From the NCBI GenBank assembly GCA_021734245.1, contig JAIPJH010000021.1, positions 1-34,817 on the forward strand: a stretch of 34,817 nucleotides of DNA. Reading direction: 5' to 3'. How positions within the stretch are numbered: the stretch's first letter is position 1; each line of letters starts with the position of its first letter. Below, piece after piece: positions 1 to 34,817 of this stretch. The position numbers were made by a program, and so were the translations under genes. The notes under the pieces were generated by a model. The model was not told the origin of the DNA. It saw nothing but the letters and a program-made list of their open reading frames with translations, and ran no database searches. This DNA comes from Candidatus Cloacimonadota bacterium (GTDB lineage: Bacteria > Cloacimonadota > Cloacimonadia > Cloacimonadales > TCS61).

Positions 1-2
1 TT

Positions 3-101
3 ATTACAGGTTGGCTGAAGTTCTTAAATACTGCTTTAATAGAATCGGGTTATACAGAAAAATTACCTATCAGAAGCAGAAAAATGAACTTCTACAATTG
101 A
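3..101 (+). CDS. C-terminal tail of an upstream gene (partial)
   Basis: Frame 3 is open from the window edge to a TGA at 99-101 and gives 32 residues beginning ITGWLKFLNT and ending RSRKMNFYN. The composition (aromatic, mixed charge) looks like real protein rather than repeat DNA. The other frame open here, 2-118, gives a less protein-like peptide. The family cannot be recognised from so short a tail. It lies on the same strand as the next gene, 220 bases upstream of it. Confidence 0.35.
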   Translation: MTGWLKFLNTALIESGYTEKLPIRSRKMNFYN

Positions 102-119
102 GGGTGTCATGCTTTTAAT

Positions 120-140
120 ATTTTTTCGGGGGATGCGTGG
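120..140 (+). repeat. Single copy of the CGGGGGATGCG end-repeat
   Basis: The motif ATTTTTTCGGGGGATGCG here is nearly identical to the two inverted ends of the element at 12232-12576 (ATTTTTCGGRGGATGC). Only one copy is visible in this neighbourhood; a partner, if any, would be left of the window. The remainder of 102-321 holds a TTGACA at 154-159 without a convincing -10 partner, and otherwise nothing recognisable before the gene at 322. Confidence 0.6.
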
Positions 141-321
141 TTAACTTTTCTATTTGACAACTTCTTCCAAATATTAAATTCTCGAAATTGTAATTTAGAT
201 TCTAAAGAATTAAGAAATAATTGTGTGGTTTAATATGATTCGGATTCATCAACACAACTTCGGATTACAGAATCTACTTTGGTTAAATTTAGATTTTTTC
301 AAACGTGCTAAAGGAAGATGT

Positions 322-2421
322 ATGAAAAAAAATTTATCTATATTATTTATTCTATTTATTATTAATTTATCCGCAACAATTATCAACATCCCTGCAGATC
401 AACCGACGATACAAGCTGGGATCGATGCAGCTGTAGATGCCGATACAGTATTGGTTCAACCTGGAACGTATATCGAAAATATTAATTACAATGGGAAGAA
501 TATTACTGTTGGATCACTTTTTATTACAACTCAGAATTCCAGTTATATCGATCAAACTATTATTGATGGAAGTCAGAACAATAGCGTTGTTATCTTTCAA
601 AACGATGAAGATTCGACAGCTGTTTTGTGCGGATTTACGATTACTAATGGAAACGCGAACGAAGGTGGTGGGGGAATTCTATGTTTTACAGCTAGCCCGA
701 CAATAAATAATCTAATAATAGTCGGCAATTCAGCTTTTGATGATGGAGGTGGTATCCATTTTTATCATTCAGATGCTGTAATATCTGATGTAATTATCGA
801 TAGTAATGATGCTATTCAAGGAGGAGGAATTCACTTTTGGAATTCGAGTTCAACAGTTAATAATTTACAAGTCATGAATAATGATGCTTCAGGACAAGGT
901 GGAGGAATTTTTATATCGCATAATTCAAATTTAGAGTTTATTAATGTAACGATAAATTCCAATGAGTCCTCAGATGAGGGTGGCGGTTTTTTTTGTGATG
1001 AATCTTGCATCTTAAATATCAATAACACTTTAATAGAAAATAATGAATCTGCTTGGAGCTCTGGTGGTGGAATATATTGCCAAGATAGTTATTTAAATAT
1101 CTCTAATTCAAATATTATTAATAATCATTCAGAATTATCTGGTGGCGGTATATCATTAATCTTTACGAATGCTATTTTATTGAATTTGGTGATAGAAAAC
1201 AACTATTCCTTGGATGAAAATGGTGGTGGGATAAGTTGCGATGAAGTATCAAATATGGTGTTGCAGAACTCCATTGTTAAAAATAATGAAGCTATATTTG
1301 GTGGGGGTTTAAGTTTATCAACTCCTGAGGTTTTGCTATATAATGTACTAATAAGTGAAAATCAGGCTTTAGAAAAAGGTGGTGCCATATATTGTTGGAG
1401 TTTTAATCCGATATTTAGAAATGTCACAATTAGTAATAATACGGCAAATGGAAATGCTGGTGGAATATTTTGTCATCATTCTAACCCTATATTAACTGAT
1501 TGTATTTTATGGAATAACTCTCCTCAAGAGGTATATTATTATATGTATAATTCTCCATCTTCCATCACAGTTTCTTACTCAAATATACAAGGTGGAGAAA
1601 CTGGAATAGTAACAAATAATAACGGAACTGTAAACTGGTTAGATGGCAATATCGATCAAGATCCAGCGTTTGATAGTGCATCAGAATTGCCTTATTCGTT
1701 AACCTTGTATTCACCATGCATTAATGCTGGAATTCCAGATACAACAGGTTTGAATTTACCAGATTTGGACTTAGCTGGAAATCCCAGAATTTTTGATGAT
1801 CGGATAGATATGGGAGCATACGAATTTCAATCTGAAGCATTCGATGCAGAATTTGAAGCAGATATAACTCAAGGTACAGCACCATTGGAGGTATGCTTCA
1901 CTGATCTTTCGAACGGTGATCCAATTTACTGGGGATGGGATTTTGATAATGATGGAATTCTGGATTCCGATTTAGAGAATCCCTCCTTTAACTATGAAGT
2001 TCCAGGTACCTATTCTGTTTCTTTATCTGTGAGTAACGGAACATATTCTGATACAGAAGTGAAGGTAGATTACATTACAGTTTCCGAAACTGGTGTGAAC
2101 GAAATGATTTCTTCAGATTACGCGCTTTCCAACTATCCAAATCCTTTCAATCCATCAACTACAATTAGCTTTTCTGTATCACAATCGCCCTCGATTGTTG
2201 AAATAGCAATCTTTAACTTAAAAGGACAGAAAATTAGAACTTTCGTTCCGAGCTCGTGTCATCCTGAGTCTGTCGAAGGACGAGGAACACCAAATAATTA
2301 TTCAGTCGTTTGGAACGGTAATGATGAGTCTGGAAATTCAGTCGGTTCAGGAATCTATTATTACAAATTGTTCGTGAATGGAAAAACTGAAGCTGTGAGG
2401 AAGTGCATGCTTCTCAAATAG
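322..2421 (+). CDS. Secreted right-handed beta-helix protein with PKD domain and C-terminal sorting domain
   Basis: The product is 699 residues. The start at 322 is preferred over in-frame upstream starts (from 223) because it follows AGGAAG and opens a signal peptide (MKKNLSILFILFIINLSA). After it comes a beta-helix-type start (IPADQPTIQAGIDAA...DTVLVQPGTY), then about a dozen turns marked by GGGI/GGGG motifs and asparagine-rich steps, typical of pectin-lyase-fold surface proteins. Around residues 510-590 sits a PKD domain (GDPIYWGWDFDNDG, PGTYSVSLSVSNG). The last 85 residues form the FlgD-Ig-like sorting module (NYPNPFNPSTTISF to KCMLLK). A repeat-derived segment (SCHPESVEG) interrupts this module. 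The substrate is unknown; probably exported and surface-exposed. It is 8 bases upstream of the next gene, a likely two-gene operon. Confidence 0.85.
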   Translation: MKKNLSILFILFIINLSATIINIPADQPTIQAGIDAAVDADTVLVQPGTYIENINYNGKNITVGSLFITTQNSSYIDQTIIDGSQNNSVVIFQNDEDSTAVLCGFTITNGNANEGGGGILCFTASPTINNLIIVGNSAFDDGGGIHFYHSDAVISDVIIDSNDAIQGGGIHFWNSSSTVNNLQVMNNDASGQGGGIFISHNSNLEFINVTINSNESSDEGGGFFCDESCILNINNTLIENNESAWSSGGGIYCQDSYLNISNSNIINNHSELSGGGISLIFTNAILLNLVIENNYSLDENGGGISCDEVSNMVLQNSIVKNNEAIFGGGLSLSTPEVLLYNVLISENQALEKGGAIYCWSFNPIFRNVTISNNTANGNAGGIFCHHSNPILTDCILWNNSPQEVYYYMYNSPSSITVSYSNIQGGETGIVTNNNGTVNWLDGNIDQDPAFDSASELPYSLTLYSPCINAGIPDTTGLNLPDLDLAGNPRIFDDRIDMGAYEFQSEAFDAEFEADITQGTAPLEVCFTDLSNGDPIYWGWDFDNDGILDSDLENPSFNYEVPGTYSVSLSVSNGTYSDTEVKVDYITVSETGVNEMISSDYALSNYPNPFNPSTTISFSVSQSPSIVEIAIFNLKGQKIRTFVPSSCHPESVEGRGTPNNYSVVWNGNDESGNSVGSGIYYYKLFVNGKTEAVRKCMLLK
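2258..2280 (+). repeat. GTCATCCTGAG...TCGAAGGA element inside a coding sequence
   Basis: A short copy of the repeat found intergenically at 33948, 34290 and 34749, reduced to its two conserved ends (GTCATCCTGAG and GTCGAAGGA). It is read in frame and encodes SCHPESVEG between two beta-strands of the sorting domain. The homologous domain at 22917-25535 lacks this segment. Confidence 0.75.
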
Positions 2422-2429
2422 GAGATGAG

Positions 2430-4565
2430 ATGAAAAAAATCCTGATATTTTTATTACTACATCTAATTGCTTGTTCTCTGTTTTCAGAGATTGAGTACAA
2501 TCTGGAATTTTTAATTAATGACATTAACCCCGAAGATCGTGTAAAAGAGGTTTGGTTAGATGATATGGATGAAAATGGTGAAGAAGAAATCTGGGTATTT
2601 TATTATCATCAAGTAACCAATGATTATATCGACTATTTCCGATTAGTTTCATTCGATTTTCAAGGTACTATATTATCATCTTTTACCAAATACTTTGAAC
2701 AGGATATTGTTTTTAAAGGATGTTCATTAGTAAAATCAGACGGGATAAATTACAGAATTGAATTATACCAGTACTATATTGACAATCCACCACATATGTT
2801 TCCGCTACCTGTTTGTAAAATTGAATTATATAATAACGAATCGAACATGTTAGTAGATACTTATCATTTAGAAATAAATGAACCTTTTTCTACTGTTGAG
2901 TTAACTGAATTCGATTGCAATTTTATCAGACACAAAAAAGTTGATAATAATGATTATGTATATTTAGGTCTATATCAAGGCTGGACAAGTGTTTATTGGC
3001 TCGATATGACTAGGCTTTATAGGTTTCAAATTTTGCAGAATTCAATTGCTTTAATAGAAGAAATTGAAGATGGTGGGAAAGATATTATATTTAATGAAAA
3101 TTATGATTATTTCTTTTCTGTTTATTCTAAAAATTGGCATAGTTATCCATATGGTGGAGGAAAAAACTCTTCAATCAATAAGTTGTCACTTTCAGTTCCA
3201 ACAACCGGTTACGCAATACAAAATGAACCAACTACAGATTTATTGTATGTTTTATCAAAGAACGATTTATTAATTTCCACTTATGGTTTAACTACTGCAA
3301 AAAGTTACTATTATAATGGCGGATACAATATTGAATTAAAAACTTATTTACCTGATTTTTCTGGAATTGTTTGGCAGGATACTATAGATGTTTTGTATTC
3401 TGCTCGTATTTTAAACTCAACATGTATAAATGTTGAGCAAATGTTTGATTGTATTCTTCTTTATTATAAATCTTCAAGCTCTACACCTAAAGTTGAATTA
3501 AGAAATAGAGTTAATGGTGAAGTATTACTCAATCAGGAAACAACTTTTGTGCCAGAAACTATAATAAGAAATCAGACTGGAGATTTGATTTTTATGGATC
3601 ATGGAGATGCATCAACTCAGATCGATGTATATAGTGTAAATATTGATTTCAATTTCCCTCCTTTTGTAATCTTTCCAATTAATGATATCGAAGTCGATGA
3701 AGATTTTTCCGATCCAATAGAGATCAATCTGGATTTTTATTTTGCTGATCCTGATGAAGACGAACTAAGTTATTCTTTTGAAATAGATAACGTTATTGTT
3801 GATCTGGCAATTGATGAAAATATTTTAACAATTACAGCATTAGAAAATTTAAATGGAAACGCAACTGTTACTATTACTGCTGATGATGGAATTAATCAAG
3901 CTTCAAGGGAAACATGCGAAACAACATTTGATCTTTTGATATCACCGGCAAACGATCCACCACAAATAATTAGCTATTTACCAGAAGATTTATCTTTTAC
4001 AATAACCGAAGAACAGGAAGTAAATTTCGAAGTAGAAGCTGAAGATGTCGATAGTGATGAAATTTATGTCTGGTTCGTAAATGGAGAAGATCAAAATAAT
4101 CCGGAAAATACTTTCTTGTATTATTTCTCTGAAAACGGAGATTACGAGATCCAATGTATTGTGAGCGATGATGAATTCGATGTAGAAAATACCTGGAATG
4201 TGACTGTGGAATTAACAGGTACAATTAATAATTCTGTTTTAAAAACTGAATTGATTGGAAACCACCCAAATCCATTCAATCCAAGAACAGAGATCAGATT
4301 TCAGATTTCAGAAGTCAGACAAATCGAAAATGCAGAAATATCTATTTATAATCTAAAAGGACAGAAGGTGATAACGCTGCCTGTCATCCTGAGTGATCCG
4401 GCACTGCCGGATTGTATCGAAGGATCAGGCACGCCAAATAGTTATTCAGTTATTTGGAACGGAAAAGACGAATCAGGGAAATCAGTAGGTTCTGGAATAT
4501 ACTATTACAATCTGAACGTGGATGGAAAAACAGAAGCTGTGAAAAAATGTTTACTTTTGAAATAA
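2430..4565 (+). CDS. Secreted protein with Ig/cadherin-like repeats and C-terminal sorting domain
   Basis: The product is 711 residues. The start at 2430 follows GGAG and opens a signal peptide (MKKILIFLLLHLIACSLFS). Residues up to about 410 form an unrecognised beta-rich, aromatic region that resembles FG-GAP/VCBS-type ectodomains in composition (DDMDENGEEEIWVFYY near the N-terminus), but no family can be named with certainty. Around 415-510 is a cadherin-like domain (FADPDEDELSYSFEI...TVTITADDGIN). Around 515-605 is a PKD/Ig-like domain (VEAEDVDSDEIYVWFVNG). The last 100 residues are the same sorting module as the preceding gene, ending KCLLLK, and are again interrupted by a repeat-derived insert. 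It is probably cotranscribed with the upstream secreted protein; a hairpin terminator follows directly. Confidence 0.8.
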   Translation: MKKILIFLLLHLIACSLFSEIEYNLEFLINDINPEDRVKEVWLDDMDENGEEEIWVFYYHQVTNDYIDYFRLVSFDFQGTILSSFTKYFEQDIVFKGCSLVKSDGINYRIELYQYYIDNPPHMFPLPVCKIELYNNESNMLVDTYHLEINEPFSTVELTEFDCNFIRHKKVDNNDYVYLGLYQGWTSVYWLDMTRLYRFQILQNSIALIEEIEDGGKDIIFNENYDYFFSVYSKNWHSYPYGGGKNSSINKLSLSVPTTGYAIQNEPTTDLLYVLSKNDLLISTYGLTTAKSYYYNGGYNIELKTYLPDFSGIVWQDTIDVLYSARILNSTCINVEQMFDCILLYYKSSSSTPKVELRNRVNGEVLLNQETTFVPETIIRNQTGDLIFMDHGDASTQIDVYSVNIDFNFPPFVIFPINDIEVDEDFSDPIEINLDFYFADPDEDELSYSFEIDNVIVDLAIDENILTITALENLNGNATVTITADDGINQASRETCETTFDLLISPANDPPQIISYLPEDLSFTITEEQEVNFEVEAEDVDSDEIYVWFVNGEDQNNPENTFLYYFSENGDYEIQCIVSDDEFDVENTWNVTVELTGTINNSVLKTELIGNHPNPFNPRTEIRFQISEVRQIENAEISIYNLKGQKVITLPVILSDPALPDCIEGSGTPNSYSVIWNGKDESGKSVGSGIYYYNLNVDGKTEAVKKCLLLK
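4383..4424 (+). repeat. GTCATCCTGAG...TATCGAAGGA element inside a coding sequence, with internal palindrome
   Basis: The same conserved ends as the intergenic copies, with a different centre: a perfect palindrome ATCCGGCACTGCCGGAT at 4396-4412. It is read in frame as VILSDPALPDCIEG within the sorting domain, at the same structural position as the copy at 2258. Confidence 0.75.
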
Positions 4566-4567
4566 AA

Positions 4568-4596
4568 AGCACCGAAATCCCATCAATTCCGGTGCT
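4568..4596. terminator. Bidirectional hairpin terminator between convergent genes
   Basis: AGCACCG at 4568-4574 pairs with CGGTGCT at 4590-4596. A-tracts lie on both outer sides (4564-4568 and 4597-4604), so either strand would show a run of U on one flank. It lies between the stop codons of a plus-strand and a minus-strand gene. Confidence 0.6.
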
Positions 4597-4608
4597 AAAA
4601 AAAAGCAA

Positions 4609-4935
4609 TTACGCTAATGCTTCTTCCACTGTTCCTGTGATCTTGAAAATTGGCAGGAAACCGGCAATATCAAAAATTTCCTTAATATGATCTTCCATAT
4701 TGCAGATGATCAGTTCACCAGCTACTTTCTTTGTAGTTTTCATTGCCAGCAAAAGCACCCGCAATCCTGCACTGCTGATATATTCCAGACCGGTAAAATC
4801 TAAAATAATTTTGGTTCTGTCTTTCTGAATAACCGGAATTAATTCACCTTCCAGTTCGGTAGCCGTTGTAGCATCCAATCTGCCAATTACACTCATTACC
4901 AGAGCATCATCTCTTTTTTCTTGTTTGATCTCCAT
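4609..4935 (-). CDS. STAS-domain anti-sigma factor antagonist (RsbV/SpoIIAA-like)
   Basis: 108 residues, the full length of a single STAS domain. The signature DFTGLEYISSAGLRVLL at residues 46-62 carries the serine expected to be phosphorylated by the partner kinase (S55 by alignment with the DSxGL motif of the family). When dephosphorylated, such proteins bind the anti-sigma kinase and release its target. A strong SD (GGAGG) lies 4 bases before the ATG, in the 10-base gap after the anti-sigma gene, so the two are surely cotranscribed. The SpoIIE-type phosphatase upstream is the obvious enzyme to reactivate it. No sigma factor gene is visible in the window, so the output target is unknown. 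Confidence 0.88.
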   Translation of the reverse strand: MEIKQEKRDDALVMSVIGRLDATTATELEGELIPVIQKDRTKIILDFTGLEYISSAGLRVLLLAMKTTKKVAGELIICNMEDHIKEIFDIAGFLPIFKITGTVEEALA

Positions 4936-4945
4936 TATTCCTCCG

Positions 4946-5383
4946 TCATTTTACTTTTTTCTTCATCTTTAAAATATTTTTTCCGTTTTCTCTTCTATAA
5001 TTTATCTCACACATCATTTTTTTTACCAGATGTATTCCAAGTCCACCTATTTTTCTTTCGTCCACCGATTTATCCAGATCAGGTTCCGGCAAAATGAGCG
5101 GATCAAATTTCTTACCGTCATCTGTAATGATCAAGTTCAGAAAGTTATCATCGATCCACCAATCAATTTCTATTTCATGTTCTTTATCATCTTCGAAGCC
5201 ATAGGAAATTATGTTCATCAGAATCTCTTCCAATACCAGATTTATCTCGAACATCGGTTTCATGGGAACGTCATTTTTTTCACAGTAGTTTTCCATCACC
5301 TGGCTCATACGGGTAATTTCCGACTTTTCATTTTTCAGGATTTCTTTTCTTTTTTCCATAATTATCTCATATTCCTTTAGCAA
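4946..5383 (-). CDS. Anti-sigma factor / serine-protein kinase (RsbW-like HATPase_c)
   Basis: 145 residues with the GHKL ATPase boxes of the RsbW/SpoIIAB family: N-box around E53 and N57 (LEEILMNIISYG), D88-DG90 (ITDDGKKFDP), and the glycine-rich lid GGLGIHLVKK at 113-122. These proteins phosphorylate the STAS antagonist and sequester a sigma factor or another effector. I favour the TTG start at 5383 because AAGGAG (complement of 5392-5397) lies 8 bases upstream. The alternative is ATG at 5359, with a poorly spaced SD. The TTG and its SD lie within a dispersed repeat (5383-5454). It sits between the phosphatase and the STAS gene in one minus-strand run. Confidence 0.87.
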   Translation of the reverse strand: MLKEYEIIMEKRKEILKNEKSEITRMSQVMENYCEKNDVPMKPMFEINLVLEEILMNIISYGFEDDKEHEIEIDWWIDDNFLNLIITDDGKKFDPLILPEPDLDKSVDERKIGGLGIHLVKKMMCEINYRRENGKNILKMKKKVK

Positions 5384-5454
5384 AACCCTCGCTCCTTCTT
5401 CGTGGGACAGCTCCCCTGAAAGGAAGCGAATAAGGAATTCTAATATTTTTCATT
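5383..5454 (-). repeat. Dispersed GGACAGCTCCC element, copy 1
   Basis: Shares AAACCCTC, GGACAGCTCCC, a hairpin-like centre (GCTCCCC...GGAAGC, degenerate here) and a TATTTTTCATT end with the copy at 26782-26847. It occupies most of the 131-base gap between the phosphatase and anti-sigma genes; the rest of the gap, to 5514, shows nothing else. Confidence 0.6.
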
Positions 5455-5514
5455 TCCAAATTCTTCACCTGGAAAAGAGAAATGTCGAAGACAAAAGGGT
5501 TTATTGTAATCATC

Positions 5515-7434
5515 TCAAATTAAATATTTTATTACCATCAAGGTAATATCATCCGATTGTTCAGCGTCACCGGTAAATTCTTTAACGGTTTTCAGCGTTT
5601 TTTCGGTCAGTTGCCGTGGAGTTTCATCCGTTGCTTTTTTCAGGAAATCTTCCATTCTTTCGTAGGAAAATTCATTATCATTTATATCCATAGCTTCATT
5701 TACTCCATCGGTGTAGAGATAAATAATATCTTCCTTTTCCAGTTTTATTTTTTTGCAGGTATAATCACAATCTTCCCAAACTCCCAAAGCCATTCCTTCA
5801 GTATTTTCCAATTGTGAGATCTTTCCACCGGGTTTTATAAGATAAGGTGGATTGTGACCGGCATTGCAATAATTGAATTCTCCTGTTTTAACATTGAAAA
5901 TGGCTATAAAAGTTGTACAGAACATCGCTGAATCGTTATCAATGCAAAGATCCTGGTTAACTTCCTTCATAATCTGGTGTGGAAGATGTACTTCGCTAGC
6001 TTTAGCTTTTATAAGCGTTTTCGTTACAGCCATAAACAGTGATGCAGAAACACCTTTTCCGGAAACATCAGCAATTATTGTAACCAGATTATCTTCATCC
6101 AGAAAGAAAAAATCATAAAAGTCTCCGGCAACTTCTTTGGCAGGAATATTACGTGCAAACAGGGCAAACTCGGTTCTATCTGGAAAGGGTGGGAAAATTC
6201 GAGGAATCAGAGATTCCTGAATATTTCGGGCAATTCGCAATTCACTTTCTACCGATTCTTTTTCTTTGGTGGCAGCAGTCAGGTCATTGATATAATGCTT
6301 CAGATCGATCACCATTTTATTGAAAACCATTGCCAGTTCATGGATTTCGTCTTTTCCTGTGATTTCTTCCATTTGAACTTCCAGATTTCCGGTAGCCAGT
6401 TCTTCCGCCATTCCCACCAGCTTTCTGATAGGATGTGTAATATTGAAAGCAGCCCAGATTATGATCAGAATAATTACAAAAAAGCCGATGATCATGAGAC
6501 CAAGATGTTTGATCACAATTGCATTTACTGCCGCCAAAATATCAACCTCAGGAATCACTGCTGAAAGAGTCCAACCGGTGGATTCTACAGGACTGTAAAC
6601 CATCCATTGACGATAACCCTTGATGGGATCGGGAAAAGAACTTACATTGCTGATTCCTTTCAGCATTTCTCTGCCGAATTCTCTCATTTCAGGCAGGTTG
6701 AATTTTTCAGCTTTACTGAAAATCGTTTCTTTCATCACGTCTTTATCATTTGGATGGTAAACATACGTTCCATATTGACTTATCAGGAAAGTGTAGCCCT
6801 CCATAATATCGATGTTTTTCATACGACGTCTGATATCTTCCAGAGAAATATTCACTGAAGCTATGGCTGCCAGTTTTCCATTAGTAAACACAGGAACGGA
6901 ATAAGAACACATTAGCACATGTCCGTTTGATTTTTGATAATACGGTTCTGTCCAAAAAGGTTTTCCCAATAGTTTTGGAATTGTGTACCAATCGGCATAA
7001 GTATAATCAGAAAATTCCGACATATCCTGAATTACAATTCCGTCCTTTCCTTTGAAAACATAAGGAGCCACGAGCTTTCGATCCTGCTTGAATGCGTAAG
7101 GTTCAAAAGCCAGAGTAAGACCATAAACATATGGATTATCCTCGATCAGTTTTTTTAAAAGTTTTTCAATATCTGTTTGTGAAGGTTTTTCCATTGTTTC
7201 ACAAAATTTCGCCAAAATGGTGGGAGCCTGAGCAATTTGGGTAAAATCCGTATTCAATTTTGCCGCATAATGTCCGGTTAGTTCCTGCATATAACTTTTG
7301 GTTTGCTGAAGAGCCTCTTCTTTGCTCCAATGATAATTGAAATATAAAATTACTCCATAAACTATTAGAAGTGGAATTCCAATTGAGAGAATTAGTTTCC
7401 AGATAATGGGACGTTTGATCTTGTATTTTTTCAT
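5515..7434 (-). CDS. Membrane receptor phosphatase: Cache sensor, HAMP, SpoIIE-type PP2C
   Basis: 639 residues. TM1 is about 11-32, followed by an extracytoplasmic double-Cache-like sensor (about 40-300, with the segment DWY...GKPFWTEPYYQ near 149-167 and GKLAAIASVNISLEDI near 186-201). TM2 is about 311-332, then HAMP (about 332-385), a coiled linker (385-410) and a PP2C/SpoIIE domain (about 420-639). Metal-binding acidic residues are all present: D438 in AGDFYD, D456 in IADVSGKG, D576 in YTDG, and D628/D629 in QSDDIT. It resembles RsbU-type phosphatases that dephosphorylate a STAS antagonist. The start overlaps the stop of the binding-protein gene (TAATG), implying translational coupling and suggesting that protein is its ligand-binding partner. 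Confidence 0.92.
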   Translation of the reverse strand: MKKYKIKRPIIWKLILSIGIPLLIVYGVILYFNYHWSKEEALQQTKSYMQELTGHYAAKLNTDFTQIAQAPTILAKFCETMEKPSQTDIEKLLKKLIEDNPYVYGLTLAFEPYAFKQDRKLVAPYVFKGKDGIVIQDMSEFSDYTYADWYTIPKLLGKPFWTEPYYQKSNGHVLMCSYSVPVFTNGKLAAIASVNISLEDIRRRMKNIDIMEGYTFLISQYGTYVYHPNDKDVMKETIFSKAEKFNLPEMREFGREMLKGISNVSSFPDPIKGYRQWMVYSPVESTGWTLSAVIPEVDILAAVNAIVIKHLGLMIIGFFVIILIIIWAAFNITHPIRKLVGMAEELATGNLEVQMEEITGKDEIHELAMVFNKMVIDLKHYINDLTAATKEKESVESELRIARNIQESLIPRIFPPFPDRTEFALFARNIPAKEVAGDFYDFFFLDEDNLVTIIADVSGKGVSASLFMAVTKTLIKAKASEVHLPHQIMKEVNQDLCIDNDSAMFCTTFIAIFNVKTGEFNYCNAGHNPPYLIKPGGKISQLENTEGMALGVWEDCDYTCKKIKLEKEDIIYLYTDGVNEAMDINDNEFSYERMEDFLKKATDETPRQLTEKTLKTVKEFTGDAEQSDDITLMVIKYLI

Positions 7435-8396
7435 TATTCTCCACTCCTATAGAAATCGCTATAAGTCGGAATCTTTTTTATGATGCCCTGCTGCTTTAGA
7501 ATTTCTGCAACTTTGTAATAATCATCTTCCTTAAGATTTCCCCAGGAAGTTCGCTTCTCCCCTGTTTGGTATTTTATCGATTCTTCGATAACATTCAGCA
7601 TCCATTTCTGAGCTGCATAATTCGTTTGCATTTTGTATTCATCACAGTATTTCAAAATAGTTATCAGTGTTTCTTCTTCGTTTTGGAAGGCAAATTCCCA
7701 ACCTTTCAGGCTGATCTCACAAATCTTATGTGTCAATTCAGGATTTTTGGTGTAAGTTTTATTGGTGGTATAAATTCCATCTTCTGGAAAGTTCAGATCA
7801 TAATCGCTGAAGAAGAATTTATTCAATTCATCTTCATTTGCACCGGAAAGAATCATCTTGTAATATTCGTTGTAATACATGGCAGAAGCTACATCCCAGG
7901 CTTCCGCCAGAAATCCGTAAATATTATAGGATTGCTTTATCGGAATATAATCGATCTGAAATTTATTGAAGAAAGCTTTGGGCTGAATTGTGAAATCGCC
8001 ACTCCACAAACTTATCTTTTTGCCCTTCATATCTTCCGGTTTTTCGATGCCGCTTTCTTTTTTGCTTACCAGCATCAAAGATGATTTCTGCAGGACCTGA
8101 CAAAAATTCAGGATATCCGCTCCTTCCGATTTGAGGGCAATAGTCTGGCTGAGCCAGGCAGTGCAAAAATCGATTTCTCCATCCAGCATTTTAGTTAACG
8201 GACTGCCGACTCCATCGGAAAACGAAAGCTGCATATCAATTCCTGCATCTTCATACATTCCTTGTTCGTAGGCCATTATAAAACCGGCAAATTGTGCCTG
8301 CGGAAACCAGTGAAGTTCCATTTTTATCGGTACAGATTCCGCAAAAAGAGCTACAACAAAACATGCTAATAAAATCACAATAAACTTTTTTTTCAT
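7434..8396 (-). CDS. NMT1/THI5-like periplasmic substrate-binding protein
   Basis: 320 residues from the ATG at 8396, which opens a signal peptide (MKKKFIVILLACFVVALFAES). The mature start LHWFPQAQFAGFIMAYEQGMY, followed by AGIDMQL, is the hallmark of the NMT1/THI5 periplasmic-binding fold, whose members bind pyrimidine precursors of thiamine, riboflavin, sulfonates and similar small molecules; the ligand here cannot be read. No ABC permease or ATPase gene is adjacent. Instead the gene ends in a TAATG overlap with a Cache-containing phosphatase. I infer that it acts as a soluble sensor subunit for signalling rather than transport. It could still serve an unlinked transporter. Confidence 0.82.
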   Translation of the reverse strand: MKKKFIVILLACFVVALFAESVPIKMELHWFPQAQFAGFIMAYEQGMYEDAGIDMQLSFSDGVGSPLTKMLDGEIDFCTAWLSQTIALKSEGADILNFCQVLQKSSLMLVSKKESGIEKPEDMKGKKISLWSGDFTIQPKAFFNKFQIDYIPIKQSYNIYGFLAEAWDVASAMYYNEYYKMILSGANEDELNKFFFSDYDLNFPEDGIYTTNKTYTKNPELTHKICEISLKGWEFAFQNEEETLITILKYCDEYKMQTNYAAQKWMLNVIEESIKYQTGEKRTSWGNLKEDDYYKVAEILKQQGIIKKIPTYSDFYRSGE

Positions 8397-8415
8397 AAAA
8401 TTAATATCCCTTTTT

Positions 8416-8842
8416 CTCACTTCTCGAAGATCTCACTGTTGTCGCAATCAAGCTGATTGCGCTACGTTTCAACCACTCACTTCTCGAAGATCTCGGCGTA
8501 GCTGCAAACGGAGCCGGATCGTTTCTCATCGCTCATTTCTGTTGTCGCAATCAAGCTGATTGCGCTACGTTTCAACCACTCAATTCTCGAAGATCTCGGC
8601 GAAGCTGCAAACGGAGCCGGATCATTTCTCATCGCTCATTTCTGTTGCCGCAATCAAGCAGATTGCGCTACGTTTCAACCACTCAATTCTCGAAGATCTC
8701 GGCGAAGCTGCAAACGGAGCCGGATCATTTCTCATCGCTCATTTCTGTTGCCGCAATCAAGCTGATTGCGCTACGTTTCAACCACTCACTTCTCGAAGAT
8801 CTCGGCGTAGCTGCAAACGAAGCCGGATCATTTCTCATCGCT
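8416..8842. repeat. 103-bp tandem repeat, three full and two partial units
   Basis: Full units at 8476-8578, 8579-8681 and 8682-8784 have an exact 103-base period. A 60-base unit at 8416-8475 has lost 43 bases, and a 58-base partial unit lies at 8785-8842. Units differ by only a few substitutions. Each complete unit carries the palindrome CGCAATCAAGCTGATTGCG (one copy has AGCAG in the centre) and a CGAAGATCTCG segment. 103 is not a multiple of three, so the long open frames across the array shift frame between units and are not coding. The array fills the whole gap between the MBL-fold gene and the binding-protein gene. Confidence 0.97.
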
Positions 8843-8848
8843 GCTTTA

Positions 8849-9820
8849 TCATATTTCCAATTTCAAATTATCATATGCCAGTTCAATTTTCAGATCGTAG
8901 GATGGATCAACAAGTTTGGCATATCGTTTTGTATCCTGCAGCATTTTCTCCAGGATTTCATCATCATAGGTATGCTCATTGTGGAACAATACCAATTTTT
9001 TTACTTTCGATTTTATGGACAATTCTACTCCGATAAGGCTACTGGAATGTCCCCAACTTTTTTTCATATCCATATTTTGCAAAAGTATATATTGAGCGTC
9101 AAATATCAGAAGATCTGAATTTTTATAAAAATCTATAAAAGGGTATCCTGTTTTTTCGGAATGTTCATCATGTTCAGAATCGGTGGAATAGACAACTTTT
9201 TTACCATATTTTTGGAACGAATATCCAAAAGATTCACCAGGATGATTTTGTTTTATCATGTTTATCTTGAAGCCGGCAATTTTAAATTCTTTTCCTTCTT
9301 CCAGAAGCTGGAAAGAAATATCACCGGGCATGTCTTTCAGCGGCAAAGGAAAATGAGTTGATGATTGTTGAAAGCGAAATGCTTCTTCCAGTTTATCATG
9401 ACATCCGTAGATCTTAACTTTATTTGTGGGAATAAAAGCAGGAACAAAAAATGGAAAACCTTGAATATGATCCCAATGCAGATGCGACATGAAAATATGA
9501 AAAGTTGCATTTTTGATGCCAGAAGCCATAATGTGATTTCCGAAATCTCTAATTCCACTACCGGCATCACAAACAATGAATTCAGGATTTTTTTTGGTCA
9601 GCATTTTTGCATCGATTATCTCCACACAGGAAGTGTTGCTGCCGTAGGTTCCTCTTTCTGCAAAAGTAAGGTCATGTTCGATGAAATCAACTACTTTTTT
9701 TTCACTGTTCAATTTGTGATCTATTGCCTTTATGAGTGCATTTTTTATTTTTTTCTTAATATGCTTTTCAGTAATGGAATTTGGTAGTGAACCTCGTGTT
9801 CCCCAAAAACTTACTTTCAT
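8849..9820 (-). CDS. MBL-fold metallo-hydrolase
   Basis: 323 residues. The start at 9820 is chosen over an upstream in-frame start at 9844 because GGTGG lies just before it and the fold begins at once (MKVSFWGTRGSLP). Metal ligands are visible in SHLHWDH at 112-118 (H113, H115, D117, H118), preceded by CDAGSG at 84-89, with later candidate ligand positions in YSTDSEHDE and LFHNEHTYDD. The opening WGTRGS and the GTYGSNTSCVEI segment resemble the cAMP-phosphodiesterase/tRNase Z-like branch of the superfamily. The substrate is not deducible. A TTGACA (complement of 9883-9888) lies upstream. Its stop lies 6 bases from the tandem-repeat array. Confidence 0.82.
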   Translation of the reverse strand: MKVSFWGTRGSLPNSITEKHIKKKIKNALIKAIDHKLNSEKKVVDFIEHDLTFAERGTYGSNTSCVEIIDAKMLTKKNPEFIVCDAGSGIRDFGNHIMASGIKNATFHIFMSHLHWDHIQGFPFFVPAFIPTNKVKIYGCHDKLEEAFRFQQSSTHFPLPLKDMPGDISFQLLEEGKEFKIAGFKINMIKQNHPGESFGYSFQKYGKKVVYSTDSEHDEHSEKTGYPFIDFYKNSDLLIFDAQYILLQNMDMKKSWGHSSSLIGVELSIKSKVKKLVLFHNEHTYDDEILEKMLQDTKRYAKLVDPSYDLKIELAYDNLKLEI

Positions 9821-9930
9821 AAAACCACCTTTTACAGCCTGCAATTCAGCTTCAGTCCGAAGGTTAAAAATATTGATTTAGATGTCAAATTGTTTGATAA
9901 CTAAAATAAAAAAATATTTTAAAAACTTGT

Positions 9931-9966
9931 TTAAAAAAACAAAAAGCCCCAGAGATTTCCGGAGCT
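9931..9966 (-). terminator. Rho-independent terminator after the tRNA cluster
   Basis: On the minus strand AGCTCCGG (complement of 9959-9966) pairs with CTGGGGCT (complement of 9945-9952) through eight pairs including two wobbles, followed by a T-rich run (complement of 9931-9944). It lies 8 bases after the CCA of tRNA-His, the last gene of the tRNA run. Confidence 0.75.
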
Positions 9967-9974
9967 TTTTAAGT

Positions 9975-10050
9975 TGGGGTGGATGACGGGATTTGAACCC
10001 GCAACGCCTGGAACCACAATCCAGTGCTCTACCATTGAACTACACCCACC
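9975..10050 (-). tRNA. tRNA-His (GTG)
   Basis: 76 bases including an encoded CCA (complement of 9975-9977). The anticodon loop TTGTGGT gives GTG. An extra 5' G (position -1) faces C73, the identity element of histidine tRNA. The acceptor stem GTGGGTG pairs with CATCCAC with one G-T pair, and the D and T arms are intact. Confidence 0.97.
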
Positions 10051-10135
10051 ATGTATAAATTTCAATTTTCAAACAACAAATGATCAAATCTCTCGATCGC
10101 CAAATCACTAAATAACAAATCTCTTCCGCTGCTGT

Positions 10136-10150
10136 ATTTGCTTAGCAAAT
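10136..10150. repeat. Perfect palindrome in the tRNA spacer
   Basis: ATTTGCTTAGCAAAT has 7-base arms around one T. It lies in the 143-base spacer between tRNA-His and tRNA-Arg, which holds nothing else recognisable. It belongs structurally with the tight-apex hairpins seen at 12413-12502 and 34142-34262. Confidence 0.6.
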
Positions 10151-10193
10151 TCTGCATAATTCTTTTGCGTTTGCTTTGTAAGCCGCAAATATA

Positions 10194-10270
10194 TGGCACG
10201 CCAGCAGGGACTCGAACCCCAGACCTACGGATTAGAAATCCGTTGCTCTATCCAGCTGAGCTACTGGCGC
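10194..10270 (-). tRNA. tRNA-Arg (TCT)
   Basis: 77 bases with encoded CCA. The anticodon stem ACGGA/TCCGT encloses TTTCTAA, giving TCT. The acceptor stem GCGCCAG pairs with CTGGCGT (one G-T), with discriminator G. Decodes AGA/AGG, expected to be heavily used in an AT-rich genome. Confidence 0.97.
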
Positions 10271-10285
10271 ACACATTATAAAAAA

Positions 10286-10362
10286 TGGTAGCGGCGCAGG
10301 GACTCGAACCCCGGACACTCGGATTATGATTCCGATGCTCTAACCGACTGAGCTACGCCGCC
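10286..10362 (-). tRNA. tRNA-Met (CAT), elongator
   Basis: 77 bases with encoded CCA. The anticodon loop ATCATAA gives CAT. The acceptor GGCGGCG pairs along its length with CGCCGCT (one G-T), and the discriminator is A, unlike the initiator at 10492-10568. A tRNA-Ile with modified CAT cannot be wholly excluded, but the loop and discriminator fit elongator methionine better. Confidence 0.9.
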
Positions 10363-10491
10363 AATAATGACGAAATTATGCATTCAAAAAAAATCTTACA
10401 CATCACATGCGCATGAATACACTCACGATCTATAACTCAAAAAGATCAATTTCTCCCATTTTGATAAATGGAAAAATTCACTTCATAAAAA

Positions 10492-10568
<77 letters not shown>

Positions 10569-10579
10569 TCAATCAGGTT

Positions 10580-10611
10580 GCAAATAATTTTCAGTCGAGT
10601 CATGGTGTCAA
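10580..10611 (-). promoter_or_regulatory. Likely promoter of the tRNA cluster
   Basis: Minus-strand TTGACA (complement of 10606-10611), 19 bases, then TATTTGC (complement of 10580-10586). Transcription would start within a few bases of the fMet tRNA 5' end at 10568. The same TTGACA-N19-TATTTGC arrangement occurs at 29216-29247. Confidence 0.55.
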
Positions 10612-10688
10612 GAAAAAGATAATTAGAAATGTCTTGACGTTAAAATTCACCTAAATTCAAATATATCTAAATTAATTTAAGGTATTGT

Positions 10689-12182
10689 ATGTATTGTGAA
10701 ATTATAGTAAACGTAAACTTATACGAAACCAGAATTGCCATTCTGGAAGACAACTTGTTAGTAGAACTTTTTGCTGAAAAAAAAGAGAAAGAATTAATTG
10801 TTGGAAATATATATAAAGGAATAATTAAAAATGTTCTTCCTGGAATGGGAGCAGCTTTCGTTGATATCGGTTTAGCAAGAACTGCCTTTCTACATTTCAA
10901 AGATATCGATCCAAATACTCTTACAAAAGTTAAGAAAAAGATCTATAATAGAAGAGATTCTTCTTTGATCGGTAAGATAATTCAACCGAATCAGGAAATC
11001 GTTGTTCAAGTAAAAAAAGATCCCATTGGTAAGAAAGGAGCTAGAGTAACCGGCAAATTATCGATTCCTGGTAAATTTCTGGTTCTGATGCCGCATCAGA
11101 AAAAGATTGCGATCTCTCGCAAAATATCATCTTCCAAAGAAAAGAACAGAATAAAAAAGATCTTTGAGAATTTAAAGGATGATAGTGATGGAATTATCGT
11201 TCGAACCGATACCGAAGGGATTGTAGAAGAAGATTTTGAGCAGGAGTACAATGGTTTGAATAGAACCTGGAAACTTGTTGAAAAACAAATTAAGCACGCC
11301 AAAGGTCCTGCTTGTATTTATGATGAAAATGATCTTTCTTTTACTTTAGTACGAGATCTTTTCAATTCTAGCGTAGAAAGATTAGTCGTAGATGATAAAA
11401 AATTGAGACAGCGAATTGTCTCCAGAATGAAAAACATTACTCCCGAACTAATCGACAGAATAGAATTATATAACGAAGATTCACCTATTTTTGATGCATT
11501 TGGCATTGAGAAGGAAATTTCTACGATATTTAATTCAAGGGTTAATCTTCCCAGTGGCGGGAATATTACGATCGAACAGACAGAAGCCCTCGTAGCTGTC
11601 GATGTAAATACGGGAAGTTTTACAGGTTCCGGCCATTATGAACAGACGATAGAACATACCAATGTAGAAGCTGCAAAGGAAATTGCCCGTCAAATACGTC
11701 TGCGTGATCTAAGCGGCATCATGGTTATAGATTTTATCGATATGAGGAGTGAAGACGGCCGGGATAATGTTTACGATGTTTTCAAAACTGCCATGAAGCG
11801 CGATCGGGCAAAAAATAAAGTTTTTCCGATCAATCAATTAGGCCTTTTGAATATTTCCAGAAAAAGATCTCGTCCCAGCTTACTTCTTTCTTATTCCGAA
11901 CAATGTCCTCACTGTCATGGTACTGGCAGATTATTATCACGAGATTCTGTTACAATTCAAATATCCCGCTGGTTGCAGCGTGCAAATTATTTCATAAAAA
12001 ATGATCCTCTAAAAGTTTACGCTCATCGAAATGTTATAAATTTCATTAACGAAAATACAGATATTTTTGATAATATTTCCAATAAAATCGAATTTATCAT
12101 AGATCATCAAATTGAATCAGATAAATTTCGGGTCATTTCCAGTAAAACAAATAAGGATATCACTTTAAATTACAGCATCTAA
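10689..12182 (+). CDS. rng: Ribonuclease E/G family endoribonuclease
   Basis: 497 residues, the length of RNase G rather than the longer RNase E. The N-terminal S1-containing region (about 36-130) has the family's GNIYKGIIKNVLPGMGAAFVDIG. The DNase I-like catalytic subdomain has metal-binding D305 (VAVDVNTGSFTG) and D348 (VIDFIDM). The Zn-link CPHCHGTG has C406 and C409. The family cleaves single-stranded A/U-rich RNA in rRNA maturation and mRNA decay. There is no long disordered degradosome scaffold at the C-terminus. It is divergent from the tRNA cluster, and the SD before the ATG is weak (TAAGG). The rplU-rpmA ribosomal pair follows after a repeat-filled gap; rng near rplU-rpmA is common in other bacteria. 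Confidence 0.93.
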   Translation: MYCEIIVNVNLYETRIAILEDNLLVELFAEKKEKELIVGNIYKGIIKNVLPGMGAAFVDIGLARTAFLHFKDIDPNTLTKVKKKIYNRRDSSLIGKIIQPNQEIVVQVKKDPIGKKGARVTGKLSIPGKFLVLMPHQKKIAISRKISSSKEKNRIKKIFENLKDDSDGIIVRTDTEGIVEEDFEQEYNGLNRTWKLVEKQIKHAKGPACIYDENDLSFTLVRDLFNSSVERLVVDDKKLRQRIVSRMKNITPELIDRIELYNEDSPIFDAFGIEKEISTIFNSRVNLPSGGNITIEQTEALVAVDVNTGSFTGSGHYEQTIEHTNVEAAKEIARQIRLRDLSGIMVIDFIDMRSEDGRDNVYDVFKTAMKRDRAKNKVFPINQLGLLNISRKRSRPSLLLSYSEQCPHCHGTGRLLSRDSVTIQISRWLQRANYFIKNDPLKVYAHRNVINFINENTDIFDNISNKIEFIIDHQIESDKFRVISSKTNKDITLNYSI

Positions 12183-12224
12183 AAAAAAATTAGAAAATTT
12201 TAGTTATAGAAATAATTTTCTGGA

Positions 12225-12584
12225 TATGATAATATATGCATCCCCCGAAAAATTTGGAAGGTATAAACCTAATCTATTGTAATAAATGGAATTGTTGCTA
12301 TTTTACTTGGCCAAAACCTTATCCAGCAAAGCCCACGAATTTTTAACCTGTGAAATCAATTCAATTTCACCGGGTCATTCGTGGGAATCTTGATACCAGA
12401 AATATATCGGACAACGGTTTCAACCGTTTGCACAAATAATAAACCATTGAAATGGTTACTATAAAAGGCTTTGTTTGCTTTTCCCATGAATAAATTCATG
12501 GGCTTGAAAAAATGAAATTATTGTGTTTTTTTTATTGCTTACTGGAAAATAAATATTTTTCGGAGGATGCGTGTATGATAATAT
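12225..12584. mobile_element. Non-coding palindrome-rich element with inverted ends (MITE-like)
   Basis: Ends at 12232-12253 and 12555-12576 are inverted copies of ATTTTTCGGRGGATGC plus a few more bases (about 3 mismatches in 22). Inside lie a nested stem (CCCACGAAT 12332-12340 with ATTCGTGGG 12377-12385, enclosing GTGAAAT/ATTTCAC) and three near-perfect palindromes: 12413-12428 (AACGGTT/AACCGTT), 12442-12457 (AACCATT/AATGGTT) and 12483-12502 (CCCATGAAT/ATTCATGGG). I see no convincing gene. It fills most of the 543-base gap between rng and rplU. Mobility is inferred from the inverted ends only; no target-site duplication could be confirmed. Confidence 0.5.
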
Positions 12585-12586
12585 TC

Positions 12587-12725
12587 TTGACAATAAAAAG
12601 GCACCAAAATTTTTTAGTTGTTCCCGTATAAATTGAGTAATAAATATTACTCTAATATATTTTATTGGGTAGTAATTGAGTGTTTTCCCAATACGTACGA
12701 AGTGGGTTTGATAAAAGGAGAAAAG
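12587..12725 (+). promoter_or_regulatory. Promoter-like box and structured leader of rplU-rpmA
   Basis: TTGACA at 12587-12592 starts 11 bases after the repeat end of the palindrome element, but has no clear -10. Two hairpins follow: GAGTAATAAATATTACTC at 12635-12652 (8-base arms) and ATTGGG/CCCAAT at 12664-12669 and 12687-12692, just before the SD AAGGAG. Structured leaders of ribosomal protein L21 genes are known in other bacteria and can be autogenously regulated; whether this leader is one is inference. Confidence 0.4.
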
Positions 12726-13040
12726 ATGTACGCAATAGTAGATTTTAAAGGCGTTCAACTTAAAGTTGAAAAAGACCAGATCATAAAAGTTCCTTATCTG
12801 AGTGAACTGGAAGTAGGAGCAGAAGTGGAAATGTCCGATGTATTATTACTTAAAACGGACAAAGACACGATCATTGGAACTCCGAAAGTAAAAAATGCCA
12901 AAGTAACAGCAGAAGTTATTGAGCATTGGAAAGATAAAAAAGTAATTGTCTTCAAAAAGAAAAGACGTAAAGGCTATGAGAAAAAACAAGGCCATCGTCA
13001 GAATTATACTCAGATAAAGATCAAGGACATTATTAACTAA
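12726..13040 (+). CDS. rplU: 50S ribosomal protein L21
   Basis: 104 residues, the standard length (103 in E. coli). The N-terminus MYAIVDFKGVQLKVEKDQI and the C-terminal KKKRRKGYEKKQGHRQNYTQIKI tract are diagnostic of L21. The start at 12726 follows AAGGAG by five bases; an in-frame extension upstream to 12618 has no SD and no similarity. Nine bases separate it from rpmA, the near-universal partner. Confidence 0.97.
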   Translation: MYAIVDFKGVQLKVEKDQIIKVPYLSELEVGAEVEMSDVLLLKTDKDTIIGTPKVKNAKVTAEVIEHWKDKKVIVFKKKRRKGYEKKQGHRQNYTQIKIKDIIN

Positions 13041-13049
13041 GGAGCTGAA

Positions 13050-13310
13050 ATGGCACATAAGAAAGGTGTTGGAAGTAGTAAGAACGGAAGAGACAGTAAT
13101 CCTCAATATCTTGGTGTGAAGAAATACGGCGGTCAGTTTGTATTGGCAGGAAATATTATAGTTCGTCAACGTGGTACAAGAATTCATAAGGGCGAAAATG
13201 TTGGAATTGGAAACGATTATACACTTTTCAGCCTTATCGATGGATTTGTTACTTATGAAACAAAAAAAGCAGGCCGTAAATTCGTGAATGTTTATCCCGA
13301 AAAAAATTAA
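13050..13310 (+). CDS. rpmA: 50S ribosomal protein L27
   Basis: 86 residues beginning [24 protein letters not shown], the glycine-rich N-terminus that reaches toward the peptidyl-transferase centre, followed by [21 protein letters not shown]. There is no N-terminal cleavable extension of the Firmicutes type. The SD GGAG is five bases before the ATG. Cotranscribed with rplU and closed by a strong terminator. Confidence 0.98.
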
Positions 13311-13330
13311 GTAAAAAATTTTATTTTTAA

Positions 13331-13356
13331 AGCAGCCTGAGGCTGCTTTTTTTTTT
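13331..13356 (+). terminator. Rho-independent terminator of rplU-rpmA
   Basis: AGCAGCC, loop TGA, GGCTGCT, followed by a run of ten T in total (13347-13356). It begins 20 bases after the L27 stop codon. Confidence 0.93.
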
Positions 13357-13391
13357 GATATTATTAAATAAAGTATATAGGAGATTTAGTT

Positions 13392-15053
13392 ATGTCTAAT
13401 CTTTCAAGCAGAGAAATGCAAAGTACTTTGAGTAAAGTTCTGAAAGATCATCCAAACATCTTAGACAACATTTCACGAGTTGATATGATCGAACATGCCG
13501 TCGAGAACAAAGAAGCTCTGGTTTCGGCAAATGGTAATCTTGTTACCTGGACGCCGCCAGAATCTACAGGTAGAAGCCCCAAAGATACGGTAATAGTAAA
13601 AAGATCGGAAAATGAAAACACTATCGATTGGAATTCTCCAAACTGCATTCCAATCGAACCAAAAACTTTTGATCTGGCTTTTGAAGACGCAATAAATCTT
13701 ATAAAATCAAAAGAAAAAATCTACATTACAGACAGAGTTATCGGAGCAGATCCGAATTATGCCTTACCAACAAGAGTTATTACCGACAGATCATTGACTG
13801 TTTTATTTACAGACAATATGTTCAGAGCAATTCCAGAAGATCTTGAAAAAAGTTGTTTTGCAGATAAAGGTTTTACGTTATTAGTGCTGCCCTACAATAA
13901 ACTTGATAGAAAAAGATATGATGGACTTCTAAGAAAATTGCCAAACGGTAAAACTTCCAATATGATCGTAGCAATGGATTTCGAAAGAAGATTTGGAGTT
14001 ATCATCGGTTCAGCTTATGGTGGAAGTGTAAAAAAATTGATGTTTACCGTTATGAATTATTATCTTCCTGCTGAAGGAATTCTGCCTTTACATTGTTCAG
14101 CCAACGAAGGCAAAAAAGGTGATTCTGCTCTTTTATTGGGGCTTTCCGGAACAGGAAAAACCACTTTATCTGCTGATCCATCTAGAGCTCTTCTGGGTGA
14201 TGATGAACACGGCTGGAGCAACGATGGAATTGCTAATTTTGAAAATGGATGTTATGCCAAACTCATAAACTTGAATCCCGAAAAAGAACCCGAAATTTAT
14301 AATGCTGTTTTTCATGATGATGAATACACAAATCATGGCGCTATCGTGGAAAATTGTATGATGTATCCAAACGGAACTTTTGATCTTGATGATGAGAGAT
14401 TAACACCGAATTCTCGAGCATCCTATCTGCTTTCTTTTCTCAGCAATATCAAACCTTCATCAATATCTGGTCATCCCAAAACCATTTTGTTCCTTACTGC
14501 AGATGCCAATGCGGTTCTTCCTCCAGTTGCAAAATTAAATCCTGAGCAGGCAATGCTCTGGTTCTTGATGGGTTACACAAGCAAGCTGGCTGGAACAGAA
14601 ACCGGAATTGTGGAACCTGTTACTACTTTCTCCAGATTTTTCGGTGAACCTTTCATGCCAAGAAATCCTGATCATTATGCCACACTTCTCGGTGAAAAAA
14701 TGAAAAAATTTAATACCAAAGTATATCTTATAAACACAGGCTGGAGTGGTGGGCCTTATGGAATTGGTAAAAGAATGGATATCAATCTTACCAGATCACT
14801 TGTAAATGCAACTCTTGAAGGAACTCTGGAGAATGTAGAATATTACGAAGACAAAATTTTCCATATTATGGTTCCCAAAACTTGTCCGGGAGTTGATTCG
14901 AGTATTCTTACTGCAAAAAACACCTGGGACGACAAAGAAGCCTACGATGTTAGAGCAAAGAAATTAGCATCCGAATTCAGCGCTCATTTCGATAAAGCTT
15001 ATGGTGATAAAGATCTTGATCCTGCCATAATGAAACAATGCCCCAATAAATAA
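13392..15053 (+). CDS. pckA: Phosphoenolpyruvate carboxykinase (ATP)
   Basis: 553 residues, near the 530-540 typical of the ATP-dependent enzyme. It interconverts oxaloacetate + ATP and PEP + CO2 + ADP. Visible signatures are the substrate-binding start of the fold (SANGNLVTWTPPESTGRSPKDTVIV), the kinase-type P-loop GLSGTGKTT at 250-258, the metal-site segment LLGDDEHGW, NFENGCYAK, and the adenine-side segment LINTGWSGGPYGIGKRM. The P-loop form GTGKTT and length exclude the GTP-dependent family. AGGAG lies 8 bases before the ATG. It has its own unit between the rpmA terminator and a hairpin at 15071. In an anaerobe it may work in either gluconeogenic or CO2-fixing direction; the sequence cannot say. 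Confidence 0.97.
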   Translation: MSNLSSREMQSTLSKVLKDHPNILDNISRVDMIEHAVENKEALVSANGNLVTWTPPESTGRSPKDTVIVKRSENENTIDWNSPNCIPIEPKTFDLAFEDAINLIKSKEKIYITDRVIGADPNYALPTRVITDRSLTVLFTDNMFRAIPEDLEKSCFADKGFTLLVLPYNKLDRKRYDGLLRKLPNGKTSNMIVAMDFERRFGVIIGSAYGGSVKKLMFTVMNYYLPAEGILPLHCSANEGKKGDSALLLGLSGTGKTTLSADPSRALLGDDEHGWSNDGIANFENGCYAKLINLNPEKEPEIYNAVFHDDEYTNHGAIVENCMMYPNGTFDLDDERLTPNSRASYLLSFLSNIKPSSISGHPKTILFLTADANAVLPPVAKLNPEQAMLWFLMGYTSKLAGTETGIVEPVTTFSRFFGEPFMPRNPDHYATLLGEKMKKFNTKVYLINTGWSGGPYGIGKRMDINLTRSLVNATLEGTLENVEYYEDKIFHIMVPKTCPGVDSSILTAKNTWDDKEAYDVRAKKLASEFSAHFDKAYGDKDLDPAIMKQCPNK

Positions 15054-15070
15054 GTTTATATAAAAAATAA

Positions 15071-15096
15071 AGATAGCCGGCGAAAGTCGGCTATCT
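15071..15096 (+). terminator. Strong hairpin after pckA, without a U-run
   Basis: AGATAGCCG at 15071-15079 pairs perfectly with CGGCTATCT at 15088-15096 around an 8-base loop. The downstream side reads GCTTGCAATA on the plus strand, so it is not a canonical intrinsic terminator. It starts 17 bases after the pckA stop and ends 19 bases before the next ATG, and may stabilise a 3' end or partly attenuate read-through. Confidence 0.45.
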
Positions 15097-15115
15097 GCTT
15101 GCAATAAACTTTAAT

Positions 15116-15397
15116 ATGCTTATAGTTCTACTTTTTCTTGCAGCTGGCATTTTTGCTGGTCATCTTCTAAAACAAAAAAAGAATATTATCTTACTTTCAA
15201 ATAAACTTCTTATGCTGTCGATTTTTCTACTTCTCTTCCTTTTGGGAGTGGAAGTGGGAAAAAATCAGACAATACTATCCAACTTTGCCGATATTGGTAT
15301 CAAAGCTATTTTAATTTCACTTTCCGGAATTTTCTCCAGTGTTTTTCTTTCCATGTTCGTTTATCGCATTTTCTTTAGGAAGAAAGATGAAGAATAG
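15116..15397 (+). CDS. LysO N-terminal half (DUF340-type membrane protein)
   Basis: 93 residues, almost entirely three hydrophobic segments (about 2-15, 27-45 and 60-82) with the DUF340-type motif LLFLLGVEVGKNQTI. This matches the N-terminal portion of the lysine exporter LysO (YbjE), which is one roughly 300-residue polypeptide in E. coli. The stop at 15395-15397 lies inside the start of the next gene, which encodes the remaining part. Separate genes for the two halves are also found in other bacteria, so this looks like a native arrangement rather than a frameshift. Confidence 0.75.
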   Translation: MLIVLLFLAAGIFAGHLLKQKKNIILLSNKLLMLSIFLLLFLLGVEVGKNQTILSNFADIGIKAILISLSGIFSSVFLSMFVYRIFFRKKDEE

Positions 15398-15992
15398 CCT
15401 TATTATTGTTGCTTTCTTTGCTGTTGGTGTAGTGTTTGGAATGCATGAAATCATTCCCGAATTTCTTTTGAAAAATGATTTTAGTTCATATGCATTGTAT
15501 CTACTGATCTTCCTGGTTGGAATTGATGTGGGGAGTGATTCTTCTAATTGGAAAATGCTGAAATCACACAAAATGAAAATACTGTTGATCCCTTTAACAA
15601 CAATAATTGGAACTCTAATCGGTGCAGGATTGATAAGTTTTGTCTTTCATACAATTTCCGTTAAAGATTCACTTGCAGTTGGTGCAGGTTTTGGATATTA
15701 TAGTTTATCCAGCATCGTCATTTCGCAGATGGCAGGAAAAACTTTAGGAGTTATTGCCCTTCTGGCAAATGTTACTCGAGAAATATTCACACTTCTATTC
15801 ACCCCGATATTAGAAAAACTATTCGGAAAGTTAGCTCCAATCGTTTCCGGTGGAGCTACTTCCATGGACACTACTTTACCGATCATCTCAAAGTACAGCG
15901 GAAAAAAATATATCCTCATCTCAGTTTTTCATGGAACTGTTCTCACCATTTTGGTTCCGATAATAGTAACAATAATATTAAAAATCTTTTAA
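15387..15992 (+). CDS. LysO C-terminal half (lysine exporter family)
   Basis: 201 residues starting at 15387 behind AGGAAG, overlapping the preceding gene by 11 bases in another frame. It begins with a second copy of the same small membrane motif (LLIFLVGIDVGSDSSNWKML), then has membrane segments with the LysO family's GAGFGYYSLSSIVISQMAG, LLANVTREIFTLL and SGGATSMDTTLPII. The family exports L-lysine and toxic analogues across the inner membrane. The two internal VG.[DE]VG motifs in the two genes suggest an ancient duplication. An in-frame extension to 15339 would overlap the upstream gene further and lacks an SD. Confidence 0.8.
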   Translation: MKNSLIIVAFFAVGVVFGMHEIIPEFLLKNDFSSYALYLLIFLVGIDVGSDSSNWKMLKSHKMKILLIPLTTIIGTLIGAGLISFVFHTISVKDSLAVGAGFGYYSLSSIVISQMAGKTLGVIALLANVTREIFTLLFTPILEKLFGKLAPIVSGGATSMDTTLPIISKYSGKKYILISVFHGTVLTILVPIIVTIILKIF

Positions 15993-16076
15993 AAATAATT
16001 TTTTCCATCTATAGCATACTTGACCATTTACTGCAGAAATACAATCTTGTCCGAAATAAATTTTTGGAGGTTTTTG

Positions 16077-17030
16077 ATGAGATATTTAGCAGTTTTGATT
16101 TTAACTATTTTTTTGATAAATTGTTCCTCAGATAATTCAAATTCGGGAATCAATCCCCTTCCCAATTTTGATGTCATGTGGGATTATGCTCATCCCGATT
16201 CAACTGAAATGCGCTTCAAAGAAATTCTTCCACTTCTTACTCAAACTTCCGAATTCTCAGTCAGCGATGAATATAATGCTGAACTTCTCACTCAAATTGC
16301 CAGAGCTCAAGGTTTACAAGGCAAATTTAATGAAGCTGCCAAAAATCTTGAGAAGGCAGACAGTTTGATCACAGACAAGATGCCAACTGCAAAAATCCGT
16401 TATCTGCTGGAAAAAGGACGACTCTTGAATACTATGAATCAAACTGAAGAAGCAAATAAACTTTTTTTTCAAGCGTATGAATTCGGAAAGAAAGACAGTC
16501 TTGATTTTTACACATTGGATGCAGCTCATATGTTGGGATTTACCACACCTTTGGAACAACAATTGGATTGGAGTTTGAAAGCATTGGATATTGCCAGAAC
16601 ATCAGACGATCCCAGGTGTGAACAATGGGAAGGACCACTTTACAATAACATCGGCTGGACATATTTTGATAATAAGGATTACTTTCATGCCCACAAAATG
16701 TTTATGAATGATTTTGAATGGAGAAAAGAACATAACGATGAAGCTGGTGCACGTGTTGCCAGATGGTCGATCGCTCGCAGTTTAAGATCGATGTTCAAAT
16801 TTGATGAAGCTCTTCACATCCAACTTGCCCTGGAAAAAGATCTGCAGGAAAATAATCTTCCGCCCGATGGTTACGTTTACGAAGAACTTACAGAACTATA
16901 TCAAGCAAAAAATAACATTCCCAAAATGAAAGAATACGCCAAAAAAGCTTATGATGTACTTTCACAGGATTCCTGGCTAATGGAAAATGATCCGAACAGG
17001 ATCGAACGTTTAAAGGAACTCAGTAAATAA
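16077..17030 (+). CDS. TPR-repeat lipoprotein
   Basis: 317 residues. A very strong SD (GGAGG, 6 bases before ATG) fixes the start at 16077. The N-terminus MRYLAVLILTIFLINC ends in a lipobox-like LINC with C16 as the lipidated cysteine, followed by SSDNSNSG. From about residue 45 the chain is helical pairs with TPR spacing (NEAAKNLEKADSLI, EEANKLFFQAYEFG, NNIGWTYFDNKDYFHAHKMF, FDEALHIQLALEKDL, MKEYAKKAYDVL). It is probably a membrane-anchored periplasmic scaffold; partner unknown. The TAA stop abuts the ATG of the radical-SAM gene, so the two are cotranslated. Confidence 0.8.
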   Translation: MRYLAVLILTIFLINCSSDNSNSGINPLPNFDVMWDYAHPDSTEMRFKEILPLLTQTSEFSVSDEYNAELLTQIARAQGLQGKFNEAAKNLEKADSLITDKMPTAKIRYLLEKGRLLNTMNQTEEANKLFFQAYEFGKKDSLDFYTLDAAHMLGFTTPLEQQLDWSLKALDIARTSDDPRCEQWEGPLYNNIGWTYFDNKDYFHAHKMFMNDFEWRKEHNDEAGARVARWSIARSLRSMFKFDEALHIQLALEKDLQENNLPPDGYVYEELTELYQAKNNIPKMKEYAKKAYDVLSQDSWLMENDPNRIERLKELSK

Positions 17031-18290
17031 ATGCCCTTAAAAATCCAAAAGGTTCATCCCGAGAGTTTAGCGAAAGAAAACCATATACTTGCTAACGAAA
17101 TGATAATTTCCATCAATGGGAATTCCATTAACGACTTTTTAGACCTGCAATATCATAGTGCTGATGAAATATTGCACATTGAAATAGAAGCGAAGAATGG
17201 TGAAAAAAGGTTGATTGAAATCCATCAGGACTGGCAAAAACCATTGGGAATAGAACCCGCACCACATCGCTGCCGTAACTGTGCCAATAACTGCATTTTT
17301 TGTTTTATCGATCAGATGCGCCCTGATATTCGGAAATCTCTATATGTAAAAGATGATGATTTTCGTCTTTCGTTCGTTTATGGAAATTTCATTACTCTTA
17401 CAAATCTTTCCAGTCAGGATTTTAATAAGATCATCGATCAGCGAATTTCACCTTTGTATATCTCGGTTCACACGACCAATCCAATCCTGCACAAAAAAAT
17501 GATGCGTTACAAACATGATTTTAATATAAATAAGCAGTTAGAAATGCTATCTCAAAATGGTATCGAGCTGCATACTCAAATAGTTGTAGTTCCGGGTTGG
17601 AATGATGGATTTGAACTGGAAAATTCTCTCCAGGATCTTTCTTCAGAAAAAATCAATGCCCTCTCGATCGGAATAGTTCCTGTTGGCCTTACAAAATATC
17701 GAACATCTTTGACCAAAATAAACAAAATGACTGCCAAAGAAGCTAAATTAATTTTGAATCTATCATCCAAATTTCCACATACTTATTGTTCAGACGAAAT
17801 TTTTCTTTTGGCAGATAAACCCATTCCCCAGGAAGAATATTACGATGACTATCCTCAATTGGAAAACGGCATTGGAATGCTAAGGTTGCTTCTGGAAAAC
17901 TGGAAGTCAAATCGATCTGAATTTATCAATTTCATAAAGAGATCAAATAATAAATTTGTTTTCATAACTGGTGAGTTGGCTTTCAATACAATCGATAGAA
18001 TCTCAAAAGATATCAATAATGAACTTCCAGAAAAAATTAGAACAAAGAAAATCATTAATAACTTCCTGGGAAATTCAGTTACAGTTACCGGTCTTCTGGC
18101 AGCAGAAGATATTGTTCAACAGATAGATCTACAAGCTGATGAAATTCTTGTAATTCCAGGTAATGTAATAAATAATGATCAACTTACAATTGATAATCTG
18201 CACATCTCGATAATCTGTAAAAATTTCAGAAGAAATTTAATTTTGATTCAGGAAGAATTCGAATATTGGAAAGTAATTGAATATAAGTAG
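17031..18290 (+). CDS. DUF512 radical-SAM protein with N-terminal PDZ-like domain
   Basis: 419 residues. Residues 1-70 form a PDZ-like domain (VHPESLAKENHILANEMIISINGNSINDF). A cysteine motif follows at C81, C84, C88 and C91, containing the radical-SAM CX3CX2C (C84-C88-C91). The body carries the DUF512 family's FCFIDQMRPDIRKSLYVKDDDFRLSFVYGNFITLTNL and PLYISVHTTNP. Members are widespread in anaerobes and cyanobacteria; the reaction is unknown to me. The GGIGP-type or H/Y substrate residues cannot be assigned. The ATG directly abuts the TAA of the lipoprotein gene with no separate SD, so translation is coupled. Confidence 0.85.
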   Translation: MPLKIQKVHPESLAKENHILANEMIISINGNSINDFLDLQYHSADEILHIEIEAKNGEKRLIEIHQDWQKPLGIEPAPHRCRNCANNCIFCFIDQMRPDIRKSLYVKDDDFRLSFVYGNFITLTNLSSQDFNKIIDQRISPLYISVHTTNPILHKKMMRYKHDFNINKQLEMLSQNGIELHTQIVVVPGWNDGFELENSLQDLSSEKINALSIGIVPVGLTKYRTSLTKINKMTAKEAKLILNLSSKFPHTYCSDEIFLLADKPIPQEEYYDDYPQLENGIGMLRLLLENWKSNRSEFINFIKRSNNKFVFITGELAFNTIDRISKDINNELPEKIRTKKIINNFLGNSVTVTGLLAAEDIVQQIDLQADEILVIPGNVINNDQLTIDNLHISIICKNFRRNLILIQEEFEYWKVIEYK

Positions 18291-18361
18291 TAGCTTTAAA
18301 TTCTTGACAGATAAAATTTTCCATATTTGCAGGACACAGAAAATGATATAAGGAAATATTG

Positions 18362-21300
18362 ATGAAAAAAAGGATTCTGGTTGTAGAAAACGAAATAATC
18401 ATTGCAGAAGATATTAAAAAGACTCTCATAAAAAACAATTATGATGTAATCGATGTAATTGGAACTGGAAAACAAGCAATCTCAGAAATTCCAAAGCAGA
18501 AACCCGATATAATCCTGATGGATATTATGCTGGATGACAAAATCAGTGGAATCCAGGTGGCAGAAGATATAAAAAGCACAAATATTCCTGTTGTTTTCCT
18601 CACAGCCTATGCCGATGCAGAAAAGATCGAGAAAGTAAAACTGACTGAAACTTTCGGTTATCTGATAAAACCTTTCCGGGAAAGAGAATTGATAGCAACT
18701 ATGGAAATGGCTTTATACAAAAATAAAATAGAAATGCAGCTTCGTAAAAGCTTGATGGATTATGAAAGGATTTTTGAAAACATTCAGGATGTCTATTTTG
18801 AAACAGATACAAAAGGCAGAATTCTGCAGATAAGTCCTTCAATTTTAGAAAATTCCAGCTATTCCATTGAAGATATTATCGGTGCTAACATCAAAGATTT
18901 TGTATATAATATCGATTATATCGATGCCTTTATATCCAAATTGACAAAAGAAAGATACGTAAAGGATTACACCTTAACTTTCAAAGATTTGGATGGAAGT
19001 AAAATCACGACTTTATGTTCAGCAAAATTCATTATCGACAAAAACCTGGATAAATGCAAGGTCGTTGGTTCCTTAAAGAATATAACGGAGAATATTCAAA
19101 CTAAAGAATCGATCGCAGATAACATGAACAAGTATAAATCTCTTTTCGAAACTACGATGGATGCAGTTATATTATATGGCAAAGAAGGAATTGTAGATTG
19201 CAATCAACAGGCTTTGGAGTTATTGAGATTAGATAAAAAAGATTTTTTACTGAATACTCACCCCGAAGATTATTCACCAAAATATCAGCCAAACGGCACT
19301 TCATCAAAGAAATTAGCAGAAGAATATACGAAAGAAGTATTTGAAAAAGGCAATAAAGAATTCGAATGGACTTTTAAGAAAGCAGATAGAACAACTTTTA
19401 AGGCAAAAGTTTGGTTTTCTGTAATTAACATAAACGGAAAAAGGATAATTCAAAGCACAGTAAAAGATCTTAGCCAGATAGAATCTATGAAACGAAAACT
19501 TGAATTTCAGCAAAACGAAATTGAGAATAAGATCCAGGATTCTACATCCAAATTAAAAAATGAGATTAAAACTCTAAAAAAAATCAATCTTGATAAATCC
19601 AAAGAAATAGAAAAAATCAAAACAAATGAAGCATTCTACAATGCACTGTTTCAAAACAATCCTGTAGAAACTATAGTAGTAAATAAAAAAGGAGAGATCG
19701 TAAGATTCAATCTGGCAGTAAAAAATAATCGCAGTCGCCCACCAAAAATTGGAGATCGTATGTACATCGATTATGCTGCCAGGCACAAAACAGATATGTT
19801 TGGCAACTTGGTGGATTGCATCAGAAATGGAAAACAGAAAACATTTTCCGATCTTGCTTACAAAGATAAGATCTGGGATATTACGATAGCACCATATGAA
19901 CATGGCGCTATCATTAGCTCCAGAAATGTAACTGCGCAAAAACAAGCCGAAGAACGCTTGATGAAATTGAATGATATATTTGCAAAACTGGGACGTGATG
20001 CTCAGTCAAATATAGATGTTATCATTAAAGAAGTTAGCCAGATCTTGAGCTCCACATGCAGTTTGCTTGTTCTAAAAAATCCCATCAAAAATGATTATTC
20101 GATCTTCTCTTCTCATAATTTACCACCAGATTTTAAATCTGACGAAGAACTATTGAGATTTAAGAATTTCCAGGAAAAAGAAAATATTTTGATAATTGAG
20201 GATATTGAAAATAGTGAATTCAGTGATATAATAAAATTCAGCGGAAGATATGGCTTGAATTCTCTTATGTGCTTTCCCGTTTACAATCAGCAGAAATATT
20301 TTGGCTCCATTTGCATATTAGATACTAAAATTAGAAATTATTCTGATATGGAACAACACGTTTTTTCTACTATGGCAAAATTAGTTTCCAACGAAATAGA
20401 AAGAATGCGGTTTTCCAATTCACTCAAGAAAATTTCCATGACCCAGAAATTAATGCTCAACACAGCTCGACAGATCAATTCCAGTTTGGATTTTAAAGAA
20501 GTTACACGCAAGATAACCATGGAAGCTATGGATCTTTTAAATGCTTATGGCTGTGCCGTTTATCTTTTGGATGATGACAATAAAACCTTAAAACCAATTG
20601 TGGTAATAGATCCTGAATTCGAAGAAGAAATAGCTAATACACCTATCGAGATAGATAACAGCTACACAGGAAAAGCTATTATAAATAAAAAAGTGATGAT
20701 CTTTAACGATACAGCTCAAAAAGATAATGGCTTCCAGATTCCCGGCACTACAGAACTGGATAATGAAAGGATTCTGGCAGCTCCGCTGATTTCAGAAGAA
20801 AAAATCTATGGTGCTATTTGCCTCAATAAGATGGGAGCAAATTTCACTACAGAAAATGCAGAGATCATGGAGATTCTGGCAAATCATGCTACCACCGCTC
20901 TCAAGAATGCAGAAACATTTGAGAAATTGCAACACGAAATGCAGGAAAGATTGCAGGCAGAGCTGCAGAGAGATGAGAGTTTGAAAGAACTTAATTCATT
21001 GCAATCCAATGTGCCGGTTGGTATTTTCCGTTCTACTCCAGAAGGTAAATTGATATCAATAAATCATCCTTTTGTTAAGATGTTTGGCTACAAAAACGAA
21101 GAAGAGATCATAAATATAAATACGAAAGAATTTTATGCCGATCTGAATGACAGAAAGAAAGTTATCGATCAACTTAGATCTGAAGGTGTAGTTGATGATC
21201 TTGAACTACAGTTAAAAAGTAAAGACGGCGCTAAATTCTGGGCTCTTCTCAGTATAAAAGCCGTTTATGATGAAGATGATAACTGGGTTTTTCAGGATGG

Positions 21301-22336
21301 AATCATCAATGACATCACCAAACGAAAATCTGCCGAAGAAATCCTTTTGCGAACGCAAATGCGATTGACTACAGTACTGGAAAGTGTTCCCAATATTGTT
21401 CTTTTTGAAACAGCCGGAAAACAGGAATTTATTTCTGATAACGTTGAACATTTATTAGGATATAAAGCTAAAGAATTCCAGCAGGATCCTGATTTTTTCT
21501 TCAAATTAGTTCATGAAGATGATATTGAGTTCGTCGAGAAAAAATACGCTGAATGGAAAGACAATAAACGAAAAGGATTGTTAACTCTCTGGTGCCGAAT
21601 CCGCAAAGCAGATGGTGAATATCTCTGGATAGAAGATCGCAGAGTAGAAACTGAAGATGGTTTCGGCAATAAATTTGAAAGCGGCGTGCGCATCGATACG
21701 ACCAACCTGAAGAACGCTGAAGAAGAGCTGAAACTGAGTTATGAAAAACTTCAAAAGTTATTGGCGGAAACAGTAAATGGCCTTGTTTCTGCGGTGGAAA
21801 TGCGCGATCCATACACAGCTGGTCATCAGCGCCGAGTTGCTCAACTTTCCACGGCAATCGCCGAGAAAATGAAACTTAGTAAACATGATATAGAAGGTTT
21901 AAATCTTGCATCGTTGGTTCACGATATTGGTAAAATAAATGTTCCGGCAGAAATTTTAAGCAAACCCGGCAGATTGACTGATACCGAATTCAACCTGATA
22001 AAAACGCATCCGCAAACCGGATATGATATTTTAAAATCAATCGATTTCCCGTGGCCCGTAGCAGAGATCGTTCTGCAGCATCAGGAACGTTACGACGGAT
22101 CATCGTATCCGCAGGGATTGAAAGGTAATGAAATCAACATCATGGCAAGAATTATCTGCGTGGCAGACGTTGTGGAAGCGATGTCTTCCCACCGACCGTA
22201 TCGTCCCTCTCTGGGCACAGAAATGGCTATCGGAGAAATCAAAAAGAATCGCGGGAAACTTTACGATCCCAAAGTGGTAGATGCCTGTTTAGAATTATTC
22301 GAAAAAGATAATTTTACGTTTTCGGATGAAGTATAA
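18362..22336 (+). CDS. REC-PAS/GAF multi-sensor HD-GYP phosphodiesterase
   Basis: 1324 residues from the ATG at 18362, with AAGGAAA 5 bases upstream. Domain order: receiver (1-120; phosphoacceptor D54 in ILMDIML; switch T and K in VVFLTAY and LIKPF), PAS (about 130-245), PAS (about 254-370), coiled coil (about 376-421), PAS (about 423-520), GAF (about 533-690), GAF (about 693-850), PAS (about 875-985), PAS (about 1000-1110), HD-GYP (about 1136-1310). HD is H1187-D1188 (LVHDIGK). The GYP region reads HQERYDGSSYP (1240-1250), with serine in place of the usual glycine before YP. HD-GYP enzymes hydrolyse cyclic di-GMP. No transmembrane segment and no histidine kinase is linked, so it is a cytoplasmic orphan regulator. 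A hairpin terminator follows. Confidence 0.92.
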   Translation: MKKRILVVENEIIIAEDIKKTLIKNNYDVIDVIGTGKQAISEIPKQKPDIILMDIMLDDKISGIQVAEDIKSTNIPVVFLTAYADAEKIEKVKLTETFGYLIKPFRERELIATMEMALYKNKIEMQLRKSLMDYERIFENIQDVYFETDTKGRILQISPSILENSSYSIEDIIGANIKDFVYNIDYIDAFISKLTKERYVKDYTLTFKDLDGSKITTLCSAKFIIDKNLDKCKVVGSLKNITENIQTKESIADNMNKYKSLFETTMDAVILYGKEGIVDCNQQALELLRLDKKDFLLNTHPEDYSPKYQPNGTSSKKLAEEYTKEVFEKGNKEFEWTFKKADRTTFKAKVWFSVININGKRIIQSTVKDLSQIESMKRKLEFQQNEIENKIQDSTSKLKNEIKTLKKINLDKSKEIEKIKTNEAFYNALFQNNPVETIVVNKKGEIVRFNLAVKNNRSRPPKIGDRMYIDYAARHKTDMFGNLVDCIRNGKQKTFSDLAYKDKIWDITIAPYEHGAIISSRNVTAQKQAEERLMKLNDIFAKLGRDAQSNIDVIIKEVSQILSSTCSLLVLKNPIKNDYSIFSSHNLPPDFKSDEELLRFKNFQEKENILIIEDIENSEFSDIIKFSGRYGLNSLMCFPVYNQQKYFGSICILDTKIRNYSDMEQHVFSTMAKLVSNEIERMRFSNSLKKISMTQKLMLNTARQINSSLDFKEVTRKITMEAMDLLNAYGCAVYLLDDDNKTLKPIVVIDPEFEEEIANTPIEIDNSYTGKAIINKKVMIFNDTAQKDNGFQIPGTTELDNERILAAPLISEEKIYGAICLNKMGANFTTENAEIMEILANHATTALKNAETFEKLQHEMQERLQAELQRDESLKELNSLQSNVPVGIFRSTPEGKLISINHPFVKMFGYKNEEEIININTKEFYADLNDRKKVIDQLRSEGVVDDLELQLKSKDGAKFWALLSIKAVYDEDDNWVFQDGIINDITKRKSAEEILLRTQMRLTTVLESVPNIVLFETAGKQEFISDNVEHLLGYKAKEFQQDPDFFFKLVHEDDIEFVEKKYAEWKDNKRKGLLTLWCRIRKADGEYLWIEDRRVETEDGFGNKFESGVRIDTTNLKNAEEELKLSYEKLQKLLAETVNGLVSAVEMRDPYTAGHQRRVAQLSTAIAEKMKLSKHDIEGLNLASLVHDIGKINVPAEILSKPGRLTDTEFNLIKTHPQTGYDILKSIDFPWPVAEIVLQHQERYDGSSYPQGLKGNEINIMARIICVADVVEAMSSHRPYRPSLGTEMAIGEIKKNRGKLYDPKVVDACLELFEKDNFTFSDEV

Positions 22337-22345
22337 CAAATAAAA

Positions 22346-22375
22346 AAAAGCCTTCCAGGAACTCGGAAGGCTTTT
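22346..22375. terminator. Bidirectional terminator between convergent genes
   Basis: AAAAGCCTTCC at 22346-22356 pairs with GGAAGGCTTTT at 22365-22375 around an 8-base loop, with an A-run on the left flank (U-run for the minus strand) and TTTT on the right. It closes the HD-GYP gene (plus) and the small secreted gene (minus). Confidence 0.88.
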
Positions 22376-22392
22376 CAAAATATCTTCTATTT

Positions 22393-22821
22393 TTACCAGC
22401 GCCGATAGTAATTCATCGGATCGTGATATTGCTTGAATTCAACTGTTATGCTTGTGCTTTCAGATGGCTTCCAATTAAGCTGAAAATTCGGCATAACCTT
22501 GCTCTGATTATCGTCATTTCCTTCAAACTCGATGCCACTTTTGTAGGTTGCAGTTCCAAAATTTACGAAATTTAAGTCTACCTTCAAATTTAAATTTGGT
22601 TTGAATTTATACATTAGATGATTGGTATAAACAGATTCGTAAAAACTTTGATTATTGGAAGAATAACCACCCATGAATTTCACGGAATGACTCATTGAAA
22701 AATTATTCGGATTCAAAAAGGAAGGCGTCAACAAGCTTGGTTTGAAAGCATTCTCAATCACCTGAGAATTCAACATTACACTTATCAGCATAATCGTGAG
22801 TAAAATCAATAATCTTTTCAT
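22393..22821 (-). CDS. Small secreted beta-rich protein, family not recognised
   Basis: 142 residues with a clear signal peptide (MKRLLILLTIMLISVMLNSQ) and a very strong SD (AGGAGG, 5 bases before ATG). The mature chain alternates hydrophobic and polar residues (LMYKFKPNLNLKVDLNFVNFG, VMPNFQLNWKPSESTSITVEFKQY), as in outer-membrane or periplasmic beta-sheet proteins. It ends NYYRRW, an aromatic C-terminus compatible with, but not proof of, an outer-membrane protein. It begins 95 bases downstream of the BNR protein on the same strand and may share its transcript. No function can be assigned. Confidence 0.6.
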   Translation of the reverse strand: MKRLLILLTIMLISVMLNSQVIENAFKPSLLTPSFLNPNNFSMSHSVKFMGGYSSNNQSFYESVYTNHLMYKFKPNLNLKVDLNFVNFGTATYKSGIEFEGNDDNQSKVMPNFQLNWKPSESTSITVEFKQYHDPMNYYRRW

Positions 22822-22916
22822 TGCTACCTCCTGCTTCTTCCCACTTCGTTAAACACAAATTTTATGTCAAACATCTTTTATAAAATTTAACTGTTTTCTC
22901 GATAAATTCAAGAAAA

Positions 22917-25535
22917 TTATTTTATCAGGTTCATTTTTTTGGCAGAAACAACCTGATCTTTTACCAGAAGTCTGTACAGATAAACTCCGCTGGAAACAGA
23001 TTTTTCATTGCTGTCGGTTCCATTCCAGACGGTTGAATATGTGCCATTTCCATCAAATTGTGCAGAGTCTAATGACTTCACCTTTTGACCTTTTGCATTA
23101 TAGATTTCTATTTTTGCATATCGGGCATCCGAGCTTTGCAAACTGAACGAAATAGTTGTGTTGGGATTAAATGGATTTGGGTAATTCTGGTATAATTTTG
23201 CCATAGATGTTGGGATATTATTTTGCGGAGATGAAGTAATATCGTTCAAATCTAATTTATAAGAAGAGCAACCATAAGTTCCAATCGTGAGTGTGCGGCT
23301 GGGATTGTGTATATTAATATCGATTATCGGAACATTTGGTATTCCATCCGAAAGGCTCAACCACTCATCTCCCCCATTTTCTGTGTAGAAAATTCCGGCA
23401 TCCGAGCCGACAAAAATTCGACCGTAAACTTCGGGATCGAGAGCAATGCAGTTTATAGGCAGTTCAGGGAGATTGGAAGAAATGTCTATCCAGTCCTGGC
23501 CTAAATTTGTAGATTTGAAAACATGCGGCAGCGGTTCATCCCAACGGAATCCGGAAACTGTTACATAGATCGTATTTTCATCAAAAGAATCTCCGGCAAC
23601 TCGCGTTATCCAGCGATCCGGTAAACCGGCTGTTACATCTGTCCAGTTTTCTCCATTATCATTAGAAACATGAACATTGCCATCATCAGTTCCGGCAATT
23701 ACCATGTTTGGAAAAGTTGGATTAATGTTGATAGTTGTAACTGTGTGATAACCTGTTCCATCATCTCCGTCTGTGATATCTCCGCTCATATCTTCCCAGT
23801 AATATCCACCGTTTTCGGTTTTCCAGACGCGATACGTTCCAAAATAAAGAATTTCAGGATCGATCGGATGCATTGCCAGAGGAGAAGACCAGTTCGTTCT
23901 GTCGTTGTCCATCTGGTTGGCAATAAAATTGAAATTATAACCGCCATTTGTAGATTTATGAAGTTGCCCGTATTGGTATTCGGCATAAATTATATTGGAA
24001 TTTGTATGATCGACCCGACAGTAAAATCCATCTCCACCCAGAATTGCTTCCCAATCATCCAGAGCTCCGGTATTAGTTCGGATTGTATTATTGTCCTGTG
24101 TTCCACCGTAGATTCTCTCTGGAAGCTGATAATCAACATCGATAGCATAAAATTGAGTGAGAGGTAAATTGTTTATCTTCTCCCAATTATTACCATAATC
24201 ATAACTTGTATAAAGTCCGCCGTCATTACCTTCCACGATCCTGCCAGTCACTTCATCGATAACCATGGCATGATGATCAACATGAATTTCCCAGGTATTG
24301 CCATAATCGGCAATTACCTGCCAGTTATCACCGCCGTTTTCGGTGCGGCAAAGAGCAACTCCCAAAGCATAAACTCTATTTTCATCGGCTGGGTCAACTC
24401 GAATTTGACCAAAATACCAGCCGAAACTGGAATTCATGTCGTCAATGTTTCCATCATTAGTTTGCGTCCAGCTGGCTCCGGCATCTATAGTTTTAAATAT
24501 TCCCAGAAAGGAATATCCATAAACCGGTTGCTGATCGTAGAAAGCATACAAAACGTCAGGATTTGATTCGGCAATTGCCAGCCCGATCCTGCCGACATAT
24601 TCATTATCGGGAAGTCCGTTTGTAAGTTCTTCCCAGCTGTCGCCACCGTCAGTAGTTTTATAAATTCCCGAAGAATATCCACCGGAACGTCGATAATTTC
24701 TGCCCCGCATTCTTTCCCACATGCTGGCATACAATATATTTGGATATGTAGGATGCTGCACCAGATCGATAGCAGCTGTGGAATCGGTTACAAACAATTT
24801 ATTATCCCAGGTCAAGCCGCCATCATCGCTGCGATAAATTCCGCGTTCTGCGTTGGGACTGAACAAAGTTCCAGTAGCAGCTGCAAAAATACGCTGTGAA
24901 TCATTGTAATCTACAATTATCCTGCCGATATAAGCTGAATTTTCCAATCCGCTATGCTCCCAGCTGTCTCCACCATCGGTAGATTTATAAACTCCATTTC
25001 CTACAAAACTCTGGCTGGAGGAATTCGCTTCTCCGGTTCCGGCATAAATGATGTTCTCATTATCAGGATCGATTGCAATATCTCCAATTGATATCACAGG
25101 TGCATCGGTAAAAACATTCTGCCAGTTTGCTCCTTCATTAGTTGTTTTGTAAATTCCGCCAGACGCAGCTCCAATGTACCAGGTAGAAGGACTGTTTGGG
25201 TGAATCTCGATATCAGTGATTCGTCCACCGATATTGGTGGGACCGGAAAGTTCCCAGGAATAATCACGAGAATTATCAGCCTTTCGATGCATTTCCATTG
25301 CATCATCCAAAGCATTCAAATATGATGTTTGCTTTATGGTATGATAGGGATATGAACGCTGATAACCTGACCATTCATTGGGCAAAGCTTTGGGTTCTTT
25401 CTTGATCTTTCCGCCAAAAGGTTTTTCTATAAACTCGGGATGTATTATTTTCTTTCTTGTCTGCTTATGTGGAATAAAAACGATCATTGAAATTAGAATG
25501 ATCACTACTAGAATTGCAAAGAAATTTTTACTCAT
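22917..25535 (-). CDS. Secreted BNR/sortilin-type beta-propeller protein with sorting domain
   Basis: 872 residues. The N-terminal hydrophobic segment FFAILVVIILISMIVFIP (about 4-21) follows a short positive start; AGGAG is 5 bases before ATG. From about residue 90 the chain carries many BNR-type Asp-box and VPS10/sortilin-like repeats (GIYKTTNEGANW, GVYKSTDGGDSWE, GIYRSDDGGLTWD, GIFKTIDAGASW and more), forming one or two beta-propellers. The last 90 residues are the FlgD-Ig-like sorting module (YQNYPNPFNPNTTISF to MNLIK), without the repeat insert seen in the other two secreted proteins here. Such proteins are common in Cloacimonadota, Marinimicrobia and relatives; the ligand is unknown. It lies 9 bases downstream of coaE. 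Confidence 0.88.
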   Translation of the reverse strand: MSKNFFAILVVIILISMIVFIPHKQTRKKIIHPEFIEKPFGGKIKKEPKALPNEWSGYQRSYPYHTIKQTSYLNALDDAMEMHRKADNSRDYSWELSGPTNIGGRITDIEIHPNSPSTWYIGAASGGIYKTTNEGANWQNVFTDAPVISIGDIAIDPDNENIIYAGTGEANSSSQSFVGNGVYKSTDGGDSWEHSGLENSAYIGRIIVDYNDSQRIFAAATGTLFSPNAERGIYRSDDGGLTWDNKLFVTDSTAAIDLVQHPTYPNILYASMWERMRGRNYRRSGGYSSGIYKTTDGGDSWEELTNGLPDNEYVGRIGLAIAESNPDVLYAFYDQQPVYGYSFLGIFKTIDAGASWTQTNDGNIDDMNSSFGWYFGQIRVDPADENRVYALGVALCRTENGGDNWQVIADYGNTWEIHVDHHAMVIDEVTGRIVEGNDGGLYTSYDYGNNWEKINNLPLTQFYAIDVDYQLPERIYGGTQDNNTIRTNTGALDDWEAILGGDGFYCRVDHTNSNIIYAEYQYGQLHKSTNGGYNFNFIANQMDNDRTNWSSPLAMHPIDPEILYFGTYRVWKTENGGYYWEDMSGDITDGDDGTGYHTVTTININPTFPNMVIAGTDDGNVHVSNDNGENWTDVTAGLPDRWITRVAGDSFDENTIYVTVSGFRWDEPLPHVFKSTNLGQDWIDISSNLPELPINCIALDPEVYGRIFVGSDAGIFYTENGGDEWLSLSDGIPNVPIIDINIHNPSRTLTIGTYGCSSYKLDLNDITSSPQNNIPTSMAKLYQNYPNPFNPNTTISFSLQSSDARYAKIEIYNAKGQKVKSLDSAQFDGNGTYSTVWNGTDSNEKSVSSGVYLYRLLVKDQVVSAKKMNLIK

Positions 25536-25544
25536 TTCTGCTCC

Positions 25545-26174
25545 TTATATTTTCATAATATTTTGAATATCTTGCTTTTTCATTTTTTTTATCAGAGGCC
25601 AGAGGTTGTTCAGTTTCTGGTTCAATTCTGCGATTGTGCCATTATTCTCGATATTGATGTCAGCTAATTTTTGTTTATCATAGCTGTTCATTTGTGCCTG
25701 AATTCTCTGTAAACCTTCATTTGTCGACAGCTTATCCCTTTTTTCTATCCTTTCCACCTGATTACACTCTTCTGAAAAAATATTCATACTAAGATCAAAT
25801 GCATTTTGCAGACCACTTTCAAATAATAGTGGAATTTCGAACACCAAATAATCACTGTCTGAAAATAAAATAATCTCGTGAATCTTCCTTAAAACTTCCG
25901 GGTGAATTACTCTATTTAATTTTGCAAGTTTCTGAGGATTATTGAATACCAGTTTTCCCAGTTTTTTTCTATCAATTTTACCATTACTCAGAATCTCATC
26001 TCCGAAATTATCGGTCAATTTTTGAATTACATCATTTTCCTGCAAAACTTCATGGGCCAGTTTATCTGAGTAATAAACTTTAATGTTTTTATTTTCAAAC
26101 CATTTACAAACAGCAGATTTACCGCAGGCAATGCCGCCTGTTACAGCTATCAGGAAAGGGCGGGAGGAGTTCAT
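25545..26174 (-). CDS. coaE: Dephospho-CoA kinase
   Basis: 209 residues, normal length. Phosphorylates the 3'-hydroxyl of dephospho-CoA in the last step of CoA synthesis. The P-loop is GGIACGKS at 13-20 in the family's opening IAVTGGIACGKSAVCKWF, followed by YYSDKLAHEVL (the family D near the acceptor site) and HPEVLRKI and FEIPLLFESG motifs. The C-terminal half (LSTNEGLQRIQAQM) matches the family's R.. .Q helix. Starts one base after the stop of the DUF559 gene and ends 9 bases before the BNR gene, so it is part of a minus-strand operon. Confidence 0.95.
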   Translation of the reverse strand: MNSSRPFLIAVTGGIACGKSAVCKWFENKNIKVYYSDKLAHEVLQENDVIQKLTDNFGDEILSNGKIDRKKLGKLVFNNPQKLAKLNRVIHPEVLRKIHEIILFSDSDYLVFEIPLLFESGLQNAFDLSMNIFSEECNQVERIEKRDKLSTNEGLQRIQAQMNSYDKQKLADINIENNGTIAELNQKLNNLWPLIKKMKKQDIQNIMKI

Positions 26175-26175
26175 A

Positions 26176-26595
26176 TTATTTTTTCCCTAATTCTCCCCCT
26201 ACTAAGGGGGATTCAAGGGGGTTACTTAAAATTTCATTTTCTCGGTTTCGAATTTCTTTTACTAATTTATCTCGAGTTTTTTCTAAATCTTCTTCGATTT
26301 CACTATTTTTGATTGTTATAATTTTTATTTTCAATTGTTTAATTCGCTCAGTTCTTGAATTGTCGTAGGTAAGCTTATAATCATGTATTTCACCTTCAAT
26401 TTCTATTACTAATAGTAATTTTGCACTATAAAAATCTACGATATAATTGAGAATTGGCTTCTGCCTTGTGAACTTATAACCACACAATTGCTTATCTCGT
26501 AACAAATAATTCCAGATTTTTCTTTCATAATAAGTTAAATTGTTACGTAGTTTCCTAGCTATTGGCAGCAATTCTGAATCATATGGAATTTTCAT
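26176..26595 (-). CDS. DUF559 / VSR-like endonuclease-fold protein
   Basis: 139 residues from the ATG at 26595 (a TTG three codons upstream is possible; neither has a strong SD). The pattern LRDKQLCGYKFTRQKPI, then YIVDFYSAKLLLVIEIEG, then a predicted helix is that of DUF559, a small PD-(D/E)XK fold related to very-short-patch-repair endonucleases. D and E-x-E positions are present in VDFY and IEIEG. Usual members are about 115-130 residues. The extra C-terminal tail NPLESPLVGGELGKK is encoded by a palindromic repeat (26195-26210 and flanks), so its end is probably repeat-derived. Function in vivo is unknown. One base precedes coaE. Confidence 0.8.
   Translation of the reverse strand: MKIPYDSELLPIARKLRNNLTYYERKIWNYLLRDKQLCGYKFTRQKPILNYIVDFYSAKLLLVIEIEGEIHDYKLTYDNSRTERIKQLKIKIITIKNSEIEEDLEKTRDKLVKEIRNRENEILSNPLESPLVGGELGKK
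26186..26224. repeat. CCCCCT/AGGGGG palindromic repeat at the end of the DUF559 gene
   Basis: CCCCCT at 26195-26200 pairs with AGGGGG at 26205-26210 around ACTA, with a further GGGGG run at 26217-26221. G/C tracts of this kind stand out sharply from the AT-rich surroundings. The segment is translated as the C-terminal SPLVGGELG of the DUF559 protein. Confidence 0.6.
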
Positions 26596-26781
26596 AGTTA
26601 CCAATTATGAAGTTTATTATTTTTACCACCTCATTCTTGCTTATCTTGAACTGCACCCGCTGCAAAGGAACGAAAGTGGGAAGCTGTAATTTTAAATTCA
26701 ATTTTACCTCTAAAAATGGGAGATGTTCTGTATTTGTTTTTTTGGAATTTTAGGCAGTAAATAAAGGTTATTTTGTTTTTT

Positions 26782-26847
26782 AAACCCTCAGTCCTCCTAT
26801 TGTCGGACAGCTCCCTTGGTAGGGAGCAAAAGTGGAATATTTTCATT
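26782..26847 (-). repeat. Dispersed GGACAGCTCCC element, copy 2
   Basis: Same element as 5383-5454. Here the central hairpin is intact: GCTCCCT (26810-26816), loop TGGT, AGGGAGC (26821-26827). It ends 5 bases before the cdaA stop codon and lies in the 256-base gap before the DUF559 gene; the rest of that gap (26596-26781) shows no gene I can support. Confidence 0.65.
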
Positions 26848-26851
26848 ATGA

Positions 26852-27595
26852 TTATCTCGTCTCATCTTTTATACGTTGGGAGAGTTCATCGATGGTAAGA
26901 TCAGTGATGAGTTCACCATTTTTGGCAACTGAGATGCGTCCTGTTTCTTCGGAAACTACGATTGAAAAGGCATCTGTATTTTCCGTGATTCCAACTGCAG
27001 CTAAATGACGCGTTCCAAATTTCTGGGCATATTCAATATTTTCGGAAAGCGGCAAGACGACTTTCACAGCTTGAATTCGATCTCCTCGAATGATTGCAGC
27101 TCCATCGTGTAAAATGGTTTTATTGTTAAAGATCGTTAGTAGAAGTTTAACCGAAATCTGAGCATCAATGAGTTCTCCAGATTCAATATAATCATTCAAT
27201 TTACGGTTATTTTCAAAAACGATCAAAGCACCTATCTTACGAAAAGACATAATTGAAACTGCATTCAGAAGTGGAGAATAAACCGATTTCTTGGCACTGG
27301 AAAAAAGTGAACGAAGGTCATGACTTTGGGCAAGTCGCGTGAATAGTGAACGAATTTCCTGTTGAAAAATTATGATGAAAACAATCACCCAATATTCTTT
27401 TAAGATCTGCAACAATGAAGTAACCATATTCAATTCCAGGAAAGTTGCAGCAAAGTAGATCACCACTGCTGTAATGATGCCGATAAGAACTTGATAACCA
27501 CCAACTTTTCGCAGTAAAATGATGAAACGATAAAGAATAAAAGCAATGATCAAAATATCTAAAATATCACTTAAACTGGGAATTAAAATTTCCAT
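26852..27595 (-). CDS. cdaA: Diadenylate cyclase CdaA
   Basis: 247 residues, close to the usual 270-280 (short C-terminus). Three N-terminal membrane segments (about 10-28, 33-51 and 64-78), then a DAC domain (about 100-230) that makes cyclic di-AMP from two ATP. DGA is at 164-166 (HDGAAIIRGDRI). The second catalytic motif reads GTRHLAAVG (194-202) rather than the canonical RHR, so the third position is L198. The VSEETG at 214-219 is intact. AGGAG is 6 bases before the ATG at 27595. The start overlaps the folP stop (TAATG). CdaA beside folP recurs in several phyla, whereas Firmicutes pair it with ybbR/glmM; neither is seen here. Confidence 0.93.
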   Translation of the reverse strand: MEILIPSLSDILDILIIAFILYRFIILLRKVGGYQVLIGIITAVVIYFAATFLELNMVTSLLQILKEYWVIVFIIIFQQEIRSLFTRLAQSHDLRSLFSSAKKSVYSPLLNAVSIMSFRKIGALIVFENNRKLNDYIESGELIDAQISVKLLLTIFNNKTILHDGAAIIRGDRIQAVKVVLPLSENIEYAQKFGTRHLAAVGITENTDAFSIVVSEETGRISVAKNGELITDLTIDELSQRIKDETR

Positions 27596-28794
27596 TAATT
27601 TCTCCTTGTTTCCTGCCAAACCTGCACGAATCGTTTATGCTCTTTCACATCGTGAACGCGAATAAAATTTATTCCTGCTTCCAAAGCCAGAGCGGTCGTA
27701 GCCAGGCTGCCTTCCAATCTTTCGGCAGGAATGCTGTCATAAATTCTGCCAATAAAACTTTTTCGGGAAGCTCCCATAAGAACCGGAACTCCAAAGCATC
27801 TGAATTCTGCCAGTTTCTTCAAAATTGTCAGATTATCTTCCTGCCTTTTTCCAAAACCGATTCCAGGATCGATGATCAATCGAGATTCGTCAACATTATG
27901 ATTTTTACAAAATCCAATTCTTTCCTCAAAGAAATCCAAAATTTCCTCGATCACTTCATCATAAAACGGATCTTTCTGCATAGTTTCAGGAGTTCCCAAC
28001 ATGTGCATCAAGATTACTGGAACTTCGGGATTTTCCTTCAAAATATCTATCATCTCTTCATCAAATCGAAGGGCACTGATATCGTTGATCATATCTGCTC
28101 CGGCCATTAAAGCTTGCTTTGCCACGATAGATTTATAGGAATCAATCGAAATTGGAATATCAGATTTTTTTCTGATCTTTTCGATTACCGGAATCACCCG
28201 ATCTAACTCTTTTTGAACATTAACTTTTTCTGCTCCCGGTCGCGTAGATTCTCCACCAATATCGATTATATCCGCTCCATCTTTTTCCATTTGGAAGGCA
28301 TGTTCGACTGCTTTATCTACATCATAAAATTCACTTCCGTCAGAAAAGCTGTCGGGAGTTACATTTAAAATTCCCATAATATTCAGGTTGGAAAGATCAA
28401 TCTCGCCATGCTTCAAGCTGATTTTGTTATTTTCGGATTTCAACTTTGAATTCAACATTTTCTGCAGATCACTTTTGATGTTCGGAAGACCAAAAATTTC
28501 CTGATAATCCAGTTTTCTGATCAATTTTTTAATTTTATCAGCATTTCCCAATAAAATTACATCACTGCATTTCTCGATGCCGTTCACCACACCACGTGCT
28601 ACAGCTGCATCTCCTCCGATCGAAAGCATTTCCTGCTTTAAAATGTTCGCTGCTCCAATATGAATATTCGTCAATTTGATGCTCATTACCAAACATTTTG
28701 GTGCCATTACTTCTACACCTTGCGATGAAACTTTTATCTTGTGCAATTCACGCCTGGCATCATCCAAATTATTGATCGTTAAAATTCTATTCAT
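27595..28794 (-). CDS. folP: Dihydropteroate synthase with N-terminal extension
   Basis: 399 residues from the ATG at 28794 (AAGGAAAG upstream); a TTG at 28824 is in frame but lacks support. The catalytic TIM barrel spans about 137-399: NIMGILNVTPDSFSDG (138-153), ADIIDIGGESTRPGAEKV (174-191), PISIDSYKS, GADMINDISAL, ILMHMLGTP, LIIDPGIGFGKRQEDN and a C-terminal RVHDVKEH. It joins 6-hydroxymethyl-dihydropterin pyrophosphate and p-aminobenzoate. The first 130 residues are an extra domain found in the long form of the enzyme in several anaerobes (LTNIHIGAANILKQEMLSIGGDAAVARG); its role is not known to me. Overlaps cdaA by one base and is the first gene of its minus-strand run. Confidence 0.94.
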   Translation of the reverse strand: MNRILTINNLDDARRELHKIKVSSQGVEVMAPKCLVMSIKLTNIHIGAANILKQEMLSIGGDAAVARGVVNGIEKCSDVILLGNADKIKKLIRKLDYQEIFGLPNIKSDLQKMLNSKLKSENNKISLKHGEIDLSNLNIMGILNVTPDSFSDGSEFYDVDKAVEHAFQMEKDGADIIDIGGESTRPGAEKVNVQKELDRVIPVIEKIRKKSDIPISIDSYKSIVAKQALMAGADMINDISALRFDEEMIDILKENPEVPVILMHMLGTPETMQKDPFYDEVIEEILDFFEERIGFCKNHNVDESRLIIDPGIGFGKRQEDNLTILKKLAEFRCFGVPVLMGASRKSFIGRIYDSIPAERLEGSLATTALALEAGINFIRVHDVKEHKRFVQVWQETRRN

Positions 28795-28860
28795 CTCTTT
28801 CCTTACAACTTTTTTCCGATTCAAAGATGAGTGTTTTTCATGTCAATTTTTCTTTTGATT

Positions 28861-29140
28861 TTAACAGCAGAGCGAATAAGCCACGAAGTAAAAGCCGCTA
28901 AGAAAATATCATAATCAGCGTCATTCTGAAGAGTCCTACGAAGGTTGTTCTTGCGTCTTGGTAAAACTACGCCGGCACAAGTTGGAAGAATCTCTTTGCT
29001 GGTACGAGAAGAAAAGCTGTGAGAACTTTCACGAGATACTTCGTAAGCAAAGCTATGAGTAACCTCAGCATGACGGCTTTTTTCGTCATTCTGACGTAGC
29101 TTGCACGCTGCTCTTGGGAAGAATCTCACTTAACCGCAGA
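28861..29140. repeat. Decayed GTCATTCTGA...GAAGAATCTC repeat cluster
   Basis: The 420-base gap 28795-29215 holds no supportable gene. It contains GTCATTCTGA at 28919 and 29086, GAAGAATCTC at 28985 and 29118, and an inverted pair ATGACG (29070-29075) / CGTCAT (29084-29089). These are the ends of a dispersed repeat related in design (GTCAT..CTGA end) to the elements at 33948-34794, in several degraded, inverted copies. Confidence 0.55.
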
Positions 29141-29215
29141 TTAACTCTGATGAAAAATACCGAAAAACAAAAACATTTTTTGGATTCATTAAATCTATGT
29201 TTGTAGAGTTTTGAT

Positions 29216-29247
29216 TTGACATAAAAACAAAAAAGGCAATTATTTGC
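29216..29247 (+). promoter_or_regulatory. Likely promoter of the nuclease gene pair
   Basis: TTGACA at 29216-29221, 19 bases, then TATTTGC at 29241-29247, 41 bases before the ATG at 29289. Same boxes and spacing as the tRNA promoter at 10580-10611. Confidence 0.5.
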
Positions 29248-29288
29248 GATATAAAAAATATACACGTAAATTTATTAAGGAGGAGAAA

Positions 29289-29624
29289 ATGGCTCAAACT
29301 GACTTAACTTATCTTGAATCTGATTTACGAAGTATTATAGAAAGTATTATGAAACTTGGTGCTAATAATAATAATTATGATTTATTAGAAATTATAATTT
29401 CTGATATTGACGTACTAAATTCAACTTTAACTGATCAAAACACAAAATCAGATTTTGATTATTTACTTGAAGACATTTCTTTTGACCATCTAGAAAAAAT
29501 TATAAAGAAAATAAAACATACAAATTTAAAAAAAACCGATAATGATTTCAATAATAATTTGCTAGATGCTTTTAAAATAGTTTATTTGTTAATTGGAAAA
29601 ATATTTTTTTCAGAATCAAAATAA
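29289..29624 (+). CDS. Small acidic helical protein, function unknown
   Basis: 111 residues starting at 29289 behind a strong SD (AAGGAGG, 5 bases before ATG); the in-frame upstream start region is the promoter/leader. Composition is rich in D, N, L, I and K, predicted mostly helical (TYLESDLRSIIESIMKLG, YDLLEIIISDIDVLNSTL, YLLEDISFDHLEKIIKKI) with a hydrophobic C-terminal helix (LLDAFKIVYLLIGKIFF). No family recognised. Codon use is more AT-biased than the neighbours. It is 56 bases upstream of the nuclease-like gene on the same strand, so the two may act as a unit, for example a partner or inhibitor; that is inference. Confidence 0.6.
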   Translation: MAQTDLTYLESDLRSIIESIMKLGANNNNYDLLEIIISDIDVLNSTLTDQNTKSDFDYLLEDISFDHLEKIIKKIKHTNLKKTDNDFNNNLLDAFKIVYLLIGKIFFSESK

Positions 29625-29680
29625 AATTATGTTTTCTCATTATAATTTTTTCATGCTGATTTGGCTTCAAAGAGTTAACA

Positions 29681-31216
29681 ATGACTAATCATAAACGACC
29701 TTTAATACAATACGACATTAAATATTATAAATATCCTACAAGCATCTGTAGAGGTTATTATGCTAAATATCCGATTGAAAACGGATTACAATATTATCAG
29801 ATTGAACAACGAAAAGCATGGTTACACCACATTGAGGATTTATCAAAAACAAAATTCCACAAAATTTTAGTAGAATTATTCGATATAAATTCATATTTTA
29901 AAGTTTTAAATAAAGATATTGATGAACATGGAATCTTTATAGAAGGTTTTTTTCTAAAAAGAATACATCTCGATGTTTTTACAAAGTATTTTAATACTGA
30001 TATTGAATTTGACGAATTTCATAACCTTTTGAATGAAGCTTGGGGTTATTATGTCCACATAAAAAAAAATGCAGACATGATTAGAATAATAAAAGATCAT
30101 GTTTATGAACAAAATTATTTAATGATGATTAACAAAGTCAATTATTTAAACAGAATTATTAAATGGTACAATAAATATAAACATGAAAGAATTTGCAAGT
30201 TTAGCGGAAAATCTTTTCGAATAATAGATTACCCAAATTGGTTATATCTAGGTGCAAATGGATTCAAGAACTGTTGCTTTTTTGGTGATGTATTGGAATC
30301 ACCAACCAAAAAAGAACTCGAGAAATTGATACCCAAATTTGTTAAGTTGTGTGGTTTTATACCACCTACAGATTTTAATATTTTAGATTATAAATTCACA
30401 TCAAGAATTCCAAATAATAATTTAAATGATGTATTTGAATTGTATTTAAAAATGGGTGGTTTAGATCACATAAAACAGCACTACGATACATGGTTTTCTG
30501 CAATGGTTTTAACTGGCGCAACTCCAAATTTTGTAAATGTAGGAAAGAGGGGGATAAGATGTGTTTCAGAGGATGGACATGAATGTAAATCCCTTGAAGA
30601 AAAGCAAATAGATGATTGGTTATATAGAAATGACATTATTCATGAAAAAGAACCATTTTACCCAATTGATAATGATTTTAATCCAAGAAGAAAAAAAAGA
30701 GCAGATTGGATAGTCAATAACACTTATATAGAATATTTAGGTTTAATAGGAAATAAAAAATATGATAAAAAAACTGAAGAAAAAATTTCTTTAGCAAGGA
30801 AATTAAATTTTCAGTTAATCTTATTATCTCCCAATGATTTAGAAAATTTACAAAGTAAACTAAAGTCTTGTATGAAAAATAAAATAAAATCTGATAATTT
30901 CTGCGAGTTAACAATTTGTGATCAAACTATAATTAGAAATCCGTCAAATCAACAATTAGAAAGAGAAATTAAAAATTTAAGATCTAGAACTAGTGATTAT
31001 GCGATATTATCATTTAAGGATTTTGATTTTATACAAACTTTAAGAGATCCAATCCAAGGTTTTATTCTTGAATTTCAAGATGGTAGCTATTTAAAACATT
31101 ATCAAGCAAAAAATAAAAACATTTCTCTTAAAGAAGTTGTAAATTCTTTCATTTCTTTTCGTGACAAGGATGATTCTTGGAAAAAAAAATTCGATTTTGA
31201 GAGAATTGATGTTTAA
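29681..31216 (+). CDS. PD-(D/E)XK nuclease-like protein with a large novel N-terminal region
   Basis: 511 residues. Residues 292-390 show a PD-(D/E)XK-type core: an opening helix glutamate (E306/E307 in SLEEKQIDDWL), HEKEPFYP, D342 in RRKKRADWIV, E351 in YIEYLGLIG, and lysines 364-368 in YDKKTEEK before a helix, then LNFQLILLSP. The IEY(F/L)G...Y...K layout resembles nuclease domains attached to some superfamily-1 helicases. Residues 1-290 are unassigned and include C172 (ICKFSGKSF), C198-C199 and C224. About 405-511 is another unassigned region. No helicase or methylase is adjacent. Strongly AT-biased codon use and flanking repeats suggest an accessory, perhaps transferred, locus. No clear SD precedes the ATG. 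Confidence 0.65.
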   Translation: MTNHKRPLIQYDIKYYKYPTSICRGYYAKYPIENGLQYYQIEQRKAWLHHIEDLSKTKFHKILVELFDINSYFKVLNKDIDEHGIFIEGFFLKRIHLDVFTKYFNTDIEFDEFHNLLNEAWGYYVHIKKNADMIRIIKDHVYEQNYLMMINKVNYLNRIIKWYNKYKHERICKFSGKSFRIIDYPNWLYLGANGFKNCCFFGDVLESPTKKELEKLIPKFVKLCGFIPPTDFNILDYKFTSRIPNNNLNDVFELYLKMGGLDHIKQHYDTWFSAMVLTGATPNFVNVGKRGIRCVSEDGHECKSLEEKQIDDWLYRNDIIHEKEPFYPIDNDFNPRRKKRADWIVNNTYIEYLGLIGNKKYDKKTEEKISLARKLNFQLILLSPNDLENLQSKLKSCMKNKIKSDNFCELTICDQTIIRNPSNQQLEREIKNLRSRTSDYAILSFKDFDFIQTLRDPIQGFILEFQDGSYLKHYQAKNKNISLKEVVNSFISFRDKDDSWKKKFDFERIDV

Positions 31217-31242
31217 TAAAATATTTCCAAAATTTCAGAATC

Positions 31243-32589
31243 ATGAAATCTAACACATACGATAAATTCTTAGGCTTCACCGCATTTGGTGAAAGTCATA
31301 GTCCTGCAATTGGACTGGTAATTGAAGATGTGAAACCAGGAATCGAGTTTCCGCAAAAAGTAATCCAGAAAGCTCTGGATGAACGTAAACCGGGAAAAGG
31401 CAAATTCCTTACAACCCGCCAGGAAGCAGATAAAATCGAAATTCTATCTGGAGTATTGAATGGAATAACAACAGGTATGCCAATCTGCCTGGTGGTTTAC
31501 AACAAAAATGCAAAACCAGAAGATTATGAGCATTTAAAAAATGTTTTTCGCCCCGGTCATGCTGATTATTCACTTTTCCAGAAATTCAAAATTTACGATT
31601 ATCGAGGTGGTGGAAGAGCTTCCGGCAGAGAAACTATTTCTCGAGTTGCCGCTGCTGGAATGGTTAATGACATTTTAAAGGATATTCAGATAAATATATA
31701 TCCTGTTCAAATTGGTAAAATTACTGCTTCAAAAATCGGAAAAAATCAAAATGAATTACTTTGGCCAGATTCAGACTCTTTCGAAAAACTTCAATTATAT
31801 TTAGAAGAAATAAGGAAATCCGGAAATTCTACAGGAGGTATCGTCGAAGTAAAGATTCAGAATTTACCCTCAGGTCTGGGAGATCCGGTTTTTGAAAAGC
31901 TGGATGCCAACCTGGCAAAAGCCATTTTATCTATTGGAGGAGTTAAAGGCATCGAATTTGGTGATGGATTTGAACTGGCAAAACTGACTGGAAGTGAAGC
32001 AAACGATCAATTGGAGGAAAGCGGATTTCTATCCAATCATTCCGGTGGAATTCTGGGTGGCATCTCTACTGGACAAACCTTGAAACTCCGATTCGTTGTA
32101 AAACCGACTTCTTCCATAAATATTGAGCAGAAGACGATTACTCACGATGGCAAAAACACTAAAATCACAGTTGGTGGCAGACACGATGTCTGCATCATTC
32201 CTCGCTTAATTCCGGTAGCAAAAGCAATGATTAAACTTGTTTTAGCAGATGCGATCAGTTATCAGAAATTAGTAAAAAATGAAAAACAGGATTTATCGGA
32301 TTACCGTGAAGCAATCGACAAGATCGATGAAGATATTCTGATCGCTATAAAACGAAGAATGGAGATCAGTAAATTGATCGGAAAATTCAAAAAATATAGT
32401 CAATTGAAAATTGAAAATCTTCAGCGTGAAAAAGAGCTACTGAGATCACTACAGGAAAAAGCTGGTAAGTTGGGTATTTCTGAAGATTTGATTGAGTCTA
32501 TATGGAAAAATATAATTGCAGAAAGCAAAAATATGCAGGATACAATTTACACAGTCAGGAGTGACTGTGATACAAGTAAAAAATGCTGA
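31243..32589 (+). CDS. aroC: Chorismate synthase fused to AroQ-type chorismate mutase
   Basis: 448 residues. Residues 1-345 are chorismate synthase (5-enolpyruvylshikimate-3-phosphate to chorismate, needing reduced FMN): FTAFGESHSPAIG near the start, FRPGHADYSLFQKFKIYDYRGGGRASGRETISRVAAAG, and GGRHDVCIIPRLIPVAKAM. Residues about 351-435 are an AroQ-class chorismate mutase helix bundle (YREAIDKIDEDILIAIKRRMEISKLIG, then LQREKELL), with the arginines, lysine and R-E pair of the active site at expected spacing. The fusion would pass chorismate directly to prephenate. The start has no good SD and begins 26 bases after the nuclease gene, so it may be read from that transcript. It overlaps the next gene by 7 bases. 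Confidence 0.93.
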   Translation: MKSNTYDKFLGFTAFGESHSPAIGLVIEDVKPGIEFPQKVIQKALDERKPGKGKFLTTRQEADKIEILSGVLNGITTGMPICLVVYNKNAKPEDYEHLKNVFRPGHADYSLFQKFKIYDYRGGGRASGRETISRVAAAGMVNDILKDIQINIYPVQIGKITASKIGKNQNELLWPDSDSFEKLQLYLEEIRKSGNSTGGIVEVKIQNLPSGLGDPVFEKLDANLAKAILSIGGVKGIEFGDGFELAKLTGSEANDQLEESGFLSNHSGGILGGISTGQTLKLRFVVKPTSSINIEQKTITHDGKNTKITVGGRHDVCIIPRLIPVAKAMIKLVLADAISYQKLVKNEKQDLSDYREAIDKIDEDILIAIKRRMEISKLIGKFKKYSQLKIENLQREKELLRSLQEKAGKLGISEDLIESIWKNIIAESKNMQDTIYTVRSDCDTSKKC

Positions 32590-33935
32590 TTCTATCCATT
32601 CCTTTTTTTAGCTCAGAATTTGTAACAAAACATTCACAAAACCGTAAATTTCCGTGGAAAGAATATCGCCTTGATTTCAATGAACATTTGAACGATTTCC
32701 CACAGGAAATACTCGATGAAACAAGTATCGTTACGATCCGAGATATTTCTGAAGGTGGAAAAAATGATTTTCCTTTAAAAGACAAAGTTGAATTTTACAA
32801 AAAAGCAATTCAGCAATCAAACTGCCTGGTAGATTTTGAAGTACAGCAATATGAAAAAAAACTAATCAATCCAGAAAATCTCATTCTTTCCTATCACGAT
32901 TTTACTAATGATTTCGATTTTGAAAAACTGAAAAAAGTCATTGATAGCATGAATAATTCTGATGCGCGGTTTATCAAAATTGCTGTTGGTGTGGATTCAT
33001 ACACCAGCTTGATAAGAATTTACAATCTGATAGCGAAATGCAAGAAACCTGTTATCTTTGCCGGCTTGGGAAACAGGGGAAAAATCAGCCGGCTTCTGCA
33101 CAAACATCTGGGAGCAAAAGGTACATTTATTGGTTTGGAAAACAATCAAACAGCTTTGGGACAGATACTTGATTCTGATGTTGATCTTTATAATTTGCAT
33201 AAGATTACACCTAACTCCAAAATCGGTGGAATTATTGGTGGAAAGCAAATCGAACATTCTTTGGGATTGAAATTTTATAACGACTATTTTCAAAAGAATA
33301 AATTGGATGCTTATTATTTCCCATTTGAAACAGATGGAATAAATGATTTTCTCAGATGGCTCGAAAATTGTCGTTTTTTTAATAAATTTTTTGGTTTTTC
33401 TGTTACGATGCCTTTCAAAAAAAGTATCATTCGCCAGCCAATAAACCTTTATATTCCAAATCGAGATTTTTACCTGAATACCGATCAGGAAGCTTTCTAC
33501 AAAATTTTAGATATGGATTTTGTTACGATTGCTGATAAAGTTTTAATTTTTGGTTCGGGAGCGATGGCAAGAACAGCCCTTAATAGTTTGAACGGTTTCA
33601 GCAATATCTTTATTTCCGGCCGCAATGTTTCCGAAGGTCACATTTTAGCGGAAAAATTTAATTGTGATTTCCTGAAGATTGAAGAAGCAAAAAAGCTGTC
33701 ATTTGATCTGCTGATCAACTGCGCTCCAATTGGGATGAAAGATGAAGACTTCAGCAAAGAAACTGGGATTAGTAAGTTCAGGAAAGTGATCGATCTTCCC
33801 TATCAAATTGAAGATACAAAATTAATAGAATTCTGTAAGAAAAAAGAAATTCCCTGCGTTGACGGAAAACAGTTTTGGAAGTGGCAGGCGGAAAGACAAC
33901 TGCAAGAATTTGCGAAAGAAATAAAAAATCAATAA
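32583..33935 (+). CDS. Bifunctional 3-dehydroquinate dehydratase / shikimate dehydrogenase
   Basis: 450 residues. Residues 1-205 are type I 3-dehydroquinate dehydratase: catalytic H105 in LSYHDF and Schiff-base K132 in RFIKIAVGV, closing with ALGQI near the family's APGQ. Residues about 214-450 are shikimate dehydrogenase: IGGKQIEHSLGL (218-229), VTMPFK with catalytic K279, NTD with D301, and the nucleotide-binding LIFGSGAMARTA (321-332). The usual SLSP substrate motif reads SLGL, so one of two carboxylate-binding serines is missing. The NCAPIGM and DLPY segments are present but drifted. The ATG lies inside the end of aroC (ATGCTGA overlap), so the two fusion enzymes of one pathway are translationally coupled. 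Confidence 0.9.
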   Translation: MLILSIPFFSSEFVTKHSQNRKFPWKEYRLDFNEHLNDFPQEILDETSIVTIRDISEGGKNDFPLKDKVEFYKKAIQQSNCLVDFEVQQYEKKLINPENLILSYHDFTNDFDFEKLKKVIDSMNNSDARFIKIAVGVDSYTSLIRIYNLIAKCKKPVIFAGLGNRGKISRLLHKHLGAKGTFIGLENNQTALGQILDSDVDLYNLHKITPNSKIGGIIGGKQIEHSLGLKFYNDYFQKNKLDAYYFPFETDGINDFLRWLENCRFFNKFFGFSVTMPFKKSIIRQPINLYIPNRDFYLNTDQEAFYKILDMDFVTIADKVLIFGSGAMARTALNSLNGFSNIFISGRNVSEGHILAEKFNCDFLKIEEAKKLSFDLLINCAPIGMKDEDFSKETGISKFRKVIDLPYQIEDTKLIEFCKKKEIPCVDGKQFWKWQAERQLQEFAKEIKNQ

Positions 33936-33947
33936 CAGACTTATTTT

Positions 33948-33993
33948 GTCATCCTGAGTAGGAATGAAACGACGTATCGAAGGATATGGCATG
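33948..33993 (+). repeat. GTCATCCTGAG...TCGAAGGATATGGCATG element, copy A
   Basis: 46 bases, starting 13 bases after the last stop codon of the window. The ends contain ATCCT and AGGAT that can pair. Nearly identical to copies at 34290 and 34749 (one base differs in the centre). Confidence 0.85.
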
Positions 33994-34056
33994 ATTAATC
34001 TTTCCGACAGCAATTTCAAGAATTTTCGAAAGAAGCTGACGGAAAGAATCGAGTTC

Positions 34057-34335
34057 AGTTCCGCGTGGACTTGAGGATTTTTGTATTATCGTTTTTTGCC
34101 CTGAACTCCAGTCATGCCTGAAGTCCAGTCCAAATGAATTGCCCCGTGATTTATCGCGGGGATTGAATTGAGTAAAAACGAAATGGGCTTTAGCCCAGTT
34201 GGAGGGTTAAAACCCGAATTATTCTATTTTTTTTCTTTCTCTCCACGAGTTGAAACTCGTGGCAATACTGAACCATTTAAAAAAAATAAGTCATCCTGAG
34301 TAGGAGTGAAACGACGTATCGAAGGATATGGCATG
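34057..34335 (+). repeat. Large direct duplication, copy 1 (hairpin array plus GTCATCCTGAG element)
   Basis: Matches 34498-34794 along its length, offset 441 at the start. It contains, in order, a GGACTTGAGG/CCTGAAGTCC imperfect stem, hairpins 34142-34161 (CCCCGTGAT/ATCGCGGGG), 34184-34197 (TGGGCT/AGCCCA), 34204-34215 (GGGTT/AACCC) and 34243-34262 (CCACGAGTTGAAACTCGTGG), and the element at 34290-34335. No gene is visible anywhere in 33936-34817. Confidence 0.9.
34290..34335 (+). repeat. GTCATCCTGAG...TCGAAGGATATGGCATG element, copy B
   Basis: 46 bases, the end of duplication copy 1. The following stretch 34336-34497 holds a diverged inverted fragment (AGAATGACAG near 34410, CGTCAT near 34429) and nothing else recognisable. 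Confidence 0.85.
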
Positions 34336-34497
34336 TTCAAGAAGAAAATATTTAGCAAACGACGCTGTCACTTAAAATCGAAGAATCGATTTACTCCAAA
34401 TATTCTGCAGAATGACAGAAAAAATACGCCGTCATATTGAGGAACTCTCCCTGGCAAACGACGAAATATGAATCCGTCTATCCTTCCGCCTTCGCTA

Positions 34498-34794
34498 AGT
34501 TCCGCGTGGACTTGAGGATTTTTGTATTATCGTTTTTTGCCCTGAACTCCAGTCATGCCTGAAGTCCAGTCCAAATGAATTGCCCCGTGATTTATCGCGG
34601 GGATTGAATTGAGTAAAAAAAGAAATGAGCTTTAGCCCAATTGAGGGATTAAAACCCGAATTATTCTATTTTTTTTTTTCTCTCTCCACGAGTTGAAACT
34701 CGTGGCAACTCAGAAACTCGTGGTAATACTGAACCATTTAAAAAATAAGTCATCCTGAGTAGGAGTGAAACGACGTATCGAAGGATATGGCATG
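34498..34794 (+). repeat. Large direct duplication, copy 2
   Basis: Second copy of 34057-34335. It is 18 bases longer because the CCACGAGTT hairpin arm is partly re-copied (an additional AAACTCGTGG follows the hairpin). The TGGGCT stem has drifted to TGAGCT/AGCCCA while the others are kept. Confidence 0.9.
34749..34794 (+). repeat. GTCATCCTGAG...TCGAAGGATATGGCATG element, copy C
   Basis: 46 bases, identical to copy B, closing duplication copy 2 near the window edge. Confidence 0.85.
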
Positions 34795-34817
34795 ATTAAT
34801 AATAAACTCTTGTGCAA

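Follow-up and report, generated by a model that had tools for sequence, protein, structure and literature searches.

A short palindromic repeat is found in intergenic DNA as well as in frame within genes of a Candidatus Cloacimonadota bacterium (assembly GCA_021734245.1), and its coding copies are concentrated in a single loop, between strands beta4 and beta5, of the C-terminal sorting domains (CTDs) of secreted proteins. These sequences are probably REP/RPE-like, TGTC-tagged hairpin repeats, which persist in genes only at tolerant loops and in a stop-free frame and spread by repeated insertion together with recombination. An earlier note on the stretch of DNA analysed here (34,817 nt of contig JAIPJH010000021.1, hereafter the window) had described a dispersed palindromic repeat inserted in frame in the sorting domains of two secreted proteins, analogous to Rickettsia palindromic elements (RPEs). 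This description was supported, and the two window genes do carry the insert, but the phenomenon is larger than described, being genome-wide and family-wide at this one loop.

The five reported occurrences of GTCATCCTGAG in the window, at 2258, 4383, 33948, 34290 and 34749, are all exact, compared with 0.38 expected even when one mismatch is allowed. Copy 1 (2258..2280, plus strand, 23-nt core) lies in gene 1 (223..2421, plus strand, likely start ATG 322), which encodes a secreted beta-helix and PKD protein with a Por_Secre_tail/FlgD_ig-like CTD (2107..2418, plus strand). Copy 2 (4383..4424, plus strand, 42-nt core) lies in gene 2 (2403..4565, plus strand, likely start ATG 2430), encoding a secreted protein with an Ig-like domain and a CTD (4236..4562, plus strand). 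As had been noted, both coding copies occupy the same loop of the C-terminal module, reading SCHPESVEG (CHPESVEG within the core) and VILSDPALPDCIEG, respectively, and the loop of the third module (22917-25535), whose homologous CTD lacks the element (22920..23201, minus strand), is shorter (KVKSLDSAQFDGNGTYSTVWNG). The two copies have different 5' entry frames and the same 3' exit frame (GAA GGA). An imperfect longer inverted repeat surrounds copy 1 (2245..2288, plus strand; GTTCC at 2245-2249 and GGAAC at 2284-2288), and another longer inverted repeat surrounds copy 2 (4378..4431, plus strand; TGCCT at 4378-4382 and AGGCA at 4427-4431). The loop type of copy 1 recurs in two further CTDs of the genome (L037 and L181). 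The three noncoding copies (33948..33984, 34290..34326 and 34749..34785, all plus strand) each have a 37-nt core, that is, of 3n+1 length. Beside these intergenic copies, at 34057-34740, lies a duplicated segment of about 440 nt in which short palindromes (e.g. CACGAGTTGAAACTCGTG) abound. Elsewhere in the window, two further variant elements of a related longer repeat type, GTCATGCTGAGG.. (minus strand) and GTCATTCTGACG.. (plus strand), are about 10 nt apart at 29037-29123, and mechanical ORFs run through a tandem repeat of about 103 nt in four copies at 8436-8847. An Rfam search of the window returned four tRNAs only, and the element matched no known RNA family.

The element has the formula GTCATNCTGAG-variable centre-TCGAAGN'AT with cores of 23-44 nt, and the ends used for the exact genome count are GTCATCCTGAG..TCGAAGGA. 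A T directly 5' of GTC is present in 66 of 82 copies (17 of 21 once dereplicated), indicating that the element is directional with a 5' TGTC tag. AT occupies the first stem positions, and opposed GA dinucleotides break the helix after 5 bp. The third stem base covaries among copies as C-G, G-C, A-T or T-A pairs, which is evidence for preservation of the hairpin at the DNA or RNA level. A 3' tail resembling TATGGCATGATTAATA follows the core in about half of the noncoding copies. The earlier observation that the centres differ between copies was borne out, as they vary widely and many contain inner hairpins. When folded against shuffled sequences, many long centres beat most shuffles, whereas the 37-nt class does not. 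One copy had been called a perfect palindrome; this applies in part to the 42-nt copy, whose inner portion is a near-perfect hairpin (ATCCGGCA-C-TGCCGGAT, with an equally good fold in 1 of 300 shuffles), but its outer arms are imperfect.

Among the coding copies, the reading frame is tied to the core length. All nine sense CTD copies with a 3n core, and in addition the purD copy, are read in frame 0 as GTC ATC CTG (VILS..EG), and all 11 sense coding copies with a 3n+2 core are read in frame 1 as xGT CAT CCT (CHPE..EG). Cores of 3n+1 length are absent from the sense coding copies, compared with 8 of 23 noncoding ones (Fisher P 0.0016; as CTD copies are related, these counts are not fully independent). 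The third forward frame is stopped by TGA within CTGA, the consensus TATGGCATGATTAATA-like tail is open solely in the frame read EGYGMINN, and only the two observed forward frames of the consensus element are open through the tail. Stop avoidance thus explains why the sense copies share one exit frame. The 3' context of the coding copies (GGCAC..AAATAGTTATTC) may itself be partly element tail. Judging from the open frames, the elements would be translated, giving for example loop peptides across VILSDPALPDCIEGSGTPNSYSVIWNG or FVPSSCHPESVEGR.

The module that carries the element was assigned by Pfam and NCBIfam profiles to the T9SS-type sorting domain/FlgD Ig-like domain, with window module 3 scoring above the PF18962 and TIGR04183 cut-offs and module 2 slightly under that of TIGR04183. 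In the AlphaFold2 model of the element-bearing gene 2 module (mean pLDDT 85.6, seven strands), strand 4 comprises residues 44-49, the element residues 50-63 and strand 5 residues 69-74; pLDDT falls below 50 at residues 58-63, and the other strands are confident. The insert is therefore predicted to form a disordered loop between beta4 and beta5. In the element-free relative L069, a short turn links these two strands. The best PDB match of the gene 2 CTD model is the PorU CTD. Since the functional motifs of CTDs have been placed in the beta3-beta4 loop and at the C-terminus (PMC11285876), an element between beta4 and beta5 would, by our own strand assignment, spare them. The module thus resembles the T9SS type A CTD (TIGR04183/PF18962/FlgD_ig) in its C-terminal Ig-like sandwich and differs from it, as described, in having its beta4-beta5 loop filled with dispersed open-frame repeats. 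In the beta2-beta3 loop of CTDs from this genome and its relatives, the recurrent phrases TAKDAKNAKIEIYN, TTNLHESARIEIYN and QISDFRQIENAEI also look like translated repeats.

The genome contains at least 151 CTD modules, of which 149 distinct ones were extracted after two truncated duplicates had been removed by hand. A genome search with the conserved ends, proposed earlier together with a map of coding and intergenic copies and their phase, found 41 exact elements in 3.11 Mb (none with the reversed-pattern control). As the modules make up about 1.4% of the genome, 0.58 exact copies would be expected in CTDs; 17 were found there (14 sense, 3 antisense), all in the beta4-beta5 loop, and the forward ones use two reading frames. 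The corresponding binomial P (4e-21) treats the copies as independent, an assumption violated here, and it expresses concentration rather than a count of events. Nine of 18 looser elements also fall within CTD modules. Outside CTDs, only one exact copy is convincingly intragenic, in purD. When variants such as those with CTGTC or GAGTC arms are included, 34 of the 149 CTDs carry an element in the loop (27 forward, 5 forward plus reversed and 2 reversed only). Moreover, a second, unrelated palindromic repeat, TTCCCAAACGGGAGTTTAGGAACGAG (read FPNGSLGTS), has 6 of its 13 exact genome copies in the same CTD loop (L077, L079, L083, L091, L117 and L127). Per nucleotide, copies appear to be far denser in the CTD loop than in intergenic DNA, suggesting that random insertion at a tolerant site may be insufficient by itself, and that duplication, conversion or target preference may be required as well.

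These frequencies bear on whether the segment is simply a conserved loop native to the sorting domain and similar to the repeat by chance. According to the earlier note, this would be the case if nearly all homologous sorting domains in relatives carried the segment with conserved residues; as given above, 34 of 149 do in this genome, and a short native loop is common in orthologs. The presence of the segment across the family would fit a native loop. On the other hand, the loop is short and unrelated in most CTDs (exactly 18 residues in 87 of them), the element is missing in orthologs, the repeat DNA is also present in intergenic positions and in purD, and the residues are conserved no more than the DNA repeat dictates. 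Given the element frequency and the ortholog turnover described below, we rejected the native loop, which is extremely improbable.

To survey the phylum, we used a DNA pattern of KGQ plus an in-loop element, which was found in 21 of 125 genomes, including 20 of the 40 assigned to the family by family label, and in 7 genera in all; nearly all of the 21 pattern-positive genomes thus belong to the family, and the reversed control gave zero in every genome. Of the 30 fetched pattern loci, most proved on full reading to be sorting domains; the others comprise two noncoding loci, L236 (the sole pattern match of genome G103) and L242, a GTPase-like gene outside the family (L243), and a very short CTD-like frame (L225). 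Relatives found with gene 2 are mostly Candidatus Cloacimonadota, and a search of genome contigs for orthologs of this gene matched the C-terminal part only, for which reason the empty-site comparison was run on other CTD proteins. Three of these were traced across the family by ectodomain alone, and in all three the loops vary between orthologs, being native and short, filled with different elements or filled with other repeats. For the L029 protein, the loop contains KILPVILSDPENRDCIEGSGTTNSYSVVWNG in this genome, KDLSPSLCHPEFIEGRGGTKYSVTWNG in G033 and an element with the same outer arms and another hairpin tip (GTCATCCGGCAGCTGCCGGACGAGGGG) in G105, whereas the loops of G102 and G104 are of the short native type and that of G002 holds an unrelated repeat, TTCCCAAACGGG. 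This turnover excludes both a native loop and a single insertion followed by descent alone. The orthologs compared yielded no two loci that match exactly in their flanks and differ solely by the presence of the element, so that we infer insertion, as opposed to replacement or conversion of the loop.

The earlier note left a choice between independent insertion at a tolerant loop and one insertion followed by duplication of the module. In its fuller form, the latter posits one ancestral CTD insertion, subsequent duplication or shuffling of C-terminal modules, and later alteration of the centres by recombination or within-palindrome template switching. It accounts for the near-identical loop junctions of many CTDs (TGCCT, element, TCAGGCAC) and for the clustering of element-bearing modules on a loop-free CTD tree (20 changes versus 27-34 with shuffled labels, on short sequences), which suggests that duplication or conversion contributes. 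However, same-type loops are mostly found in modules that, in their DNA outside the loop, resemble each other no more than they resemble the rest. The two window modules are mutual nearest neighbours by the 3' part of their DNA (77%), yet their element types differ. These unlike elements, the two forward frames, the reversed copies and the differing elements of orthologs indicate that one insertion plus duplication is not the whole story. Unlike 5' junctions, and the filling of the same loop by the unrelated TTCCCAAACGGGAGTTTAGGAACGAG and other repeats, also argue against it. The purD gene behaves alike without any module duplication. Its in-frame element (VILSGVEG; L002, C1:36240-36263 of this genome, minus strand) lies in a gene identified by TIGR00877 (score 466 versus a cut-off of 288); the orthologs in G002, G105, G106, G011 and G023 carry different or diverged elements at this position, and several further orthologs have none there, showing that one tolerant loop can be filled recurrently in the absence of module duplication. 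A single ancestral insertion is accordingly improbable as a full account. Duplication or short-tract conversion probably lies behind the closely similar loops, and both insertion and duplication or conversion are needed.

Some copies of the element form the centre of a longer inverted repeat, and in same-genus genomes elements are nested within elements (e.g. GAGCCCTTCGACAAGCTCAGGATAGGCTCTGTCGAAGGA). Such nested or longer palindromes could reflect either insertion targeted to hairpins or the lengthening of palindromes through template switching. If the former, the repeat or its enzyme would prefer palindromic or hairpin DNA, and CTD loops already carrying a hairpin would attract more copies, with nesting of the elements, a process that could combine with the explanation we favour. 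In addition to the nested copies, flank complementarity is consistent with this possibility: among dereplicated copies, used as near-identical CTD junctions would otherwise inflate the result, the mean complementary run is 3.90 versus 2.62 (sd 0.22) in permuted flanks, and 5 copies have runs of at least 6 bp versus 0.5. Such flanks, however, occur in a minority of copies only, and AT-rich sequence makes up two of the five longest runs. Native loops have no obvious palindromes, and template-switching growth would leave an identical trace. We therefore regard target-directed insertion as rather unlikely.

A resident mover of the Y1/RAYT transposase type was considered and rejected, as the fetched flanks of all 39 Y1_Tnp loci (9 from this genome and 30 from relatives) were devoid of the element. 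This fits the published absence of a dedicated transposase for CGTC-type REPs (Di Nocera et al. 2013, PMC3733652). CGTC-tagged REPs are small directional hairpin repeats, some of them intragenic, with a tag that is often TGTC, a stem of 8-9 bp starting with AT, a loop of 4-5 nt and an unpaired CCA-like 3' tail (PMC3733652). The repeat studied here shares with them the directional hairpin, the accepted TGTC tag variant, the AT stem start and the intragenic copies, but its stem is broken by the opposed GA dinucleotides, its centres vary widely rather than forming a 4-5 nt loop, and in place of a CCA tail it often has TATGGCATGATTAATA. RPEs are short palindromic repeats of about 150 bp that lie between genes and in frame within unrelated genes, where they encode extra peptides, and CGTC-type RPE-4 and RPE-6 are known from R. 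conorii (PMC10969869, PMC3733652). The likeness, by description, is that the same repeat occurs between genes and in frame within them. In contrast to RPEs, the cores here are 23-44 nt, the hairpin centres and types vary between orthologs, and the coding copies, although hosted by a wide range of secreted proteins, sit essentially in one loop of the CTD, with purD as the one exception. Like the GTAG REPs of REPIN/RAYT systems, the repeat is a short imperfect palindrome that sometimes forms inverted pairs, as in the same-family genome G016, where REPIN-like head-to-head pairs about 25 nt apart occur in many places; unlike them, it is tagged with TGTC and is absent from the fetched Y1_Tnp flanks. 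Literature searches for the literal GTCATCCTGAG and for in-frame REP insertions in loops gave no match, and in open-licence papers, which offer weak evidence on this point, we met no account of such a repeat accumulating in a single loop of a multi-copy export tag throughout a family. In-frame palindromic repeats are thus already known from RPEs and intragenic REPs, and the one-loop concentration appears to be the variant.

In summary, we propose that a small non-autonomous REP-like hairpin repeat spreads through the genomes of one Cloacimonadota family, with insertion as the inferred route, tolerance as the reason for persistence and recombination as the means of spreading. Genic copies would persist only at sites that can accommodate additional residues and in frames that the element leaves free of stop codons. 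With about 150 occurrences in this genome, the beta4-beta5 CTD loop would satisfy both conditions and so become the main coding reservoir of the repeat, while repeated insertion or replacement, element nesting and shuffling of C-terminal modules or loops would make the loops differ even between orthologs. A bolder idea, to which we attach a low probability, is that the CTD loop is a preferred, self-reinforcing landing site, in which hairpins target hairpins and nest and loops are exchanged between paralogs and orthologs, so that the family diversifies the tag of its whole secretome or regulates it via coding hairpins near the mRNA 3' end. Ever since the Rickettsia elements were described, the question has been whether mobile palindromes within genes are just scars that proteins tolerate or can give rise to protein novelty. 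Here, a loop sampled about 150 times in one genome, with recurrence across a family, varied orthologs and a strict frame rule, makes insertion, tolerance and turnover countable. The results also carry a warning for annotation, as loops annotated with sequences such as SCHPELVEG or VILSGVEG consist of repeat DNA. As far as the sequences tell, DNA resembling junk seems to be made into protein routinely at a single tolerated position in this genome, and the findings suggest which portion of the T9SS tag is free to change without loss.

Follow-up and report, generated by a model that had tools for sequence, protein, structure and literature searches.

The window, by which we mean the whole stretch of 34,817 nucleotides that was analyzed, was found to carry a gene for a 511-residue protein that sequence comparison and structure modelling support as a nuclease with a restriction-endonuclease-like core. 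Judged from its sequence context, the gene is probably accessory and acquired between two housekeeping genes, folP and aroC. We favour, with moderate confidence, an acquired single-gene, restriction-like defence endonuclease. The small gene ahead of it appears, from sequence comparison, to be either an orphan that travels as a passenger or a private partner of the nuclease that evolves fast. The locus contains the following features:

28855..29135 (no strand assigned): copy of a dispersed intergenic repeat, one of 43 matches in its own genome (this copy counted)
29216..29243 (+): promoter-like site TTGACA-16-AATTAT (10 of 12 matches), possibly a displaced aroC promoter
29277..29283 (+): Shine-Dalgarno sequence AAGGAGG of the small gene, 5 nt 5' of the ATG
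29289..29624 (+): small gene for a 111-aa acidic, probably helical orphan protein (open reading frame and protein analysis)
29681..31216 (+): nuclease gene for the 511-aa protein (open reading frame)

The two genes lie head to tail on the plus strand, 56 bp apart, and aroC starts 26 nt 3' of the nuclease gene stop codon. An earlier note had described both genes from the letters alone, and its positions and lengths were confirmed, both frames being open, as was the strong Shine-Dalgarno sequence. The AT-biased codons that it had pointed out were also recovered: GC is 21.3% in the small gene and 26.0% in the nuclease gene compared to 35.4% for the window, and GC3 is 10.8 and 18.2%, respectively, compared to a range of 22-40% for 16 further genes of the window. 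The promoter-like boxes are present, but such sites were no commoner in the window than in shuffled sequences (14 observed, 16.6 expected). The upstream "repeat debris" turned out to be the dispersed repeat copy listed above, whose matches are spread over many contigs. Neither terminators nor a repeat boundary were found around the cassette.

The nuclease core and the parts around it

Five parts were distinguished in the 511-aa protein:

29681..30184 (+): N-terminal helical region, residues 1-168 (model; alignable to the Paludibacter relative from residue 74)
30194..30286 (+): degenerate zinc ribbon, residues 172-202 (alignment)
30452..30532 (+): module ahead of the core, residues 258-284, at the position where the relatives have the motif FGSWxxALxxAG, which resembles HNH_repeat
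30533..30865 (+): Vsr/I-Bth0305I-like PD-(D/E)XK nuclease core, residues 285-395 (profile matches, model and alignment)
30908..31207 (+): C-terminal domain, residues 410-509, also present in a same-genus protein that is probably secreted

Family scans of the full protein with Pfam and NCBIfam gave no match, and a sequence search of solved structures gave nothing, its profile version returning one chance match (E 0.45). The core was matched by PADLOC PDC-S69 (residues 293-398, E 2.8e-13) and by PHROG 22655 (residues 263-403, E 6e-13). An AlphaFold2 model built on a 12-row alignment had a pLDDT of about 90 over residues ~305 to 395 and shows an alpha-beta-beta-beta-alpha-beta core (E285-288, E291-295, H305-316, E343-345, E348-352, H359-375, and E378-382). 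The top VIA-align match of this core was the catalytic domain of I-Bth0305I (Z 10.1, 89 of 97 residues aligned, rmsd 2.4), followed by a mitoribosomal protein (Z 8.7), TnsA (8.1 and 8.0), and then more nucleases and mitoribosomal proteins; families missing from the VIA-align list are not thereby excluded. Foldseek alone found no match in the PDB at E up to 0.001, and against predicted viral proteins it gave nine matches, some of them named homing endonuclease or endonuclease. The restriction-endonuclease fold proposed in the earlier note is thus supported by structure prediction, the highest-ranked VIA-align rows including nucleases of both restriction and homing type.

E307, D342, E351, and K368 were invariant in all 12 aligned members of the nuclease family, and so were D298-G299-H300-x-C302 and D311-D312. 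Of the core residues named previously, D342, E351, and K368 therefore stand and position 364 is K or R, but E306 is variable and the true invariant glutamate is E307. The usual place of the (D/E)XK lysine holds L353 in the window protein, and from the alignment we propose that K368 stands in for the motif lysine.

The region N-terminal to the core had been regarded as unassigned. This holds for the fold, as residues 1-159 are predicted to be helical at a pLDDT below 50, but from residue 74 on the region is common to the Paludibacter relative. The relatives carry a zinc ribbon ahead of the core, and in the 12-row alignment the ribbon of the window protein was found to lack two of the four cysteines: C172, C198, and C199 are retained, the second Cys is S175 and the last is G202. 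The first CxxC is intact in 11 of the 12 rows, the window protein being the sole broken one (C172, S175). HNH_repeat (PF18780) was matched by 5 of the 12 aligned members at E up to 0.1, but not by the window protein, which gave no Pfam match. The N-terminal regions vary among groups; when a profile of the window protein and its Paludibacter relative was compared with eight other members, only the start of the ribbon aligned.

Residues 410-507 were 30% identical (pair E 2e-7) to the end of a 253-aa protein from genome G001 of the same genus (L002:1504-2265, minus strand). The G001 protein has a signal-like N-terminus and ends in the C-terminal domain of the window nuclease; it was rejected as a nuclease relative since the match is confined to this domain. 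Among 124 genomes of the phylum, the domain was found in the own genome and in the G001 protein only, and plasmid records held no match to it. It may resemble an immunity-protein fold.

Relatives and their gene neighbourhoods

The closest relative found (L011) is a 386-aa protein from a Paludibacter MAG, which aligns to residues 74-394 with 35% identity (E 3e-63) and has an intact zinc ribbon. A search of genome contigs with the core alignment gave 15 loci, from the Paludibacter MAG, two Chloroflexi MAGs, a Methanophagales archaeon, and actinobacteria. By tblastn, the core was found in Geobacillus virus E3 (2 of 50,697 phage records), while 72,556 plasmid records yielded 6 with the core, every one actinobacterial. 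Searches with the core profile found members in 2 of the 124 genomes from the phylum to which the window belongs (own genome counted), in 3 of 395 from that of L011, and in 9 of 400 from that of L012, the latter two counts each including the starting genome. The nuclease family is therefore rare and patchy in distribution. Among 97 related genomes there was no full-length relative. No relative came out when the whole 511-aa protein was used in the search for related loci, and viral contigs (IMG/VR) held no relative. A match in genome G091 overlapped other frames, by eye yebC- and ruvC-like, and was set aside as chance.

The same core was also seen behind other N-termini. L055, L056, and L057, from the phylum of L012, encode proteins of about 300 aa with two repeats before the core that look by eye like winged helices. 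In the window's class, L058:1600-2394 (minus strand, genome G107) encodes a 264-aa protein with the same core behind an N-terminus that is EVE-like by eye, without Pfam support. An EVE assignment of the L010 N-terminus was dropped, since it was made by eye only and Pfam found nothing.

We considered 28 non-phage relative loci (L004, L005, L007, L008, L011-L025, and L050-L058). In 12 of these at least one scanned neighbour belonged to a defence or restriction family, a count to be read in light of neighbours hand-picked by eye and without a background rate. The neighbours were a type I-like methylase (L004), RmrA (L007), HEPN (L012), AbiH and a DpnII-MboI REase (L016), Avs3a (L023), HsdR and HsdS (L050), HsdS and PDC-S26 (L051), directly adjoining Septu genes together with a type IIG enzyme (L056), a PbeA/type IV-like helicase (L057), type III-like restriction genes (L058), and FRG (L019 and L054). 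FRG is linked to defence. A further 10 loci were scanned without a convincing defence match (L005, L008, L011, L014, L018, L020, L022, L024, L052, and L053) and 6 lay outside the neighbour scan (L013, L015, L017, L021, L025, and L055). Two candidate neighbours were rejected. The gene beside L011, which by eye looks SIR2-like from its motifs, matched Pfam SIR2_2 below cut-off (E 0.0061), gave nothing in PADLOC and matched no solved structure; the PADLOC C3a186 match of a desaturase-like gene beside L053 was discounted.

Because the neighbours were picked by eye and have no background rate, the neighbourhoods support, rather than prove, a role in defence. As to residence in defence islands, which had been suggested as a check, several relatives adjoin defence or restriction genes; no defence gene was seen in the immediate surroundings of the window locus itself (27-34.8 kb read), where housekeeping genes flank both sides.

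Probable insertion between folP and aroC

folP (minus strand) and aroC (plus strand) were found adjacent without the nuclease pair in G002 (705 bp apart), in G010 (444 bp), and in G011 (2.3 kb, with other genes between). As the pair is missing from the gap in these three relatives and is AT-rich, the locus was probably acquired. This is in agreement with the accessory status claimed earlier, as is the lack of a full-length relative in the 97 related genomes.

TTGACA was present 45-60 bp 5' of aroC in 7 of the 13 relatives examined (6 of 9 and 1 of 4), a count that leaves out the own genome and the partial matches L076 and L077. In the window, the 120 bp preceding aroC lack it, and it occurs 73 bp ahead of the small gene; of the 3470 120-mers of the window, 69 contain it. 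This is suggestive, at the level of sequence, of the cassette having gone in behind the aroC promoter. The old aroC promoter would then probably lie upstream of the cassette, which may therefore be read together with the shikimate genes.

Other differences were observed at the same gap. In G002, of the same genus, L080:3090-3335 is a partial aroC copy, comprising the first ~40 codons and upstream sequence, 376 bp before the intact aroC, and represents a tandem duplication. In G011 the gap (L082:2132-3966) holds genes that by eye look like ExbB, ExbD, and TonB, so that the folP-aroC gap carries differing genes across genomes. Downstream of the cassette, at 31243-33935, we presume by eye an aroC with a chorismate-mutase-like C-terminal extension and a next gene that looks like an aroD-aroE fusion.

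Restriction, homing and other explanations

We rank defence by restriction first, at somewhat better than even probability, and homing second, as clearly less probable. In a restriction-like defence nuclease the N-terminal modules would read or dock on DNA, and the core, with a metal-bound water and E307/D342/E351/K368, would cut foreign DNA of phages or plasmids, by which the protein would protect the cell in the manner of restriction. The cassette between folP and aroC may be transcribed with the shikimate genes from the old aroC promoter. Domains of this kind are known in conflict systems: Vsr-type REase domains are embedded in conflict-system proteins such as MTES_1575 (PMC3710099). The domain of the MTES_1575 type has another setting than that of the window protein, as it spans about 180 aa and is part of giant helicase proteins. 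The PADLOC candidate defence protein PDC-S69 resembles the window protein in the nuclease third only (profile positions 180-281 of 289); positions 1-179 are unmatched in the window protein, which at 511 aa has other N- and C-terminal parts. Our literature search found no paper on PDC-S69. Against a defence nuclease stand the immediate surroundings of the window gene (27-34.8 kb), with no defence gene seen, the motif lysine being off its usual place (L353), the failure of Foldseek alone to match the PDB, and the phage relative, gp35 of Geobacillus virus E3, whose five HNH_repeats fit homing better.

Alternatively, the gene may be a free-standing, homing-endonuclease-like selfish gene that cuts an empty site of the folP-aroC type and is copied in by repair. 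We regard this as unlikely, although several observations point to it. The top solved-structure match is the catalytic domain of a homing endonuclease, HNH_repeat is matched by gp35 and by 5 of the 12 aligned members, and the window gene sits between housekeeping genes, as does its relative L053. gp35 is 37.7% identical over residues 291-398; its N-terminal part, made of the five HNH_repeats, is unlike that of the window protein. I-Bth0305I has a similar fold at 14% identity to the window core, and the window protein adds the zinc-ribbon remnant and the C-terminal domain; the likeness is one of fold. EDxHD enzymes are described in PMC3943268 as multi-domain, with a restriction-enzyme-like metal mechanism, and as a rule their nuclease is tethered to an extended DNA-binding part built of several modules. 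What counts against homing is that the relatives occur at many unrelated places, several adjoining defence genes, that no conserved insertion site was seen among them, and that viral contigs held no relative. TnsA of Tn7, also alike in core fold (Z 8.1), is 11% identical over the aligned part, and no transposition genes were recognised beside the window nuclease (27-34.8 kb read).

The earlier note had seen in the pair a possible defence or toxin-like unit, in which the small protein modulates the nuclease. In such a unit the small acidic protein would restrain the nuclease as a DNA mimic or inhibitor. We now find this improbable. The genes are adjacent on the same strand, 56 bp apart and of similarly low GC, and the small gene has its strong Shine-Dalgarno sequence and an acidic product (pI 4.6, 19 D+E and 12 K+R), which is predicted to be helical at a pLDDT of 47, too low for use. 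However, when 57 fetched loci were searched by tblastn with the small protein, the self match (L060) was the only one, the next having E 8.4, so that the small gene lies beside none of the fetched nuclease relatives, which have other neighbours. Within this sample, this is the outcome that the note had named as refuting the unit. No relative of it was found in the 97 related genomes, the 72,556 plasmid records, the 50,697 phage records or, in a scan for close relatives only, the IMG/VR contigs. Weak family-scan matches (best E 0.0013, far below the cut-off of that family) were attributed to chance. Since the small protein has no relatives where searched, the pair is not a conserved unit within this sample, and no toxin-like activity was indicated.

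A decaying, non-functional former nuclease is still less probable: two of the four zinc-ribbon cysteines are lost and the HNH_repeat-like module is undetectable by Pfam, but the frame of 511 codons is intact and all invariant core residues are retained. Least probable of all, in our estimation, is a self-restrained version of the restriction-like nuclease, a single-locus defence on the shikimate operon promoter with the C-terminal domain and the private acidic protein as two brakes and a zinc ribbon that decayed since DNA reading had moved elsewhere.

Altogether, the window protein belongs to a rare and patchy architecture of zinc ribbon, homing-type module and Vsr-like nuclease that extends across several bacterial phyla and one archaeon. 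For the window protein this architecture is not modelled by Pfam or NCBIfam, and PADLOC covers the nuclease third only. If the favoured restriction-like nuclease does restrict phage DNA, it would add a compact single-gene defence; if homing were true, it would represent a chromosomal homing-like nuclease outside introns.
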